Below are positions 1-64,000 of a stretch of 64,000 bases of DNA, piece by piece. Each line of letters opens with the position of its first letter. The first letter of the stretch is position 1. The DNA is taken from assembly GCA_947168885.1 (NCBI GenBank), contig CAMVNQ010000004.1:1-64000 (forward strand). Reading direction: 5' to 3'. This stretch comes from an uncultured Clostridia bacterium. GTDB taxonomy: Bacteria; Bacillota; Clostridia; Oscillospirales; Ruminococcaceae. The position numbers were made by a program, and so were the translations under genes. The notes under the pieces are model-generated. The model made no database searches and was not told the DNA's origin. It saw only the letters and a program-made list of their open reading frames with translations.

Positions 1-1
1 A

Positions 2-330
2 CCCGCCGCTTCACCGTTCGAGTCACTTAATCAACCCAAGGAAAAATCCGAGCCGCAGAAGAACCCCGAGCTCGGAAAAATACTCGAAAATTCGGACAAT
101 ATCAAGCCCGCCGCTTCGCCGTTCGAGTCACTCAATCAACCCAAGGAAAAATCCGAGCCGCAGAAGAACCCCGAGCTCGGAAAAATACTCGAAAATTCGG
201 ACAATATCAAGCCCGCCGCTTCGCCGTTCGAGTCACTCAATCAACCCAAGGAAAAATCCGAGCCGCAGAAGAACCCCGAGCTCGGAAAAATACTCGAAAA
301 TTCGGACAATATAAAACCCGCCGCTTCACC
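2..330 (+). repeat. 105-bp in-frame tandem repeat
   Basis: Three complete 105-bp units begin at 2, 107 and 212, and a fourth diverging copy begins at 317. The units are almost identical. Because 105 is a multiple of three, each encodes the same 35-residue stretch, starting PAASPFESLNQPKEKSEP and ending NSDNIK. The fourth copy degenerates into short PETIQ-type pentapeptide repeats. The array runs off the left edge of the window, so the copy number is unknown. Near-identity at DNA level points to recent expansion or homogenisation. Confidence 0.95.
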
Positions 331-3300
331 GTTCCCGTCTCTTAACGAACCGGGAACCGATCAGGCAGAAAAAAAGCCGGAGACTATTCAGCCGGAGACT
401 ATACAGCCGGTGACTATTCAGCCCGAAACCGTTCAATCCGATGCTGTTCAGCCGAAATCTCCCGAACCGGCACCGGAGCCTGAAAAGGTTTCCGAACCGG
501 TCAAGAATGACAGGTTCCCCGAACCCGTCAAAGTTTCGGAGATAGATGAAATAATCGACAGCTTCGGTTCCTCTTCCGCGCACTCGGATGCGGCTCCGGA
601 AAGCACCGGAACAGGCAAGGAACTCGATAGTATAATCGACAATATAAATCCGTCCATAGCTGCTCCGGACAACGAGGCTGATACCGAGTCTGAACCCGAG
701 CCCGAGCCGGATCAGTATGCTTCTGTACGACCTGCGCCGCAGCGCCTTGAGCGTCTCGACACGCCGACCGCGCCGCAGCGTTCTTCAGCGGAGGATAATC
801 CTTTCCGCCGTACACCGCCTCCGCCGCCCGTTCCCTCTGCACAGAGCAGTTCTGCCCCCGCTAAACCGGTAAAGAAAAAGAGCGGAAAGAAGGGCATCAT
901 TATCGGTGCCGCAGCCGCAGCAGTAGTTCTTGGAGGCGTGGGAACAGGTTATTTCGGCTTCCACAACGACATAACAAGAATGACCATGGGCGACAAGGAA
1001 TACGCCCGCATGATAAGCCGCCAGGCAATAAAGGATATTATCCCGGCCGACGGAACATCCGACAGATTCGCAGGCTACGCATTAACCGGACTTACAGGTC
1101 TCGGCACAGCCGGAGAAGCTTCTTTACCCGATCTCGTATCAAAAACAGGTGCGCTAAACAACATCTTTGACGTTGTTCCGGCAGGGAAAGCGCTTACCCT
1201 TGAAGCGTCGCTTAAAGTAAAGCTCGGCGAATGTGCTTCTATCGACAGTGAATCGGCACAGAAAGTTGCCGAAACTCTCGGAAACACCAAAATAACCGCC
1301 AAGCTCGTGAACGGCGACACCGATATGATCTCCGTAGGTATAAATGCCCCGGACGGCAAGAGCGGCTCCGCGGACATATACTGCAAGGGAAGCGACATTG
1401 TTGTGGCATTCCCGGGCATAACCGACAAGACAGTAAAATTCACTAAGGACGAACTCGGCGGTGCGCCGGCAAGCTTTGACCGCAGTTCGTTCAAGAAGTT
1501 CTGCAGCGACGCGGCAAAGATATTCTTTGACGGCTTTGAAAGCGCAGAGATGTCTTTCGGCAAGGGCGTTGAGCAGACGCAGGACTTCACCTGCGGCAAA
1601 ACCGAGCTCTCCGCTAAAACATCCGGAAGCGAGATAAAAGTGACGTTCACCGCGGCACAGGTCAGCACAATCCTCGGAAAGATCAAGGATCTTCTCGCGG
1701 CAAGCCCCGATGCAGCGAACACACTCAACGGCTGCTTCATGATGTTCGGTATAAACGTGAATGAGGCTCTCGATTCCCTCGCAGACGGAAGCACAACACT
1801 CACTGCCCGTCATCTTACCGACGTACATAACAATATCCTTGCGACCTGCATCTCCTTTGACCGTGCGGACGGCACGACTGTCGCCGAGCTCAGGAACACG
1901 AAGCAGGACGGGCTCGAAATATCGACTCTCTCTTATAAAGATGTATCTGTCGGGTTCGCGAAGAAAGTAAGAGTCGGCTCCGACGGCAACGCTTATATCA
2001 CTATAAATTCGGGCAGCGGCAATACCGCATTCGAGATCGAATATACCGGCTCAAAGAAAAAGGAGTTTCTCGGCTCAGATGTGCTTGTAGGAAAGTATAT
2101 CATCAAGCCCGCCGAAGGCAGCACGATCGCCGAAAATATGAAAGGCTCCCCCTCTGTCGCTATCATCGGCGGCAGCGATCTCCCCGCCGAGCTTGGCAAG
2201 CTCACACTCACTTATGAGAGCACAGTCACCGGTAGCACTCACACCGTATCCTTCGATTTATCGGCAGGAAATATCGGTTCGTTTGGATTTAATGTCAAAG
2301 CCGACGTAAAGAGCGAAAGTGCAGCAATGCCCGACACGTCCGCCGCGATCAGCGGAAAGGACAGCAAGGCTGCGTCCGGTGTCATCGAAGAAGCGATGGC
2401 GTGGCTCGCAGGTGAAGCCGCGGAAGTTGACGGCGGTAACGGAGTGGTTTCCAATCTCGTTGACTTCGACCCGAACAAGCGCTTCATCGAACATTACAGC
2501 GCATACGACGAGAACAGCCGTGACAAGGCTTCGGAATATGCCGAAAAGATAAGTGCGAACCTCGCGGAGCATATCTCCGCAGCTATAGCCGCAAACAGCG
2601 AAGCAAGCGGTACGATAAAGATGTACTTCGTAAACGGCAAGTGCATGGTTATCGACCCCGCAGGCGTAGACGGCATCGACCTTGACCACCTTGGCTTAAG
2701 CTCTGTTTACGCTCTGGCCTATTATGACGGAACCGTTTCCGATACTATCATGGGCGTTACGGTCGTACTTACCGACAGCGCCGGTGATCTTCCCTCCGGT
2801 CTGCCCGATATAAGAGACTTCACTTACGGCGTTTATCCGTGGGGCGGAGGCAGTTATACCGGTGTGATAGGAAACTTTGTTGTCGGCACCTGCCCGATAC
2901 TTCCCGACGGTGAAGCTCCGGCGGACGTTATAGACAATGACGGCGACGGCGAGCCCGATACCGATACAGATACCGGAATTGACGAACCCGTTACGGACAC
3001 CGACGGTGACGGAGATGTTGACGAAAACGATGTGCCCGTTACAACGGCTCCCGCTGTGGTAACAACAAAGCCAGTCACAACCAAAACACCCGAAGAAACT
3101 ACAGTAACAAAGCCCGACACCGGCTCGTCCACCGACTTCGGCGCAATAAAGAAGAATCCCGAAATAGGCGACGTTGTCGGCGTATGGCAGGGCAAGAACG
3201 CTACCTACGCTATCTGCTCGAACTACATCATGACCCCGTACAGCGACGGTACGCTCAGCAACTCCGACTTCATGGTGCTCAAATCTACCAAGAACGGCTT

Positions 3301-3748
3301 CGACCTTTATGAAAAGGGCAAGACCAAGACCGGCTCATTAAGCTACAGCGCTAAGACCGACAGTATAAAGCTTGAGATCAACGGCAAGGAGACCATACTC
3401 GCCAAGAAGAAGTCCGGTACCAAGATGTCCTATATGGGCAACTGGACGCTCTATACCTACGAGGGTCTGACTTCGTCCGAATACTGCAAGGAGTATGACG
3501 ATACGGCAGACGGATTTGCTATGAACCTCTCGATAGGCGAGTTCTCCGCAGTCATCACGACTTCGAGGAAGTCCGAGATCTACACTCTCGGAAAGGTCAA
3601 GTCCGGAACCTGCAGACTTACATACAACTCGTGGACATATTTCGACGTGAAGTATGACGGATCCGGAAAGCTTACGCTTACACAGCACTACAGCGACAGC
3701 AGCGATACGCAGGAATTTGTATTCATAAAGGGCTCATATAAGTTCTGA
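2..3748 (+). CDS. large single-pass membrane protein with repeat-rich N-terminal region (5' end outside window)
   Basis: The frame is open to the window edge, giving 1,248 visible residues. The in-frame GTG at 410 lies inside a PETIQ-like repeat and is not the start. In order I see: 35-residue tandem repeats, Pro/Glu-rich low-complexity sequence, a basic KKKSGKKG stretch, and one Ala/Gly/Val-rich membrane segment (about nt 893-955). A long exported region follows. An Asp-rich linker (about nt 2930-3030) contains DTDGDGDVDENDV, which resembles a calcium-binding EF-loop or half a dockerin repeat. A Thr/Pro linker follows, then two lipocalin-like beta modules at the C-terminus. The basic cluster before the membrane segment suggests a cytoplasmic repeat region and an outside C-terminus. 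Function is unknown; a sensing or envelope role is inference. Confidence 0.85.
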   Translation, partial: PAASPFESLNQPKEKSEPQKNPELGKILENSDNIKPAASPFESLNQPKEKSEPQKNPELGKILENSDNIKPAASPFESLNQPKEKSEPQKNPELGKILENSDNIKPAASPFPSLNEPGTDQAEKKPETIQPETIQPVTIQPETVQSDAVQPKSPEPAPEPEKVSEPVKNDRFPEPVKVSEIDEIIDSFGSSSAHSDAAPESTGTGKELDSIIDNINPSIAAPDNEADTESEPEPEPDQYASVRPAPQRLERLDTPTAPQRSSAEDNPFRRTPPPPPVPSAQSSSAPAKPVKKKSGKKGIIIGAAAAAVVLGGVGTGYFGFHNDITRMTMGDKEYARMISRQAIKDIIPADGTSDRFAGYALTGLTGLGTAGEASLPDLVSKTGALNNIFDVVPAGKALTLEASLKVKLGECASIDSESAQKVAETLGNTKITAKLVNGDTDMISVGINAPDGKSGSADIYCKGSDIVVAFPGITDKTVKFTKDELGGAPASFDRSSFKKFCSDAAKIFFDGFESAEMSFGKGVEQTQDFTCGKTELSAKTSGSEIKVTFTAAQVSTILGKIKDLLAASPDAANTLNGCFMMFGINVNEALDSLADGSTTLTARHLTDVHNNILATCISFDRADGTTVAELRNTKQDGLEISTLSYKDVSVGFAKKVRVGSDGNAYITINSGSGNTAFEIEYTGSKKKEFLGSDVLVGKYIIKPAEGSTIAENMKGSPSVAIIGGSDLPAELGKLTLTYESTVTGSTHTVSFDLSAGNIGSFGFNVKADVKSESAAMPDTSAAISGKDSKAASGVIEEAMAWLAGEAAEVDGGNGVVSNLVDFDPNKRFIEHYSAYDENSRDKASEYAEKISANLAEHISAAIAANSEASGTIKMYFVNGKCMVIDPAGVDGIDLDHLGLSSVYALAYYDGTVSDTIMGVTVVLTDSAGDLPSGLPDIRDFTYGVYPWGGGSYTGVIGNFVVGTCPILPDGEAPADVIDNDGDGEPDTDTDTGIDEPVTDTDGDGDVDENDVPVTTAPAVVTTKPVTTKTPEETTVTKPDTGSSTDFGAIKKNPEIGDVVGVWQGKNATYAICSNYIMTPYSDGTLSNSDFMVLKSTKNGFDLYEKGKTKTGSLSYSAKTDSIKLEINGKETILAKKKSGTKMSYMGNWTLYTYEGLTSSEYCKEYDDTADGFAMNLSIGEFSAVITTSRKSEIYTLGKVKSGTCRLTYNSWTYFDVKYDGSGKLTLTQHYSDSSDTQEFVFIKGSYKF

Positions 3749-3764
3749 TAAGCTCTTGAAACGT

Positions 3765-3796
3765 GTTTTCCCCCGCCCTCTCCGGTGGGGGAAAAC
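3765..3796 (+). terminator. intrinsic terminator-like hairpin after the repeat protein
   Basis: A 13-bp stem (GTTTTCCCCCGCC / GGTGGGGGAAAAC, one G-T pair) with a 6-nt loop lies 17 nt after the stop codon. The tail is A/T-rich rather than a pure T-run, so termination may be partial. Confidence 0.65.
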
Positions 3797-3825
3797 ATAT
3801 CTATATTGATCGCAGGAGGCATTAA

Positions 3826-5355
3826 ATGCGGCTTACCGTAACGAATGAACAGATGAAAGCGGCGGAATCGAACGCCGATAAAAACGGAATATCATACATG
3901 AAACTAATGAGAAATGCGGGCGAAGCGTGTTTTTCGCGTATCTCAAAGATACTCGGCGGCGTTGAGGAAAAAACCTTCGTCGTCCTCTCCGGCCGCGGAA
4001 ACAACGGCGGTGACGGCATTGTTTTAGCAAATATGCTCACGGAAGCGCGCGCGGTCGTTATCCTCGTTTTCGTGCAGGATCTTCCAAAGTCCGACACTGC
4101 CCGCCAGTGCTATTCAATGTACGAAAAAGTGGTAAAATCCACGCTCTATGTTCACCGACAGGACGCGGTCAAGCGCGCGATAGGGAACTGCGACGCGGTG
4201 ATAGACTGCGTTTTCGGTACTGGCTTCCACGGCGAGCTTGAAGAAAACCTTGCTGATCTGTTCACTTTTGTCCGGGAGGGCTGCCCCGGAGTGAAGATCT
4301 CCGTAGATGTCCCGAGCGGCATCAACAGCGATACCGGCGAAATAGCGAACGGCGCGTTCTCGCCCGACTATACAATAGTTCTCGGCGCGATGAAGAAGGG
4401 GCTTTACTCCCACCCCGCTTATGAAAGCTGCGGGAATATAATGCTCGCGGATATAGGCATACCTGCGGACTGTTATGAAGCCTGCGAAGCCGCGCTCACC
4501 GACGATGTTCTTCGTGAGTTTCTCCCCGAACGTAAAAGTGTCTCGAACAAGGGGACATACGGCCGAATGCTCAACATCAGCGGAAGCGCATTCTATACCG
4601 GCGCGGCTCTGCTCTCGACAGACGGCGCACTGCGTATGGGCGTCGGACTCTGCACTCTCGCGACACCGACCCGCGTTATCAACGCTATTGCGACGGCAGT
4701 CCCGGAAACGACTTATCTACCGCTTGAACAGGATTTCGACGGCTTCATAAACGACAATTCCGTCAATACGGTCATGGTCGCGCTTGAAAACAATAAATAC
4801 GACGCGATACTGCTGGGCTGCGGGCTCGGCGACCGCAAGACCACTGCGGAGCTGACAGGAATCGTCATTAAAAACGCAGATTGTCCGATAATTATCGATG
4901 CGGACGGTCTTAATTCCCTCGCGGGGAATATAAATGTACTGAAAGAAAGAAAGAAGGGCGTTGTCGTAACGCCGCACCCCGCGGAATTTTCGAGGATGAC
5001 GGACAAAACCATCGACGAGATACAGAGCGACCGCCTCGGCGCGGCAAAAGCTTTCGCGAAGGAATACGGCTGCATAACCGTGCTCAAGGGCGTGAATACA
5101 GTCATAGCCGCCCCCGACGGTCAGGCATTCGTTAATACCACCGGAAACGCCGGACTTGCGACCGGCGGAAGCGGAGATGTACTCGCCGGTATGATAGCTT
5201 CGCTGACTGCACAGGGCACAGATACGTTTTATGCGGCAGCTCTTGGCGTTTACCTCCACGGTCTTGCAGCGGATAAACTTGCTCAGAACATGGGACTCGC
5301 GGGGATACTTCCGCGCGATATACCAACGGTACTGCCGGAAATAATCAGACAGTAA
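3826..5355 (+). CDS. nnr: bifunctional NAD(P)H-hydrate epimerase / ADP-dependent (S)-NAD(P)H-hydrate dehydratase
   Basis: This 509-residue protein has the usual fused arrangement. An N-terminal YjeF_N epimerase domain (about 1-215) carries the nucleotide-binding NNGGDG motif at residues 59-64. A C-terminal ribokinase-like dehydratase domain (about 225-509) ends with the ATGGSGDVLAG motif. Together the domains epimerise and dehydrate damaged hydrated NADH and NADPH, a cytosolic metabolite-repair activity. AGGAGG precedes the ATG by a normal spacing. It appears to be a single-gene unit between two hairpins. Length and motifs match the family. Confidence 0.95.
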   Translation: MRLTVTNEQMKAAESNADKNGISYMKLMRNAGEACFSRISKILGGVEEKTFVVLSGRGNNGGDGIVLANMLTEARAVVILVFVQDLPKSDTARQCYSMYEKVVKSTLYVHRQDAVKRAIGNCDAVIDCVFGTGFHGELEENLADLFTFVREGCPGVKISVDVPSGINSDTGEIANGAFSPDYTIVLGAMKKGLYSHPAYESCGNIMLADIGIPADCYEACEAALTDDVLREFLPERKSVSNKGTYGRMLNISGSAFYTGAALLSTDGALRMGVGLCTLATPTRVINAIATAVPETTYLPLEQDFDGFINDNSVNTVMVALENNKYDAILLGCGLGDRKTTAELTGIVIKNADCPIIIDADGLNSLAGNINVLKERKKGVVVTPHPAEFSRMTDKTIDEIQSDRLGAAKAFAKEYGCITVLKGVNTVIAAPDGQAFVNTTGNAGLATGGSGDVLAGMIASLTAQGTDTFYAAALGVYLHGLAADKLAQNMGLAGILPRDIPTVLPEIIRQ

Positions 5356-5430
5356 GCTGCGGCATCCGTACGACGAGCAGAATGGTTCGTAACACCGCAA
5401 AGATACGGCGCACGAAAAAAGCAAATCAAA

Positions 5431-5471
5431 CACCCTTTTCTTTCTTAACGAACAGAAAAGGGTGATTTTTT
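5431..5471 (+). terminator. terminator hairpin overlapping the next gene's ribosome site
   Basis: An 11-bp perfect stem (CACCCTTTTCT at 5431-5441, AGAAAAGGGTG at 5454-5464) is followed by A and six T. It fits an intrinsic terminator for nnr. The 3' arm also contains the only Shine-Dalgarno-like AAGGGTG for the lipoprotein gene that follows, and the T-run runs into that gene's TTG start. The hairpin could therefore both end nnr transcripts and hold back lipoprotein translation on read-through RNA. Confidence 0.75.
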
Positions 5472-6006
5472 GAAAAAGATAGTATTACTTGCAGTCCCTG
5501 CACTCCTTGCGCTCTCCGCTTGCAGTCAGGCTCCGACAGCTTCATCTGTCGCGCTGCCGGACATACCGTTCAGAGCCGATGCGAAACTGTCATACAACAG
5601 CATCGGATTTTCAGCAGAGATAACACGCACAGCTGCCGGAAAATGGGAACTCACAGTAACAGAGCCGTACCCGCTTGAAGGACTGAAAACCGAGCTCTGC
5701 GGGGATGAGACACGGGTCACGATGTATGGGCTCGAAGCGTCGGCGGACACCGGTGATAACGCCGTGAGTGCCGCGAAAGCGATAGCCTCGGCTTATGACG
5801 CAGCGGTGAAGTCGTCCGGCTCGTTCACGGCGACGGACGACGGATACACTATGTCAGGCACCTGCCCGCTCGGAGAGTTCAGTGTCGTTCTGGACAAAGA
5901 CGGGATCCCGCTCGCATTCTCATGCGATGCGGCAGACCTTTCCGTGGAGCTGTCCGGATTTGAGGAGCTTCCGAAAACGGAGATAGAGGCGGAGATAGTG
6001 GAGTAA
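5470..6006 (+). CDS. small lipoprotein of unknown function
   Basis: The product is 178 residues with a classic type II signal: a Lys pair, a hydrophobic stretch, and the lipobox LSAC with lipidated Cys at about residue 18. It should be anchored to the outer face of the membrane. The mature part has no motif I recognise; it is Ser/Thr/Asp-rich with predicted beta strands, as in many small clostridial lipoproteins. The start is TTG; no other start codon exists in frame before an upstream stop. The start and ribosome site sit in the terminator hairpin described at 5431. Confidence 0.8.
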   Translation: MKKIVLLAVPALLALSACSQAPTASSVALPDIPFRADAKLSYNSIGFSAEITRTAAGKWELTVTEPYPLEGLKTELCGDETRVTMYGLEASADTGDNAVSAAKAIASAYDAAVKSSGSFTATDDGYTMSGTCPLGEFSVVLDKDGIPLAFSCDAADLSVELSGFEELPKTEIEAEIVE

Positions 6007-6088
6007 GCGCTGACGCGCGCCTTAACAGGCAGTTTCGGGGCTGACGCCGCCCCGAACCCCGCGGCAGCGTAACGCTGCACCCAATAGC

Positions 6089-6124
6089 AAAAACGGTACT
6101 GCCGACCGACAGTACCGTTTTTTT
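6089..6124. terminator. bidirectional terminator, copy 1 of a duplicated stem
   Basis: A perfect 13-bp stem (AAAAACGGTACTG / CAGTACCGTTTTT) with an 8-nt loop and T-run sits between two convergent genes. It can end the lipoprotein transcript on plus and the anchored protein transcript on minus. The same stem recurs at 7268-7302. Confidence 0.9.
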
Positions 6125-6137
6125 ATTCAGTCTGAAA

Positions 6138-7103
6138 TTACTTTCTCTTCTTAGCGATCATTATGCCGCCGATAGCGAGAACTGCAACACCTGCAACAGC
6201 CGCAACGTCTGCGATACCTGTGTCAGGCGAGCCCTTGCTGCTGCCTGTGTCTGTAGCAGCGCCAACATCACCGGCAACCGGAATGTCTGTAACAGATGCT
6301 GTGATGTATGCTGCAGCAACCTTGAGGGTCTCTTTGAGCTGATCCATGCTTTCCTCGGGAAGCATAGAGATAAGTGTCTGTATTTCTTCGGTAGGAAGAG
6401 CTGTGATCGTGCTGACTGTGTCATGATCGGCAACGCCAAGCATAATAAGCAGTTCTTCGAGATCCTTTTCACTGAGGTTGGGAATTACACTCTGGCAGAT
6501 CATGTTAAGATCTTCGCTGCTGATAGAATCAAGTGCGTTTGCAATATCTACCGAGAATGTGCCAACGAGTTGTTGTAATTCTTCTTCGGGCATATTGGCA
6601 ATGATAGCCTCGATCTCCTCATCGGAAAGTGTGAAATCCGTAGGGATAAGCTCCTGAAGCTGTGCAAGATCTTCCTCGCTCATATCACCTAAAGCTTCTT
6701 CTACGAGATCGTTGACTTCGTCGTCGCTGAGTGTTTCGAGCTTAGCCTCTGCAACCCATGCTGTGAATTCAGCAAGATCATCGGGGCTCATAGAAGCGAT
6801 GAGGGTACCGAGATCCTCATCTCCGATAGTATCCATTTCAAAGCCGGCAAGAATTTCCTTTACGGATTCAAGACCGCCTAAAAATTCGGCTATCTCCTCA
6901 CGGCTCTTAACCTCTAAGACTGTTTTGATAAGTCCGCTTACCTGCTCCTGTGTCAATCCGCTTGCTGTTAATTCAGCGGTCACACTTTCAACTGCGGCTG
7001 TTTCTGCTTCCGTTGTTGCTTCGTCGGCATAAGCCATAACAGCAGCAGAAGACATCATAACTGCCGAAGCAAGGCAAGCCGCACCTATTTTCCTGAGTTT
7101 CAT
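6138..7103 (-). CDS. sortase-type cell-wall-anchored acidic repeat protein
   Basis: The 321-residue product has a Sec signal peptide cleaved near AYADEA (about residue 27). The mature region is acidic and helical, built from irregular repeats with cores such as LSDEE, MSEEDL and MPEEEL, each followed by a short amphipathic helix. The C-terminus has the order of a sortase substrate: SPDTG, about 20 hydrophobic residues, then KKRK. SPDTG is a variant of LPXTG of the kind seen in Ruminococcus-like bacteria. It is probably displayed on the wall, possibly as a helical stalk or binding module; the role is unknown. AGGAGG precedes the ATG. Terminators with identical stems flank the gene. Confidence 0.8.
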   Translation of the reverse strand: MKLRKIGAACLASAVMMSSAAVMAYADEATTEAETAAVESVTAELTASGLTQEQVSGLIKTVLEVKSREEIAEFLGGLESVKEILAGFEMDTIGDEDLGTLIASMSPDDLAEFTAWVAEAKLETLSDDEVNDLVEEALGDMSEEDLAQLQELIPTDFTLSDEEIEAIIANMPEEELQQLVGTFSVDIANALDSISSEDLNMICQSVIPNLSEKDLEELLIMLGVADHDTVSTITALPTEEIQTLISMLPEESMDQLKETLKVAAAYITASVTDIPVAGDVGAATDTGSSKGSPDTGIADVAAVAGVAVLAIGGIMIAKKRK

Positions 7104-7267
7104 AAGTAAATCCTCCTAAAGATTCATACCGGAATTAATCTGGTTAATTTATTTTAACTCTTTTAGCAAAATAAATCAATTATCTAAATGTGCAATTTAC
7201 ATCATAATATGCGCTTATTTTTGTGCATTACATACAACGCAATAATCGGTGCACTATATCCACTTAT

Positions 7268-7302
7268 CAAAAACGGTACTGCCTATCGACAGTACCGTTT
7301 TG
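7268..7302 (-). terminator. lysS terminator, copy 2 of a duplicated stem
   Basis: The stem ACGGTACTG / CAGTACCGT is identical to the one at 6089-6124, with a different loop centre. On the minus strand it is followed by TTTTTG, fitting transcription end for lysS. The remaining sequence between 7104 and 7388 holds the upstream region of the anchored protein gene; I see no clear gene there. Confidence 0.85.
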
Positions 7303-7388
7303 TTGTTTTGATAGTGCAGGCGAATGCCTGCCGCGGGTCCGGGCGGCGCGAGCCCGGGACTGCCTGTCAAGGCGCGCGTAGGCGCCGG

Positions 7389-8909
7389 TCACTTCTTCTC
7401 CGGTCTCATTGTGGGGAAGAGCAGTACATCGCGTATGGAGGCGCTGTCGGTAAGAAGCATGACAAGTCTGTCGAAGCCGAAGCCGAGACCGCCTGTAGGC
7501 GGGAGACCATATTCAAGCGCGGTAATGAAGTCATCATCTACCTGCGCATCGTTACCGCCCTGCGCACGCTTTGCTGCTACCTGTTTCTCGAAACGTCCGC
7601 GCTGGTCGATCGGGTCATTGAGCTCCGAGAATGCGTTTCCGAACTCGGTGCCGTTGATGAAGTACTCGAAACGCTCCGTAAACATCGGGTCGGAGGGCTT
7701 CCTTTTCGCGAGGGGCGAGTTCTCAACGGGGTAATCATAGATTATCGTGGGCTGAATGAGGTTTTCTTCGACAAACGTCTCAAAGAACGCAATAAGCACT
7801 TCGCCCTTTGTGGCGTTCTTGCTTTCAAGCTCAACGTGCTTGTCTGCGGCGGCTTTTCTCGCTGTCTCATCGTCCGTCCAGTCCGCAAAATCAACTCCCG
7901 CATACTTCTTTACCGCTTCGATCATGGTAAGACGCTCCCACGGCTTTCCGACCGCGATCTCCTTGCCCTGATAGGTAACAGTGTCCGTACCGCAGATCTT
8001 CTTCGCAACCGTACGGTAAAGATCCTCGATTATGTCCATCATGCCGAAGTAGTCGGTGTACGCCTGATACATTTCGATGGAAGTGAATTCGGGATTGTGC
8101 GTCGCGTCCATGCCCTCGTTGCGGAAAATACGTCCCACTTCATAAACGCGGTCGAAACCGCCGACGATAAGGCGCTTCAAATAAAGCTCAGTCTCTATGC
8201 GAAGGTACATATCTATATCGAGCGCGTTATGGTGTGTCTTGAACGGTCTTGCAGCCGCGCCTATCTCAAGCGGGAGAAGTATCGGTGTATCCACCTCGAT
8301 GTAGCCTATGCTGTCAAGGTAATTGCGTATCTCCTTGAGCACGAGCGAACGGGTAACAAAGGTATTCTTTATTTCGGGGTTCGCGATAAGGTCGAGGTAA
8401 CGCTTTCTGTAACGCTCTTCCTTGTCCTTTAAGCCGTGCCACTTCTCGGGCAGCGGAAGCAGGGACTTTGAGAGCAGCTTTATGCTCTTTGCGTGAACGG
8501 AGATCTCGCCGGTCTTGGTCTTGAAAACATAGCCGGTAACACCGACAATATCGCCGAGATCCCATGTCTTGAACTCGTCAAAGACATCCTTGCCAACCTC
8601 GTCTATGCGCACATAAATCTGCATTCTGTCGCTTCCGTCGCGTATATCGGCAAAGCTCGCCTTGCCCATTATACGGCGGCTCGTCATACGTCCGGCAATA
8701 GCGACGGTCTGTTCCTCAAGTGCATCGAAGTTGTCGCGGATATTCTTTGCGAGGTGTGTAACATCATACTTTGTGTTGACGTAGGGATCCTTGCCTTCCG
8801 CTTTGAGCTTGTTGAGCTTCTCGATCCTTATGCGGTGCTGCTCGGAAAGGTTCGCAAGCATCTCTTCTTCTGTCATCTCGACTTCTTCGTTCTTTATCTC
8901 ATCTGCCAT
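7389..8909 (-). CDS. lysS: lysyl-tRNA synthetase, class II
   Basis: The 506-residue enzyme charges tRNA-Lys with lysine. The N-terminal OB-fold anticodon-binding domain covers about residues 55-160. The catalytic domain shows class II motif 1 around the PILLP region, motif 2 in FRNEGMDATHNPEF, and motif 3 in GLGFGFDRLVMLLT near the C-terminus. Length is normal for LysS. AAAGGA precedes the ATG. It follows greA by 50 bp on the same strand, a pairing common in Firmicutes, and appears to be the last gene of the minus-strand cluster before the 7268-7302 terminator. Confidence 0.97.
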   Translation of the reverse strand: MADEIKNEEVEMTEEEMLANLSEQHRIRIEKLNKLKAEGKDPYVNTKYDVTHLAKNIRDNFDALEEQTVAIAGRMTSRRIMGKASFADIRDGSDRMQIYVRIDEVGKDVFDEFKTWDLGDIVGVTGYVFKTKTGEISVHAKSIKLLSKSLLPLPEKWHGLKDKEERYRKRYLDLIANPEIKNTFVTRSLVLKEIRNYLDSIGYIEVDTPILLPLEIGAAARPFKTHHNALDIDMYLRIETELYLKRLIVGGFDRVYEVGRIFRNEGMDATHNPEFTSIEMYQAYTDYFGMMDIIEDLYRTVAKKICGTDTVTYQGKEIAVGKPWERLTMIEAVKKYAGVDFADWTDDETARKAAADKHVELESKNATKGEVLIAFFETFVEENLIQPTIIYDYPVENSPLAKRKPSDPMFTERFEYFINGTEFGNAFSELNDPIDQRGRFEKQVAAKRAQGGNDAQVDDDFITALEYGLPPTGGLGFGFDRLVMLLTDSASIRDVLLFPTMRPEKK

Positions 8910-8959
8910 ATTCTGTACGTCCTTTTCTGTGTTATAAAAGCGGGACCGGATGCCCGTGC

Positions 8960-9436
8960 TTACTTTCCTATATCGAGTATCTCGAACTGGAGAATACCCG
9001 AGGGGGTCTCGACATCAACTATGTCGCCCTTCTTGTGACCGAGAAGAGCCCTTCCGATAGGAGACTCGTCCGAGATCTTTCCGGCCTTCACATCAACTTC
9101 CTTAGAACCGACGATGTGAAGCTCACGCTCTACATCCTCTTCTATATCCTTGACAATAACCTTGTTACCGTGCTGAACGTGCTCGGTGGAAAGGCTTTCC
9201 TCATCGATGACTTTAACGTTCTTGAGGGTCGCTTCGATCTCCGCGATACGCGCTTCGATTATACCCTGTTCGTTCTTCGCCTCATCGTACTCAGAGTTTT
9301 CTGAAAGGTCTCCGAATGAGAGTGCAACCTTGATCTTTTCGGCTATGTCCTTTCTCTTGACGGTCTTGAGGTTTTCGAGCTCGGCTTCGAGCGCGTTAAG
9401 ACCTTCCTGTGTTAATACTGTCTGTTTTGCAGCCAT
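8960..9436 (-). CDS. greA: transcription elongation factor GreA
   Basis: The 158-residue protein has the GreA N-terminal coiled coil with the acidic tip ([16 protein letters not shown], about residues 40-55), followed by the C-terminal FKBP-like globular domain ending EILDIGK. GreA enters the secondary channel of stalled RNA polymerase and stimulates transcript cleavage by the polymerase. AAAGGA lies upstream of the ATG. It sits between the S41 protein gene and lysS, all on minus. Confidence 0.97.
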
Positions 9437-9465
9437 AATAGTGTTCCTTTCTGTTTATATGAGTT

Positions 9466-10698
9466 TTATTGATTTGCCTGTGTTTCGGCGGTAAGTGCCG
9501 CCTTGCTTGATATGATCTCGATAGCTTTCTTAAGCTGAATATCACTTGACGTAGCATAAAGTGCCGGATCGGGCTCACGTTCGCCGTCGTATTCAACGAG
9601 GAATTCCGGCGCTATTCCGGTGCCGTTGTAAAATCCGTTTGCCGACGACGGGTGTACCACCGCTACGGAGATCTCGATAGCTGTACCGTCGTTGAACGTC
9701 CTTGTTTCCTGAAGCGTTCCTTCTCCCTTGGTGTTCTCGCCGACCGTCATGCCGTCCGAGTGGTCACGCAGAGCTTCGGCAATGAGTTCCGCTGAGCCGC
9801 CGGTCTTTTCATCTATTATAATACTTATCGGAAGCTTTGTAAAGTCCCCGCCGACGCTTTGTGCGATGATCTTTGTCGAATTATTTTTATAAACGGCGGA
9901 AGCTATCTCCCCCTCACCGGAGAAATGGCTCATGATGTCGCCAACGGGAGCGTAAACGCCGCTCGAAACTCCGCGCAGATCAAAGATATATCCCGTGACC
10001 GGACTGTCGGAATACTGCAGGAGAAGCTCGTTCATCTTCGCACCGGTAGCTTCGTTCACAGACGAGAAAGTAAAGCAGAGTATGCCGTTGTCGAGGAGTA
10101 CCGCCTCAACAGTGGGAATGCTGAATGCCATACGCGCAATGTCGTATTCTGTCTCTTCTCCGTCGCGTCTTACGACGAACTTTCTGCGCGTTCCCTCGTC
10201 CCCGTAACGGAGCTGTTCGCCCGCTTCCGCATAGCCGGATTCAAGGACGCTCACACCCTCGACCGAGATTATGACATCACCCGGAAGTATCCCCTCGTTC
10301 GCTGCGGGGGACCCCGCATAAACATCGGTTATCTTGATATAGCCGCTCTCTTCCTTTTCAAACGCGAACCCGAGACCGACGACATTGCCGCTTTCGAGCC
10401 TTGTCTTATAATAGTATTCATCGGTAGTGTAATACCGCGCGCCGTTGTCGTTCATACAGGTGAGATAACCCGAGTAAACACCGGTCTTCATCTTCTCGTC
10501 ATCTATCGTATAGAGCGAGTAGTTGCGGACGTAAGCGTCTATCTCCTGAAGCTTTGTATAGATCTCGCCACGCTGCTGGACATCGGCTATCTTGTCGTTA
10601 TAGTTGTTGAGCGATACGGTCATAGTGATGACGAACGTTATCGCGCAGGCAATAGCCGCAATACTTATGGCAATGCCTATCGAAATTTTTCTGTTCAT
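9466..10698 (-). CDS. S41-family (CtpA-like) membrane protein with altered catalytic residues
   Basis: This 410-residue protein has an N-terminal membrane anchor (about 6-28), a PDZ domain (about 95-190) and an S41 tail-specific protease domain. I chose the ATG at 10698, preceded by AAGGA, over an upstream in-frame ATG with no ribosome site. In active CtpA enzymes Ser and Lys lie 25 residues apart in TASAAE-like and GKG motifs. Here these regions read EKTGGSAEL and GENTKGEGTLQ, so Gly301 and Glu326 occupy the two positions exactly 25 apart; Ser302 and Lys324 lie next to them. It may be a non-proteolytic homologue or use a shifted dyad. Its place beside the FtsEX-M23 genes suggests a role in septal hydrolase control. 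Confidence 0.85.
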   Translation of the reverse strand: MNRKISIGIAISIAAIACAITFVITMTVSLNNYNDKIADVQQRGEIYTKLQEIDAYVRNYSLYTIDDEKMKTGVYSGYLTCMNDNGARYYTTDEYYYKTRLESGNVVGLGFAFEKEESGYIKITDVYAGSPAANEGILPGDVIISVEGVSVLESGYAEAGEQLRYGDEGTRRKFVVRRDGEETEYDIARMAFSIPTVEAVLLDNGILCFTFSSVNEATGAKMNELLLQYSDSPVTGYIFDLRGVSSGVYAPVGDIMSHFSGEGEIASAVYKNNSTKIIAQSVGGDFTKLPISIIIDEKTGGSAELIAEALRDHSDGMTVGENTKGEGTLQETRTFNDGTAIEISVAVVHPSSANGFYNGTGIAPEFLVEYDGEREPDPALYATSSDIQLKKAIEIISSKAALTAETQANQ

Positions 10699-10726
10699 AA
10701 CTTTTCCTTGATATGGATTTCTTTTT

Positions 10727-10891
10727 AAGGCTATACCGCACAAAGAGCGTGCGGAGATTGCGCAGTCAGATTTTTCGTCAGATTGGCTAAATTTGACGCA
10801 GGCTTGCTGACGCAAGTCAAGGAAAATTTGGTCAAGATGACGGAATAATATGCAAGCAAGATGCGTGCGTCTATTTGTGTGGTATTGCCTT
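10727..10891. mobile_element. foldback (MITE-like) element A
   Basis: The 165-bp stretch is a long imperfect inverted repeat. The outer arms (10727-10744 and 10874-10891) match at 16 of 18 positions as reverse complements. Inner segments also pair, and the tip CTTGC-TGAC-GCAAG (10803-10816) sits at the exact centre. It fills the space between the M23 and S41 genes and overlaps the M23 stop codon by two bases. The tip is shared with element B at 13939. It carries no gene; it could be a miniature element, a cotranscribed RNA hairpin, or both. Confidence 0.7.
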
Positions 10892-12233
10892 AAGGCTTCG
10901 GAACAACGCCGAGCGGGTCAATGCGAACGCCGTCCTTGCGCACCTCAAAGTGCAGATGAGGACCGGTCGCCCAGCCGGTCGCGCCGACTGCCGCTATACA
11001 GTCGCCTTTGTTGACGACCTGACCGACGCTGACGTAAATGGCGCTGCAGTGAGCATAAAGCGTCTGATAGCCGCTTCCGTGATCGATAACGACATACATT
11101 CCGTAGTCATAGCCGGGAACGTATGTAGTCTTTGCCACGATGACCTCGCCGCCCTTGGAAGCGTAGATGTTCGCACCCATCATACCGCTGTTGCCTATGT
11201 CTATACCGCCGTGGTTACCGCCTCTCCATGCATCATAGCCGAAGTTCGTCGTTATAAGGGTGAAGCTCGGCGATACCGGCCATGCCCATTCTCCCGTATC
11301 ATATACGGTGTTGTGCTTTGCACGTTCCTGTGCACGTCTGATCTCTTCTTCGAGCTCTCTCTGTGCCTTTTCACGTACTTCCGCGGTGACCTTCTTCTCA
11401 TACTGAAGGTTCGCCTGACGCGTTTCAAGGTCCTGTATCTTTACCGCGTATGTGTTGTATTCGTCCCAATAGCCGGAGTTAAGGTCGTTGTAGTACTTCT
11501 TCTCTTCGTCAAGCTCCTGCTTCTGACTAAGAAGCTCGTCTTTTTCCTCTTCAAGGGTTATCTTGTCCGCCTGAAGCTGCTTTTTGTCATTTTCGAGCTG
11601 AACTTCGTCGTCCTTGAGCTTGTCTATGTCGGCAAGGAGCATATTCATGAAGTTAAGGTTCTGCTCTTTTACGCTCTTCATTATCTCGCTTCTGACGAAT
11701 ATGTCGTAAAAATCCGCCGAGCCCGCGATTATTGAGAGGTAATCGTCCGAGTCGGTGATGTACATTGCGTGGATTATCTGTCCGAAGCGGTAGATGTTGT
11801 CCTTATTCTTCCGGTCGAGCATATCTATCTCGGCTTCCTTGTCCTTTATGCGGAATTCGGTATCCTGTATGCGAAGCTCGACATTTGCTATCTCGGCTTC
11901 TTTCGCTTCGATCTCATCTTCCTTGTTTGAAACGGACAGATTGACAAGGTCTATCTTCTCCTGTGTCGCGACGAGCTTGTTCCAGTAGTTGTCCTGCTGT
12001 TCCTTGTTTGACTCGATGTCCGTGCCCGCAGCGGCGATCTTCTGCTCGATCTCTTTTATCTTCGCGTCCGCGTCCGCTATCTTCTGCTGAAGGTCGGACT
12101 GGGTATCCGCGAATGATCTTATAGGCTGCGGGAAACCGTTCCCGCCGTCAATAAGCTTCCCCGATACCGCGACTGCAAGACAGAGCGCCGCGGCGGTCAC
12201 ACCGCGCAGTATTCCCGATGTTCTTCTTTTCAT
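10890..12233 (-). CDS. EnvC-like coiled-coil M23 murein hydrolase/activator
   Basis: The 447-residue protein has a signal-anchor (about 8-26), a long coiled coil (about 45-300) rich in Glu, Lys and Gln, and a C-terminal LytM/M23 domain (about 325-440). The LytM domain keeps HGGID (HxxxD) and HLHFEVR (HxH), the zinc ligands of active M23 endopeptidases, so it looks catalytic rather than an EnvC-type inactive activator. GGAGG lies 6 nt before the ATG at 12233; an ATG 27 nt upstream has no site. It directly follows ftsX, as expected for a hydrolase gated by FtsEX at the division septum. Confidence 0.9.
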   Translation of the reverse strand: MKRRTSGILRGVTAAALCLAVAVSGKLIDGGNGFPQPIRSFADTQSDLQQKIADADAKIKEIEQKIAAAGTDIESNKEQQDNYWNKLVATQEKIDLVNLSVSNKEDEIEAKEAEIANVELRIQDTEFRIKDKEAEIDMLDRKNKDNIYRFGQIIHAMYITDSDDYLSIIAGSADFYDIFVRSEIMKSVKEQNLNFMNMLLADIDKLKDDEVQLENDKKQLQADKITLEEEKDELLSQKQELDEEKKYYNDLNSGYWDEYNTYAVKIQDLETRQANLQYEKKVTAEVREKAQRELEEEIRRAQERAKHNTVYDTGEWAWPVSPSFTLITTNFGYDAWRGGNHGGIDIGNSGMMGANIYASKGGEVIVAKTTYVPGYDYGMYVVIDHGSGYQTLYAHCSAIYVSVGQVVNKGDCIAAVGATGWATGPHLHFEVRKDGVRIDPLGVVPKP

Positions 12234-12246
12234 CTCGCACCTCCGG

Positions 12247-13149
12247 TCATACCTTGACATACTTTCCGGTGCTTATGATAGTTCCGACCGCGCCGAGAAG
12301 CGCACCGAGAATGCAGTTTGCTGCGAGGAAATACCACGTAACATCATCGAACTGCACCATGCTCGAAAGTCCGAATATCTGCCAGATCGTAATGTCCTCG
12401 CGGAAGAGCTGGACAAGCGCTTCATAGGTTATCTTGGTGATGAACCACGACGCAGCGCCCGCCGCAACGCCTATGAACATACCCTCTATAAAGAACGGTA
12501 TCTTTACGAAAGCGTTCGTAGCACCTACGACCTTCATTATATTGATCTCTTTCGAACGCGCGAAAACGCTGCTTCTTATCGCGTTGTAGATGATGATGAC
12601 GCTCGTTATGACCATTACCACGAGTATCGCACCCGCTATGACCGTTAATGTCGAACGTATATTGACGAGTGCCGAGGCAAAGTCGTAAGGCGCGGTGACT
12701 TTCTCAACGCCCTCTATCGTGCGGAACTCATCGGCTGTCTCGGATATCTTCGATATATCCTTGACCGTAACTCTGTATGTGTGGGGCATAGGGTTCTCGG
12801 GAAGGTACTCGAAAAGTTCCTTCATCTCGGGCATCTCGTTCTGCTTGTCCTCCCACGCCTCTTCTTTTGAGTAGAATACTACACTCATACGGTTGGGGTT
12901 GTTGTCGAGTGCATCATAGATATGATTGAGGACGGCCTGGTCAACATCACCGTAAACATATACATCTATCTCGTTCTTTTCTTCGATATTCGTCATAATA
13001 ACGTTTATATCCATTGCCACAAGCACCGACACGCCTATGAGCAGCAGGCTCACAAGCAGCACAAAGAAGCTTGCTATGGACATCATAGCGTTTCTGAATA
13101 CCGAACCCACCCCGCGCTTGACGAGGTAGTTGAAGTTGCTCATTCTCAT
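12247..13149 (-). CDS. ftsX: cell-division ABC transporter permease FtsX
   Basis: The 300-residue membrane protein begins with a cytoplasmic amphipathic segment, then one membrane helix (about 23-46), a large extracellular loop (about 50-170), and three C-terminal helices. This four-helix layout with a big first loop is typical of FtsX, which passes FtsE ATP hydrolysis to periseptal murein hydrolases. Its ribosome site overlaps the end of ftsE (start 7 nt beyond the ftsE stop), and the M23 gene starts 13 nt after its own stop, suggesting translational coupling. Confidence 0.95.
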   Translation of the reverse strand: MRMSNFNYLVKRGVGSVFRNAMMSIASFFVLLVSLLLIGVSVLVAMDINVIMTNIEEKNEIDVYVYGDVDQAVLNHIYDALDNNPNRMSVVFYSKEEAWEDKQNEMPEMKELFEYLPENPMPHTYRVTVKDISKISETADEFRTIEGVEKVTAPYDFASALVNIRSTLTVIAGAILVVMVITSVIIIYNAIRSSVFARSKEINIMKVVGATNAFVKIPFFIEGMFIGVAAGAASWFITKITYEALVQLFREDITIWQIFGLSSMVQFDDVTWYFLAANCILGALLGAVGTIISTGKYVKV

Positions 13150-13156
13150 TGAAAGC

Positions 13157-13843
13157 TCATTCTCCTTCTATATATCCGTCGAAGGCAATGCCGCCTTCCC
13201 TGAGGTTTATGATACGGCCGCCGAAATATTTCACGAGGTCGTGGTTATGCGTTACCATTATTACCGTCGTCCCGCACTCGTTTATATCCTGCAGGAGTTC
13301 GACGATCTCATACGAGAGCTTAGGGTCGATGTTACCGGTAGGCTCGTCCGCTATGATTATCTTCGGGTCACAGGCAAACGCTCTCGCTATCGCGACACGC
13401 TGCTGCTCACCGCCGGAAAGCTGACCCGGATATGCCTTTGCCTTGTCGTTCAGCTTTACGAGGTCGAGGACATAGGGCACACGCTGGCGTATGTACTTTT
13501 TCGATTTGTCTATGACACGAAGCACGAATGCCACGTTCTCATACACGGTAAGCGTAGGTATAAGGCGGAAATCCTGGAATATCATACCGAGGGAGCGCCT
13601 GAAATACGGCAGCTTTCGGTTGCGGAGCTTCGAGAGATTATAGCCGTTGACAAAAACACGTCCGCTTGTGGGCTGTATCTCTCTGGTGAGGAGCTTGAGC
13701 AGGGTGCTCTTGCCCGCACCGCTGTCGCCGACGATGAATACGAACTCGCCGTCATTGACCCTTATATTAACATCGTTCAGAGCGTCAACGCCGCCTTTTG
13801 CGCCGTCAACATAGTGAACGTCAACATTCTTCAATTCAACCAT
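13157..13843 (-). CDS. ftsE: cell-division ATPase FtsE
   Basis: The 228-residue ABC ATPase has Walker A GDSGAGKST at 39-47, the FtsE-typical FQDFRLIP Q-loop region, the LSGGEQQR signature, and Walker B IIIADEPTGN. It partners FtsX and drives septal cell-wall hydrolysis rather than transport. AAAGGA precedes the ATG. It is the first gene of a minus-strand run ftsE-ftsX-M23-S41-greA-lysS. Confidence 0.97.
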   Translation of the reverse strand: MVELKNVDVHYVDGAKGGVDALNDVNIRVNDGEFVFIVGDSGAGKSTLLKLLTREIQPTSGRVFVNGYNLSKLRNRKLPYFRRSLGMIFQDFRLIPTLTVYENVAFVLRVIDKSKKYIRQRVPYVLDLVKLNDKAKAYPGQLSGGEQQRVAIARAFACDPKIIIADEPTGNIDPKLSYEIVELLQDINECGTTVIMVTHNHDLVKYFGGRIINLREGGIAFDGYIEGE

Positions 13844-13938
13844 TTATATCTTCCTTTAAATAATAAGTGCGATGTTTTCTTTATTTGTGCTCCCTGCCAA
13901 CGGCGGGAGACATATTTGTCTGCGCGGTCTGTCGTATA

Positions 13939-14095
13939 GGGTACCTCCAAAAACCGCTTTGAAAGGAGAAAATGAGATAATTGTGTCGAGAGCAAGGAAA
14001 GGCTCCGAAAGCTTGCTGGCGCAAGGTGAGGAGACTTGACACAGCTATCGGCGCAAGTAGCTCTTTTTCTCTAAAATGGGTTTTTAAAGGTTCCC
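13939..14095. mobile_element. foldback (MITE-like) element B
   Basis: The 157-bp imperfect inverted repeat lies upstream of ftsE. The left arm begins GGGTACCTCCAAAAACC and the right arm ends GGGTTTTTAAAGGTTCCC, which is largely its reverse complement. The inner TGTGTC...GACACA also pairs. The tip CTTGC-TGGC-GCAAG (14012-14025) is at the centre and matches the tip of element A except for one loop base. The two outer arms differ in sequence, so these are relatives rather than copies. The rest of 13844-14169 holds the ftsE upstream region and the terminator below. Confidence 0.7.
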
Positions 14096-14103
14096 GTATA
14101 TTT

Positions 14104-14151
14104 AAAAACAAAACCGTATCTTCCCTCCGCCGTTAAAGCGGGGGAAGATAC
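14104..14151 (-). terminator. terminator of the PucR/CdaR-type regulator
   Basis: On the minus strand a 14-bp stem (GTATCTTCCCCCGC with GCGGAGGGAAGATAC, one mismatch) is followed by GGTTTTGTTTTT, 18 nt after the regulator's stop codon. Confidence 0.85.
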
Positions 14152-14169
14152 TGTCACGATATTCGGATA

Positions 14170-15255
14170 TCAGAACTTGACGGGGTCAGCGGAAAGGTAC
14201 TTCTTGACCATGAGAGCTATCTTGAAGATGATAGCGTGGTCGAACTCGCGGAGATCGAGTCCCGTGAGCTTCTTTATCTTGTCAAGTCTGTAAACGAGGG
14301 TATTTCTGTGTACGAAAAGCTTTCTTGACGTCTCGGAAACATTGAGGTTGTTCTCGAAAAAGCGCTGGATAGTGAAGAGCGTTTCGTGATCGAGGGACTC
14401 GATAGAGCCCTTCTTGAACACTTCCTTGAGGAATGTCTCGCAGAGCGTTGTGGGGAGGTGATAGATAAGTCTTGCTATACCGAGGTTGTCATAGCTTACT
14501 ATGTTCTTTTCGGTATCGAACACCTTGCCGACTTCAATAGCTATCTGCGCTTCCTTGAACGACCGCGCGAGATCCTTGACGCCTATGACGGGAGTACCGA
14601 TACCTATGTTGACACGGGTGAAGAACTCGGTCTGAAGCGTGTCGGCTATGGAACGGGCAAGCTTTTCGAGATCCTTTACATCAATTCCGCTCTTGATCTC
14701 CTTTACGAGAACGATCTCGCTCTCGGTGATGTTGAATACGAAATCCTTGTTCTTGTCAGGGAAGAGGTTCTGGATAACGTCATAAGCCGAAACGTCGTTG
14801 GACGAGATTATGCTTATGAGAAAGACCACGCGGTTTATATCGGCGTTGAAGTGGAGCTCGCGGGACTTTATGCTTATATCGCCGGGAAGCACGTTATCAA
14901 GGATTATGTTCTTGACGAAGTTGTTTCTGTCATACTTTTCATCGTAGTACTGCTTTATGCTTGAAAGAGAGATAGCAAGTATTGACGCATATTTACCCGC
15001 CATTTCGTCCGTTCCTTCGACAAAAACGGCATAATCGGGTTTAACATGGACGCCGAACGGCTTGTAGGTATATCCGTCGCGGATGAAGATGTCGTGAGAA
15101 TCGCCGAACTCTATCGAGAAAAAGTCGTTTGAGGTGCCTATCTTCGACAGCTCGCTGCAAGCAACGATAGTCGCGTTCTCGTCGATAACGCCGATAACTC
15201 TTCCGACGGTATCTCTCATCTGGTGAACTACTCCCTGGAACAATCTGTTTGACAT
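14170..15255 (-). CDS. CdaR/PucR-family transcriptional regulator
   Basis: The 361-residue protein has an N-terminal sensory-type region with PAS/GAF-like texture (about 1-110), a central GGDEF-like CdaR domain (about 130-260), and a C-terminal PucR helix-turn-helix (about 300-355). The recognition region reads RKLFVHRNTLVYRLDKI, a hallmark of HTH_30. Family members sense small metabolites such as sugar acids or purine intermediates; the ligand here cannot be told. It is a single-gene unit facing away from metG, with its own terminator. AGGT lies 8 nt before the ATG, a weak ribosome site. Confidence 0.85.
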   Translation of the reverse strand: MSNRLFQGVVHQMRDTVGRVIGVIDENATIVACSELSKIGTSNDFFSIEFGDSHDIFIRDGYTYKPFGVHVKPDYAVFVEGTDEMAGKYASILAISLSSIKQYYDEKYDRNNFVKNIILDNVLPGDISIKSRELHFNADINRVVFLISIISSNDVSAYDVIQNLFPDKNKDFVFNITESEIVLVKEIKSGIDVKDLEKLARSIADTLQTEFFTRVNIGIGTPVIGVKDLARSFKEAQIAIEVGKVFDTEKNIVSYDNLGIARLIYHLPTTLCETFLKEVFKKGSIESLDHETLFTIQRFFENNLNVSETSRKLFVHRNTLVYRLDKIKKLTGLDLREFDHAIIFKIALMVKKYLSADPVKF

Positions 15256-15491
15256 AATTTCTGACCTGTCCTTTCTGCGGCATCAGCCGGGCCCGCCGCC
15301 GTTTTCCGATGACTCTTGCGCATTCTGCGGGAAGCGCACGCACATTACGGACGAACGGGCAGCATTTCTTCGTTCTGTGGCATTATAAAGCCACACAAAA
15401 TTATACATACTTCTATTTTAATAGAAAACACAAAAAAAATCAAGTGTTTTATGTGAAAAATGTAAATTTTTCTTATAAAATTTTTTATATA

Positions 15492-15520
15492 TTGCCAAAA
15501 CCGGCTTTTCGTGGTATAAT
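15492..15520 (+). promoter_or_regulatory. metG sigma-A promoter
   Basis: TTGCCA and TATAAT are separated by 17 bp, 76 nt before the metG start. The rest of the 15256-15595 gap is A/T-rich divergent control sequence; I see no T-box-like leader in it. Confidence 0.8.
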
Positions 15521-15595
15521 AATTCTTGATATACCTTACCGGAGACCGCGTTTAATTGTGTTTTCCGGGACACTTTATCCGAAGGAGACGATAAA

Positions 15596-17527
15596 ATGAG
15601 CAAGAAATATTATATAACCACCCCGATATACTATCCGTCGGGTAATCCGCACATCGGACACTGCTATACCACTGTGGCGTGCGATGTCATTGCGCGCTTC
15701 AAGAGAATGCAGGGCTATGACGTTATGTTCCTCACCGGGACCGACGAGCACGGGGCAAAGATACAGCAGAAAGCCGAATCAGAGGGCATGACTCCTCAGC
15801 AGTACGTTGACGGCATAGTCGCAAACTTCAAGAAACTCTGGAGCTTCATGAATATAAGCTATGACCGCTATATCAGAACGACCGACCCCTGCCACATAGA
15901 GACAGTCCAGAACATCTTCCAGAAGCTCTATGACAAGGGCTATATCTACAAGGGCACATACAAGGGCAAATACTGCGTTCCCTGCGAAAGCTTCTGGACG
16001 GAGACCCAGCTCGTTGACGGCAAATGCCCTGACTGCGGAAGAGAAGTAAAGGACGCCGAAGAGGAAGCGTATTTCTTAAAGCTGTCCGAGATGACGGAGA
16101 AGATAACCGACCTCCTCAGGAACACAGACTATCTCCGCCCCGAGAGCCGGATAAACGAGATGATAAACAACTTCGTAAAGGACGGTCTCGAAGATCTCTG
16201 CATCTCCCGCACCTCGGTAAAATGGGGAATACCTGTCCCGTTTGACGAAAAGCATACCGTCTATGTCTGGTTTGATGCGCTCATAAACTATATCAGCGCC
16301 CTCGGCTATGAGAACAGCACTTACAATGATTTCGACAAATTCTGGCCCGCGGATATGCACATGACCGCAAAGGAGATCGTTCGTTTCCACTCCGTCGTAT
16401 GGCCGGCAATACTGATGATGCTTGAAGTTCCCCTCCCGAAGCGCCTTTACGGTCACGGCTGGATCACTTTCGGCGGCGCGAAGATGTCAAAGTCGCTCGG
16501 AAACGTCGTTGATCCGTTCGTTCTCGGTGAAAGATACGGCGTTGACGCTGTGCGCTATCAGATACTCAGAGATATGCCCTACGGCTCGGATTCAAACTTC
16601 TCGAACGAAATAATGATAAGCCGCATAAACACCGACCTTGCAAACGACCTCGGCAACCTCGTGTCCCGTACCGTCGCTATGGCGGACAAGTACTTCGGCG
16701 GAACCCTCATCACGGAAAGAAAGTATGACCCGCTCGATGACGACCTCATCGGTATGGCTAAGGCTCTGCGTGAACCGGTAGCCGCGTATATCGACGAAGC
16801 CCAGCACTCTCTCGCTCTCGCGGAGATATTCAAAGTAGTCTCCCGCGCAAACAAGTATATAGACGAAACGTCGCCGTGGATTCTCGCGAAGGACGAGGCA
16901 AACAAGCCGCGCCTCGCAACGGTGCTCTACAACCTTCTCGAAACGATAAGGATATGCTCGACGCTCCTGTTCCCGTTCATGCCGACGACTATGCCGAAGG
17001 TGTGGGAGCAGATAGGCGCTTCCGCCGAAACAACGACATACGGTGAAGCCGCGTCATTCGGCGTACTCCCCGCGAACGTAACGGTTCACAAGGGCGAAGT
17101 GCTCTTCCCGCGTATCGACATGGACAAGGAGATCGACGAACTCAACGCTCTGCTTACCCCCGCAAAGACAATAAAAGAGGACGAAGACCTCGACAAGGCG
17201 GGCATCATCACAATAGACAAGTTTGCCGAGGTAAAGCTCCGCACCGGTGAGATAACCGCCTGTGAAAAGGTAGCAAAGTCGAAGAAGCTGCTGAAAATAC
17301 AGGTCGATGACGGAAGGAACGGCAGACAGATCGTTTCCGGAATCGCGGCGTGGTACAAGCCCGAAGATCTTATAGGAAAGAAGATAATCTTCGTAGCAAA
17401 CCTTGCTCCCGCAAAGCTCTGCGGAGAAGAAAGCCAGGGTATGCTGCTTGCCTGCGACACCGAAGACGGCGGCGCAAGAGTCGTATTCCTTGACGCGGAT
17501 ATCCCGAACGGCAGCACTGTAAGGTGA
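15596..17527 (+). CDS. metG: methionyl-tRNA synthetase with C-terminal tRNA-binding domain
   Basis: The 643-residue class I enzyme charges tRNA-Met. It has the HIGH-type motif HIGH in NPHIGHCYTT (about residues 18-21) and KMSKSLGN as the second signature. The CP insertion carries a CxxC zinc knuckle pair (CVPC and CPDC). An anticodon-binding helical domain follows, and the EMAP/Trbp111-like OB fold covers about 535-643 (KFAEVKLRTGEI onward), which promotes dimerisation and tRNA binding. Length is that of MetG with the appended domain. A good AAGGAGA site precedes the ATG. It is the first gene of a three-gene plus-strand unit. Confidence 0.97.
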   Translation: MSKKYYITTPIYYPSGNPHIGHCYTTVACDVIARFKRMQGYDVMFLTGTDEHGAKIQQKAESEGMTPQQYVDGIVANFKKLWSFMNISYDRYIRTTDPCHIETVQNIFQKLYDKGYIYKGTYKGKYCVPCESFWTETQLVDGKCPDCGREVKDAEEEAYFLKLSEMTEKITDLLRNTDYLRPESRINEMINNFVKDGLEDLCISRTSVKWGIPVPFDEKHTVYVWFDALINYISALGYENSTYNDFDKFWPADMHMTAKEIVRFHSVVWPAILMMLEVPLPKRLYGHGWITFGGAKMSKSLGNVVDPFVLGERYGVDAVRYQILRDMPYGSDSNFSNEIMISRINTDLANDLGNLVSRTVAMADKYFGGTLITERKYDPLDDDLIGMAKALREPVAAYIDEAQHSLALAEIFKVVSRANKYIDETSPWILAKDEANKPRLATVLYNLLETIRICSTLLFPFMPTTMPKVWEQIGASAETTTYGEAASFGVLPANVTVHKGEVLFPRIDMDKEIDELNALLTPAKTIKEDEDLDKAGIITIDKFAEVKLRTGEITACEKVAKSKKLLKIQVDDGRNGRQIVSGIAAWYKPEDLIGKKIIFVANLAPAKLCGEESQGMLLACDTEDGGARVVFLDADIPNGSTVR

Positions 17528-17531
17528 GTAA

Positions 17532-18593
17532 ATGGGCAAAAAGAAAACAAACAAAGTCAACCTGATAATATGTGGCGTGGCGTTTGTGATAATGCTCGCG
17601 GTGCTTTTCTCCGAGGGCGTTGAGAACATTGTAAACGCGCTTCGGCAGCTCAACCCGCTGTTTCTGCTGATAGCTGTTGCGTGCATGGGCGTGTACTGGC
17701 TCGGCGAAGCTTACGGCCTTCATCTCGCGGCGAAAAGTCTCGAACCGAAGACGAAATTTCGCACAACGCTCCTCGTAACGATGATCGGCCAGTATTTCAA
17801 CTGCATCACACCATTCGCTTCCGGCGGTCAGCCTATGCAGGTCTATACCTTCATGAAGCGCGGAATGCCGCTCGGAAGCGCTATGACGGCGCTGCTCAGC
17901 CGTTTTATCGTATATCAGTTCACTCTTACGCTCTATTCGATCGTATTCCTTATATTCCGCCTTTCGATGTTCACCGAGGGCGACCTGAAACCGCTTACGT
18001 TCCTTGTTATAGTAGGATTCGTCATCAACACGTTCGTCATCGCGCTGCTGTTTATGCTCGCTTTCTTCCGCAAGGCGACAACAAAGCTCGCGCATGGGGT
18101 AGTACGTCTGCTCGGAAAGGTGCGAATAATAAAGGATGTTGACGACAAGATAGAGTACATCGACAAAGAGCTTTCAACGTATTACGAAAACTTCCTCTTT
18201 ATAAAGAGCAGACCCGTAATGATACTGAAAATGTTCCTCGTTACGGTGGTACAGCTTTTATTCTACTTCTCGATAACATTCGTGATTTATATCGGCTTCG
18301 GTATGTCAGAAACCGACTTTTTTACAATAATCGCCTGTCAGGCGTTTGTTCTGATGATCTCGGCGTTCGTTCCGCTCCCGGGCGCAATGGGTGCCGCTGA
18401 GGGCAGCTACGCAGCCTTCTTCAAGGGGATCTTCGGCGACTATTACACCGGCGTATCGACGTTTATATGGCGTTTTCTGACGTTCTACCTGCCGATACTT
18501 ATAGGCATAATAATCAACCTGCGTATGAGCAGAAGCGGCGTTGACCTTAACAGCGCTGAAGAGAAGCTCAAGGAACAGGAGAATGCGCAATGA
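17532..18593 (+). CDS. YbhN/LPG-synthase-TM-like (flippase-like) membrane protein
   Basis: This 353-residue integral membrane protein has about eight hydrophobic helices and conserved features of the UPF0104/lysylphosphatidylglycerol-synthase membrane domain: NCITPFASGGQPMQ and PLPGAMGAAEGS. Such domains move aminoacylated or other lipids across the membrane. No catalytic MprF C-terminal domain is fused here, but a separate DUF2156 protein that could supply that domain is encoded at 44029. It starts 4 nt after metG and overlaps the next gene by 4 nt (ATGA), so it is translated with both. Confidence 0.85.
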   Translation: MGKKKTNKVNLIICGVAFVIMLAVLFSEGVENIVNALRQLNPLFLLIAVACMGVYWLGEAYGLHLAAKSLEPKTKFRTTLLVTMIGQYFNCITPFASGGQPMQVYTFMKRGMPLGSAMTALLSRFIVYQFTLTLYSIVFLIFRLSMFTEGDLKPLTFLVIVGFVINTFVIALLFMLAFFRKATTKLAHGVVRLLGKVRIIKDVDDKIEYIDKELSTYYENFLFIKSRPVMILKMFLVTVVQLLFYFSITFVIYIGFGMSETDFFTIIACQAFVLMISAFVPLPGAMGAAEGSYAAFFKGIFGDYYTGVSTFIWRFLTFYLPILIGIIINLRMSRSGVDLNSAEEKLKEQENAQ

Positions 18594-19216
18594 AAAAACA
18601 GGATCTCACTCCCGGACTTAAAGACGAGCTGAACGAAAAGCCTATGGTGCAGGGCATAGTACCGGCACTTGAGCACGACGAAAAGGAGCCGGAAACAACT
18701 CCGATAACGCAGCAGGCGATGCCGCTTTACGGTCCTCCGGAAATGCTGAACGGCACACGCGACGAGGCGAACGATGAGCTCACAGAGAAAATGCTGCGCG
18801 AGCCCATGCTCCAGGGTCTTGTTCAGGCTCCGAACCCCGACATCGCTCCGATGCAGATGGCATACGGTCCTCCGCCTATGATGAGCAACGGCGGTTTTAT
18901 GGGAATAGGAATGCGCATACCGTACTGGCTTGACGAAGAGAAGTGGGTGTGCTCCTGCGGCGCGGAGAATGCCGGAAAGTTCTGTACCGAATGCGGCTCA
19001 CGCGCTCCGGCTCAGCCCGCGAAATGGCTCGACGACAGCAAATGGCGCTGTTTCTGCGGAACCGAGAATACCGGAAAGTTCTGCTGTGAGTGCGGAGCAG
19101 CCGCTCCGGCAAAGCACGCAAAATGGCTTGACGACACCAAGTGGCTCTGCGCCTGCGGAACCGAGAACACCGGAAAGTTCTGCGCTGAATGCGGAATGCC
19201 GGCACCGGCGAAATAA
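18590..19216 (+). CDS. triple zinc-ribbon repeat protein
   Basis: The 208-residue protein has a disordered Pro/Met-rich N-terminal half with two short linear repeats (around PMVQGIVPA and PMLQGLVQA, each followed by a YGPP motif). Its C-terminal half holds three tandem zinc ribbons of about 33 residues. Each ribbon reads W-L-D-D/E-x-K-W-x-C-x-C-G, then E-N-x-G-K-F-C-x-E-C-G, then APA. The CxC plus CxxC spacing gives four Cys per repeat, so three zinc sites are expected. There is no signal or membrane segment. It is coupled to the YbhN-like gene by overlap. It could be a scaffold or adaptor; function is unknown. Confidence 0.85.
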   Translation: MKKQDLTPGLKDELNEKPMVQGIVPALEHDEKEPETTPITQQAMPLYGPPEMLNGTRDEANDELTEKMLREPMLQGLVQAPNPDIAPMQMAYGPPPMMSNGGFMGIGMRIPYWLDEEKWVCSCGAENAGKFCTECGSRAPAQPAKWLDDSKWRCFCGTENTGKFCCECGAAAPAKHAKWLDDTKWLCACGTENTGKFCAECGMPAPAK

Positions 19217-19220
19217 CAAC

Positions 19221-19257
19221 AAAACAGCAGACTCGATAGTCGGGTCTGCTGTTTTTC
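19221..19257 (+). terminator. terminator of the metG operon
   Basis: An 11-bp stem AAAACAGCAGA / TCTGCTGTTTT with a T-run lies just after the zinc-ribbon gene. The host/mobile-element boundary lies between here and 19378; I could not fix an attachment site by eye. Confidence 0.9.
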
Positions 19258-19378
19258 GTTGTTGTGCTGTGTCCGTCTCACTTCAAGCGCAAAGCGGCTA
19301 AAGTCCTTTGAGGAGGGGGCTCGGGGGAGTTCCGTTCCCATATAGAAGTTCCCCTGTTTCCTTTGGCAGCGCGATCTC

Positions 19379-21046
<1,668 letters not shown>

Positions 21047-21124
21047 CTATTATTATACACCTTTGCAAGAAATTTGTCAAGGCTTTAAAGTTTTATTTCA
21101 ATAAACCGCCGCTTTTAATTGCAA

Positions 21125-21331
21125 TTAGTTGTCCGTATCGTTCAAATCCTGCAAGATCAGCCTACCGACAACATCGGCGAGGGTTTCGGTACATTCAAGG
21201 TTGAAGTGCGCCGTAACCTTATAGACTGCCTTACCAAACCTGTAAATTGATACGTTGTCCGTCTGAACGGGCGGTTCTGCCGTATTCGCTGCGGCGGGCG
21301 TTATTTCATTTCTTCTCAAATAGACCTCCAT
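21125..21331 (-). CDS. TnpW-like transposon protein
   Basis: The 68-residue product has the core YRFGKAVYKVTAHFN followed by ETLADVVGRLI, matching the small TnpW family that accompanies serine-recombinase elements in Clostridia. The role in the element is not known. The ATG at 21331 has a weak site. A TTG four codons in (21319) is preceded by GGAGG five nt upstream and may be the true start. It lies between the relaxase and recombinase genes on the same strand. Confidence 0.75.
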   Translation of the reverse strand: MEVYLRRNEITPAAANTAEPPVQTDNVSIYRFGKAVYKVTAHFNLECTETLADVVGRLILQDLNDTDN

Positions 21332-21391
21332 TCTTTACCGACGCACCTCTATTTTTCTGTGGTGTCGCCGGTTTTATGTTTCCTCTCTCAC

Positions 21392-23194
21392 TTAAATTGA
21401 TCTCTTTTTCTTTGGTGCGGACTGCTGTTTCTGTTTTTCTTCCGCTTTTTTGCGCTCCTGCTCTTCCTGCTTACGACGGCGTTCTTCTTCGGCACGGCGC
21501 TCCTGTTCCTTGCGAGCAAGTTCTTCCTGCCGTTCACGCTCAATCTGTTCCTGACGCTGGTGCTCGACTTCGGCACGGGACTGCATAAAATCATCGACAC
21601 GATAGATCTTGTCGTAATCCAGATAGTACCCGACGTTGTCTAAACAGATAACGTCGCCTGCATACAGATCTGCCGTATCTCTGATAGTTGTCAGCACCTC
21701 GACAATGTTATCGGGGTTAGCACTAACATCAAACACGCTCTGCTCAAAACTCTCTTTATAGTAGTCTATGTTTGCCCTCGCAACATGAAAATTATTGGTC
21801 TCGATCGGCGTATAGACCGTGTACATCTTTGCTTTGAGCTCGGCAACCCTCGCCTGCTCCTGTTCCGAAAGCTTTTCGCGGGTGCGCTTGACGAGCTTCG
21901 TGATGTAGTCGTCGCGGTCGTTGTAGGTCGTGATGATGTTGTGCAGAAGCGCTTCACGCTTTTTCAGTTCCGCAAGCTCCGACTGCATTTCCACGAGCCG
22001 TGCTTTATCTTTTTCGACATCTTCGGCATACCCCGTAACATCGGCAAGTGCTGTGATCCCGGCATTTTTCAGTATCAGCTTGTCCGCCTTTTTCTGCGAA
22101 GCCGGATAAGGCTTGGTCTTACCGAAGAATCGTTCGGCGGCGGCAACCACGATCTGCTTGTGCTGTATCTCTGCACTCAAATCCGTGATATCCGTTTCAA
22201 GCTCAGTTATCCGCTTTTGCGTTTTTTCAAGAAGTCCCTCAACTTGTCCGACACCTGTGATATGCTCGGAATTGATGAGCGCAAGCTGCTTGACGAGAAG
22301 CTCGGTCGTGTCTTTTACTCCCGCCGCAAAGCAGATATTCCGCGTCTCGCGCTCAAAATCCCGAAGTATCAGTTGATATATCTCCGTGATCGTCCGCTGC
22401 TTTGGCTGTGCGTCAAGATAATCCTGTATGCGCTGCCGAAGCATATTTTCCGTGTAGTCCACGCCGAGTGTTTTCAGCCGTACCGCCCGTCCCTGCTCCG
22501 GAGCCTTGACAGAAATGTAGAAACCACGTTTGACCGTGTAGCCGTGCGCCTCCATGATTTTCAACAGCTCGTCGAGATTTTTCGCAAGGGGTATCAGGTG
22601 GTCGATATATTCGGCGATATGCACTTTCCACGACGTCCCCCGCTTGCGGTGCAGCCACTCGCCATAGCAAATCGCGTAAGGCTTGTGGTCGGGCTGGGCG
22701 CGTAGTTTCTCCATTTCTCCGATACCATAACTGCGGCAGATAGCGTCCGAAACCTTGCGAACCCGGTCAAGGCTTGCCTTGTTGCTGTTGAACTTTTTGC
22801 CGTTCAGATCGTAGGGGCATAGCAGGAAGTGATTGTGGATATGCTCGGTGTCAACGTGGGTGGTCACGACCACCTGATAGTCCGTGCCAAACGCTTTCTG
22901 CACCCACTCCACACCTATCCTGTGCGCCGTTTCTACGCTGCACTCGCCTGCCGCGAACGACTGGACGAGATGAAATGCCTTAATCGGCGACTTACCCTCA
23001 AGCGGCGTTGCAGTAAAACTTTTGTGCGAACACACCTCGTATGTCAGCTTGAAATCCTGCAAAGCCTCTTTCAGATCTGCGGAAGTGTTGATACCCGTCA
23101 GCAATTCCCTATCTTCCGTTTTCTCAGGGTTGGCAATGTAATTCAGGCAGCCAGCGACTGAATCTTTGATTGATATGACTTTGATATACGGCAA
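21392..23194 (-). CDS. MOBP-type relaxase
   Basis: The 600-residue mobilization nuclease has a relaxase domain (about 1-250) with the metal-binding histidines H113, H118, H120 and H122 in HVDTEHIHNHF. A conserved Tyr near the N-terminus could be the nicking residue (Tyr3 or Tyr19). A long coiled coil follows, ending in a Glu/Arg/Gln-rich low-complexity tail. Start is TTG at 23194 with AAGGAGGAGA directly upstream. It overlaps the mobC-like gene by 52 nt, a usual arrangement. No type IV secretion genes are present, so transfer needs a helper element. Confidence 0.92.
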   Translation of the reverse strand: MPYIKVISIKDSVAGCLNYIANPEKTEDRELLTGINTSADLKEALQDFKLTYEVCSHKSFTATPLEGKSPIKAFHLVQSFAAGECSVETAHRIGVEWVQKAFGTDYQVVVTTHVDTEHIHNHFLLCPYDLNGKKFNSNKASLDRVRKVSDAICRSYGIGEMEKLRAQPDHKPYAICYGEWLHRKRGTSWKVHIAEYIDHLIPLAKNLDELLKIMEAHGYTVKRGFYISVKAPEQGRAVRLKTLGVDYTENMLRQRIQDYLDAQPKQRTITEIYQLILRDFERETRNICFAAGVKDTTELLVKQLALINSEHITGVGQVEGLLEKTQKRITELETDITDLSAEIQHKQIVVAAAERFFGKTKPYPASQKKADKLILKNAGITALADVTGYAEDVEKDKARLVEMQSELAELKKREALLHNIITTYNDRDDYITKLVKRTREKLSEQEQARVAELKAKMYTVYTPIETNNFHVARANIDYYKESFEQSVFDVSANPDNIVEVLTTIRDTADLYAGDVICLDNVGYYLDYDKIYRVDDFMQSRAEVEHQRQEQIERERQEELARKEQERRAEEERRRKQEEQERKKAEEKQKQQSAPKKKRSI

Positions 23195-23475
23195 ATCTCC
23201 TCCTTGAATTCGTCGAGCCTTGCAAGATCATCGGGGTGTATATACCCGGTCTCGTTTGCTATCCGTGCGATCTGATTTATGTTCGAGCCGATCCTGTTAA
23301 GCGCTACCACATAATCATGGTTTTCCTTCAGGTCGATTACAAGCACCTTACCCTTCAGCGCGGAAGTCTTGATAAATGTTGCGGTCTTCATATTACATCT
23401 CGCTGCGAGCTTCTCTATTTTTGCCCACTCGTCAAAGGTGAACGTCAAGACCTTATGCTTTCTGTTTGTTCGCAT
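23143..23475 (-). CDS. MobC-like relaxosome accessory protein
   Basis: The 110-residue protein begins MRTNRKHKVLTFTFDEW, a ribbon-helix-helix-like DNA-binding N-terminus. It continues with the conserved MobC part (VALNRIGSNINQIARIANETG, broken here as ALNRIGSNINQ then IARIAN). MobC binds oriT and assists relaxase. I placed the start at the ATG at 23475, 5 nt after GGGAGAG; an upstream in-frame start at 23550 would include the oriT-like hairpins and has no site. Confidence 0.88.
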   Translation of the reverse strand: MRTNRKHKVLTFTFDEWAKIEKLAARCNMKTATFIKTSALKGKVLVIDLKENHDYVVALNRIGSNINQIARIANETGYIHPDDLARLDEFKEEICRISKSYQSKIQSLAA

Positions 23476-23517
23476 TTCTTCTCTCCCTTCATGAAATTCT
23501 GCGAATTTGCATAGTCG

Positions 23518-23599
23518 AAAATGGGTCAGGGTCCCATTTTTCGGAATCAAAAGTATCCGTATACTTTTGATTTTTTCGCGATCGGTAATATTACCGATC
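23518..23599. other. candidate oriT: three adjacent hairpins upstream of mobC
   Basis: Hairpin 1 pairs AAAATGGG (23518-23525) with CCCATTTT (23533-23540). Hairpin 2 is an 11-bp perfect stem (23546-23556 with 23561-23571), loop CCGT, followed by a T-run. Hairpin 3 is a perfect 20-bp palindrome (23580-23599, half-site GATCGGTAAT). Clustered inverted repeats directly upstream of mobC and relaxase are the usual setting of an origin of transfer. The nick site cannot be assigned by eye. The rest of 23600-24018 shows no convincing gene. Confidence 0.5.
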
Positions 23600-24018
23600 T
23601 ATGCTTGCGTTGATTAGTCAACTTAACGATTTACTTGATTAAAAATCGAAGACCCCCTGAAAAATTTTCCGGCTTTGCGATCTGCTTTTCGGGCAGCCTC
23701 CGACTTTTGGGCTGCCTATCTTTTTCATAACTTTTTCTGTGCATTGGACTGTTTCCTCTCTTTTTTATTTATTTCGACGACAGCAAGGGCGAGCCGGAAA
23801 AATGGAAAACGGACAAACTGCGGCGATGAGGTCTGACCGCTTTCCGACGATTCGGCGAAAATCGACTTTTCCGAGGTTTCTGCTATCGGCGTTGACATTA
23901 TTATAACATACTTTTTCGAGCCGTGCCGTATATGCCACAAATAGAATAAATTTCTTTTTTCGGACTTATCGTTCGATATATGGAATTTCATTTTTGACAT
24001 TTTTCTTTTCCGGCTCGG

Positions 24019-24222
24019 CTACCTCGCAATGGAATTTATCAACTGCACCATACGGAGCTGCTCCTGCTCGTCAAGCTCAAAACGCAAAACCTGCATCAAG
24101 ACCTTTTCGGTAAGTCCCAGCGCTTTTGCAAGTCTGGCAGGTGATACATTCCTGAACCTGAGTTCCGAAAACACAATTTCGTTAGCTATGGCTTTTCCTC
24201 CTTTCCGTAGTCCGGACTTCAT
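24019..24222 (-). CDS. small helix-turn-helix-like protein, possible repressor of the element
   Basis: The 67-residue product contains FRNVSPARLAKALGLTEKV, which looks like a helix-turn-helix of the XRE/phage type, followed by an acidic helix. A good promoter (24262-24289) points at it and overlaps the divergent promoter of the next gene, a typical repressor arrangement. Oddity: the ATG has no ribosome site, while a strong AAAGGAGG lies inside the frame, seven nt before an in-frame ATA codon. The true start may be that rare codon or the annotated ATG on a near-leaderless message. Confidence 0.5.
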   Translation of the reverse strand: MKSGLRKGGKAIANEIVFSELRFRNVSPARLAKALGLTEKVLMQVLRFELDEQEQLRMVQLINSIAR

Positions 24223-24261
24223 TTTGTGGGATAATTGCTTTTATCCCTGAGCTCAATTTCT

Positions 24262-24304
24262 ATTATAGCGAAGGCTTGACAAATGTCAATAGATTTGGTA
24301 TTAT
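24262..24304. promoter_or_regulatory. overlapping divergent promoters in the mobile element
   Basis: Plus: TTGACA at 24276-24281, 17 bp, TATTAT at 24299-24304. Minus: TTGACA at 24289-24284, 16 bp, TATAAT at 24267-24262. The two -35 boxes share the near-palindrome TTGACAAATGTCAA, so RNA polymerases compete. One regulator bound here would control both directions. Confidence 0.8.
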
Positions 24305-24424
24305 ATGTCTATAAAAAGATGAATAGACTTCTATTTTTCGATACTTTCTACTTTTTTCTTAGTTGACTTCTATTTTTGAAAATTTCTGAAAAATATTTTT
24401 TCGAGGTTAAGGAGAAACTGTATT

Positions 24425-25612
24425 ATGACTGAGTTTGACGCATTTTACTATGACGAAAAATTTTATATTAACGGTACTAAAGAGTACACTTTGGGCTCGA
24501 TACTTGAAAAATATCTGCAAAAATCGTTCAAGGGCGCAGAGGACAAATTGTCGGCTTGTAAGGAGTATTTACGGCTTCTTCGCTACCCCGAAACTCGCGG
24601 ACAGATAGTTGACTGCGAAATTATATACCCGGAAGCTATTGCATTTTTCGACCGCGCCGAAGAATATTTACATACTCTGCCGCCGTACAATACTTTCCCG
24701 CTTCGTGACAGCGGACTGTACGATATTTTCAATCAGCATAGCGTCTTTTTCAAGTTCGACGATAACGAAATCGAGCATGAATGGTTCGATTACGACAAAT
24801 ATGACAGCTACGATGACTACAACGAAGATGAAAATGAATATGCTGACCATGAGCCAAACTATTTTCATGATCGAATGCTGACTTCTTTTCGCATAGCCGA
24901 GCCGCTTGATGAGATCAGTGATCCCGATCAGGTTGATGAGATAATCGAATTTAATGCTCAACTGAAAAGTTTTATTTGTCACTACATCACAATTTTTGAG
25001 GACTTGCTGCGCGTCAAGCGTGCTTACGAACCGTTCCTTGAAAAGATACACAGCCGTGAGGAATTTCTGACCAATGAGGAAATTGCGGAAGTTCTCGATG
25101 AGTTCAACACCGAAGCTAACAAGAAATTAAACAATTATGATAAACTCATACCGTCGGGGACTATGACACTTACTTACAAAGTCCTTAAACGCAAGAAAAC
25201 CTCCGTGCTTTGCGAGAATTATCACTTCTCGACGATCGGAGGCTTCCTGTATATTGAATTGTTCAAGGGACTTCAAAACCGCTACCTGCCGCGAAAATGC
25301 GATCTGTGCGGACGGTACTTCGTGCTGGAGCGCGGCTTCTACTCGAATTACTGCAAGCGCCCGGTCAAGGGGCAGCCCGATAAAACCTGCCGCGATCTCG
25401 GGCATCGCAAAAGATTTAACGACAAGCTTAAAACTGATCCGATCTGGAGCGTGTACCACAAGGCATACAAGGCGCACTATGCCCGTTATCTCAAAAAGAA
25501 GATGACGCAGGCTGAGTTTCAGAAGTGGGCGGACTATGCTATCGAGATGCGGACTAAGGCGCTTGACGGGGAGGTTGAGTATGATGAGTATGTCAGGGAT
25601 ATGAAAAAGTGA
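24425..25612 (+). CDS. DUF6076-like zinc-finger protein of mobile elements
   Basis: The 395-residue protein has an acidic helical N-terminal two-thirds, including an Asp/Tyr-rich stretch near residues 120-145. Its C-terminal metal-binding module reads CDLCGRYFV, then NYCKR, then TCRDLGHRKRF. The CxxC...C...C order followed by a basic helix resembles CGNR-type zinc fingers and DUF6076 proteins found next to clostridial integrative elements. DNA or RNA binding is likely from the finger; the process is unknown. AAGGAGA precedes the ATG, and the strong promoter at 24276-24304 drives it. Confidence 0.7.
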   Translation: MTEFDAFYYDEKFYINGTKEYTLGSILEKYLQKSFKGAEDKLSACKEYLRLLRYPETRGQIVDCEIIYPEAIAFFDRAEEYLHTLPPYNTFPLRDSGLYDIFNQHSVFFKFDDNEIEHEWFDYDKYDSYDDYNEDENEYADHEPNYFHDRMLTSFRIAEPLDEISDPDQVDEIIEFNAQLKSFICHYITIFEDLLRVKRAYEPFLEKIHSREEFLTNEEIAEVLDEFNTEANKKLNNYDKLIPSGTMTLTYKVLKRKKTSVLCENYHFSTIGGFLYIELFKGLQNRYLPRKCDLCGRYFVLERGFYSNYCKRPVKGQPDKTCRDLGHRKRFNDKLKTDPIWSVYHKAYKAHYARYLKKKMTQAEFQKWADYAIEMRTKALDGEVEYDEYVRDMKK

Positions 25613-25989
25613 AAATTGTAATGCAGATAATGTGGTTTGGTGAAAGGATTTCCGTAAATTCATCAACTGTGGAAAACATAATTGGGGAGTAGCCAAATGC
25701 GCGATTTTACGCTTTCACAATTCATAAAAACGACCCGCAGCATATACTACGGGTCATCATTGTTATATGAGGACTACTCTGCCGCACATATTTCTGTAGA
25801 AAATGCGATTTTCGGCGCGTTTTCTACTGTTTTCAGATGACACCAATAATTACCGTCTCTAATACCGATTATCCCGCAAATGATACTGATTTCTCCCGAC
25901 TGTGATACTACGGATTTCGCACTCTGAAAAGTCTGCACCAATCGGCGCAAAAAATGATACTGCGCTTACACCAAATCTGCTGAAAATTG

Positions 25990-26226
25990 GTAGCGCCCGC
26001 TGTTTTCATCGCCTCTGTCCGCCGAGTATAGCCAAACCAATAAATTTACGGCGGTCAGAGGCGATAGGCAGGTAGCACCGCTGGCTATACAAATCCCGAC
26101 TGACGACGGGCTTTGCATAGACTGCGCGGTACTACCTGCTCAGGAGGGAGCGCCCTCCCGAGACCTACCCCGAAATGCGGTCGCTTGGGCGAACGTGAAG
26201 CGACGCAGGAACTATTGCGTTTTTTA
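25990..26226 (+). ncRNA. candidate structured RNA with terminator
   Basis: Five hairpins follow one another. A: 17-bp arms 26008-26024 and 26049-26065, one mismatch. B: a long stem, 26068-26081 with 26126-26139, continuing inward to a CCCG/CGGG tip at 26095-26110. C: GGAGGG-AGCG-CCCTCC at 26143-26158. D: GTCGCTT/AAGCGAC, 26180-26204. E: ACGCA/TGCGT followed by six T, a terminator-like end at 26203-26226. In addition GTATAGCCA in the loop of A (26026-26034) is exactly complementary to TGGCTATAC in B (26082-26090), allowing a pseudoknot or a switch. No ORF explains the region. It ends 50 nt before the sigma-factor gene. 25613-25990 shows only one small hairpin near 25733. Confidence 0.5.
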
Positions 26227-26275
26227 GGGCTTTGTGTTACAATATATGCAGATTAAAAAGAAAGAGGGAATCTCA

Positions 26276-26833
26276 ATGCTTTCATTCTATCTCTCCATGG
26301 TGGAGACAGAAGAACAGAAAAGTTTTGTAGAAAATGTGTACATTCAATATGAGCAGGATTTATACAAAGTAGCCCTCAGTATTTTGCACAACAAGCAAGA
26401 CGCCGAAGATGCTGTGCATGATACATTTATACAAATCGTTAAGAACATTGATAAAATTATGCAGATCGACCGTCCGAAATTAAGAGGTTTTCTCGTTATT
26501 ATTAGTAGGAACTGTTCTATTAACATATATAGGAAGAGGAAAAAGGACGCTCATTTCGATATAGATGATGAAGATCAACCGGAAGCTGCAGATGATTTTG
26601 ACTTGGAACAAAGTATAACCAACAAGCAGGAACAAGAAAAGGTCAGGGAAGCGCTGAATAAAATGAATGATGATCAGCGCAGCATAATTCTTATGCGATA
26701 TTTTTATGATATGAGTTTAGATAGTATATCATCTGAACTGAATATTTCCTATGAGGCTGTAAGAAAAAGACTCGACAGAGCAAGATCTGCTCTTTATAGG
26801 GTTTTGACGGGAGGAAACGATAATGAATGCTAA
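26276..26833 (+). CDS. ECF-type RNA polymerase sigma factor
   Basis: The 185-residue protein has a sigma-70 region 2 (about 20-90, with DAEDAVHDTFIQIVKNI) and region 4 (about 125-180, with SLDSISSELNISYEAVRKRL), joined by an acidic linker. It has the ECF size and lacks region 3. I used the ATG at 26276 with AGAGGGA upstream; an in-frame ATG 42 nt earlier lacks a site. The next gene overlaps it by 11 nt and encodes a membrane protein of anti-sigma type. The block is AT-rich relative to its surroundings. Confidence 0.92.
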   Translation: MLSFYLSMVETEEQKSFVENVYIQYEQDLYKVALSILHNKQDAEDAVHDTFIQIVKNIDKIMQIDRPKLRGFLVIISRNCSINIYRKRKKDAHFDIDDEDQPEAADDFDLEQSITNKQEQEKVREALNKMNDDQRSIILMRYFYDMSLDSISSELNISYEAVRKRLDRARSALYRVLTGGNDNEC

Positions 26834-27512
26834 CAGTTTGTTTTATGAGCTCCTTGAGGAACAAGTGAAAAAACTCGATGATTCAATTGACCAAAGCATT
26901 CCGTTTCACAAGTTCTCGCTTAGTTATCGATTGAAAAAAAGAGCACTGCTTAAAGCCTATTTAAAGACGCTGAATAATTCGGATAACTTTGACCGTTCAT
27001 ACAGAAAACTCAGATTCTATCAACGAATACGAATTGCTTTGCTTGCAGCAATAACAGCATTACTGCTGACCGGCGCGTCGATATATGTGACATATCTGAT
27101 AGGTGGAATGAAAGCTAAAATGTATTCGGATCATTCAGATGTCTTTTCTTTAGATGATGAAAATGCACCTGAATTCATAGAGGATAATTACAGGATAACA
27201 TATAATTTAGAAAGCTATGAACATATAATTGTAGATAATGATGAGATACTTTATTGGGAAATGTATGAAAATGAAACGGACAGAATAAGTTTCTCGTTTT
27301 CTCCAAAATCTTTGTATAAAAATGCACGTCTTAATACCGAATTTTCCGGAATCGAGAAAATAACAATAAACGGAACAGAAATGCTGTATTTTGAAACTGA
27401 AAACGGATATCAATGTTTGGTTTGGGATCACGGTGATTATATATTTGAATTTGAATTTACCGTACCGTTCCAAATGGCAGAGAAAATCATAGAATCAATA
27501 CAAAAAGAATAG
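26823..27512 (+). CDS. probable membrane-anchored anti-sigma factor, DUF4367-like
   Basis: The 229-residue protein has a cytoplasmic N-terminal part (about 1-70) with basic helices, one membrane segment (about 72-95), and an extracellular domain. The distal part (GIEKITINGTEMLYFE through FEFEFTVP) resembles DUF4367 domains that follow ECF sigma genes in Clostridia. The N-terminus lacks a clear zinc-binding anti-sigma motif. The 11-nt overlap with the sigma gene implies coupled translation and a matched ratio. The signal it senses is unknown. Confidence 0.75.
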   Translation: MNANSLFYELLEEQVKKLDDSIDQSIPFHKFSLSYRLKKRALLKAYLKTLNNSDNFDRSYRKLRFYQRIRIALLAAITALLLTGASIYVTYLIGGMKAKMYSDHSDVFSLDDENAPEFIEDNYRITYNLESYEHIIVDNDEILYWEMYENETDRISFSFSPKSLYKNARLNTEFSGIEKITINGTEMLYFETENGYQCLVWDHGDYIFEFEFTVPFQMAEKIIESIQKE

Positions 27513-27523
27513 CATTTGTACAG

Positions 27524-27560
27524 ATAGCCAAAATTGCGTTTGCGATTTTGGCTATTTTTA
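27524..27560 (+). terminator. terminator of the sigma/anti-sigma unit
   Basis: A perfect 11-bp stem (ATAGCCAAAAT / ATTTTGGCTAT) with a 10-nt loop is followed by TTTTT. Confidence 0.9.
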
Positions 27561-27631
27561 CCAGTCCGTTTTTTTGTCCTTTAGTGTTATATCTATCAGA
27601 AGGTCAAATAAACGGAAAGGAGGAAAAAACG

Positions 27632-28069
27632 ATGAAAAAGATCTCAGCCGTTTTAGCTGCAATACTTATCTATTCTTCAGCCTTCGCAATAGATACCGCT
27701 GCTTACACGACAGAGGAAAACATCAACGGCGTAATTGTAGTTGATGATATTAATTCTGCAAGTAAAATCTCAAGGCTTTCTATTTCGGGTAAAAAAGCTA
27801 CTTGTAAAAGTACATACTCCGACAGAAACAGTAACATCTCTTATGTAAAAATAGAGCAAACATTGGAGAAGAGCACGTTTGGACTGTTCTTTGGAGTGAG
27901 TGGTACTAATTGGAGTAAAACTGTTTATTCCGATTATGCGGTCTATACCAATAGTAAAGCAAACCTTGAATGCGGTACATATCGCTTGAAAACAGTATTC
28001 ACAGTTAAGACAAAAGACGGAAAAACCGAAACGATCACTGTTTACAGTGATGAAAAAACTGTGAAGTAA
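27632..28069 (+). CDS. small secreted protein of unknown function
   Basis: The 145-residue protein has a Sec signal peptide (MKKISAVLAAILIYSSAFA) and a mature part with alternating beta strands, ending ITVYSDEKTVK. It resembles an exported Ig-like or beta-sandwich protein common in Ruminococcus-like genomes. Two Cys in the mature part could form a disulfide. The ATG at 27632 has AAAGGAGG upstream; a longer frame beginning at 27548 starts within the previous terminator and is rejected. It may belong to the regulon of the adjacent sigma factor; this is inference. Confidence 0.75.
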   Translation: MKKISAVLAAILIYSSAFAIDTAAYTTEENINGVIVVDDINSASKISRLSISGKKATCKSTYSDRNSNISYVKIEQTLEKSTFGLFFGVSGTNWSKTVYSDYAVYTNSKANLECGTYRLKTVFTVKTKDGKTETITVYSDEKTVK

Positions 28070-28105
28070 AACGGGAACCAAATCTATAATATTGGTGTGA
28101 AAATT

Positions 28106-28357
28106 GGTCTTTCGCAGTTTTTAGTAGGTAAATCCAAACGTCATCCACAGAGCGTTTATGCCGCGAAAGCTCGTTGACAATGAGTATCAGTATGGTAGGC
28201 TGGTAAGCCGGCAGACGGCACAGATGGACTGTGTTGCGCCTGCGGCACCTGCCGCCTTTGCCTGCTAATCATGCTGATAGAGACTCGTTGTCAATGAGAA
28301 CGCGGAATAAATGCTCATTCCACGTCCTAATCTACCCACTAAAATCTGCGAATAACC
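28106..28357. mobile_element. 252-bp foldback element C
   Basis: The two halves are imperfect reverse complements over about 85 bp each. Paired landmarks include GGTCTTTCGCAG with CTGCGAATAACC, TTTTTAGTAGGT with ACCCACTAAAAT, and CTCGTTGACAATGAG with its counterpart near 28288. The centre holds a CACAG-ATGGA-CTGTG hairpin flanked by GC-rich sequence unlike the AT-rich neighbours. No coding frame is present. It fills the 28070-28402 gap between two exported-protein genes and looks like an inserted miniature foldback element. Confidence 0.7.
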
Positions 28358-28402
28358 TGAAAATTTAAAGTCAAGCGATAACTTGACAGAAAGGATACTT
28401 TT

Positions 28403-29572
28403 ATGTTGAAAGCAACAAAGAAAATCACAGCGATAGTTATGTCGGCTATTATACTATCAACATCAAGCATATCAAGTTATGCAACAAACAACTTGAGTGT
28501 TATTGATGAAAGTATGGAAAACAAAACGACATTAGACATAACAGAAGCATGTGAGCTCAAGGATGCAGACCTTTGGGATGATTCATTAAATAGAGAGTTC
28601 TATGATTATATTGAAGAACTTGAAAATTGTGAATTAAAGCTTGTTTCATTGAATGAAGTGAATTATGAACATTTATATGATAAAGAGATTCACTCGTTAG
28701 AGCAAGAACTTGAAACAATAAAAAAGCAAATCAGCAGATGTGACATTATGACGCTGGATGATTCAGAATTAGTTGATATAATAATGAACGCAGAATATAG
28801 AGATGAAGATACTAACTCAAGAACAAGTAGCGCAAATGGAATAAGAAGAGTTTCTGATCCGAGGGAAAATCTTGTGTCACAACTTAAACAATTATACTCC
28901 GTATATGCAACAACTTCTACCCGCACAATAGACGGAGAATCACATAAAATTGTTGAAGTTGTCGTTACAGATGCGGGAAAACCAAATGCAGTTGCTCTTC
29001 ACAAAACAGGATTCAAACTATTATACGGATCATTTCTTTCAGGATCTGCTGATGCCAACAAGTGGATCAATGAGGCTATTTCTCTCGTAGCACAGGCTGG
29101 TGTGACCTTAATAACAGGCTTGATGCCGGGGGGAAAAGTGATTCCATATGCATATATTGCCGATAAACTGGTTTCGGGAAATCAACCCGCAAATCAGATA
29201 AGTGCAAATGGAAACGCTTTGCTATTGGCATTGAATACAGTCACAACGGTGAAATTTACTTATATACAAAAGAGTAATGGTGACTGGGTTCAGACCCTTT
29301 CAAGTAATAAAGTAAAAGCTGAACCAAGCTTTACCTCATATTTATCGATAAACGGTACTCCGTATACAGTTCCTTTTGTGGACAAGATGAAAGTAATCGA
29401 TGGAGGTTTTAACTCATCTATTAATAGTGCTATAACTATTTATAAAGCAATGCAAGCTTCCCCCTATGTTTCTTCGGGGAATCTCGGCGTAACAGATGTG
29501 AGGTTGGTAAGCCAATATAAGGGAGCACTGATCGTCGATGTGTTATCTCCCAACAGTCCGCTTGGATTATGA
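28403..29572 (+). CDS. secreted protein of unknown function
   Basis: The 389-residue protein has a signal peptide (about 1-27, ending SSYA-TN). An acidic helical stretch rich in Glu/Leu follows (about 40-130), then a region with a hydrophobic Gly-rich segment (AQAGVTLITGLMPGGKVIPY, about 232-251) and a C-terminal beta-rich part. The hydrophobic segment could insert in a membrane, as in some exported toxins, but I recognise no family. AAAGGA precedes the ATG. The last four bases overlap the next gene (ATGA). AT-rich composition suggests acquisition. Confidence 0.7.
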   Translation: MLKATKKITAIVMSAIILSTSSISSYATNNLSVIDESMENKTTLDITEACELKDADLWDDSLNREFYDYIEELENCELKLVSLNEVNYEHLYDKEIHSLEQELETIKKQISRCDIMTLDDSELVDIIMNAEYRDEDTNSRTSSANGIRRVSDPRENLVSQLKQLYSVYATTSTRTIDGESHKIVEVVVTDAGKPNAVALHKTGFKLLYGSFLSGSADANKWINEAISLVAQAGVTLITGLMPGGKVIPYAYIADKLVSGNQPANQISANGNALLLALNTVTTVKFTYIQKSNGDWVQTLSSNKVKAEPSFTSYLSINGTPYTVPFVDKMKVIDGGFNSSINSAITIYKAMQASPYVSSGNLGVTDVRLVSQYKGALIVDVLSPNSPLGL

Positions 29573-30024
29573 AAAAATATATATTTATAATAACAATAAC
29601 ATTGCTTCTTGTGATATGTGTATTTATTGCGATTCCCAAAAGTAAAGATATTGTTATAGATACGAAACTCTATTATTTTGAGGATATGGTTATTTCTGAT
29701 TTAACGCCCGTTCAAGACGAGATGAGCATTGAAATTAACATTAAGGCTACCTTTTATGTTACTGGGAAAACTGGAACAAAAGGATTTGTAAAACTGGATG
29801 GAAAAGAATATATCATCAGAGATCTATTCTTTGATAATAATAGATATTATTTGATGATGATGTATTCGGACGATTATAGGTCTGCTGATTTTTGGACAAT
29901 AGAGCTGGAGAATAATTTAGAAAGCATCGTATGTAAATATGACGGAATATTGTGGTTTGGACTATCAGGCACAGATATAATAAATGAGGTTTCTGAATAT
30001 TTCAGATATAAGATAAGCAAATAG
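29569..30024 (+). CDS. small membrane-anchored protein of unknown function
   Basis: The 151-residue protein has one N-terminal membrane helix (about 4-22) and an extracellular beta-rich domain. Its start overlaps the stop of the preceding secreted protein, so the two are coupled. If the upstream protein is toxic, this one could be its membrane-bound partner or immunity protein; that is speculation from layout only. Confidence 0.65.
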   Translation: MKKYIFIITITLLLVICVFIAIPKSKDIVIDTKLYYFEDMVISDLTPVQDEMSIEINIKATFYVTGKTGTKGFVKLDGKEYIIRDLFFDNNRYYLMMMYSDDYRSADFWTIELENNLESIVCKYDGILWFGLSGTDIINEVSEYFRYKISK

Positions 30025-30211
30025 TTTGTGTTCCTGTTAAATGTCGCTACTACCCCATTTGACAGAAATAGTGAATGTATTTTGTTATTTAACATCATTT
30101 AAACTACAATAAACAAACGATGTACCAATCAATTAATGGAATTTGCAGGGACAAAAAACTTAATAAGCCTTGTGAATGTTAACACCTAAGCAATAACCAA
30201 TATAATAGTAT

Positions 30212-30249
30212 AGCGCATAGCTTACAATTGTAGGTTGTGCGCTTTTTCT
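30212..30249 (+). terminator. terminator after the exported-protein pair
   Basis: AGCGCA / TGCGCT close an inner TTACAATTGTAG palindrome, followed by TTTTTCTTTT. The 30025-30211 stretch before it shows nothing else I can name. Confidence 0.75.
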
Positions 30250-30256
30250 TTTGCAC

Positions 30257-30293
30257 AAAAAACTCTGCCCGTTTATTGCGAGCGGAGTTTTTG
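30257..30293. terminator. bidirectional terminator
   Basis: AAAAAACTCTGC pairs with GCGGAGTTTTTG, with T-runs on both strands. It serves the minus-strand DUF6809-like gene and backs up the plus-strand terminator before it. Confidence 0.75.
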
Positions 30294-30365
30294 ATTATTC
30301 GATTTTGAATAAAGCGTCAATCGTAAGTACTGGGGTCAAAATAAATACGGAAACCGCTTGTTCGT

Positions 30366-30632
30366 TTATTCAGTTTTTATTACTTCGAGCGCTATCAGCA
30401 CGCCGAGCCGAAAGCCGCGAGCAAAGTCTGCTTCGCTCTCTAACTGTGCCTCAATGCGGAGTGCGTCTGTATAGTCGTTGAGCAACTCCTTGCATTTTGG
30501 AAACTGTTCAAGCAGCTTTTCTTCGGTACTGCGTATCGTGTTGCGGTTTTCTCTGAAACGCTCCGTATTCGGCGCTGGCTTTTCGCACGGGCTAATCTCA
30601 CCATAGTAAAGTTTGCTGATTATTGATTCCAT
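30366..30632 (-). CDS. DUF6809-like small protein
   Basis: The 88-residue protein begins MESIISKLYYGEISPCE and ends in a FARGFRLGVLIALEV helix. This N-terminal LYYGEISP motif and the terminal GFRLG segment are characteristic of DUF6809, a family of short cytosolic proteins with no known function in Clostridia. GGAGG precedes the ATG. It marks the right side of the accessory block. Confidence 0.75.
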   Translation of the reverse strand: MESIISKLYYGEISPCEKPAPNTERFRENRNTIRSTEEKLLEQFPKCKELLNDYTDALRIEAQLESEADFARGFRLGVLIALEVIKTE

Positions 30633-30848
30633 AGATGTTTTCCTCCGGTATTACATTATAATAGTACAAACCGATTAGCCGCAACCTGTCTGTTGATGCG
30701 GTTTAGGAAAACTTCTTAATGGGAGTGGAACGGGAACTCCCTTTCGTTCCGCAAGGATGCGCAGGAGAAGTTTTCCAAAAGCGCGCACGACGCGCGCATA
30801 AAGAGGAAAACTTCGATCCACGAAAGGGGTTCCCCCGGTCGCGCCGGA

Positions 30849-32675
30849 TCAGTTCTTTCTTCTCTTGGCTTCATCCTTCATTCTCAGGTCATGATCAAGG
30901 ATACGCTTACGGAGTCTTATCGACTTCGGCGTCACCTCGACAAGCTCGTCGTCCGAGATGAACTCTAAGCTCTCTTCAAGGCTCATGTGCTTCGGCGGAA
31001 CAAGACGGAGCGCTTCGTCACTGCCGCTCGCGCGCGTGTTCGTGAGATGCTTCTTCTTGCACACGTTGACCGTAATATCTCCGAGCTTCGGAGATACGCC
31101 GACGATCATACCCTCATATACGTCGATGCCAGGATCGATGAACATAGCACCGCGATCCTGAACATTCCATATTCCGTACGCGCTCGCGGGACCGGTCTCA
31201 AACGCGACGAGCGAGCCTGTAGTGCGGACAGGAATGTCGCCCATATACGGTTCATAGCCGAGGAACAGCGTATTGAGTACGCCCTCACCCTTTGTATCGG
31301 TCAGAAATTCGCTTCTGTAACCGAAAAGTCCGCGGGACGGTATCTTGAATTCAAGCCTTGTGCGCGAGCCGACAGGGTGCATCTCAAGCAGTTCTGCCTT
31401 GCGGACACCCATTTTCTCCATTACTGCACCGACACTCTCGTCCGGCACATCTATCACGAGTTTTTCCATAGGCTCGCATTTAACTCCGTCGATCTCCTTG
31501 TACAGTACACGCGGCGTGCTTACCGAGAGCTCGTAACCCTCGCGGCGCATAGTCTCTATAAGGATCGAAAGGTGCATCTCACCGCGTCCCGCTACATCAT
31601 ACGCATCACGCACTTCGCTTTCCTTTACCCGGAGAGATACGTCCTTAAGAAGCTCTCTTTCAAGTCTTTCGCGTATCTGTCTCGAAGTTACGAACTTGCC
31701 CTCGCGTCCGGCGAAGGGGCTGTCGTTGACCGCAAAAGTCATTTCAACCGTAGGTTCGCTTATCTTAACGAACGGAAGCGGCTCTACCGCGTTCGGAGAG
31801 CACACCGTCTGACCGATAGTAATGCCCTCGATGCCCGAGAAGCATACAATGTCTCCGACCGACGCTTCCTGAACAGGAGTTTTTCCGAGACCGTCAAATT
31901 CGTAAAGGCTCACGATCTTGCCCTTGAACGGCTGAACTGCGCCGTGATAGTCGCAGACCGTGACTTCCTGGTTCTGCTTTATGCAGCCGCGCTCTATGCG
32001 GCCTATAGCTATTCTTCCGACATACTCGCTGTAATCTATCGACGATACAAGAAGCTGGAGCTCGCCGTCCGGGTCACCCTCGGGAGCGGGAATATGTTCA
32101 AGTATCATATCGAAGAGCGGAATAAAGTTCTCGCCCATAACATCCGGGTCAAGCGAAGCCGTACCGTTTCTGCCGGAGCAGTAGATCACGGGGCTTTCGA
32201 GCTGCTCATCGTCCGCGTCGAGGTCGAGCAGAAGCTCAAGAACCTCATCAACGACCTCTTTCGGTCTTGCGTCGGGACGGTCGGTCTTGTTGACAACGAC
32301 GATGACCTTGTGTCCGAGTTCAAGCGCCTTCTGGAGCACGAATCTCGTCTGGGGCATGGTGCCCTCGAAGCTGTCAACAAGGAGGAGAACACCGTTGACC
32401 ATTTTAAGGATACGCTCTACCTCGCCGGAAAAGTCCGCGTGTCCGGGAGTATCAACGATGTTTATCTTCACATCCTTATATTTCACAGACGTGTTTTTTG
32501 CGAGTATCGTAATGCCGCGCTCGCGTTCAAGAGCGTTGCTGTCCATTACACGTTCAACAACGGTCTGGTTTTCGCGGTAAACGCCGCTCTGTTTGAGCAT
32601 CTCGTCAACGAGCGTGGTCTTGCCGTGGTCAACGTGAGCTATAATTGCAATATTTCTTAAATCTTCTCTTTTCAA
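30849..32675 (-). CDS. typA: translational GTPase TypA/BipA
   Basis: The 608-residue GTPase has P-loop AHVDHGKTT (about 13-21), RGITI switch I, DTPGHADF, and NKTDRPDA, followed by EF-G-like domains and the TypA-specific C-terminal domain. It binds the ribosome and supports subunit assembly and growth under stress, including cold. The start is TTG with AAGGAAG eight nt upstream. A consensus promoter drives it. The last residues are a basic tail (RLRKRILDHDLR region onward). Confidence 0.96.
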   Translation of the reverse strand: MKREDLRNIAIIAHVDHGKTTLVDEMLKQSGVYRENQTVVERVMDSNALERERGITILAKNTSVKYKDVKINIVDTPGHADFSGEVERILKMVNGVLLLVDSFEGTMPQTRFVLQKALELGHKVIVVVNKTDRPDARPKEVVDEVLELLLDLDADDEQLESPVIYCSGRNGTASLDPDVMGENFIPLFDMILEHIPAPEGDPDGELQLLVSSIDYSEYVGRIAIGRIERGCIKQNQEVTVCDYHGAVQPFKGKIVSLYEFDGLGKTPVQEASVGDIVCFSGIEGITIGQTVCSPNAVEPLPFVKISEPTVEMTFAVNDSPFAGREGKFVTSRQIRERLERELLKDVSLRVKESEVRDAYDVAGRGEMHLSILIETMRREGYELSVSTPRVLYKEIDGVKCEPMEKLVIDVPDESVGAVMEKMGVRKAELLEMHPVGSRTRLEFKIPSRGLFGYRSEFLTDTKGEGVLNTLFLGYEPYMGDIPVRTTGSLVAFETGPASAYGIWNVQDRGAMFIDPGIDVYEGMIVGVSPKLGDITVNVCKKKHLTNTRASGSDEALRLVPPKHMSLEESLEFISDDELVEVTPKSIRLRKRILDHDLRMKDEAKRRKN

Positions 32676-32735
32676 TCGTCTTACTTCCTTTTTCTGTGGG
32701 CTGCACGCCTTTGTACTTTTATAAATGACTGATAA

Positions 32736-32764
32736 ATTATATCACTTTTACTGTTATTTGTCAA
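32736..32764 (-). promoter_or_regulatory. typA sigma-A promoter
   Basis: On the minus strand TTGACA and TATAAT are separated by exactly 17 bp, about 60 nt before the TTG start. This is a perfect consensus match. Confidence 0.9.
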
Positions 32765-32799
32765 CAAAAAATTACTGTGCAATTTGTACTAAATGCATA

Positions 32800-33573
32800 T
32801 CACCCGAGTGCCACATCAAGAGACATCATTATCAGGAACCCTGCCGCAAATGCAAGAACGCCGATATATGACCGCTCGCCCTCTGTCATCTCGGGTATAA
32901 GCTCTTCGACAACGACATAGAACATAGCACCCGCAGCAAAGCTCAGCAGGTACGGCATCGCGGGCACAGCAAGGCTTGCCGCGGCTATCGTGAGAGCTCC
33001 CGCGACAGGCTCGACGGCTCCCGAAAGCACACCCGTCAGAAACGCGCGCGCTTTTCCGGTCCCCGACGCGTGCAGCGGCATAGAAACTATCGCGCCCTCG
33101 GGGAAATTCTGTATCGCTATCCCGAGTGCGAGGGTAAGCGCTGCCGCCGCGGTAACGTCATTGCCGCCGTAGATGAGCCCTGCGTACACGACACCGACTG
33201 CCATTCCCTCGGGAATGTTATGTATCGTCACCGCAAGTATCATAAGTCTTTTGTCCGCAACCTGTGCGGCTTTTCCGTCTGCAATATCGGGCTGTGGTAT
33301 GAACCGGTCGAGCAGTGCAAGGAACACGATACCGAGCGCGAACCCTGACGCCGCAGGCAAAAACGCGAAACAGCCCATTTCCGCGGAGCATTGTTCTATC
33401 GCAGGGATAAGAAGGCTCCAGATGCTCGCAGCAACCATTATTCCCGCAGCCGCGCCGTTGAGCACACGTTCGGTGCGCTGACCGAATGCTTTTTTCATCA
33501 GAAGAACACAAGCCGCACCGAGCGACGTTCCTAAAAACGGGAGCCCGAGCCCCGTAAGCAAGTCAAAAAACAT
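32800..33573 (-). CDS. ZIP-family divalent metal transporter
   Basis: The 257-residue membrane protein has eight predicted helices and the ZIP metal-binding motifs HNIPEGMAVG in helix IV and NFPEGAIVS in helix V. The His/Asp-containing loop before them is short. It should import zinc or a related divalent cation. It lies 69 nt after rnhA on the same strand. Its ribosome site GGAGGGG is buried in the hairpin described at 33579. Confidence 0.92.
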   Translation of the reverse strand: MFFDLLTGLGLPFLGTSLGAACVLLMKKAFGQRTERVLNGAAAGIMVAASIWSLLIPAIEQCSAEMGCFAFLPAASGFALGIVFLALLDRFIPQPDIADGKAAQVADKRLMILAVTIHNIPEGMAVGVVYAGLIYGGNDVTAAAALTLALGIAIQNFPEGAIVSMPLHASGTGKARAFLTGVLSGAVEPVAGALTIAAASLAVPAMPYLLSFAAGAMFYVVVEELIPEMTEGERSYIGVLAFAAGFLIMMSLDVALG

Positions 33574-33578
33574 ATTAT

Positions 33579-33631
33579 CCCCTCCAAAGGAAAGACGTGA
33601 TCGTCTGTATCAGTCTATTCCTTTGAAGGGG
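33579..33631 (-). promoter_or_regulatory. hairpin sequestering the ZIP ribosome-binding site
   Basis: In the minus-strand RNA, CCCCTTCAAAGGA (33631-33619) pairs with TCCTTTGGAGGGG (33591-33579), one wobble. An inner AGACG/CGTCT hairpin stacks inside. The 3' arm is the ribosome site 5 nt before the ATG. No T-run follows, so it is not a standard terminator. A translation-level control of metal uptake is plausible. Confidence 0.65.
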
Positions 33632-33642
33632 ATATTGCTACT

Positions 33643-34092
33643 TTATCTCCCGGCGTAAAAATCGCGCTGTGCGACCGCGAGCCTGTCACAGCGCTCGTTC
33701 TCTTCGTGACCGGCGTGGCCCTTTATCCATGTGAACTCTACATCGTGGACTTTTAGCAGATCGAGCAGCCGCCCCCATAGATCGGGGTTTAGAGCCGGCT
33801 TCTTGTCGCTTTTGACCCAGCCGCGCTTCCTCCACGACTCCGCCCAGCCTTTCGTGATTCCGTCAACGACGTATTTCGAGTCTGTCTGCAATATCACATG
33901 GCACGGATATTTGAGGGCTTCGAGCCCCGTTATCGCGCCCATGAGCTCCATGCGGTTGTTGGTCGTGTGGGCTTCTCCTCCGGAAAGCTCTCGTTCCTTG
34001 TCTCCGTAGCGAAGTATCACCCCGTAGCCGCCGGGACCCGGGTTTCCGGAGCATGCCCCGTCCGAGAAGATATATACTGTCTTTTTTTCCAT
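33643..34092 (-). CDS. rnhA: ribonuclease HI
   Basis: The 149-residue enzyme removes RNA from RNA-DNA hybrids. Catalytic acids are visible in [13 protein letters not shown] (Asp), [11 protein letters not shown] (Glu), TDSKYVVDG (Asp) and [11 protein letters not shown] (Asp), in the right order. Length is typical of bacterial RNase HI with the basic handle ([12 protein letters not shown]). GGAGC lies upstream of the ATG. Confidence 0.96.
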
Positions 34093-34399
34093 AATTGCTC
34101 CTTTAAAAATGTCTATAACGAGCAGCTTACTGCCTCATTGTTCAGGGATTCTGTAATCTCCGTGTTACGGCACTGCGTGTCGCGCTCGCGACCGCGGGGT
34201 TGAGGGGGCGCGCAGCCCCCTCACGGGTGCAGGGCGGAGCTCTGCAAAAAACGCGCCAGGCCAGGCCAAGACTCCGTCTTGGATCTATGAATGCATTTAG
34301 ATCGCTTCGCTCAAGACCGGGGAACCCCTTTTGTGAACAAAAGGGCGTTCCCCAGACCCCTCCCCAAAAAACCTCTTTGCTTCGCGCGAAATAACAGAG
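34093..34399. other. intergenic stretch with a strong GC-rich hairpin
   Basis: No gene is seen. The region is GC-rich and holds several short palindromes, including CAAGACTCCGTCTTGG and the hairpin 34319-34353 (GGGGAAC...GTTCCCC with an inner CCTTTTGT/ACAAAAGG). Similar GGGGAAC/GTTCCCC-type sequence appears near 19340 and 30830, always between genes, so this may be a dispersed intergenic repeat family. Confidence 0.5.
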
Positions 34400-36988
34400 C
34401 TATTGCTTAAAAAGCTCGTTTTTTGCGTTATTCTCGAAAATTCTTGTTCTTATCTCTTTCTCCGCACGCATTACTTCGTCGTGGAACTCGGACGCAGACA
34501 TACGATAACCACCGCTGCCAAGTATTATTATCTGCTCTAACCTGTCCGATGTGGCGACACGGACACGGTGCTTCTTCCCAAGCTCGTGTGTCGCTTTTTC
34601 GATATACATATCCGCCGTTTCGGCTTCTTTCGTATAAATGACCGAGATGCCGCCGATCTGCTCGACCTCGCGGACGTTTCCTTTGACACGGTATGCGTCG
34701 AACACAAGTATAAGATTTCCGCCGGTGAATCCACGGTAATTGCACATGGCGTTGATGAGCGTTGTCCGTGCGAGTTCAAGATTGTCCTTCGCAAGAACGT
34801 TCAGCTCGTCCCAGGCAAAAATGATGTTATAGCCGTCAACAAGCAGGTATTCTTCTCCCGTCATGACGGGCTTATAGACGTACTCCTTTTCCTTCGCGGG
34901 CTTGCTTTTCTCCGTGTTAAGAGCATTCCGCGGGTCGCGGTTTATCTTGCCATAGGTGCGCTCGAATATTGCCATGAGCTCCTTGTCGTCATACGCTGCG
35001 GGAGCCGCCCGACGCTTTGCCGGTGCAGCTTCCGGTTCCTCGCGCCTTACCGGGGCAAGCACTGACGGAACGTGCATATATTGCGGAACTTCACTCCACT
35101 TCACGGCAAATCCTGCCCCGTGTGAGCAGAAAACACTGTCGGCGGTATTGTCAAGGTCTGCCTCCGGGTCGTACCCTGCCGCTTCGATAACAGCTTCCGC
35201 GTTCTTGCAGGGGAAATACCCTCCGAAAGAGAGCGTGACCCTGCCTCTGCCTTTGGTATAGCCTGAAACATCGGTCTGATACCCGCGCATAGCGGAGATT
35301 GGCGCGGTTCCCTTTATAACCGAGACACCGTCGTTCCCGGCAGAGGGCTCGGGCTGTGAAAAGTCTGCGCCGAGACGTGTAAGATCGCTCATAGCGCGCC
35401 CGACAAATTCATCGGGAAGCTCTATGCGAAAATCGTAATACGGTTCGAGCAGTACGCTCTCCGCGTTCATAAGTCCCATTCGCACCGCGCGGTAAGTTGC
35501 TTGACGGAAATCACCGCCCTCGGTGTGCTTCGGGTGCGAACGTCCACCTGCAACGGTTATCTTCATATCGGTTATAGGAGCGCCCGTAAGCACTCCGAGA
35601 TGAGTCTTCTCGGCAAGGTGCGTGAGTATAAGCCGCTGCCAGTTCAGCGCGAGCTTCTCCTCGGGACAGTCCGCTTCAAGCACAAGTCCGCTTCCAGCCG
35701 GAAGAGGCTCCATGATGAGATGTACTTCGGCGTAGTGACGAAGCGGCTCGAAATGCCCGACTCCCTCGACCTTGCCGGAGATAGTCTCCTTGTAGGCGAT
35801 ACGACCCTCGTCAAATTCGACATCATAGCCGAAGCGCCCGGATATGACAGAGCGCAGCACTTCGAGCTGTATCTCGCCCATAAGGCTTATCTTTATCTCT
35901 TTCAGCCGGTCGTTCCACGAAACGCGGAGCGCCGGGTCTTCCTCACCAAGCTGTTTCAGTTTCATGAAAACGGTGTGAGAATCCGCACCTTCGGGACATA
36001 TCACCCTGTATGAAAGCACAGGTTCAAGGAACGGCTTTGCCGCATCGCGCTCAGTCCCGAACCCTTCTCCCGCATACGCAGACGGAAGTCCTTCCACCGC
36101 GCAAAGTTCTCCGGCGAAAACCTCGTCTGCGGCTGTAAATTTCGCGCCGGAATACATACGAAGCCTGTCCGCCTTTTCGGGGACGGGGTCTCGTCCGCAT
36201 TCTATGACCGACTTTACCTTCAGGCTCCCACCCGTTATTTTCAAATGTACAAGACGGGTGTTCCCGTCATTTGCTATCTTATATACCCGTGCGCCGAAAT
36301 CACTTCCGCGCGCCGGCTCCACGGTAAACCGCATCAGAACATCGAGCAGTTTATCTATCCCTGTAAGCTTAAGCGCCGACCCCGAAACACACGGGAATAT
36401 CTCTCTGTTCATAACGGCTTCAGCGAGCGACGCATCCGTGATGACGCCGTTTTCGAGATATTCGTTCATAAGAGGTTCAGAGCAGGTCGCCGCAGTTTCG
36501 TCTATTTCCGCTTTATCCGCGGAAAAATCGATGATACCGCCTCCGAATCGCCGTGTAAGCTCCGAGATACGTTCTCCCACAGCCGTGCCGGCAATATCGG
36601 TCTTGTTTATAAAGATAAAAACGGGAACACGGTATCGTCCGAGAAGTTCCCAGAGCGTCTCTGTGTGGCTCTGTATGCCGTCTGTCCCGCTTATTACGAG
36701 TATCGCCGCGTCAAGCACCGAGAATGTGCGCTCGGTCTCGGCAGAGAAATCGACGTGTCCGGGTGTGTCAAGAAGCGTGAACCGCGCCCCGCCAAGCTCC
36801 ATTACTGCCTGCTTCGAGAACACGGTTATACCTCTCGACTTTTCTATCGAGTGCGTGTCAAGAAAAGCGTCGCCGTGATCGACACGCCCGAGCTTACGGA
36901 TATTCCCGCTTGTATAGAGCATTGCCTCGGCAAGTGTTGTTTTCCCCGAGTCAACATGAGCGGTCATTCCTATCACAAGTCTTTTCAT
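34400..36988 (-). CDS. TetM-like translational GTPase fused to a YacP/Rae1-type NYN nuclease domain
   Basis: The 862-residue protein has two parts. Residues 1 to about 640 form an EF-G/TetM-like GTPase: P-loop AHVDSGKTT (10-18), RGITVF, DTPGHVDF, NKTD and SGSA, then EF-G domains II-V. After a charged linker, residues about 705-862 form a NYN/YacP domain with YLLVDGYNIIFAW, ILVFDAYRVKG, AETADMYIEKATHEL and ATSDRLEQ, the acidic positions of Rae1. Rae1 cleaves mRNA in the ribosomal A site; TetM-like GTPases bind that site. The fusion suggests GTPase-delivered mRNA cleavage on stalled ribosomes. Resistance to tetracycline cannot be assumed. Confidence 0.85.
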   Translation of the reverse strand: MKRLVIGMTAHVDSGKTTLAEAMLYTSGNIRKLGRVDHGDAFLDTHSIEKSRGITVFSKQAVMELGGARFTLLDTPGHVDFSAETERTFSVLDAAILVISGTDGIQSHTETLWELLGRYRVPVFIFINKTDIAGTAVGERISELTRRFGGGIIDFSADKAEIDETAATCSEPLMNEYLENGVITDASLAEAVMNREIFPCVSGSALKLTGIDKLLDVLMRFTVEPARGSDFGARVYKIANDGNTRLVHLKITGGSLKVKSVIECGRDPVPEKADRLRMYSGAKFTAADEVFAGELCAVEGLPSAYAGEGFGTERDAAKPFLEPVLSYRVICPEGADSHTVFMKLKQLGEEDPALRVSWNDRLKEIKISLMGEIQLEVLRSVISGRFGYDVEFDEGRIAYKETISGKVEGVGHFEPLRHYAEVHLIMEPLPAGSGLVLEADCPEEKLALNWQRLILTHLAEKTHLGVLTGAPITDMKITVAGGRSHPKHTEGGDFRQATYRAVRMGLMNAESVLLEPYYDFRIELPDEFVGRAMSDLTRLGADFSQPEPSAGNDGVSVIKGTAPISAMRGYQTDVSGYTKGRGRVTLSFGGYFPCKNAEAVIEAAGYDPEADLDNTADSVFCSHGAGFAVKWSEVPQYMHVPSVLAPVRREEPEAAPAKRRAAPAAYDDKELMAIFERTYGKINRDPRNALNTEKSKPAKEKEYVYKPVMTGEEYLLVDGYNIIFAWDELNVLAKDNLELARTTLINAMCNYRGFTGGNLILVFDAYRVKGNVREVEQIGGISVIYTKEAETADMYIEKATHELGKKHRVRVATSDRLEQIIILGSGGYRMSASEFHDEVMRAEKEIRTRIFENNAKNELFKQ

Positions 36989-37012
36989 ATCCTGAAACGC
37001 ACTCCTGCATCT

Positions 37013-39745
37013 TTATCTTTTGTTGTGAGATCTTGCTATCGCCTTCGCAATACGGACTCCGACAAAGCGGATAATGAACGTTAAGATGCCCGTTGCAATG
37101 ATGACTCCTGTTATTATCGCGATGACCCTTCCCTTAAACAGTTCTGAGCCTAAGAAGTTCAGCGTGAACATGCTGCCCCAGATGAAAATTATCATAACAA
37201 GCACGACACTTCCGGTCTTGACGAGCTTCATCGGGCTCGACAGCAGTATTATCATAAGGAAAGCTGCTCCGGCAACCGCATATCCGACGACAGCCGCAAG
37301 CTCGGCTCTCACAAGTCCGGCGTAGTTTCCCCAGATAACGGACGCGGTTATCTCAACGACAGCGGCGATTATACCCGGAACTATTTTAAGCAGCACAGCC
37401 GTGATATACGGACCGACTTTCTCGCGCCGTCTTATTATATCCGTGATGTTCACGACGGTGTGGTTGAATATTACCGTGAAAAGCGTTGCCGCAGCGGTTA
37501 TGATTAGCGTTACGGCAAACATCTCATAGGTGAACGGAACAAAGCCGAAGAAGCCCTCGAAAAAGACGTGTCCGCAGATAAACGCCCCGAGAAGCACCAC
37601 AAGCATACCGACCTTCCACCAGCGCATCGGGTGGCAGGCAAGCAGGATTATTACAAACGAAACTGCTGCAAGTATAAATGCCGAGACCGTGCTTAACTGC
37701 TCGGTCGTGAAGCCGAATACCTGACCGCAGATTATACCAGCCGACAACGCGAGCACAGCGGAGATGCCGTTAGGTATCGAGCGTTTGAGGACGTTCGAGA
37801 TGAAGCTTCCCCGGATAAGCTCCTTGTTCGGCTGAAGCGCAAGAAGGAAGCTCGGCGCACCTATACACAGCGCGTTTATAAGCGTCATCTGTATCGGTTC
37901 AAACAGGAACGGGAGATGTATTATCACAAACAGTACCGCAAGAAGCAGACTGTATGTCGTCTTGGAAAGGAACAGCGACGCAGAGCGCTCGACGTTGTTT
38001 ATCGAACGTCTGCCCTCCGCAACGACCTTTGGCATAGACGCAAAGTTGCTGTCAAGCAGGACAAGGTTCGACACATTTCGCGCAGCGTCGCTTCCGCTCT
38101 GCATAGCTATCGAACAGTCCGCTTCCTTGAGCGCGAGAACGTCGTTCACGCCATCGCCCGTCATTCCGACGGTATGACCCTTCGCCTGAAGCGCCTTTAC
38201 AAGTTCAAGCTTCTGCGGCGGAGTCACACGGCCGAATATCGTGTAATCGTCAACGACATCACCGATATGCTCAACGGTCGAAGCGTCTATGTATCTGTCG
38301 GCGTTCTTAACACCGGCCTTCTGTGAAACACAGCTTACGGTTACGGGGTTGTCGCCCGAGATTATTTTGATGTCAACGCCCTGTTCCGCGAAGTATTTGA
38401 GTGTTGCGGGAGCCTCGGCGCGTATCTTGTCAAATATCGCTATGAGCGCAAGGGGCTTTATATTTTCGGGGAGCGTCGTTTTGTCTGCGAAATTTCCGTC
38501 CGCGTGCGCAAGCAGAATGACCCTGCGGCCGCCGGCGGAAAATTCTTCAACAACTTGTTTTATTTCGTTGTATTTGTCTCCGAGTATAAATTCTCCGGCT
38601 CCCATAACGTAAGTTCCTATGTCGGAGAAGTGTGCGCCGCTCCATTTTCTTGCCGACGAGAAGGGAACTGTCGCGTCCGCTTTGTGCTGTGACGAGCCGT
38701 TCCAGTGCTCTTTTACTGCCATAAATGTCGGGTTTGTGTCGGAAAGAGCTGTCGCGAGAGCGGTCATGGCAGTATCAACGTCAGCGCTCTCGTCAAGGAG
38801 CTTCACCTCAGAGACCTGCATACTTCCCTCGGTTATTGTTCCTGTTTTGTCGAGACAGAGAACATCTACGCGCGCGAGCGTTTCTATGCAGTACATATCC
38901 TGCACGAGCGTCTTGTTCTGCGCAAGACGTATCGAGCTTACCGCGAGAACGATACTTGTGAGAAGCACAAGACCCTCGGGTATCATACCGATTATTGCGG
39001 CTACGGTGCTGACCATTGCTCTGTTCACGGTCTGACCTGTTACGAACACTCCGTTATACACCAAGAGCAACATTATCGGAATTATACAAATTGATATACC
39101 TTTAAGTATCGTATTGATTGCTTTCATCATCTTCGAGTCGGTCTTTTTGACATACTTTGCACCGCTCGTGATCTTGTTGGCGAAGCTCTCGGCACCGAGT
39201 CCGACCGCTACGGCGCGGCACTCGCCGCTGACTGCGAAGCTGCCGGAGAGTATTTTGTCACCGGCTTTTTTGTAAATAGGGTCACTTTCGCCGGTTATGA
39301 GACTTTCGTTTACTTCGCACTCGCCTGATACGATCTCACAGTCTGCGGAAGCCTGAACACCTGCGCGGAACACAACAAGGTCACCCTCGACTATGTCGGA
39401 GTTCGGTATCTCGATCTCCGTTCCGCCGCGAATTACGTGAGCCTTTGGTGCAGAGATCAGCGTAAGACGGTCAATGGTGCGTTTTGCACGTATCTCCTGA
39501 AAGATACCGATACCGGTATTGCAGAAGATAACGCCTATGAACATGGCGTTTTTGATCTCGCCGAAAATCAGTACAAGAACAGCGAGCACTATGTTCAGGA
39601 AATTGAAGAATGTAAGCGTATTATCACGCACGATCTGTGCTATGGATTTGGTTTTTATCTCGCCGGAGCCGTTGACTCTGCCTTCTGCGGTACGCTTGGC
39701 AGCTTCTTCCGGCGACAGTCCGTTTATAATGTCTGTATCTGTCAT
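37013..39745 (-). CDS. cation-translocating P-type ATPase, CtpE-like, with extra C-terminal membrane region
   Basis: The 910-residue transporter has the TGES actuator motif, phosphorylation site DKTGTIT, ISGDNPVTV, and the hinge MTGDGVNDVLALKEAD. The membrane segment IGMIPEGLVLL carries PEGL, as in CtpE-like and P2-type pumps that move calcium or other small cations. The usual six core helices are followed by about 130 extra residues with several more membrane segments. AGAGGG precedes the ATG. It is divergent from the response regulator at 39959, but a functional link is not shown. Confidence 0.88.
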   Translation of the reverse strand: MTDTDIINGLSPEEAAKRTAEGRVNGSGEIKTKSIAQIVRDNTLTFFNFLNIVLAVLVLIFGEIKNAMFIGVIFCNTGIGIFQEIRAKRTIDRLTLISAPKAHVIRGGTEIEIPNSDIVEGDLVVFRAGVQASADCEIVSGECEVNESLITGESDPIYKKAGDKILSGSFAVSGECRAVAVGLGAESFANKITSGAKYVKKTDSKMMKAINTILKGISICIIPIMLLLVYNGVFVTGQTVNRAMVSTVAAIIGMIPEGLVLLTSIVLAVSSIRLAQNKTLVQDMYCIETLARVDVLCLDKTGTITEGSMQVSEVKLLDESADVDTAMTALATALSDTNPTFMAVKEHWNGSSQHKADATVPFSSARKWSGAHFSDIGTYVMGAGEFILGDKYNEIKQVVEEFSAGGRRVILLAHADGNFADKTTLPENIKPLALIAIFDKIRAEAPATLKYFAEQGVDIKIISGDNPVTVSCVSQKAGVKNADRYIDASTVEHIGDVVDDYTIFGRVTPPQKLELVKALQAKGHTVGMTGDGVNDVLALKEADCSIAMQSGSDAARNVSNLVLLDSNFASMPKVVAEGRRSINNVERSASLFLSKTTYSLLLAVLFVIIHLPFLFEPIQMTLINALCIGAPSFLLALQPNKELIRGSFISNVLKRSIPNGISAVLALSAGIICGQVFGFTTEQLSTVSAFILAAVSFVIILLACHPMRWWKVGMLVVLLGAFICGHVFFEGFFGFVPFTYEMFAVTLIITAAATLFTVIFNHTVVNITDIIRRREKVGPYITAVLLKIVPGIIAAVVEITASVIWGNYAGLVRAELAAVVGYAVAGAAFLMIILLSSPMKLVKTGSVVLVMIIFIWGSMFTLNFLGSELFKGRVIAIITGVIIATGILTFIIRFVGVRIAKAIARSHNKR

Positions 39746-39855
39746 CTATATACCCTCTGTTGATTTTAAATCATTTTTCACATTATGTATTGTCCGACTA
39801 TGCCGAACAGTTTTATTATACTATAATTATACCGGTTTGTAAAGTACAAAAATCA

Positions 39856-39884
39856 TTGACAAATGGAATGATTTTTGTTATCAT
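39856..39884 (+). promoter_or_regulatory. response-regulator promoter
   Basis: TTGACA at 39856-39861 and TATCAT at 39879-39884 with a 17-bp spacer. A GTGCGG/CCGCAC hairpin lies in the leader near 39900. Confidence 0.85.
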
Positions 39885-39958
39885 TGTAACATACGAATCG
39901 TGCGGAAGTGCCGCACAAAGCCCGACAAGATCCTGAATATAAATCCGGAGGATATAAA

Positions 39959-40633
39959 ATGCGACTTCTACTCGCCGAGGACGAGCGCACCCTCTCCGAC
40001 GCGCTCGTGACCCTTCTCTCCCACAGCAATTATTCAGTTGACGCAGTATATAACGGTCAGGATGCGCTCGACTACATTGAAGCCGGCAACTATGACTGCG
40101 CCGTTCTCGATATTATGATGCCGAAAATGGACGGGATAACCGTTCTCAAAAATATACGTGCACAGGGCATAACTATCCCCGTGCTGCTGCTCACAGCCAA
40201 AAGCGAGATCGACGACCGTGTCGAGGGTCTCGACAGCGGTGCGGATGACTACCTCACAAAACCATTTGCATCAAAGGAGCTCCTCGCCCGCGTCCGCGCC
40301 ATGACAAGAAGAATGCCCGAGATGACCAACAACCTGCTGTCCTGCGGCAATGTCACGCTCAGCCGCGGAGATTTCACACTAACAGGCCCCGACGGGAACA
40401 CGCGCCTTGCAAACAAGGAGTTCCAGATGCTCGAAATGCTCATGATGAACCCCAATCAGGCTATCCCGACCGAGCGTTTCCTCGAAAAGATCTGGGGATA
40501 CGAAAGCGAATCAGAGATAAACGTCGTCTGGGTCAACATCTCGGGACTTCGCAAAAAGCTGGCCGCAATAGGCGGTAATATTACTATAAAGGCAGCAAGG
40601 GGCATAGGTTATCTCCTTGCGCTGTCGGAGTGA
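39959..40633 (+). CDS. orphan OmpR-type response regulator
   Basis: The 224-residue protein has a receiver domain with the acidic pair near EDE at residues 8-10, phospho-acceptor Asp in LDIMMP (about 52), and Lys in LTKPF (about 102), followed by a winged-helix OmpR DNA-binding domain. CGGAGG precedes the ATG at 39959. No histidine kinase is adjacent, and the next gene is addA six nt downstream, so its partner kinase must be elsewhere. Cotranscription with addA is likely from spacing. Confidence 0.92.
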   Translation: MRLLLAEDERTLSDALVTLLSHSNYSVDAVYNGQDALDYIEAGNYDCAVLDIMMPKMDGITVLKNIRAQGITIPVLLLTAKSEIDDRVEGLDSGADDYLTKPFASKELLARVRAMTRRMPEMTNNLLSCGNVTLSRGDFTLTGPDGNTRLANKEFQMLEMLMMNPNQAIPTERFLEKIWGYESESEINVVWVNISGLRKKLAAIGGNITIKAARGIGYLLALSE

Positions 40634-40639
40634 CGAACA

Positions 40640-43600
40640 ATGCCAAACGAGATAAAATGGACGCCCGAACAGGAACGTGCCATAACATACAGAGGCGGCG
40701 CAGCCATCGTTTCCGCAGCCGCGGGAAGCGGTAAGACCGCTGTTCTTGTCGAGCGCGTAAAGCGACTGATACTCGACGGGAACGACCCCGTCAACGCGGA
40801 CGAAATGGTGATCTCAACATTCACCAACGAGGCTGCCGCGGAACTTAAAGCAAGGCTTAACAAGGCAATAGACGACGAACTGATAAAAAGACCGAATGAT
40901 CGCCGCCTTATCGAACAGCGGCTTCGTCTCGGGGACGCATACATCTCCACAATAAGCTCGTTCTGCCTTACGCTTCTGCGGCGAAACAGCACAGCCGCAG
41001 GTCTGCGCCCTGGCTTCTCCGTTATCGACGAGAGCGAAGGAAAGCTTATATACAACCAGTCCCGCACCGCAATAATGGAAGAATTCTGCGAAAACGGCGA
41101 CCCCGTCGAGCGTGACCGGCTCTACGACTGGTTCGCGGGTGAGACTGACAAGAGAATAGAAGATGCACTGGATATACTGTATAATTTCTCGAAACGCGTT
41201 CCCGATGCCACAAAATACTTTTCTGACCAGCTTTCATATTACAGCGACCCGGACAGCGCCGGATCAGCCGCGGCTTCGGCTTTCTTTGAACGGCAGACTG
41301 CATCCGCTGTACCACGCCTTCGCGAACTGTGCGATGAATTTGAGCAGGCAGCCGCCGATACTCCCGCCGAGGGTTGTGCCGCGGAATGGAGAGCGTTGTG
41401 TGAAACGGCAGAGAAGATAAAGACAGGTTCCGACTGTGAAACTATATACAGCACTCAGCTCGCAGACGCATCTGTTCCCGTGCTCCCACGAAAAACAAAG
41501 AATTTCGACAATTCCGCGCTGAAGGAAATACACACGGAGCTGACCGGCGTATGGAAGGAATTTATGCTCTCTGTCGGACTTTTCGCGCGCAGAAAAGGCG
41601 ATCTCAAAACCTGTTTGCCGGTGCTGCGGACTCTTATAAAGCTTGTTGAGCGGCTTGACGACGAATTCTCGGCAAGAAAGCGCGACAAAGGACGCGTTGA
41701 TTTCAACGATATAGAGCTCATAACGCTGAAAATGCTGCGGGACGAAAACGGCGAACCGAGCGAAATAGCGAAAGAAACAGCGAAAAGCGTAAAAATTATT
41801 ATCGTCGATGAGTTTCAGGACAGCAATGAGATACAATACGAGATATTCCGGCTCATATCAGACAATAAGCGGAACCTCTACTTCGTCGGTGATATAAAGC
41901 AGTCTATTTACCGTTTCCGCGGCGCGGATCCCCACGTTTTTTCGCGGCTTACGAAAGACCCCGATTTCACGGTGATAGACCTTAATACGAACTTCCGCAG
42001 CTGTGCCGAAGTAATAGACTCGGTCAACGGAATCTTTACCGGCACCATGACCGAAGAACTCGGCGATGTGGATTACGACAGCAGATGCGCACTCGTGCAG
42101 GGCGCTTCCTATGAGACAGGCGAGGAAAACCGCACCGAGCTCATAACCTTTGGCGGAAAGAACGTCGAAGAGAGCCGCAGGAACGAAGCCGCATACATTG
42201 CCGACCGTATAAAGCAGATGACAGCCGACGGTTTCAGGGTAACAGATCACGGCGTGAAGCGTCCGTGCAGATATGGGGACTTCGCTGTGCTCATGGGTCG
42301 TTACAGCGCCAATATCGAGACATACAAGGCAGCATTCGACAAGGCAGGGATACCATACGACGCGAAAGATACCGAGGAATACACCGATTTCTCCGACGTT
42401 AAGCACGCTATCTCTCTGCTGAAAGTAATAGACGACCCGTACAGCGACGCAGACCTTGCCGCCGTTCTTATGCGGGAGCCGTATATGCTCACGGAAAACG
42501 ACATGGCAGAGATAAAGCTTGCGGCAGGCCGCGGCAAAAGCCTCTGGACGGGGCTCAACAGATACGCGTCCGATAACCGGCACGCAGCTGCGGTGCTGCA
42601 CGAGATAAACGGCTTCCGTAAATTCGCGGAGGAGAATTCCGCCGAACGGCTTATCCGTAAGATATGCGATGACAGCATGCTTATACCCGCAGCCGAGGTC
42701 TCACCTAACGGCGCTAAGCGAAGCACAAATCTGCGCAAACTCATATATTACGCCGAGATGTTCTCGGGCGGCGAGAGCGCGAGCCTTTATGACTTCATAA
42801 GCTACATGGACAACATCCGCAAGGGTAAGATAACTCTCGCACAGGCGAAGGGCGAAAGCACCGGCTCTGTGCGTATGATGACGATACACGGCTCAAAGGG
42901 ACTTGAATTTCCGGTCTGCTTCGTATCCAACCTTTCGTCAAGACCGCGTAATATCTCAGACGAAATAATCTGCGATCCCGACTGCGGAATCGGTATGAAG
43001 GTCTGCGACTCGGAGAGAATGATAAAGATCAACACCCAGACATATAAAATGGCAGCCGACGAGAACGCCCGCCTCAGCCTTAGCGAGGAGATGCGTCTGC
43101 TTTACGTCGCGGCTACGCGCGCAAAGGAAAAGCTGATCTTCACCGCCCCGACGTCCCGCGGCGAACCCGGACTGCATTACGGCTGGGTGCTTAACAGCAG
43201 AGCTGTGAAAAACGGCCTTATAGAAGTGCGCAATTACGCAGAGTACACGCCGACGGCCGAAGCCGAAGCTCCCGCCGGCGACAGCGCGGATATAAAGCTC
43301 CCGGCGTTCGGCGCTTATAGGCACAGCGATGTTTCGATCGTTCCCGCGAAGGTCACCGCTACACAGATAGGCGTAAAAAGCGTTGATGACTATGCGGTAA
43401 GCTCAGATAAAATAGAACGCTTCATGCGGCTTCCGTCGTTCCTCACAAAAACATCATCGGCGCGTCTCACCGGGAAAAAGCGCGGCGACGCTTATCATAA
43501 GGTTATGGAACTGCTCGATTTCTCGGCAAAGGCTGACGATGTCCCACGCATTCTCGACGAGCTGCACGAAAACGGAAAACTCTCGGACGCAGAGCGTCTT

Positions 43601-43975
43601 ACCGTGTCTGAAACTGATATAGCGGAATTCCTCGCGAGCGATCTTTGCGCACGCGCGGTAAAAAGCGGCGATGTGAACCGCGAATTCCCGATTTTCTGTG
43701 AATACGTCCCGACTGCGGGCGAATGGAATATAGCGGACTGGACCAACGAAGAAAAGCCGTTTATTCAGGGCATCGCGGATATGTTCTTCATCGAGGACGG
43801 GGAGATCGTACTTGTTGACTACAAAACCAACAGCAACACCACAGCGGAAATGCTCATCGACGAATACCGCGGTCAGCTTGAAGTATATGCGAGAGCGCTT
43901 TCTGAAGCTACGGGGCTGAACGTAAAGCAGAAACTTCTTTACTCGTTCGAGCTCGGGGAAGTTGACGTAAAATAA
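40640..43975 (+). CDS. addA: ATP-dependent helicase/nuclease subunit A
   Basis: The 1,111-residue protein has a UvrD-type helicase with Walker A AAAGSGKT (26-33), IIVDEFQDSN (motif II), YRFRGADP, and MTIHGSKGLEFPVCF and LLYVAATRAKEKL (motifs V-VI). The C-terminal RecB-like nuclease is marked by GDAYHKVMELLDF, QGIADMFF, LVDYKTN and YRGQLEVYARAL. AddAB processes double-strand breaks for recombination. addB, usually directly upstream, is absent here; the upstream neighbour is the orphan regulator. GGAG precedes the ATG. Confidence 0.95.
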   Translation: MPNEIKWTPEQERAITYRGGAAIVSAAAGSGKTAVLVERVKRLILDGNDPVNADEMVISTFTNEAAAELKARLNKAIDDELIKRPNDRRLIEQRLRLGDAYISTISSFCLTLLRRNSTAAGLRPGFSVIDESEGKLIYNQSRTAIMEEFCENGDPVERDRLYDWFAGETDKRIEDALDILYNFSKRVPDATKYFSDQLSYYSDPDSAGSAAASAFFERQTASAVPRLRELCDEFEQAAADTPAEGCAAEWRALCETAEKIKTGSDCETIYSTQLADASVPVLPRKTKNFDNSALKEIHTELTGVWKEFMLSVGLFARRKGDLKTCLPVLRTLIKLVERLDDEFSARKRDKGRVDFNDIELITLKMLRDENGEPSEIAKETAKSVKIIIVDEFQDSNEIQYEIFRLISDNKRNLYFVGDIKQSIYRFRGADPHVFSRLTKDPDFTVIDLNTNFRSCAEVIDSVNGIFTGTMTEELGDVDYDSRCALVQGASYETGEENRTELITFGGKNVEESRRNEAAYIADRIKQMTADGFRVTDHGVKRPCRYGDFAVLMGRYSANIETYKAAFDKAGIPYDAKDTEEYTDFSDVKHAISLLKVIDDPYSDADLAAVLMREPYMLTENDMAEIKLAAGRGKSLWTGLNRYASDNRHAAAVLHEINGFRKFAEENSAERLIRKICDDSMLIPAAEVSPNGAKRSTNLRKLIYYAEMFSGGESASLYDFISYMDNIRKGKITLAQAKGESTGSVRMMTIHGSKGLEFPVCFVSNLSSRPRNISDEIICDPDCGIGMKVCDSERMIKINTQTYKMAADENARLSLSEEMRLLYVAATRAKEKLIFTAPTSRGEPGLHYGWVLNSRAVKNGLIEVRNYAEYTPTAEAEAPAGDSADIKLPAFGAYRHSDVSIVPAKVTATQIGVKSVDDYAVSSDKIERFMRLPSFLTKTSSARLTGKKRGDAYHKVMELLDFSAKADDVPRILDELHENGKLSDAERLTVSETDIAEFLASDLCARAVKSGDVNREFPIFCEYVPTAGEWNIADWTNEEKPFIQGIADMFFIEDGEIVLVDYKTNSNTTAEMLIDEYRGQLEVYARALSEATGLNVKQKLLYSFELGEVDVK

Positions 43976-44028
43976 ATCAGCCAGTCGTATGTAGGCTATG
44001 AACAAAAGAAAGATAAGGAATGAAATAA

Positions 44029-44922
44029 ATGCTAAACTGGAACACGCCCGATAAAACCGTCTTAACAGACAGTGCGTGGAACGAAAGCCGCCGCTTCGGA
44101 AGCGACACCGCCGCCGCGAACATAATACTGCTCGGGGCAAAATACAACACAAAAATCGCTGTGTTCGACGGCGTGCTGTTCAGATACTACGACGGCGGCA
44201 AACCTAACCGCAGCGGCTACGGATTTCCGCTTTTCCGCGGCGACAGCGGCTTTGACGCAATATTCGGGCTGCTGCGCGACGACGCGAAAGATCGCGGAGT
44301 GCCGCTTGCTTTCTGTCTCTGCGACGAGCGTCAGAAAGCCGCGATAGACACAGTCTGTCGTGTAGAGTGGAAATGCACCGAAGACGACAGCGACTATATA
44401 TACAAACGCGAGAGCCTTGCGGCGCTGGCAGGTAAAAAGCTCCACCGCAAACGCAACCATATCAACAACTTCATGCGCCTGTATGATGATGTCGAATACA
44501 GACCGTTAAGCGCGGCAACCGGCGCAGATGCCCTCGAAATCGCGAAAAAATGGCTCGAAGAACGGGGAGACAGTGTTTCTGCCGATGAACGCGGCGAGTT
44601 TGACTGTATAACACGGGCGCTTGGCTGTATGGACGAACTTGGGATATTCGGCGGAGTGCTCTATGTCGGGAAAACTCCCGTGGCTATGACCGCAGCGTCT
44701 GCCATATCCGAAGCCGTGACCGATGTCCACTATGAAAAATCGTACGGCGAGTATGCCGCAAACGGCGCTTTCGCTGTGATAAACCAGAAATTCTCGGAGT
44801 CCGTTTCGTGTGAATACATAAACCGCGAGGAAGATATGGGGATAGCAGGCTTGCGCACAGCAAAGGAATCCTATTTTCCCGCATTCAGAGTCAAAAAGTA
44901 TTATGGGGTGTGCAAATGCTGA
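44029..44922 (+). CDS. DUF2156 (LPG-synthase C-terminal-like) protein
   Basis: The 297-residue protein has a GNAT-like fold of DUF2156, with the diagnostic YIYKRESLAALAGKKLHRKR, broken as YKRESLAALAG then KLHRKRNHINNF. In MprF the same domain transfers Lys or Ala from tRNA to phosphatidylglycerol; stand-alone copies may act on other acceptors. A YbhN-like membrane half lacking this domain is encoded at 17532, a possible but distant partner. The last bases overlap the Cys-rich gene that follows. Confidence 0.88.
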   Translation: MLNWNTPDKTVLTDSAWNESRRFGSDTAAANIILLGAKYNTKIAVFDGVLFRYYDGGKPNRSGYGFPLFRGDSGFDAIFGLLRDDAKDRGVPLAFCLCDERQKAAIDTVCRVEWKCTEDDSDYIYKRESLAALAGKKLHRKRNHINNFMRLYDDVEYRPLSAATGADALEIAKKWLEERGDSVSADERGEFDCITRALGCMDELGIFGGVLYVGKTPVAMTAASAISEAVTDVHYEKSYGEYAANGAFAVINQKFSESVSCEYINREEDMGIAGLRTAKESYFPAFRVKKYYGVCKC

Positions 44923-45404
44923 AAACTGTTCTTTCCAATACAGAATGTGCGGAATGCAGGTTCTGCTGCTCATTCAGAAGACAAAGCCTGTGGGAGACAC
45001 CGCTTTTCGACGGCGAAAGCGTAAATCGTCTCCCGGCGCTTTATCCGGACGCTCATTTCAAACCACGCGGAGATGTGTTTACAATAGATATTGACGACTG
45101 CTACATGACAGATGACCCCGAAGAGGAAGCACTCTGCCCGTTCAACAAAAACGGCTGCGTGCTGAACGGCGAGGATAAACCGTTTGACTGCAGCATCTGG
45201 CCGCTGCGTGTGATGCGCTATAAAGGAAGGCTTGCGATATGTCTTACGCCGACCTGCCCGGTAATATCCTCAAAACCTGTTGCCGTAATGCAAAAACTCG
45301 CAGACAGTGAAACGGGGGACAGGATAATCACATACGCCAAAAATCATCCTTGGATGATAAAGGAGTATAAAAACGGATTTCCTGTGCTGCGGGAGTTTGA
45401 GTAG
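44910..45404 (+). CDS. Cys-rich YkgJ-like metal-binding protein
   Basis: The 164-residue protein starts with ECAECRFCCSF, then LCPFNKNGC, FDCSIWPLR and CLTPTC. The CxxC-xx-CC pattern followed by spaced Cys resembles YkgJ-type zinc/iron-chelating domains. The role is unknown. Start may be ATG 44910 or 44916, both behind GGGGTG. It overlaps the DUF2156 gene by 13 nt and is cotranslated. Confidence 0.75.
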   Translation: MQMLKTVLSNTECAECRFCCSFRRQSLWETPLFDGESVNRLPALYPDAHFKPRGDVFTIDIDDCYMTDDPEEEALCPFNKNGCVLNGEDKPFDCSIWPLRVMRYKGRLAICLTPTCPVISSKPVAVMQKLADSETGDRIITYAKNHPWMIKEYKNGFPVLREFE

Positions 45405-45427
45405 ATAACTGTTTTTTCAAACACCAC

Positions 45428-45456
45428 TTGACAAATCCGGAAAATACTGATATAAT
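45428..45456 (+). promoter_or_regulatory. promoter of the metal-uptake operon
   Basis: A perfect consensus: TTGACA at 45428-45433, 17 bp, TATAAT at 45451-45456. Confidence 0.93.
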
Positions 45457-45469
45457 ACAAAAATGAAAT

Positions 45470-45484
45470 TGATATTCATTATCA
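45470..45484. promoter_or_regulatory. Fur/Zur-type operator
   Basis: TGATATT-C-ATTATCA is a 7-1-7 inverted repeat with one mismatch, matching the TGATAATNATTATCA core of Bacillus Fur, Zur and PerR boxes. It lies across the expected transcription start, 14 nt after the -10 box, where a bound repressor would block the operon. The downstream genes favour Zur, but Fur-family members cannot be told apart by the box alone. Confidence 0.8.
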
Positions 45485-45509
45485 AATTGACCGGAAGGAA
45501 GTGAGCTGT

Positions 45510-45809
45510 ATGGCAGGCAGAAAGCATAGCGTGTTTTTTGTGATAACCGCAGTGCTGCTTTGTTTCGCTTTATTCGGCTCTTTTCTTTTTGTTGCCGTGA
45601 ATGCGGCGCATGACTGTACGCACAATGATGACTGTACGGTCTGCCGTATGATAGACGCGTGTATTCATTCAGCGCGCTTCATGATTGCCGCAGCGACGGC
45701 TCTTATCTGCGCACTCGCCGTTATAACGGCAGCGGCGGCTGTCTCCCGTTCGGAAACAGCTTTGCGCCCGACAACGTTAATATCACTCAGAACAGAGCTT
45801 CGTAGTTGA
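45510..45809 (+). CDS. small two-helix membrane protein with Cys/His loop
   Basis: The 99-residue protein has two membrane helices (about 7-29 and 53-76) joined by an external loop HDCTHNDDCTVC, with further Cys and His at MIDACIH. The four Cys and three His could bind zinc or another metal. It is the first gene behind the Fur/Zur box. A GTG nine nt upstream is an alternative start; the ATG has the better spacing from GGAAGG. Family unknown; a metal-handling accessory role is inferred from context. Confidence 0.75.
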   Translation: MAGRKHSVFFVITAVLLCFALFGSFLFVAVNAAHDCTHNDDCTVCRMIDACIHSARFMIAAATALICALAVITAAAAVSRSETALRPTTLISLRTELRS

Positions 45810-45884
45810 GCCTTGCCGGATAATTATCAGGCACAGGTGCGCCTTTCCGGCGCGTAACATTTCATTTACGGAGGTCTTTTTATT

Positions 45885-46910
45885 ATGTCAAAAATAAAAT
45901 TTGCCGCTTTTTTTGCGGCAGTATCAATGATAATCACGGGAGTTTCCGGCTGCGGTCAGCCTGCGGCGGCTGAACCCGCGCAGGAAAAGAAATTAAGCAT
46001 TGTATGCACTATATTCCCCGAATATGACTGGGTAAAGCAGATAATGGGAGACAAAGCCGCCGGCGCGGAAATCACCTATCTTCTCGGAAACGGTATCGAT
46101 CTGCACAATTATCAGCCGTCAGCGGACGACATCATAAAAATATCCGGCTGCGATCTGTTCCTTTATGTCGGCGGCGAATCGGATGAATGGGCAGATGATT
46201 CTCTTGAAAACGCAGTCAACAAGAATATGAAGACAGTAAATCTTCTCGAAGCGGTCGGAAACAATGCCAAGACCGAAGAGATAAAAGAAGGTATGCAGGA
46301 AGAAGAAGAGCATCATCACGACGATGACGATGACCACGATGATGAACACGAGCATCATCACGAAGACGAGCCGGAATACGACGAGCATGTCTGGCTTTCG
46401 GTAAAGAACGCGAAACTGATATGCACAGAGATCGCCGATAAGCTGTGCGAGCTCGACCCGACGAACTCCGGCTTATATAAGAGCAATCTCGCGGCATACA
46501 CATCTGAACTCGATAAGCTCGACAGCGACTTTACGGCTCTCGTTCAGGGTGCGTCCGAAAAGACGCTGATTTTCGGCGACAGATTCCCGTTCCGCTACTT
46601 TACCGACGATTACGGTCTTGACTACTACGCAGCGTTTGTCGGCTGCTCCGCTGAAACAGAGGCAAGCTTCGAGACTATCGTATTCCTCGCACAGAAGGCG
46701 GACGAACTCGGAGCAAAGACGATATACACGATAGAAAATTCGGACAAAGCCATTGCCAATACTATTATAAACAGCACCGCTGCAAAGGACCAGAAGACGG
46801 CCGAGCTGAACTCGCTCCAGTCGGTAAGCAAAACGCAGGCAGACGGCGGAGACAGCTATGTCTCGCTTATGCGGAAAAATTACGAAGTTCTGAAGGAAAC
46901 ACTGAAGTAA
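45885..46910 (+). CDS. znuA: zinc/manganese ABC transporter substrate-binding lipoprotein
   Basis: The 341-residue lipoprotein has lipobox VSGC (Cys about 23) and the cluster A-I binding-protein fold. A loop at about 140-165 is packed with His, Asp and Glu (EEHHHDDDDDHDDEHEHHH), the hallmark of zinc-specific ZnuA/AdcA proteins. Metal ligands also include the His in DLHNYQPS and in DEHVWLS. It captures metal outside the membrane for the ZnuCB-type transporter encoded next. Confidence 0.93.
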   Translation: MSKIKFAAFFAAVSMIITGVSGCGQPAAAEPAQEKKLSIVCTIFPEYDWVKQIMGDKAAGAEITYLLGNGIDLHNYQPSADDIIKISGCDLFLYVGGESDEWADDSLENAVNKNMKTVNLLEAVGNNAKTEEIKEGMQEEEEHHHDDDDDHDDEHEHHHEDEPEYDEHVWLSVKNAKLICTEIADKLCELDPTNSGLYKSNLAAYTSELDKLDSDFTALVQGASEKTLIFGDRFPFRYFTDDYGLDYYAAFVGCSAETEASFETIVFLAQKADELGAKTIYTIENSDKAIANTIINSTAAKDQKTAELNSLQSVSKTQADGGDSYVSLMRKNYEVLKETLK

Positions 46911-46926
46911 AAGGGACGTGACACAA

Positions 46927-47667
46927 GTGAGTGACCTGCTTAACTGCAAGGATACGGCACTCGGATATGAAGGAAACACCGTGGTAAGCGGACTTGATTT
47001 CCGTATATCCGAAGGAAGCTACCTCTGCATACTCGGAGAGAACGGCTCGGGGAAGAGCACACTGATAAAAGCTCTGCTCGGACTGAACAAGCCAATATCC
47101 GGAACGATAGAACGGCTTGGGGATATAAAGGTCGGAGACATAGGCTATCTTCCGCAGCAGACCGCGATACAGCGGGATTTCCCCGCCTCGGTGCGCGAGA
47201 TAGTAATGTCCGGCTGTCTGCCGAAATGCGGACTGCGCCCGTTCTACACGAAAGAGGAAAAAAAGCTTGCCGAAAGCACGATGTCGCGTCTCGGCGTGAC
47301 TGAGCTCGCAAACCGCTGCTACCGCGAACTGTCCGGTGGACAGCAGCAGCGTGTCCTGCTTGCCCGCGCGTTATGCGCCGCGCAGAAAGTGCTTCTCCTC
47401 GACGAGCCGGTCACGGGTCTTGACCCGAAAGCCCAGCTCGACCTTTACGAGCTTATCTCCGAACTGAATACAAGCGGAGTCACGATAATAATGGTCTCTC
47501 ACGATTTCGCCGCGGCAACAAAATACGCATCGCACATTCTCCATATCGGAGCGCATCACCAACTGTTCTTCGGTACGACCGCCGATTACCTTGCAAGCGA
47601 TGTCGGAAAACTTTTCGCAGAGCGTGACTTTCCGGAAAAGGAAGGGACGGTGAACAGCAATGGGTGA
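46927..47667 (+). CDS. znuC: zinc-type ABC transporter ATPase
   Basis: The 246-residue ABC ATPase has Walker A GENGSGKST, the LSGGQQQR signature, and LLLDEPVTGLD. It powers the ZnuB-like permease encoded next. I chose the GTG at 46927, ten nt after AAGGGA; a GTG at 46918 is only one base from that site. It overlaps the permease gene by 8 nt. Confidence 0.92.
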   Translation: MSDLLNCKDTALGYEGNTVVSGLDFRISEGSYLCILGENGSGKSTLIKALLGLNKPISGTIERLGDIKVGDIGYLPQQTAIQRDFPASVREIVMSGCLPKCGLRPFYTKEEKKLAESTMSRLGVTELANRCYRELSGGQQQRVLLARALCAAQKVLLLDEPVTGLDPKAQLDLYELISELNTSGVTIIMVSHDFAAATKYASHILHIGAHHQLFFGTTADYLASDVGKLFAERDFPEKEGTVNSNG

Positions 47668-48514
47668 TCTCGCAGCAAAGCTCCAGCTATATTTCAGCTA
47701 CCCGTTCGTTTGGTACGCTCTTATCGTGGGACTGCTAATAGCACTGTGTTCATCACTTCTCGGCGTGACGCTCGTGCTGAAACGGTTCTCATACATCGGC
47801 GACGGTCTGTCACACGTTGCGTTCGGCGCTATGGCTGTCGCGGGACTTGTGGGGCTCACCAACGATATGTACATCGTCCTCCCGATAACTGTCATATCGG
47901 CTATATTACTTCTCCGGACGGGACAGAATGCTAAGATAAACGGTGACGCGGCAATAGCCATGATCTCAGTCGGCGCACTGGCTGTAGGCTATATGCTTAT
48001 GAACGTGTTCCCGTCATCAGCGAACGTGACGGGAGATGTCTGCACGACGCTTTTCGGCTCGACCTCGATACTGACTCTGAAAGAAGCGGACGTTATCGTC
48101 TGCATTATTATGTCGGTCATAGTTATAGCGGCATTCCTGCTGTTCTACCACAAGATTTTCGCGGTAACATTCGACGAGAATTTCATGAGAGCCGCAGGAG
48201 TAAAGGCGAACATCTACAACCTAATAATCGCGATAATAACCGCATTGATAATCGTGCTTGCAATGAATCTTGTCGGCTCGCTTCTTATATCGGCTCTGAT
48301 AATCTTCCCCGCACTGTCGGCTATGCGTGTGTTCAAAAGCTTCAAAAGCGTTGTGGTATGCTCCGCGTGCGTTTCGGTCTTCTGCGCGGGGGTCGGCATC
48401 TTCACATCCATAATGGCGGGAACGCCTGTTGGTTCCACTATCGTTGTCACAGACATTCTGGTATTCTTCATATTCTGCATAGTGTCACTTTTCACAAGGA
48501 GGAGATCACAATGA
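47660..48514 (+). CDS. znuB: zinc-type ABC transporter permease
   Basis: The 284-residue protein has about eight membrane helices and the family motifs SYIGDGLSHVAFGAMA, broken by helices, and GSLLISALIIFPALSA. It belongs to the ABC-3 family of zinc/manganese permeases. It overlaps both neighbours (8 nt with the ATPase, 4 nt ATGA with the lipoprotein), so the operon is tightly coupled. Confidence 0.93.
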   Translation: MGDLAAKLQLYFSYPFVWYALIVGLLIALCSSLLGVTLVLKRFSYIGDGLSHVAFGAMAVAGLVGLTNDMYIVLPITVISAILLLRTGQNAKINGDAAIAMISVGALAVGYMLMNVFPSSANVTGDVCTTLFGSTSILTLKEADVIVCIIMSVIVIAAFLLFYHKIFAVTFDENFMRAAGVKANIYNLIIAIITALIIVLAMNLVGSLLISALIIFPALSAMRVFKSFKSVVVCSACVSVFCAGVGIFTSIMAGTPVGSTIVVTDILVFFIFCIVSLFTRRRSQ

Positions 48515-49131
48515 GAAAATATCTGAAAGCAGCTGTTCCGATACTGCTTGCGTCGGCACTTCTCTGTTCCTGCAAGGATAATTCCGCCGCAGGAAAGAAC
48601 GCGCTCATAGACGAGATAGTAAGTCAGATCTCAGCCGAGGATGCTGCGGCAGCCATGAATGACGAGGCAAAGAGCGTGACAACGACCGCGCCGGAAACTA
48701 CTTCGGAGGTTCAGATCTCGTCCGAACTTACACTTGGCACGAATCCGCCGTCTTCCGAAGCAACAGATCCGGTACAGCTTGATCCTGTGGATATGGACCT
48801 CACTCAGATGAACGCGACGATGATATATTCGATCATCTATGACCTTATGGTCAAGCCGAATGATTACTACGGAAAAAGCCTGATCGTTGACGGTTATTTC
48901 GATACTATGTACCTCGACGAGTTCCAGACGCGGTATTTCTTTGTGGTAGTTCCCGACGCCACCGCCTGCTGCGTTCAGGGTCTTGAATTCAAGCTCCCCG
49001 ATGATAAGGTCTATCCGGACGATTACCCCGAACCCGGAACAGACATACGGGTGCGCGGTGTACTCGGGAGCTATGAGGAAGCAGGACAGACTTACGCATA
49101 TATAAGCGCGGATCAGATGATAGTAAAATGA
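48511..49131 (+). CDS. lipoprotein with C-terminal OB-like domain, last gene of the metal operon
   Basis: The 206-residue lipoprotein has lipobox LCSC (Cys about 20), a Thr/Ser/Pro-rich linker, and a C-terminal domain (about 110-206) whose pattern (YYGKSLIVDGYF, YFFVVVPD, DIRVRGVLG) resembles an OB fold. AGGAGG precedes the ATG. Being translationally coupled to the permease and under the same Fur/Zur box, it probably helps metal capture or delivery at the membrane. Precise role unknown. Confidence 0.8.
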   Translation: MRKYLKAAVPILLASALLCSCKDNSAAGKNALIDEIVSQISAEDAAAAMNDEAKSVTTTAPETTSEVQISSELTLGTNPPSSEATDPVQLDPVDMDLTQMNATMIYSIIYDLMVKPNDYYGKSLIVDGYFDTMYLDEFQTRYFFVVVPDATACCVQGLEFKLPDDKVYPDDYPEPGTDIRVRGVLGSYEEAGQTYAYISADQMIVK

Positions 49132-49133
49132 TG

Positions 49134-49167
49134 AAAAACAGGCTGATAAATTATCAGCCTGTTTTTT
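49134..49167 (+). terminator. terminator of the metal-uptake operon
   Basis: A long perfect stem (AAAAACAGGCTGAT / ATCAGCCTGTTTTT) with a small loop and T-run begins three nt after the last stop. Confidence 0.95.
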
Positions 49168-49245
49168 TCTGACGGATACGGCGCTGCGCGTCCGGCAGGA
49201 TTTATTGCATATCCTTCAGTGAACCTGTCGGTGTCCGTGACAGGT

Positions 49246-50103
49246 TCACCGTTCACACAGCCGCGTATCAGCAATGATAACAGCATTGCTTTCCATGATT
49301 GAATCTTCTTTTATTATCTCGCCGATACTGTCCGCACATATCCTTCCCGACCGCGGATTCTTCACGGAATCGATATGCCCCCTGATATCCGCTTCGACAT
49401 CAGAGTATTCAAATGAAAGGTCACAATCTGTCATTTCGCAGTCTATCAGCTTCAGATCCTTGCAGTAGCATAGCGGCTGCGTACCGGTTATTTTACACCT
49501 TACAAGTGTGAGACCCTCGGAGAACCACGCCAGATACTCGCTCTTTATGACCGAATCCATTACTGTGACATTTTTAGCATGCCAGAATGCGTCCTTGGTA
49601 TCGAGTTCTGAATTCCTTATCACTAAATTCCTTACATACTGGAATGAATATTTACCATTAAAATCGATATTGTCTATCTCTATATCGGATGCATCAAGGA
49701 ATATATACTCCGACACTATGCTGCTGTCCGATATTTTTGTATCGGTGGTTTTCCAACCGAATTCCGGCGACTCTATCCTGCAATTGCGGATAACCGTATT
49801 CCTGCATTCTCTCAGCGCTTTTACCCCGCTGATCTCCGTGTTTTCTATCAAGCCGTCATCAGAGTACCACAGAGATGCTCTTGTTATTTCGTCAAGTTTT
49901 GAATTCCTGAGCTCGTATTTTTTTGCGTGCCAGACAGGATATCGAAGCGAGAACGTGCAGCCGTCTATAACAACATTCCTTGTTTCTTTCAGGACAGATT
50001 CGCCGTCAGCAGGTCCGGCAAAGGTACACGCCCTGACAACAGTGTCCTGAATGTTATATAAGGCTCTTTCCCGATCAAATGTTTTGTTTTCTATCAGCTC
50101 CAT
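49246..50103 (-). CDS. DUF3737 beta-helix protein
   Basis: The 285-residue protein consists of repeated short strands with conserved Asn/Cys/Asp turns (RNVVIDGCTF, RNTVIRNCRIE, RNLVIRNSELD, DLKLIDCEMTD), a right-handed parallel beta-helix. This is DUF3737, often found near sugar metabolism genes and of unknown activity. No signal peptide. AAAGGAG precedes the ATG. It lies 71 nt downstream of the GH26 gene on the same strand, so a role in handling the same glycan is plausible. Confidence 0.85.
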   Translation of the reverse strand: MELIENKTFDRERALYNIQDTVVRACTFAGPADGESVLKETRNVVIDGCTFSLRYPVWHAKKYELRNSKLDEITRASLWYSDDGLIENTEISGVKALRECRNTVIRNCRIESPEFGWKTTDTKISDSSIVSEYIFLDASDIEIDNIDFNGKYSFQYVRNLVIRNSELDTKDAFWHAKNVTVMDSVIKSEYLAWFSEGLTLVRCKITGTQPLCYCKDLKLIDCEMTDCDLSFEYSDVEADIRGHIDSVKNPRSGRICADSIGEIIKEDSIMESNAVIIADTRLCER

Positions 50104-50174
50104 CAGCTGTGCTCCTTTTGTCTAAACAGTAAATATGATTCCGATTGTCTGCCCCTTGAATTATGCGCTTTCCG

Positions 50175-51143
50175 TCAGTAAAGCACCGGCAGAGTTTCTT
50201 TTGTGATTGAAAACGGGCTTGAATAGACCTCGCGCAATTTGTCCGACGTGCTGAATTCTTCGCTCATGCAGAAATCGCCGGACCATGTCATATAGCTTGC
50301 CCATCCGACTTTTTCATCGTGTACGGCTTTCGGATCGGGCAGTGTACCGGTCTCGCCGATAAGTATGATTTTCGGACATTCGGTTATTTTCCGCATATCA
50401 TAGTACATATCGCTCTGACTTGTATGGCAGTGCTTTTCGGGATACATATCGCGGGATACTATGTCAACGACATCATCTCCCGGGTAACATTCACGAAGTG
50501 TCGCGTTCCACACCCATATCAGGTTGTTGAGACCGTGTGTTTCAGTAAATCTCCGATACATTGTACGGTAAAGCTTTATAAGCGGCTCGCCGCCCTTTGC
50601 TCCCCACCAGAACCATTTTCCCTCACCCTCATGAAACGGTCTCCATAATATCGGTATCTCCTTTTTGCAGAACGGGCGGAGTATGCCTGCCATTACATCT
50701 ATATCAGACAGCAGCGCCTTGTTCTCCTCTGTACCGCTGATTACTGCTTTTTCCGCGTCAAAATCGGTGTTTTCCGTAAAAAATGATTTTGAACGTCCGC
50801 CAAGCGGTGAAAACCAATGCCATGTAAAAGTGATCAGACCTTTTCTGTTCGCCCATTCCCAAGCGCGGCGTAATGTACCGAGGTTATTTTTTACCTCGGT
50901 CATACACTCATCGTCTGTATCGAGATAATTTATATTCGGGGAATATGAAAGCAGTTCAAACCCAAGCAATGCCGGCTCTTTACCTGCTACCCTGCGGATA
51001 TGGTGCAGTTCCTCCATCTCCATGGTCTGTGTGTGCTGACCTGTGACTATCTTATCGCCCGAAATGTCGGCAAGAAAACTCATTACATTTCTGACACACT
51101 GCTGGGAATTCTTATTGCAAGGAATCTTTATTAAATCTGTCAT
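50175..51143 (-). CDS. GH26 family glycoside hydrolase (beta-mannanase-like)
   Basis: The 322-residue enzyme has GH26 signatures: ILWRPFHEGEGKWFWWG with the acid/base Glu, and ILIGETGTLP with the nucleophile Glu. GH26 enzymes mainly hydrolyse beta-1,4-mannans or manno-oligosaccharides. There is no signal peptide, so it probably acts on imported oligosaccharides in the cytosol. GGAGG precedes the ATG at 51143; a longer frame upstream has no site. It is followed by DUF3737. Confidence 0.9.
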   Translation of the reverse strand: MTDLIKIPCNKNSQQCVRNVMSFLADISGDKIVTGQHTQTMEMEELHHIRRVAGKEPALLGFELLSYSPNINYLDTDDECMTEVKNNLGTLRRAWEWANRKGLITFTWHWFSPLGGRSKSFFTENTDFDAEKAVISGTEENKALLSDIDVMAGILRPFCKKEIPILWRPFHEGEGKWFWWGAKGGEPLIKLYRTMYRRFTETHGLNNLIWVWNATLRECYPGDDVVDIVSRDMYPEKHCHTSQSDMYYDMRKITECPKIILIGETGTLPDPKAVHDEKVGWASYMTWSGDFCMSEEFSTSDKLREVYSSPFSITKETLPVLY

Positions 51144-51211
51144 GATCTTATCCTCCGGTTCCTTCAGCATTAGTTTGACAAGTCCACGGCTCTGAACAGC
51201 ATGTCGGTTCC

Positions 51212-51267
51212 GCAAAGATCTTTGCTGAATTTGTGACTATTATATCATATTGTGCCGACTAAATCAA
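51212..51267 (-). promoter_or_regulatory. GH26 promoter with palindromic operator
   Basis: On minus, TTGATT (51267-51262), 17 bp, TATAAT (51244-51239). A perfect 14-bp palindrome, GCAAAGATCTTTGC (51212-51225), lies just after the expected start of transcription, a typical place for a repressor site. Confidence 0.75.
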
Positions 51268-51436
51268 TATGGCAACACAAAGTATGATTTCTTCACAACA
51301 TATAAGAGCCCCGTCAAGCTCATACGATAAATCGCCTCAAACGAGATAAATAAAGGGCTTGCGGGATCGGGTGCGGACAAATTGTGAACAAAACCCCGAA
51401 ATGAGATAAAATTTATAATTGGCTATACTAAACCCA

Positions 51437-51468
51437 AAATCCGCTCAAGCCTTTGCCTGAGCGGATTT
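51437..51468. terminator. hairpin in the gap upstream of GH26
   Basis: AAATCCGCTCA pairs with TGAGCGGATTT over 11 bp, loop of 10. Only a short T-run is present (minus strand), so termination is uncertain. Confidence 0.5.
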
Positions 51469-51578
51469 GCTATGGGATTTCATTACAGGAAGTATATCTG
51501 CACTCTGGACAGCGAGGTGGTCTCCCCGCTTATCGGGGAGGTGGCGACGCAGGAGCCAGAGGGGCTGACCGACAGACT

Positions 51579-51614
51579 CAGAAAAATACCGTATGTTACC
51601 GAAGTAACATACGG
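51579..51614 (-). terminator. UUCG-loop terminator behind the tRNA fragment
   Basis: On minus an 11-bp stem CCGTATGTTAC / GTAACATACGG closes a TTCG tetraloop and is followed by TATTTTTC. It lies 17 nt after the CCA of the tRNA fragment, where a tRNA transcript would end. Confidence 0.85.
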
Positions 51615-51631
51615 CGAAACGGCGTATGCCG

Positions 51632-51676
51632 TGGTGGACCCGGGGAGGATCGAACTCCTGACCTCCGCGTTGCGAA
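51632..51676 (-). pseudogene. 3' part of a tRNA gene (anticodon loop to CCA), probable attachment-site scar
   Basis: Read on minus, 51676-51632 gives the 7-nt anticodon loop TTCGCAA (anticodon CGC, Ala if intact), the 3' anticodon-stem strand, a T-arm with GTTCGATCC, the acceptor strand CGGGTCC, the discriminator A, and CCA. Upstream sequence does not supply the matching D-arm, anticodon stem or GGACCCG, so the 5' half is missing. Break at the anticodon loop is typical of tyrosine-integrase insertion into tRNA genes. The intact gene, expected toward higher coordinates, is not in the window. Confidence 0.75.
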
Positions 51677-52050
51677 GCCCGCTCCGTTGTTATCGCGATT
51701 TCGGGTAATCTGTCGTGATTGGCTTTGTTATGCGGCTTTTCCGGATTAGTGTTTCAAACCATTTCGAGCGATTTGAGATGATTTTAAATGCCATTTTGTG
51801 GCTTGTGTCAACAAATTGTCAACAAAAATCGGCTCCAAATGTATAGTTAATATAACAAACGATATATCTCTCGCGAGATGCTTCAAATTACCTAAAATTA
51901 CTTTAACCATACGGATAATTTAATGACCCGACGTGGTCCGCATCGTTGAGAGGCATGTCGGGTTCTGTTGAATACATTATACATCATGTAATCAAAAATG
52001 TCAAGTTTTACTGCGGAGGTCAGTATTTTACACTATTTTTGTACGATTTT

Positions 52051-52120
52051 CGCTGACTTACGCTGACTTTTTGGCGTGTTTTCGCTGAATTTAACCCGCT
52101 TGCGCTGAATTTACGCTGAC
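52051..52120. repeat. five CGCTGA iteron-like repeats
   Basis: CGCTGAMTT copies start at 52051, 52061, 52083, 52103 and 52114, all in one orientation, within 70 bp. Spacing (10, 22, 20, 11) is close to one or two helical turns, as for cooperative binding of one protein. They lie 79 bp before the -35 box of the AlbA-type gene. The rest of 51677-52050 shows a long ACCCGAC/GTCGGGT hairpin near 51925-51965 and no gene. Confidence 0.65.
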
Positions 52121-52198
52121 TTTTACCGGTTACTATAGATTTAACACTCGCGCGCGATAAAAATCGATTTTTAACACATCATTAACGCGTCAAAGGTA

Positions 52199-52257
52199 TT
52201 GACTTAACGCTACAATGATGATATAATAGTATAAAATCTAACGCTCGCGAGCGTTAG
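52199..52257 (+). promoter_or_regulatory. promoter and 20-bp palindromic operator of the AlbA-type regulator
   Basis: TTGACT (52199-52204), 17 bp, TATAAT (52222-52227). A perfect 20-bp palindrome (52238-52257, half-site CTAACGCTCG) spans the expected transcription start, a good autoregulatory operator. Confidence 0.8.
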
Positions 52258-52282
52258 ATGATGTGCTGAATGAGGTGTTAAA

Positions 52283-53926
52283 ATGAATATCGGATTTAAA
52301 GAAGACCTTAAAAATGAGTTCAAAAGCGACCGGAAAAAGCTGCCGGATCAGGATATAATTGACGCAGTCATAGCCTTTGCCAATACAAACGGCGGCAACC
52401 TGTATCTTGGCGTTGAGGATAACGGCGAGATAACCGGACTGCACAAGGAGCACACCGACGCGGTTCAGCTTGCTGCGTTTATTGCAAACAAGACCGTTCC
52501 GCCCGTTACCGTAGAAGTCGAAAAGAGCGAGGACGACACACATATAAAGGTAATCGTTCCAAAGTGCAGGAGCATTGTCGCCTCATCGTCCGGAAAAATA
52601 CTGCGCCGCAGGATAAAAGCCGACGGTACACCCGAAAATGTTCCGCTTTATCCGCATGAGATACATTCAAGGCTTTCCGATCTCAGGCTGCTGGACTTTT
52701 CCGCTCAATGCGTTCCCGGTTCCGAATATGCCGACCTCGACGATACCGAGCGCGAGCGGCTTCGCAATATTATCCGCGTTTACAACGGCGAAAAAGCCTT
52801 GCTGGAGCTCGACAACGAGGAGCTTGACAAAGCGCTCCGGCTTGTCGATGATGTAAACGGTGAGCTGAAACCGACCTATACCGGAATGCTGCTTATCGGA
52901 AATCCCGAAAGGCTCAGGCTGCGCGTTCCTACTGCCGAAGCGTCATTTCAGGTCATGAACGGCACCCGCGTTGTAATGAACGAGTCCGTCAATCTCCCTA
53001 TTCTTGCGGCATTTGAGAAGATCGCCACATTTATGGACGCGAGGAACTCCGAAGAAGAAATAGAAATGGGCTTTTTCAGAATATCCGTGTCCGATTACAA
53101 CAAACGCGCGTTCAGAGAAGCTCTTGTAAACGCTTTCTGCCACAGGGATTACACTATGCTCGGTCGGGTCAGGGTGCTGCTGGACGATAACGGACTGACA
53201 ATAAGCAATCCCGGCGGTTTTATCGAGGGGGTCACACTTGACAACCTGCTTACAGTCGAACCGCACGGACGTAATCTTGCGCTTGCAGATGCGCTGAAAA
53301 GAATAGGGCTTGCAGAGCGCACAGGACGCGGTATAGACCGTATTTTTGAAGGCTCACTGCTGTACGGCAAGCCGCTTCCCGACTATTCGGAATCCAACGA
53401 TGTTATGGTAAGACTTTTTATACCGAAAAGCCTGCCCGACCGCGAGTTTACAAAGCTTATTTCCGACGAGCAGAACAGACTGGGGCATGAACTGCCCATA
53501 AATTCGCTGCTTGTCATGAACGAACTTAAACTTGACAGGCGAGCAACGCTTTCCGAGCTTGCAGACTCAACGCATATCAGCGAATCCAAGCTCCGTATCA
53601 CGGTCGAGAGCCTTGTCGAATCCGGCTTGATAGAAGCAGTCGGCGGCGGGCGCGCGAGATACTACACTCTCAGCGTGAATGTGTACAAGCGCGGGGATAA
53701 CGTCACAGGCTATGTCCGTCAGACAGGCATCGATAAAGCCAGATTTCCGGAAATGATACTGAAATTCGCCGAAAACAACAACGGCGTCATCACAAGAAAG
53801 GACGCTGCCGAACTGCTACGTATAAGCGTTCAGCAGGCATACAGGTTGCTGAAAAGTATGGTCGATGATGGTAAGTTACAGCCGGAGGGTAAAGGAAAAT
53901 ACGCGTACTACAGAATAAAGACATGA
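52283..53926 (+). CDS. AlbA_2/Schlafen-type ATP-binding transcriptional regulator
   Basis: The 547-residue protein has an N-terminal AlbA_2 domain (about 5-125) with EFKSDR and FANTNGGNLYLGVEDNGEI, a central region with a HATPase_c_4-like stretch (FREALVNAFCHRDY, LTISNPGGF, RGIDRIF, about 275-350), and two winged-helix segments at the C-terminus (about 405-460 and 490-545). Family members act as DNA-binding regulators or in phage defence. GAGGTG precedes the ATG. The palindrome and iterons upstream suggest autoregulation. Confidence 0.88.
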   Translation: MNIGFKEDLKNEFKSDRKKLPDQDIIDAVIAFANTNGGNLYLGVEDNGEITGLHKEHTDAVQLAAFIANKTVPPVTVEVEKSEDDTHIKVIVPKCRSIVASSSGKILRRRIKADGTPENVPLYPHEIHSRLSDLRLLDFSAQCVPGSEYADLDDTERERLRNIIRVYNGEKALLELDNEELDKALRLVDDVNGELKPTYTGMLLIGNPERLRLRVPTAEASFQVMNGTRVVMNESVNLPILAAFEKIATFMDARNSEEEIEMGFFRISVSDYNKRAFREALVNAFCHRDYTMLGRVRVLLDDNGLTISNPGGFIEGVTLDNLLTVEPHGRNLALADALKRIGLAERTGRGIDRIFEGSLLYGKPLPDYSESNDVMVRLFIPKSLPDREFTKLISDEQNRLGHELPINSLLVMNELKLDRRATLSELADSTHISESKLRITVESLVESGLIEAVGGGRARYYTLSVNVYKRGDNVTGYVRQTGIDKARFPEMILKFAENNNGVITRKDAAELLRISVQQAYRLLKSMVDDGKLQPEGKGKYAYYRIKT

Positions 53927-53940
53927 TCCATATTTCAGCA

Positions 53941-53975
53941 AAAACAGCTCGATCCGAAGATCGAGCTGTTTGTTT
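53941..53975 (+). terminator. terminator of the AlbA-type gene
   Basis: A perfect 12-bp stem AACAGCTCGATC / GATCGAGCTGTT with CGAA loop and TGTTT tail. 53976-54262 beyond it holds no gene or clear site that I can see. Confidence 0.9.
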
Positions 53976-54262
53976 ATCTGCTGTGATTTCTGTCAGTATC
54001 AGCTTTTGGACAGCATATAGCACAGCCGTTTGCATCACTGTATTTTTCTTTAGCCCTATTTAGGGCTTCCAGTTCGTCATTAAATGATCCCAACTCGGTA
54101 TATGATTCTATTCTGAGTTGCTCGGCGTGTTTGATCGTGTGCATTCAGAGTAACGGATCAAAAAGAAAAAACAGATGCTTAAGATGTGTAAACCGTTCCG
54201 AATACGGTACTGAAAAGCAGATCGATTCATAGCGTGGTTGTGATTTTGACCCCAAATTTCTG

Positions 54263-54733
54263 TCAGTTCGGCGAATGATCGTGTTTCCGCCATTCCTCCT
54301 GCATAGAATTGAGTTTTTGTGTCAGTTCGCGACAATAATTATATCTTATATACCATACTAAAAAATATAGCAATGAGACAACAACAATTTCCGTCAACAA
54401 TTCAGAAAGATTCGATAATAATCCCAGAAAGTAAGTACATGTCAGACAAGTTGCCAGAACCGTTAAAAAATGTATGATATAGCTTTTTATACTGCTCCAT
54501 TTTCTTATGTCATAGAAACTTACTCCGGCATAAGATATGGCGCCTATTATACCTGTCAGCAACATTTGCAGTAAAAAAGAAGCATTACTGTCATCGGTAA
54601 TGCCAATAAGGAACGAAGAAACAGGCAATGTCTTTTGCGATGTCAGTAATGCTGACACGAGCATTACTGATTCCCCCGCTGCAAATCCTATCAAAAAACC
54701 AATACCGGCTCTTTTTAGTGTGGTGACAAACAT
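54263..54733 (-). CDS. DUF3021-like membrane protein
   Basis: The 156-residue protein has four membrane helices and a basic C-terminal tail, with LLTGIIGAISYAG and a Tyr-Asp-Ile-Arg-Lys-Trp stretch typical of DUF3021. Those proteins usually accompany a LytTR regulator; here the upstream gene is an XRE regulator. AGAGGAG precedes the ATG at 54733; a start seven codons upstream lacks a site. Confidence 0.75.
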   Translation of the reverse strand: MFVTTLKRAGIGFLIGFAAGESVMLVSALLTSQKTLPVSSFLIGITDDSNASFLLQMLLTGIIGAISYAGVSFYDIRKWSSIKSYIIHFLTVLATCLTCTYFLGLLSNLSELLTEIVVVSLLYFLVWYIRYNYCRELTQKLNSMQEEWRKHDHSPN

Positions 54734-54766
54734 AATAAAACTCCTCTGACCCATTATAGGACAACC

Positions 54767-55090
54767 TCATCCCGCCGCATCGACAAGCGCGTCCATGATC
54801 TTCATTATTCTGTCCTGCTCCTTTGTGGGGAGCGTTTTCACTTTGTCCATTATCCCGCCGTCCTTTGGCGATGCGGGATTTTCTATGTAGTCGCACAGCA
54901 GAGCGTCCGTCGATACGTTCAGTGCGTTTGACAGCAGTACGAGCGGCTCCAGCGCGGGCAAGCGCTTCCCCGTTTCATACGAGTATATCGCCATTTCGCT
55001 TAACCCCGTCTTTTCCGCAAGCATTACCTGCGTCATTTTGTTTTGGAGTCTGTACTCCTTGATACGTTTTCCGACCATTGAATACTCCAT
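54767..55090 (-). CDS. XRE-family regulator
   Basis: The 107-residue protein has an N-terminal helix-turn-helix (about 8-62; QNKMTQVMLAEKTGLSEMAI is the core) and a short helical C-terminal tail. AAGGAGG precedes the ATG. It lies 12 nt after the 55103 gene and 33 nt before DUF3021, all on minus, suggesting one unit. Confidence 0.88.
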   Translation of the reverse strand: MEYSMVGKRIKEYRLQNKMTQVMLAEKTGLSEMAIYSYETGKRLPALEPLVLLSNALNVSTDALLCDYIENPASPKDGGIMDKVKTLPTKEQDRIMKIMDALVDAAG

Positions 55091-55102
55091 AGTGATACCT
55101 CC

Positions 55103-55915
55103 TTATTTTCCGTGAACGACATGCCTGCCGTCCGATATTTCCGTTATGTCATCATAGCAGACCATAAGCCTGCTCTTGTACATAAATGTTTCGCCGTATT
55201 TTATCATGCGCATGAGCTGCGATTTTTCTATGTCAATGTTGTTGATAACAATACCTTCAAAGTTTATTGCAGCCGTAAAAGCGCTGCTTCTCGACTGCCT
55301 GATTTTGCCGTAAAGTGCGATTTTATCCGGCATTTTTTCGTCTTGCAGAAGTTCAGCGACGCGCTTATATGCCATATTTTCGGATATCATAGTAAAATTC
55401 AGCTCGTCAGCGTGCTCGCTTATATCCGCCTTTACAGCTCCATCAAGGCTCTTGCTGCCGAGCAGCAGATACCGCAGGAACAACGGCTCGAAGTAGCTGT
55501 GATCGACAGGCTTTTCGGAAGCTGTATCGGCTCCGAAGATCAGATCGAGCGCCACCCGCTCCATGTCGTTTTCGCGGAACCCTTCCAGCCTCTTCTGAAG
55601 CATTAACGGTATCTTCCCGCCTATCGGCTTCTGCGCACTGTACTGCTTCATCTGCTTGTCGAACATATCGTTATAAAGCTGCACAAAAGAGAAAAACTCT
55701 TGCTCGAAGCTCTTCCCGACGTTTTGATACTTGTCGGACACATAATAGAATAATCCGCGTGCGTATATCCCGATCAGCTCTGCGGTAAGCCTGTTCCCGT
55801 TGAGTGTGATCTCAGAGGGTGATTCATATATGTACCTTATCCCGCCGCGCGAGACCGACATGAATGTCTCGGACGTGGTGAAGCCGCTTTCTATATAATC
55901 TTTCAGTGCATTCAT
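55103..55915 (-). CDS. unknown protein
   Basis: The 270-residue protein is cytosolic with no signal or membrane helix. It is mixed alpha/beta, with a helical centre and a beta-rich C-terminus (INFEGIVINNIDIEKSQ, then RLMVCYDDITEISDG). I do not recognise the family. AAGGTGA precedes the ATG. The 68-residue gene ends 9 nt upstream of it. Together with fliB upstream it may belong to the flagellin-modification unit or be unrelated cargo. Confidence 0.65.
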   Translation of the reverse strand: MNALKDYIESGFTTSETFMSVSRGGIRYIYESPSEITLNGNRLTAELIGIYARGLFYYVSDKYQNVGKSFEQEFFSFVQLYNDMFDKQMKQYSAQKPIGGKIPLMLQKRLEGFRENDMERVALDLIFGADTASEKPVDHSYFEPLFLRYLLLGSKSLDGAVKADISEHADELNFTMISENMAYKRVAELLQDEKMPDKIALYGKIRQSRSSAFTAAINFEGIVINNIDIEKSQLMRMIKYGETFMYKSRLMVCYDDITEISDGRHVVHGK

Positions 55916-55924
55916 AGGGTCACC

Positions 55925-56131
55925 TTAAGCATTTCTGCTGAACATAACTGAGCGAGTACTTACGCTGACTTTTATCACACTGAAACCTTCACGCATAAGC
56001 TCACGTCTGCTGTCCATAAGTTCTGTGCAGGCATCAAGCCCACATATTCTCTTTATCTCATCAAAGGAAAGCATCTCGTTAGTTATACAGCTTTCCTTAA
56101 GATAGTTAGCAAGCCTTTGTATATTAGTCAT
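55925..56131 (-). CDS. small protein between fliB and the unknown gene
   Basis: The 68-residue product has helices around NIQRLANYLKES and FDEIKRICGLD that could form a small winged-helix-like domain. There is no good ribosome site, but the start lies only 8 nt after the fliB stop, so reinitiation is possible. Its 3' end carries a 16-bp sequence (55958-55973) identical to part of the iteron array at 52056-52071. Confidence 0.55.
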   Translation of the reverse strand: MTNIQRLANYLKESCITNEMLSFDEIKRICGLDACTELMDSRRELMREGFSVIKVSVSTRSVMFSRNA

Positions 56132-56138
56132 GTTACAA

Positions 56139-57326
56139 TTACTTTATTATCAGCGCAAGGTGCGCAGGAGTCGTGAGACCGATTGCCTTCATTTTATTTA
56201 CTACCTTACCCGCCGTATATTTATCATGTGACATACGACGGTTCAGGTGTGCTACAGCTTTGATGAAATCCTGCTCAATGTTTTCGCCTGCAAAGCCTAT
56301 TGCACTCGCAAAAACCTGTATAGCGGCAACACACGCCGTATAGTAGGCGAACATCTCAAAGAACGTGCCTTGCGTAAGGTTCAGATGATAGAACACATCA
56401 AGGAACATATTCTCCGCAATGTTACGCATTGCCCACTCGCGTCCTTCAAAAGCCTTGTCAAACTCCTTTTTGCCGCGCTCGTAATTTTCGGGGATAACGC
56501 GTTCACCGTCATGAAGCACGGAAATGCTGATTCCGGCTTCATCGGCACCGAAATAGCTTACCATAAGATTATTTACAATAACGAATTTAAGTTTAAGGTT
56601 CGGCTCTATCCCTTCTGCCGCACGCGCAGCGGAGCTTTGCGCCGCTTGTTTCCTGAATATCTGAATTAAATTATCTATTTCATTTATATTGTTGTTTTCC
56701 GCTGCGTCCGATATTTTCTTCGCAGCCATAGCCGCAAGTATCATCGACGCTTCGAGACTTCTGTTACCATGTAATATTTCAAGAAAAAAATCTGTTATCT
56801 GCAACCGTTTTTTCAGAAACGGCGATGATTCAACACGATCTTTCGTTTCGAACTTAACGAGGGTTTCACCGAGTTTTTCCTCTATGTTTCTTGTCATAAC
56901 AGATTCCGGTACGACCGCATTTTTATCATTGATAATTATACCGAGTACATGGGGACAGGAACTGCTTATTGAACGAAAAACGCATCCATCTTTAAGGAAG
57001 AAGGTTCTCGGATAACTTGTACATGTATTGCCAAGATACTCCTCGCCCAGTTCTTTTTGAATATCGCACAAACCGGTCTCGTTGTTATGAAAAGGACAAC
57101 GTCCGTATCTGTTCATTTTTATGAGCCAGCTTTTGCGATCCTCTTTATATTCAAAAAATTTTTCTACTTTTTTTCGGAGGTCGTTTGACATATCAGCCTT
57201 TTTTAGCTTTTCCACTTCTTTATCGTACCAATCGACATTCCAGCCGTCACAGCACGAAACAGGACAATCCCCGCCGATGCAGTGAAAGGAAGAATAATAT
57301 CGCGGCTGTCTGTAATAATAGTCCAT
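56139..57326 (-). CDS. fliB: flagellin lysine-N-methylase
   Basis: The 395-residue protein begins with CIGGDCPVSCCDGWNVDW and continues with CPFHNNETGLCDIQ and NTCTSYPR, the Cys cluster (likely an iron-sulfur centre) of the FliB family. FliB methylates surface Lys residues of flagellin. AGGGGGT precedes the ATG. It is directly downstream of the flagellin gene on minus, separated by a terminator hairpin, so its level may depend on read-through. Confidence 0.9.
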   Translation of the reverse strand: MDYYYRQPRYYSSFHCIGGDCPVSCCDGWNVDWYDKEVEKLKKADMSNDLRKKVEKFFEYKEDRKSWLIKMNRYGRCPFHNNETGLCDIQKELGEEYLGNTCTSYPRTFFLKDGCVFRSISSSCPHVLGIIINDKNAVVPESVMTRNIEEKLGETLVKFETKDRVESSPFLKKRLQITDFFLEILHGNRSLEASMILAAMAAKKISDAAENNNINEIDNLIQIFRKQAAQSSAARAAEGIEPNLKLKFVIVNNLMVSYFGADEAGISISVLHDGERVIPENYERGKKEFDKAFEGREWAMRNIAENMFLDVFYHLNLTQGTFFEMFAYYTACVAAIQVFASAIGFAGENIEQDFIKAVAHLNRRMSHDKYTAGKVVNKMKAIGLTTPAHLALIIK

Positions 57327-57347
57327 TTTGACCCCCTGTAAAATTCC

Positions 57348-57379
57348 AAAAACCGCCCCCGAAGTTTCCCGCGGGGGCG
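57348..57379 (-). terminator. flagellin terminator
   Basis: On minus CGCCCCCG pairs with CGGGGGCG, loop of 10, followed by GTTTTTGG. It lies about 95 nt after the flagellin stop and just before fliB. Confidence 0.85.
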
Positions 57380-57471
57380 ATCCAATTTGGTTTAGTTAGT
57401 AACTACGCAATGGGTTTAACCTTCAGCTTTAAGCTATTTTCCAATAGATCAGTCAAAGCAGCTTGAATGAA

Positions 57472-60105
57472 TTAACCGAGTAACTGGAGAACGCCCTGCG
57501 GCTGCTGGTTAGCCTGTGCAAGCATAGACTGAGAAGCCTGCTGGAGAATGTTGGACTTCGTGTACTTGATCATTTCTGCCGCCATATCGGTGTCTCTGAT
57601 CTGCGACTCGGAAGCCGTCATGTTCTCATTAGCTGTGTTCAGCGAGTTAACTGTGTGTTCAAGTCTGTTCTGAACCGCACCAAGCTTAGCTCTCTGTGTG
57701 GAAACAGCCTTGATAGCGTCATCTATCTTGTTGATAGCATCGTTCGCGTCGTCCTGCTTAGCAACGGAAATATCCTTGATGCCAAGTGCGCTGGAGCTCA
57801 TATCGTCAACGTTTACTGTGAGTCTCTGATCCTCAACACCGTTAGCGCCGATCTGGAATGTGAGTCCTTCGCCGCCTGTAGCAGTCTCTTCCTTACCAAC
57901 GCCGAAGCCCTTAGCCATTCTTGTAGCTGTTGCGTTTGCTTCGGAAACAGCTATGTCAAGCTTCATCTTAACATCACCGTCCGGCTTGTTGCTGTCGGAG
58001 ATGTTAACGCTGTAGTCGAGACCAGCCTTCTTCATGATCTTCTCGATGTCTTCGTTGCTGTACTCAACGCCTGTTGCAAGGTGAATTGTGTACTTTCCGT
58101 CCTTGTTGCCGGGTGTGTCATCGATAGAAGCTTCTACGCTTTCCTGACCTGCCTTGACGTCGGTAGCGATCTCGAATGTACGATCGTCAACGCCGTAGCT
58201 GTTCGATGTGAACTGGATCTGGTCGCCGTAGCCTGTTGTAGGAGCTGTTAGAACGCCTGCGTTTACCTTGCCTCTGGAATTAACGATAGCGTTAGCTTCA
58301 TTCCAGTGGAGAACCTTGTCTCTGGCGGTAGCATCAGTGCTAGTGCTGTTAAGCTCAGCATCTGTGGGCTTGTTTGTAAGTGCACCGTCAACAGCCCATG
58401 TCTTAGCCTCTTTAAAGATACCTGTTATCGTTGAAGCGGGATCCTGCTTATCGGTCTTATTATTATAATAAGTATCCTTATTAGAGGTCTGAGTTGCATA
58501 ACCAGTATTTGCTGTCCAAGTAGAAGCTGTTCCGTCACCTACGACCGCTCCCGCCCACTTAAGAGCCGCAGCAGTTTCAGCATCGGATACAGCGCTAGTG
58601 CCGCCTGTACCCAACTTAGTGAGATTGGTATTTAAAGTCTTAAGATCCTCATCACTAAGGTTCATTATAGCGTCGCCGATATTCTTTCCGTCAGCTTTCT
58701 GCATCTCGTCCCAGCTGTTGTAGCCAAGGAGTTCAGCAGTCTCGGAAGCTATCTGCTTAATTTTGTCTGTATCAGTTGTTGTAGCGCCCTTGAGTTTGCT
58801 GGAGCTGATATTTGTCAGAACATTACCAACCTTTGATGCGAGTTCATAAGCTTTATTGAAGTTTGGAGAAGTGTTTGCAAGAAGCGATATGGTCTTGCTC
58901 TCAGCTCTTTCGCCTGCAGAGGTCTTTGCAGTATAATCGCCGTTATTTGCGGAGTAAACGCCGTCCTTGAGCTTAAGGCTTATCTCTGCAACAACGCCGT
59001 CTGCCTTCTTGGTATCTGCTCCGGCGATGAGCTTGTCGATCTCGTCCTGTGTATAGGTCTTGCCTTCAACGAGATTGAGAGTAAGGGTCTTGCCCGCTTC
59101 GTCCCAAGCTGCACCTTCGCCGCCCTTTGTAGCTCCTGTTGTAACATTGATGCTTGCGCCCTGAACGTTGGAGGTAACTACCGAGCCACCGAAGCCTGCG
59201 GAAGCGTTGCCCATCTTATCAAGCATGTCAGCTATCTTCTCATAGTCGCCCTTTTCACCTGTTGCAGGATCGTAGGCAACTTTTTCACTGAATAAAGCGC
59301 TTCCATCAGCCTTCTTGATAGAAGTAAGTTCTCTGAACTGGTCGCCGCTGAGCTTAGATACTGCTTCAAGAACAGCAGCGTCTGTATCAGCCTTGTTTAC
59401 AGTACCGTCTTCGGCGTAAACCTGCTCAATACCGTATTTATCCTTTAAGGTTTTAAGAATAGCTGCATCTTCAGTGTTATCCTTGCTCAATGTAACTATA
59501 GCCTTGGACATAGTCTTATCAGTGTTTCCTGTGCCGTCAGCTATCGAACCCTTAACAGCAGTGTCTGTACCGGTTGAGCCGCCCTTCGCGATAAATGCAT
59601 CCTGCTCATCCTTGGTTATACCATCGTTAATAACGCCGTACTTTGCACCGTACTCTGTGTTGGAAGCGCCAACACCGGAGAGGGAACCGTCAAGGAGCTT
59701 CATCTCGTTGTACTCTGTGGACTGAGCGATTCTGTCAACTTCAGCCTTGAGAGCTTCAACTTCGTACTGGATCTGCTCACGGTCTTCGTCTGTGTAAGTA
59801 CCGTTAGCGGACTGAACTGCGAGCTCACGCATTCTCTGCATGATATCTTCAGTTTCCTGAAGGCCGCCTTCTGCCGTCTGGATAAGCGAGATAGCGTCGT
59901 TAGCGTTCGAGGAAGCCTGTGTAAGACCACGGATCTGGGATCTCATCTTTTCGGAGATCGCGAGACCTGCTGCGTTATCCGCTGCACGGTTGATGTTGTA
60001 ACCTGTGGAGAGCTTTTCGGTCTGCTTCTTGAGGCCTGCTACGTTCTTACGCATAGCCTCGTTTGCGTTCATTGCGCTAATGTTGTGCTGTACTACCATT
60101 CCCAT
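57472..60105 (-). CDS. flagellin, unusually long
   Basis: The 877-residue protein starts MGMVVQHNISAMNANE, with AAGGAGG seven nt before the ATG; longer starts lack a site. Conserved D0/D1 parts are N-terminal (1 to about 160, with IQRMRELAVQ-type TLR5 region as MQRMRELAVQ) and C-terminal (about 780-877, ending PQGVLQLLG). The central ~620 residues are Asn/Thr/Lys/Asp-rich and variable, with recurring KDG and EEIDKLI-like motifs (YTQDEIDKLI and YSNEDIEKIM), suggesting an internal duplication of the D2/D3 module. Typical flagellins have 270-500 residues. It would form the filament and present a thick outer shell, and is the probable FliB substrate. Confidence 0.93.
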   Translation of the reverse strand: MGMVVQHNISAMNANEAMRKNVAGLKKQTEKLSTGYNINRAADNAAGLAISEKMRSQIRGLTQASSNANDAISLIQTAEGGLQETEDIMQRMRELAVQSANGTYTDEDREQIQYEVEALKAEVDRIAQSTEYNEMKLLDGSLSGVGASNTEYGAKYGVINDGITKDEQDAFIAKGGSTGTDTAVKGSIADGTGNTDKTMSKAIVTLSKDNTEDAAILKTLKDKYGIEQVYAEDGTVNKADTDAAVLEAVSKLSGDQFRELTSIKKADGSALFSEKVAYDPATGEKGDYEKIADMLDKMGNASAGFGGSVVTSNVQGASINVTTGATKGGEGAAWDEAGKTLTLNLVEGKTYTQDEIDKLIAGADTKKADGVVAEISLKLKDGVYSANNGDYTAKTSAGERAESKTISLLANTSPNFNKAYELASKVGNVLTNISSSKLKGATTTDTDKIKQIASETAELLGYNSWDEMQKADGKNIGDAIMNLSDEDLKTLNTNLTKLGTGGTSAVSDAETAAALKWAGAVVGDGTASTWTANTGYATQTSNKDTYYNNKTDKQDPASTITGIFKEAKTWAVDGALTNKPTDAELNSTSTDATARDKVLHWNEANAIVNSRGKVNAGVLTAPTTGYGDQIQFTSNSYGVDDRTFEIATDVKAGQESVEASIDDTPGNKDGKYTIHLATGVEYSNEDIEKIMKKAGLDYSVNISDSNKPDGDVKMKLDIAVSEANATATRMAKGFGVGKEETATGGEGLTFQIGANGVEDQRLTVNVDDMSSSALGIKDISVAKQDDANDAINKIDDAIKAVSTQRAKLGAVQNRLEHTVNSLNTANENMTASESQIRDTDMAAEMIKYTKSNILQQASQSMLAQANQQPQGVLQLLG

Positions 60106-60195
60106 AATTGTTCCTCCTTGATTTTCCGAACAAATCTCTTGGGTGAGAAGTGCTCTACTCAACATAATTCCTTTACGTTGAGTCCATTGTGGTTT

Positions 60196-60476
60196 TTCGT
60201 ACTCTTTTAGTACGTTAGAGGAAAAAACAATGGAATAATTATGCAATGTGCACAATGAATAGCTCCTGCGCTTGTAGGAGTTTTACAATATTATGTAAAT
60301 TTGCAAAAAGGGGCTAAAGTTTTTCGGATTTCTGCCGATAAAATTTATGTAAGCGGCAAACAAAGGTGTACATTTACCGGAGCCTTTGTGAAGCGGGTGT
60401 AGCTGACCCGTGAGCCACAGACACCAAAACACAAATCACAGATCATTATTAAACATTCGTACTATTAGATTACGTT
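60196..60476. other. candidate invertible or excisable promoter segment
   Basis: Two 21-bp sites, 60196-60216 and 60456-60476, both begin TTCGTACT and end TACGTT. Each is an imperfect inverted repeat with a short spacer, as expected for tyrosine-recombinase core sites. Aligned directly they match at 17 of 21 positions; aligned as inverted copies, at 14 of 21. They bracket the SigD promoter and lie between flagellin and a tyrosine recombinase. Confidence 0.4.
60315..60341 (+). promoter_or_regulatory. SigD (sigma-28) promoter pointing away from flagellin
   Basis: TAAA (60315-60318), 15 bp, GCCGATAA (60334-60341) match the flagellar sigma-factor consensus TAAA-N15-GCCGATAT at all but the last base. 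It reads plus, while flagellin is on minus. On minus, the best candidate I find before flagellin is weak (five of eight positions in the -10 box). Confidence 0.8.
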
Positions 60477-60506
60477 TCGCACAGCCAAACGGGTTGTGTT
60501 TTTTTT
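60349..60506 (+). ncRNA. possible SigD-driven small RNA
   Basis: Transcription from the SigD promoter would start near 60349 and meet the terminator at 60480-60506, giving about 158 nt. It contains an AAAGG/CCTTT hairpin near 60365-60390 and CGGGT/ACCCG near 60395-60412. I see no ORF with a ribosome site. It could be a flagellar regulatory RNA or only the waste product of a promoter in the off position. Confidence 0.4.
60480..60506 (+). terminator. plus-strand terminator facing the SigD promoter
   Basis: CACAGCC / GGTTGTG (one G-T pair), loop AAACG, then eight T. It sits just outside the right 21-bp site. Confidence 0.85.
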
Positions 60507-60526
60507 ACGTCCAATTCCCACACAAC

Positions 60527-61678
60527 TTACGGACAATTTCTCACAAGCTTGCTCATTTCGGAGATAAGCGCACCGCGGTCAACATGAACATAATAATCGG
60601 CAGTAGTGCGGAAACTCACGTGACCTATGATCCTTTGCAGTCGTTCGGGCTGCATTCCCGCGGCTACGGACAATGACGCGAAGGTGTGACGGGTGCAGTG
60701 AGGAGTCAGGTGATTTTCGCTATGAAATATGACTGTGCCTTTATGATCAATTTCCGCATCGAGCATTCCGAGCTTTATAAGCGTCTCGTAGAACACTTTA
60801 GTGCGGAACGTATGCTCGGTCATGTTGAAAAGCCGTCCGTTCAGTGGTGCGTTTCTCACCCATTCCGCAACAAATTGCTGTATTTCGGGGATATTGGCAG
60901 GGAATGGGACTGTTCTGTTCCTGCCTGCGACTGTCTTGATGCCTCCAGTGATATATCCGCCGACTAGATCAACACTTTCCGTTTTAAGCGTGGTCATCTC
61001 TCCGATACGAAAACCCATATATATCATTACGAGGATAGCCTGTACGTTTCGGTCGTGTGTGTGTCGCCAAAGTATCGCTGTTTGTTCTGCCGTGAAGGTT
61101 TGTTTCTCAACTTTCTCTGTTTTAGGCAGTTGTACGAATTCAGCGTAGTTTTTATCGAGCAGGTCGTTTTCAATTGCAAAACGACAGAGCGCTTTCGCAA
61201 GAGTTCTAATCCCGCATGCTACACCGGTGCCGCCGTGCTCGTTGACAAGGTGTTGAAAATGTGCTATGCGGACTTCCGTCATCCGCATACTGGCTATCGG
61301 TGAGAAGTGCTTCCACAATGAACGGTAGCAGTCGGCGGTCTTTTTGCTGACTTGTCGGAAGTGCGCCGCCGACCACATTGAATAAATATCCCCGACCGTT
61401 GCGCTGAACAAGTCGGGGCGACCTTTATTCAGATAGTCAGTGAGTGCTTTCTCGGCACTTTCATGCGTCGGATATGATCCGAGGTATTTTCGCACTCCGC
61501 CATACGGCGACACCGGAGCCCGGACGATATATCGATTCTTATTCCTCAGATCTATACTAATGGTACCGGTGCCGTGATCTCGCTTGAAACGGATTGCGTC
61601 ACCGGACTGCTTTATACCGCAGAAGCAGCAGAATAATGCTTTATCTGTGATAGTATTCTGACATTTCGGACATAACAT
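60527..61678 (-). CDS. tyrosine recombinase/integrase with N-terminal zinc ribbon
   Basis: The 383-residue protein starts with a zinc ribbon (CPKCQNTI, then CCFCGIKQ). An AP2-like arm-binding region and a core-binding domain follow. The catalytic domain has all the residues: Arg in YMGFRIGEM, His and Arg in TPHCTRHTF, His in RIIGHVS, and Tyr in ADYYVH. I placed the start at ATG 61678, nine nt after AGGAG; two upstream in-frame ATGs (61687, 61759) are possible. It may mobilise the island that begins at the tRNA scar, or act on the sites beside flagellin. Confidence 0.92.
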   Translation of the reverse strand: MLCPKCQNTITDKALFCCFCGIKQSGDAIRFKRDHGTGTISIDLRNKNRYIVRAPVSPYGGVRKYLGSYPTHESAEKALTDYLNKGRPDLFSATVGDIYSMWSAAHFRQVSKKTADCYRSLWKHFSPIASMRMTEVRIAHFQHLVNEHGGTGVACGIRTLAKALCRFAIENDLLDKNYAEFVQLPKTEKVEKQTFTAEQTAILWRHTHDRNVQAILVMIYMGFRIGEMTTLKTESVDLVGGYITGGIKTVAGRNRTVPFPANIPEIQQFVAEWVRNAPLNGRLFNMTEHTFRTKVFYETLIKLGMLDAEIDHKGTVIFHSENHLTPHCTRHTFASLSVAAGMQPERLQRIIGHVSFRTTADYYVHVDRGALISEMSKLVRNCP

Positions 61679-61841
61679 AGTTGACATCTCCTGTTCGTTA
61701 TATATTGCGCGGCCACATATTAGACAACATACGAACAGTTTGTGATTATTTAATGCCATTTATTATAGTAGGGTTGAAATACATACTACATTATGATATA
61801 ATACCAATCATTACCATTCCTTAACAACTAAATATTCTGTC

Positions 61842-61876
61842 ATATACTGTTCGTTTGGTGTCACTAAACAGTATAT
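61842..61876. promoter_or_regulatory. inverted repeat between integrase and RHH gene
   Basis: A perfect 10-bp inverted repeat, ATATACTGTT / AACAGTATAT, with a 15-bp spacer. CTGTTCGTT occurs here, again at 61692, and inverted near 61731 within the integrase 5' region. It could be an operator or an arm-type binding site. A TTGACT -35-like box near 61939 may serve the RHH gene. Nothing else is evident in 61679-62007. Confidence 0.55.
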
Positions 61877-62007
61877 CATATACGCATTGTGGTGTCAAAT
61901 GCTGTCTAAGAGGATTGTTTTTAATCTATTTGAAATTTATTGACTGCATACAAATAAGTTGTATTGTGGTATCATATTGACAGAATATAGTTCAAGGAGA
62001 TGTAATA

Positions 62008-62199
62008 ATGGCAATATTAAAATCGCAATTCACATTAAGACTTAATCTTTCCGATCACGCTAAAATAAAAAAGATAGCAGAGGAAGAAAACCGATCTATC
62101 ACAAACATGATAGAAACGCTTGTCAAAAAAGAGATAAAGCGATACGAAGACGAGAACGGTGAGATCGAACTTACAGATGAAGATTTATCATCGCTGTAA
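62008..62199 (+). CDS. Arc-type ribbon-helix-helix protein
   Basis: The 63-residue protein has the Arc/MetJ layout: a short strand FTLRLNL, helix A (SDHAKIKKIAEEE), the turn NRSITN, and helix B (MIETLVKKEIKRYE). It is probably a DNA-binding dimer, a regulator or antitoxin-like protein. No toxin gene is adjacent. AAGGAG precedes the ATG. Confidence 0.85.
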   Translation: MAILKSQFTLRLNLSDHAKIKKIAEEENRSITNMIETLVKKEIKRYEDENGEIELTDEDLSSL

Positions 62200-62234
62200 T
62201 GTTCTTACCGATTTGTAGCACATTTATTATAAAT

Positions 62235-62275
62235 AATACCTTGCATATTTCAGAGGATATGCAAGGTATTTTTAT
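62235..62275. terminator. bidirectional terminator
   Basis: A perfect 14-bp stem AATACCTTGCATAT / ATATGCAAGGTATT, loop of 8, T-rich tails on both sides, between convergent genes. Confidence 0.92.
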
Positions 62276-63246
62276 TATCTCTTCTTTTTCCTCTTCTGCC
62301 CATGATGCTGCGCAGGCGGTCGGAATGAATTTGTGTTAGCTAAAGCCATCATCTTTTTCATTTCGGTGACCGATTCAACCAAACCGTCGGTACCCGTTGA
62401 CAGGATCTCAAGGTCGGATCTCGGCAGCTTCAGGAATATATCTTCGATAATATGCTCCTTTTCATACCATTCGTTCATTTCTGCTTCGGTCAGCTCGGGA
62501 CATTCGATTCCGGCTTCTCTGAAAACTGCGTCAAGTGCATCTTCAAAGTCGTTTACCACCAGCTCACCGGACTTGACTTTCTCTATTGCTTTAAGCATAC
62601 ACGAGGAGAGCATCTTGGATTCAGCCATTCTGTCAACAAATTTTTGGTTGACCGTGCTGGCATGATCATCGTAGATATTCCGGATTATTCTGTTGAACCT
62701 CTCGGAGATACGGAACCGCAGGAACTCGTCCTCATTGACTTGGGTCTCGTCTATGTATTTCATAGCGCTGTCGAAGCCTTCCGGTTTTTCCTCACCCTTG
62801 AACATAGTCTCAAATCCGGACTGCGTCATATTCAGCATATCGTTCATCATAGCAAGGTTAGGTGCAGCTACCCGCCGAACATAAATATCAATGGCATTTA
62901 TCATGTCAGTAAACTCGCGGTGCTCGATCAGTTCGCTCAGCAACAAGTTGTCCTGCTTATGCCGCATAAGAACCTCGACAGCGTTATCGGAGAGTCCCAA
63001 TTCCTTGAGTTCGATGTTCTTGGTGATACGACTCTCGGTGAAGCCGAGCAGATAGTCCGTCGGGACGTCGAAGAACTTCGCGAGCGTGACAATGCGGCTG
63101 TACCCGGTGTCGCGCGGAGAATCGTTCTCCAGTCCGTTGTACACCGATTCCGAGATCTGTGTCATCTCGCAAAGCTGTTTTGTGGTAAGCCCTCTCTCAA
63201 CGCGCAGATCTTTCAGCTTCTCTCCCATCGTGGTCTTAACTTCCAT
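62275..63246 (-). CDS. XRE-family regulator with long C-terminal domain
   Basis: The 323-residue protein has a helix-turn-helix at about 10-62 (RGLTTKQLCEMTQISESVYN core), then DVPTDYLLGFTE, and a long helical C-terminal region with an alpha-rich sensor-like pattern and a basic KRKKKR end. AAAGGAGG precedes the ATG at 63246. Elements of this type often carry such a regulator at one end. Its target is unknown. Confidence 0.85.
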   Translation of the reverse strand: MEVKTTMGEKLKDLRVERGLTTKQLCEMTQISESVYNGLENDSPRDTGYSRIVTLAKFFDVPTDYLLGFTESRITKNIELKELGLSDNAVEVLMRHKQDNLLLSELIEHREFTDMINAIDIYVRRVAAPNLAMMNDMLNMTQSGFETMFKGEEKPEGFDSAMKYIDETQVNEDEFLRFRISERFNRIIRNIYDDHASTVNQKFVDRMAESKMLSSCMLKAIEKVKSGELVVNDFEDALDAVFREAGIECPELTEAEMNEWYEKEHIIEDIFLKLPRSDLEILSTGTDGLVESVTEMKKMMALANTNSFRPPAQHHGQKRKKKR

Positions 63247-63556
63247 GTCGTAAACCTCCTTTTGGATTTTCTTTACACCCCCATTATAGCACATCAGACT
63301 TTCAAAATCTATATAACTGTACCCTATCCGGGACATTTCTGGAAAAATAATTCTGATTTTGCTTACCCTGTCTCCTTACTTGTATCTCATTCTATATATA
63401 GAATTTGTAACCCCGAAAAAGAAAAAAATTTTTTATATGGCATATACGGCACAGCCCTCATAAGTATGATATACTGATGTCAACGCCGGAAAAGCAGACC
63501 CTTGTATCCTTTTCACAAGGCGTTCGGAGCATAAAAACGAAAGGAGTTGTGCTGTT

Positions 63557-63622
63557 ATGATCATAATTGACGCGCCAAAATGCCGCAGTCCGACAGGACT
63601 GCCCGTATCTTATGCTGTCTGA
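63557..63622 (+). CDS. possible 21-residue leader peptide
   Basis: ATG at 63557 follows AAAGGAG by ten nt and opens a 21-codon frame, MIIIDAPKCRSPTGLPVSYAV. The frame contains a GCAGTCC/GGACTGC hairpin (63585-63602). The good ribosome site and the hairpin-rich RNA downstream suggest a regulatory upstream ORF. It shows no run of one amino acid. Confidence 0.45.
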   Translation: MIIIDAPKCRSPTGLPVSYAV

Positions 63623-63639
63623 TAACCTTTTACCCCCTT

Positions 63640-63940
63640 ATTCCGAAACCCGGCGTTCAGATGTCTGGCAGACTGCCACCCTGCCAACGATCTGAACAGA
63701 ACCTTGCCACAGAAATATGGGCGGGGTATCACGACAACCGCAGGCTACCGCCTGCAAAAAAGCGGAGGGTACAAAAAATATGTCGAAAAAAGTGGTGCAT
63801 TTTCTTAATATTTCTCATCATAGCAAGCAGGCAAAGAAGTGCATTCCCGGGACAGGGGTCCCGGTTTTTGCACTTGCTTTGCCGATGCGTGAGGCTCCGC
63901 CTGCGCGCTTTTCGATAAGGGAACCCTTCGCCCTTATCGT
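63640..63940 (+). promoter_or_regulatory. hairpin-rich leader with internal terminator before a gene beyond the window
   Basis: Hairpins: GTTCAGAT/ATCTGAAC (about 63655-63698), CCGGGAC/GTCCCGG followed by five T (63847-63869, terminator-like), and CGATAAGGG/CCCTTATCG (63913-63939). A strong GGGAGGAG at about 63985-63993 lies 6-7 nt from the window edge, so a start codon is expected just past 64000. Attenuation is possible. A frame from ATG 63780 stays open to the edge but contains the terminator and looks non-coding. Confidence 0.45.
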
Positions 63941-64000
63941 TATGATACGAGAAAATCAGACTGCATCGGAAACAATGAAAAAAACCGGGAGGAGAAAAAA

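Follow-up and report, generated by a model that had tools for sequence, protein, structure and literature searches.

The Hin recombinase of Salmonella is encoded inside the H segment and alternates two flagellins via a repressor. Hin is a serine recombinase, and DNA inversion controls a flagellin gene (PMC8987985). In Clostridioides difficile, the flg (Cdi4) switch lies in the 5' UTR of the early flgB operon as a 154-bp segment flanked on both sides by imperfect inverted repeats of 21 bp; it contains no promoter and exerts its effect on the operon once transcription has been initiated, and RecV is described as one tyrosine recombinase serving more than one switch (PMC5386303).

Here we describe a locus in a 64,000-nucleotide stretch of DNA from an uncultured Clostridia bacterium (the window, to which all coordinates refer), in which a short segment carrying a SigD promoter lies between a flagellin gene and a tyrosine recombinase gene (Table 1). 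The locus is very probably a phase-variable promoter switch for this one flagellin gene. Site-specific recombination between two cores in inverse orientation (CGTAC, a 7-bp spacer and KTACG) would flip a segment of ∼257 bp that contains the SigD promoter together with the 5' half of the flagellin leader; the adjacent tyrosine recombinase, whose family also occurs on viral contigs, is the most likely catalyst. In the OFF state, to which the window would correspond, the promoter would fire toward the recombinase gene and the transcript would end at a conserved terminator. In the ON state it would fire into the flagellin gene, with a predicted leader of ∼220 nt like those of other flagellins of the genus, at the low end of the 220–250 nt proposed in an earlier note on this DNA. 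Because a second flagellin with a facing promoter is present elsewhere in the genome, inversion would probably act on filament composition, with the 877-aa flagellin gained or lost, and not on motility as such.

The earlier note had drawn a parallel with the C. difficile flg switch, which holds for the short segment, the 21-bp imperfect inverted repeats, the position before flagellar genes, the clostridial gut bacterium and the tyrosine recombinase. It fails for the mode of control, since the flg segment is promoter-free and acts post-initiation on the flgB operon (PMC5386303), whereas here the SigD promoter itself would invert and the target is a structural flagellin gene; also unlike flg/RecV as described there, the recombinase gene is adjacent and a further flagellin exists. 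The likeness to the Salmonella H segment is that a flagellin gene would be under DNA-inversion control (PMC8987985), but in place of the serine recombinase Hin there is a Phage_integrase-family tyrosine recombinase with an R-H-R-H-Y set, encoded outside the segment. A repressor gene, a Hin-type feature, was not seen in the segment or adjoining the flagellin. With fimS/FimB-FimE (PMC5386303) and with other invertible promoters (invertons), the locus would share a promoter in a short invertible segment and the on/off control of a surface structure; however, its target and sites differ, and the enzyme is a member of an integrase clade that has a zinc-ribbon-like stretch at the N-terminus. Searches of an open-access library, judged by title and abstract start, turned up no account of a comparable switch in these bacteria. 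In rumen Ruminiclostridium-like bacteria, the locus would represent a switch that inverts a flagellin promoter, by the classical promoter flip missing from C. difficile flg. In the gut, flagellin is a potent signal to the immune system, and to our knowledge filament variation in commensals has been little studied.

Table 1. Features of the flagellin–recombinase locus (window coordinates; a dot marks features without strand)
Feature	Coordinates	Strand	Evidence
Flagellin structural gene, 877 aa	57472..60105	-	ATG at 60105; Pfam Flagellin_N E=1.6e-43, Flagellin_C E=8.2e-29
3' (flagellin-side) leader half with ribosome-binding site	60106..60197	-	77-82% identity to G000:C1 and G002:C84 flagellin leaders
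Putative recombination site A, flagellin side	60196..60216	.	core 60198-60214, read segment outward CGTAC-TAAAAGA-GTACG
Putative invertible promoter segment, OFF orientation here	60208..60464	.	limits from best trial inversions; homologous segment in both orientations in a relative
SigD (sigma-28) promoter TAAA-N15-GCCGATAA	60315..60341	+	exact consensus match; points away from flagellin
5' flagellin-leader half, predicted to travel with the promoter and hence inverted here	60342..60457	+	29 identical bases (60421-60449, see text)
Putative recombination site B, recombinase side	60456..60476	.	core 60458-60474, CGTAC-TATTAGA-TTACG
Intrinsic terminator	60479..60506	+	scanned stem 60479-60499 plus T-run; fold -11.1 kcal/mol, z -2.86
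Tyrosine recombinase, 383 aa	60527..61678	-	Pfam Phage_integrase E=2.6e-14; R-H-R-H-Y set present
Sigma-70-type promoter-like site for recombinase	61870..61898	-	TTGACA-17-TATACT, 11/12, consensus match only
Divergent small protein, 63 aa	62008..62199	+	weak Pfam DUF6364 match, 26.4 bits, below the cut-off of 27.3

Promoter orientation and the limits of the segment

As the earlier note had read it, a SigD promoter lies between the flagellin and the recombinase and faces away from the flagellin; no other exact match occurs in the window (0.15 expected; 15/100 shuffles contained one). The terminator that the note had placed downstream of it, at 60480-60506, was recovered as a stem plus T-run (Table 1). 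A terminator occupies the equivalent place in 3/3 loci (the window, L050 and L048), with stem letters in L050 and L048 that differ from those of the window, and a SigD transcript in the OFF state would end there, before antisense entry into the recombinase gene.

All 12 flagellins without a neighboring recombinase relative (from 10 genomes, selected as having no relative of the recombinase beside the gene and 430 bp upstream) carry a gene-facing SigD site with at most 1 mismatch, at -134 to -264, and in both complete recombinase-linked loci (the window and L046/L050) the exact SigD site faces away. Such a site, on either strand, is present in 11 of 400 random 430-bp stretches taken from window positions 1-57430. 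The three switch-bearing genomes each also encode a flagellin with a gene-facing promoter and no second site. The leader sequence follows the promoter: 29 bases at 60421-60449 are identical to the flagellin leaders of G000:C1 and G002:C84, in the opposite orientation relative to the gene. Aligned to L021, L024 and L080, the window scored 291 in sum as it stands and 494 after the best of 870 coarse trial inversions (502 after the best of a fine grid confined to the surroundings of the sites), and the best breakpoints, 60208-60215/60454-60464, match the two sites, which were not assumed in the search. The promoter lies inside the segment so delimited and, being an exact SigD consensus, is predicted to read the flagellin in one orientation only.

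It is very improbable that the plus-strand promoter serves a rightward gene or RNA, the flagellin being transcribed from weaker leftward sites. Two SigD-like sites with 2 mismatches do point at the flagellin in the OFF state of the window, but immediately rightward come the terminator and the recombinase gene's 3' end, and the promoter plus leader half correspond in inverted form to other flagellin leaders. In addition, L050, with the same orientation as the window, has no flagellin-facing SigD-like site at 2 mismatches, and the minus-strand candidate at 60350-60376 (2 mismatches) was disbelieved because it has no counterpart there.

The two related 21-bp sites reported in the earlier note to bracket the promoter were found (sites A and B) and are 81% identical. 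A second pair in the window (61827/61863) equals them in length and identity, and the repeat pair alone was therefore rejected as evidence of a switch. The core pattern at 1 mismatch gave 14 matches in 11/71 genomes vs 27 for a backward control, and since the control is commoner this count carries no meaning. Two of the 14 matches are the window's own sites and the other 12 were inspected as loci: a flagellin start is present at four (L080, L081, L087 and L089), and the remaining eight, where neither a flagellin start nor a SigD site was seen, were dropped. The weight of the sites as evidence comes from where they sit in relatives.

Read segment outward, the two sites conform to CGTAC-TAWWAGA-KTACG, with 14/17 positions identical in inverted vs 13/17 in direct alignment. 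The earlier note had called their orientation ambiguous, and this stands for the window alone, which hardly decides, but not for L050 and L048/L089, where the sites align inverted. With the grid having recovered its breakpoints, the segment is thus bounded by inverted sites, whose copies are imperfect; in all three loci the outer arm on the recombinase side is degenerate. Beyond A and B, no further core with at most 2 mismatches is present in contig bases 1-120000, and no other core copy at 1 mismatch was found anywhere in the genome of the window. A single 3-mismatch match, at 56557, lies left of the switch.

Site A lies where a leader hairpin sits in some other flagellins. The motif CAAGAG is present in 6/12 leaders of flagellins without the recombinase, in some also nearer the start codon, and a stem closing it was folded in five (L005, L006, L021, L022 and L024; the fold of L014 differs). 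A link between this hairpin and site A is suggestive only.

Both orientations in the contigs of a relative

In a water-deer MAG (G055), contig JAGAWN010000255 (L048) connects the recombinase side with both ends of a homologous segment, and its terminal inverted repeat measures exactly 119 bp. A flagellin contig of the same MAG (G055:C280, L089) has exactly 119 bp in common with the leader end of the segment, departing after these at the spacer, into a flagellin-side half site. Three of the four possible junctions are observed and mark the exchange point; the fourth (flagellin side to upstream end) was not seen for this locus. Judged from these assembled ends, the L048/L089 contigs are the assembly signature of both orientations. 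The same MAG contains a complete locus colinear with the window (L050). Comparison with sister genomes, proposed in the earlier note, hence found both orientations in contigs of a relative (MAG RGIG8838), and together with paralog/ortholog orientation and the breakpoints this supports the note's central reading of a promoter segment inverting beside a tyrosine recombinase.

Overlaps of 140 and 141 bases occur between other contig ends in the related MAG G002, and exact overlaps of this kind are therefore assembler k-mer lengths. That an assembly artefact explains the window's orientation or the double junction of L048 is barely conceivable: with inverted repeats at the sites, a short-read assembler may pick either orientation, but such a choice needs both orientations among the reads. 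Moreover, the overlaps of 119 bp stop at the recombination spacer, and 0/15 other true contig ends tested had a terminal inverted repeat of at least 20 bases. L048 and its counterpart L049 in G002 are not independent, because the two MAGs share one host species and naming scheme and the loci are identical over 9574 bases. Since a MAG pools strains, each orientation may be fixed in a strain of its own, with no switching within one. For the window's own strain, inversion of the segment, action of the recombinase at sites A and B, and an effect of orientation on expression and filament are what we infer.

Two further loci were considered. L087 (G055:C168) looks OFF but was not counted as a junction, since the spacer does not mark the end of its first 119 bases. 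L080 (G053:C116) is in the ON orientation, with one site, no recombinase relative and the segment fused to a truncated small ORF; read as an empty site, it could not date the insertion. Contig ends of G002 at this ORF share 141 bases, which is uninformative.

The recombinase, its relatives and its likely origin

The recombinase, complete according to the earlier note, is indeed intact, with catalytic residues R224, H327, R330, H353 and Y363, and it is linked to the segment in the window and in relatives. Zinc-ribbon-like CxxC pairs are seen by eye at its N-terminus. The closest solved chains (E 5e-9 to 2e-8, residues 324-378) are the 'Int protein' of 6en0, 6emz and 6emy, which we take to be Tn1549 Int. 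This likens the enzyme to Tn916/Tn1549-type and phage integrases, from which it differs in that no attR-like core was found within 120 kb and its apparent substrate is a pair of inverted sites separated by 260 bp.

The switch recombinases form one clade (support 100/99) inside the integrase family. Copies with at least 61% identity number five in 71 genomes of the genus, the window's genome included. The segment adjoins the recombinase in four of these, two of them on contigs identical where compared (leaving three distinct loci), and the fifth copy is cut by its contig end. Among relatives with 42-51% identity to the window's recombinase, four come from contigs in a viral collection. Among 394 genomes of the order, matches with E<=1e-95 occur only in the window's genome and in G017 (44% identity), whose 8.5-kb recombinase contig showed no flagellin start; G002 and G055 cannot belong to this draw, as they would have matched.

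It is unlikely that the segment inverts through a different recombinase encoded elsewhere, in the manner of RecV acting in trans in C. difficile. RecV and Mpi are known to serve several switches (PMC5386303), and the mobile island 5' of the recombinase encodes two other integrases; against this, the clade accompanies the segment in every copy but the one cut off, and the window's genome lacks another core copy at 1 mismatch. The recombinase might itself be a passenger of this island, with another enzyme acting on the segment.

Quite unlikely is an account in which the recombinase is the integrase of a mobile element inserted beside the flagellin, site B being attL-like and the inversion a frozen accident of integration. 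The content of the island (a relaxase, the two further integrases, Mob_Pre and a type I restriction subunit) and the relatives on viral contigs agree with it. However, no third core with at most 2 mismatches lies in contig bases 1-120000 (a more diverged att site, or one past 120 kb, may exist), the order recombinase-site-segment-site-flagellin recurs at loci where the recombinases are only 62-64% identical, and one relative holds both orientations.

A promoter switch served by the adjacent recombinase is thus preferred, and on a tentative and rather less than probable extension of it, a phage/ICE-type integrase lineage was captured beside flagellins and became a dedicated, repeatedly used promoter invertase. 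The site beside the recombinase gene would recombine with a bare site over the flagellin leader hairpin. G055 has three switch-type flagellins and one with a fixed promoter; several switch units per genome would, if the extension is true, give a combinatorial set of filament types. The preferred reading by itself would already make the locus an example of an integrase put to use as a gene switch.

Direct repeats of period 11-12 behind the gene exceed chance in 7/10 integrase family members tested (L048, L052, L053, L054, L055, L056 and L060, for which 1 to 7/300 random stretches were as good), but not in the window or L050 (111/300 each) or in L059 (35/300). The window's repeat pair, considered as integrase arm-type sites, was dropped from the features because this control placed it at chance level, a result that weighs slightly against the preferred reading and somewhat more against the capture of an integrase lineage. 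A search of Rfam gave one match below the gathering score, taken as chance. The 63-aa protein encoded divergently from the recombinase (Table 1) could possibly regulate it, a role that we infer.

Anatomy of the flagellin promoter segment

The features of the probable switch and the letters of its sites are collected in the table. As the earlier note had claimed, the SigD promoter stands backwards relative to the flagellin gene and is bracketed by two sites, site A on the flagellin side and site B on the recombinase side, with a complete tyrosine recombinase gene beyond; it is the only exact SigD match in the window (0.15 expected). The site pair by itself proves nothing, because the repeat scan gives another pair nearby that equals it in length and identity, and evidence was therefore sought in relatives.

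Features of the probable flagellin switch in the window, and site cores (read outward from the segment) in three loci
Feature	Position	Strand or direction	Basis or letters
Flagellin gene, 877 aa	57472-60105	-	gene call and Pfam
Site A and site B	60196-60216 and 60456-60476		repeat scan; flank the SigD promoter
SigD promoter TAAA-N15-GCCGATAA, exact	60315-60341	+	pattern scan; points away from flagellin
Terminator	between site B and recombinase gene	facing the promoter	scan and fold
Tyrosine recombinase gene	60527-61678	-	beyond terminator
Cores, window			CGTAC-TAAAAGA-GTACG and CGTAC-TATTAGA-TTACG
Cores, L050			TGTAC-TAAAAGA-GTACG and TGTAC-TATAAGA-TTAGA
Cores, L048/L089			CGTAC-CAAAAGA-GTACG and CGTAC-CATAAGA-TTGAA

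The likeliest mechanism is an exchange, catalysed by the recombinase, between site B beside its own gene and the inversely oriented site A. In the ON orientation the promoter would read flagellin through a leader of ~220 nt, at the low end of the 220-250 nt predicted earlier, and in the OFF orientation, that of the window, a short transcript would stop at the terminator. This terminator occupies the same place in 3/3 loci, with differing stem letters (folds of -11.1, -13.8 and -12.9 kcal/mol). In 5 of the 12 recombinase-free leaders the position of site A is occupied by a folded hairpin whose loop reads CAAGAG, and the predicted ON leader would retain a hairpin there; derivation of site A from the leader hairpin is offered as a suggestion only.

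The three loci have AAAAGA on the flagellin side and ATWAGA on the recombinase side, and in L048 (a contig of MAG RGIG8838) the recombinase-side letters are unchanged whichever segment end is attached. We read a 7-bp spacer from these letters. Across the genus the core pattern is not enriched (14 matches vs 27 for the backward control). Leaving aside the two sites of the window, 4 of the remaining 12 matches are flagellin leaders, and it is this placement, not the match count, that carries the pattern's weight. No further core (≤2 mismatches) was found in the contig's first 120 kb.

Promoter orientation in related loci

Of 31 genomes, 18 matched a query with 59700-60530, including that of the window. 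The second flagellin of that genome (G000:C1) has a leader and promoter that face the gene; its N-terminal 161 residues are 91% identical to the window flagellin, and 259 aligned C-terminal residues 66%. The 877-aa window flagellin has a long variable middle, and this paralog has 542 aa.

Orientation was scanned at every distinct flagellin start fitting one start-codon pattern among the loci fetched (other starts were left out). The scored set comprised 12 genes from 10 genomes, with 430 bp upstream present and no relative of the window recombinase alongside (L005, L006, L007, L008, L010, L014, L016, L021, L022, L024, L038 and L080); L004, L087 and L089 were too short for scoring. When the locus was compared in related genomes, as the earlier note had suggested, a SigD site (≤1 mismatch) faced the gene in 12/12 of this set, and an exact site faced away in 2/2 complete recombinase-linked loci (the window and L046/L050). 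Random 430-bp stretches (window 1-57430) had such a SigD site on either strand in 11/400 cases. L005 has an additional away-facing site, whose position assigns it to a divergent flagellin, and a thirteenth gene, L121, read by eye, agrees with a gene-facing promoter. In L026 (G007:C64:3855-5081) two divergent flagellin genes have a common intergenic region with oppositely directed SigD-like promoters.

The L050 locus (G055:C38, RGIG8838) is complete and oriented as in the window, with the order recombinase, terminator, TAATCTTATAGTAC, segment, GTACTAAAAGAGTAC and flagellin. Another flagellin of the switch type is L087 (G055:C168), which is OFF up to the contig's limit. L080 (G053) is in the ON orientation, with the leader site only and no relative of the recombinase. 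Also in L080 (G053:C116:9917-10069), a flagellin promoter segment is fused to a small ORF, itself truncated, whose family is multicopy (16 matches in G000, 33 in G055, E≤1).

The window was inverted between each of 870 coarse-grid breakpoint pairs and aligned to the upstream regions of L021, L024 and L080. The summed score was 291 unflipped, the grid median also 291, and rose to 494 on the coarse grid and 502 on a fine grid confined to the surroundings of the sites. The best-scoring breakpoints, 60208-60215 and 60454-60464, lie inside, or ≤2 bases from, the two sites. Flipping 60206-60466 raised the score for 7/7 references, barely so for L007 (32 to 34).

Both orientations in contigs from water deer

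The recombinase was searched for in 71 genomes of the genus, plus named genomes. L048 (JAGAWN010000255, MAG Ruminiclostridium sp. RGIG8838, water deer omasum) and L049 (JAGBMA010000090, MAG RGIG9238, water deer rumen) are identical across the 9574 bases compared, and the two MAGs are not independent of each other. The contig end runs from the recombinase gene through terminator, site and a 235-bp promoter segment into the same recombinase end reversed, forming a terminal inverted repeat of exactly 119 bp; the recombinase side is therefore joined to both segment ends. A terminal inverted repeat of any such kind (≥20 bases) occurs at 0/15 other true contig ends tested, which come from six genomes. 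The RGIG8838 flagellin contig L089 (G055:C280) has exactly 119 bp in common with the segment's leader end, up to CATTCGTACCA, beyond which L089 enters the flagellin-side half site and L048 the recombinase-side half site.

The default steps of MEGAHIT include 119 and 141. Other contig ends in RGIG9238 have 140 and 141 bases in common, so such exact overlaps are assembler k-mer lengths, and the simplest reading of the L048/L089 pattern is a graph fork from reads of both orientations. Three of the four junctions were found, the fourth being flagellin side to upstream end. A strain mixture may account for both orientations in one MAG, but it likewise needs inversion within the lineage. Related genomes had been named as a place to look for a single orientation; contigs of RGIG8838 hold both. 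Inversion of the segment, as proposed earlier, is thus supported by the relatives' orientations, the breakpoints and these contigs, and for the window's own strain we infer it.

Each of the three switch-bearing genomes encodes another flagellin whose SigD promoter faces it, and there no second site was seen (G000:C1, G002:C84 and G055:C162); the trait under the switch is therefore likely to be filament composition. According to PMC5386303, the C. difficile flg switch is promoterless and acts after initiation; the window segment, in contrast, carries a SigD promoter. Judged by titles and abstract starts in an open-access library, no paper there describes a promoter switch of flagellin for Ruminococcus-like bacteria, and a 2019 Science paper on invertible promoters may contain related loci.

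Recombinase family and neighbourhood

The window recombinase has R224, H327, R330, H353 and Y363, and its solved-structure relatives are annotated 'Int protein'. In a tree of 16 rows, the window, L048, L050 and L051 copies form one group (support 100/99); the L051 copy is cut by the contig end, and any flagellin neighbour would lie past that end. The group adjoins integrases of Ruminococcus-like MAGs and viral contigs (42-53% identity), and three distant rows have 29-34%. No flagellin start stands beside relatives L052-L056 in the DNA examined.

Seven of the 10 family members tested have conspicuous direct repeats behind the integrase gene. Those of 11-12 bases directly after the stop codon in L052, L053, L054, L056 and L060, above a random-stretch control, are probably arm-type sites of the window recombinase's integrase family; behind the recombinase gene in the window and L050, direct repeats are not above that control. 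The interval 61682-61883, between the recombinase gene and a divergent 63-aa gene, contains direct and inverted copies of CTGTTCGTT and a 21-nt direct repeat, possible operators that would set recombinase level and hence switching rate.

A mobile island (L033) extends from window 63700-64000 to ~G000:C4:79400 and encodes a MobA-type relaxase, two further integrases, Mob_Pre, a type I restriction R subunit and an AAA/OLD-like pair (translation only). The recombinase copy in L034 (1821-8934) adjoins hsdM and an hsdS-like gene, large YodL/DUF3849 proteins lie near the copies in L034 and L050 (418-7734), and the L050 surroundings also include an ArdC domain and a second integrase.
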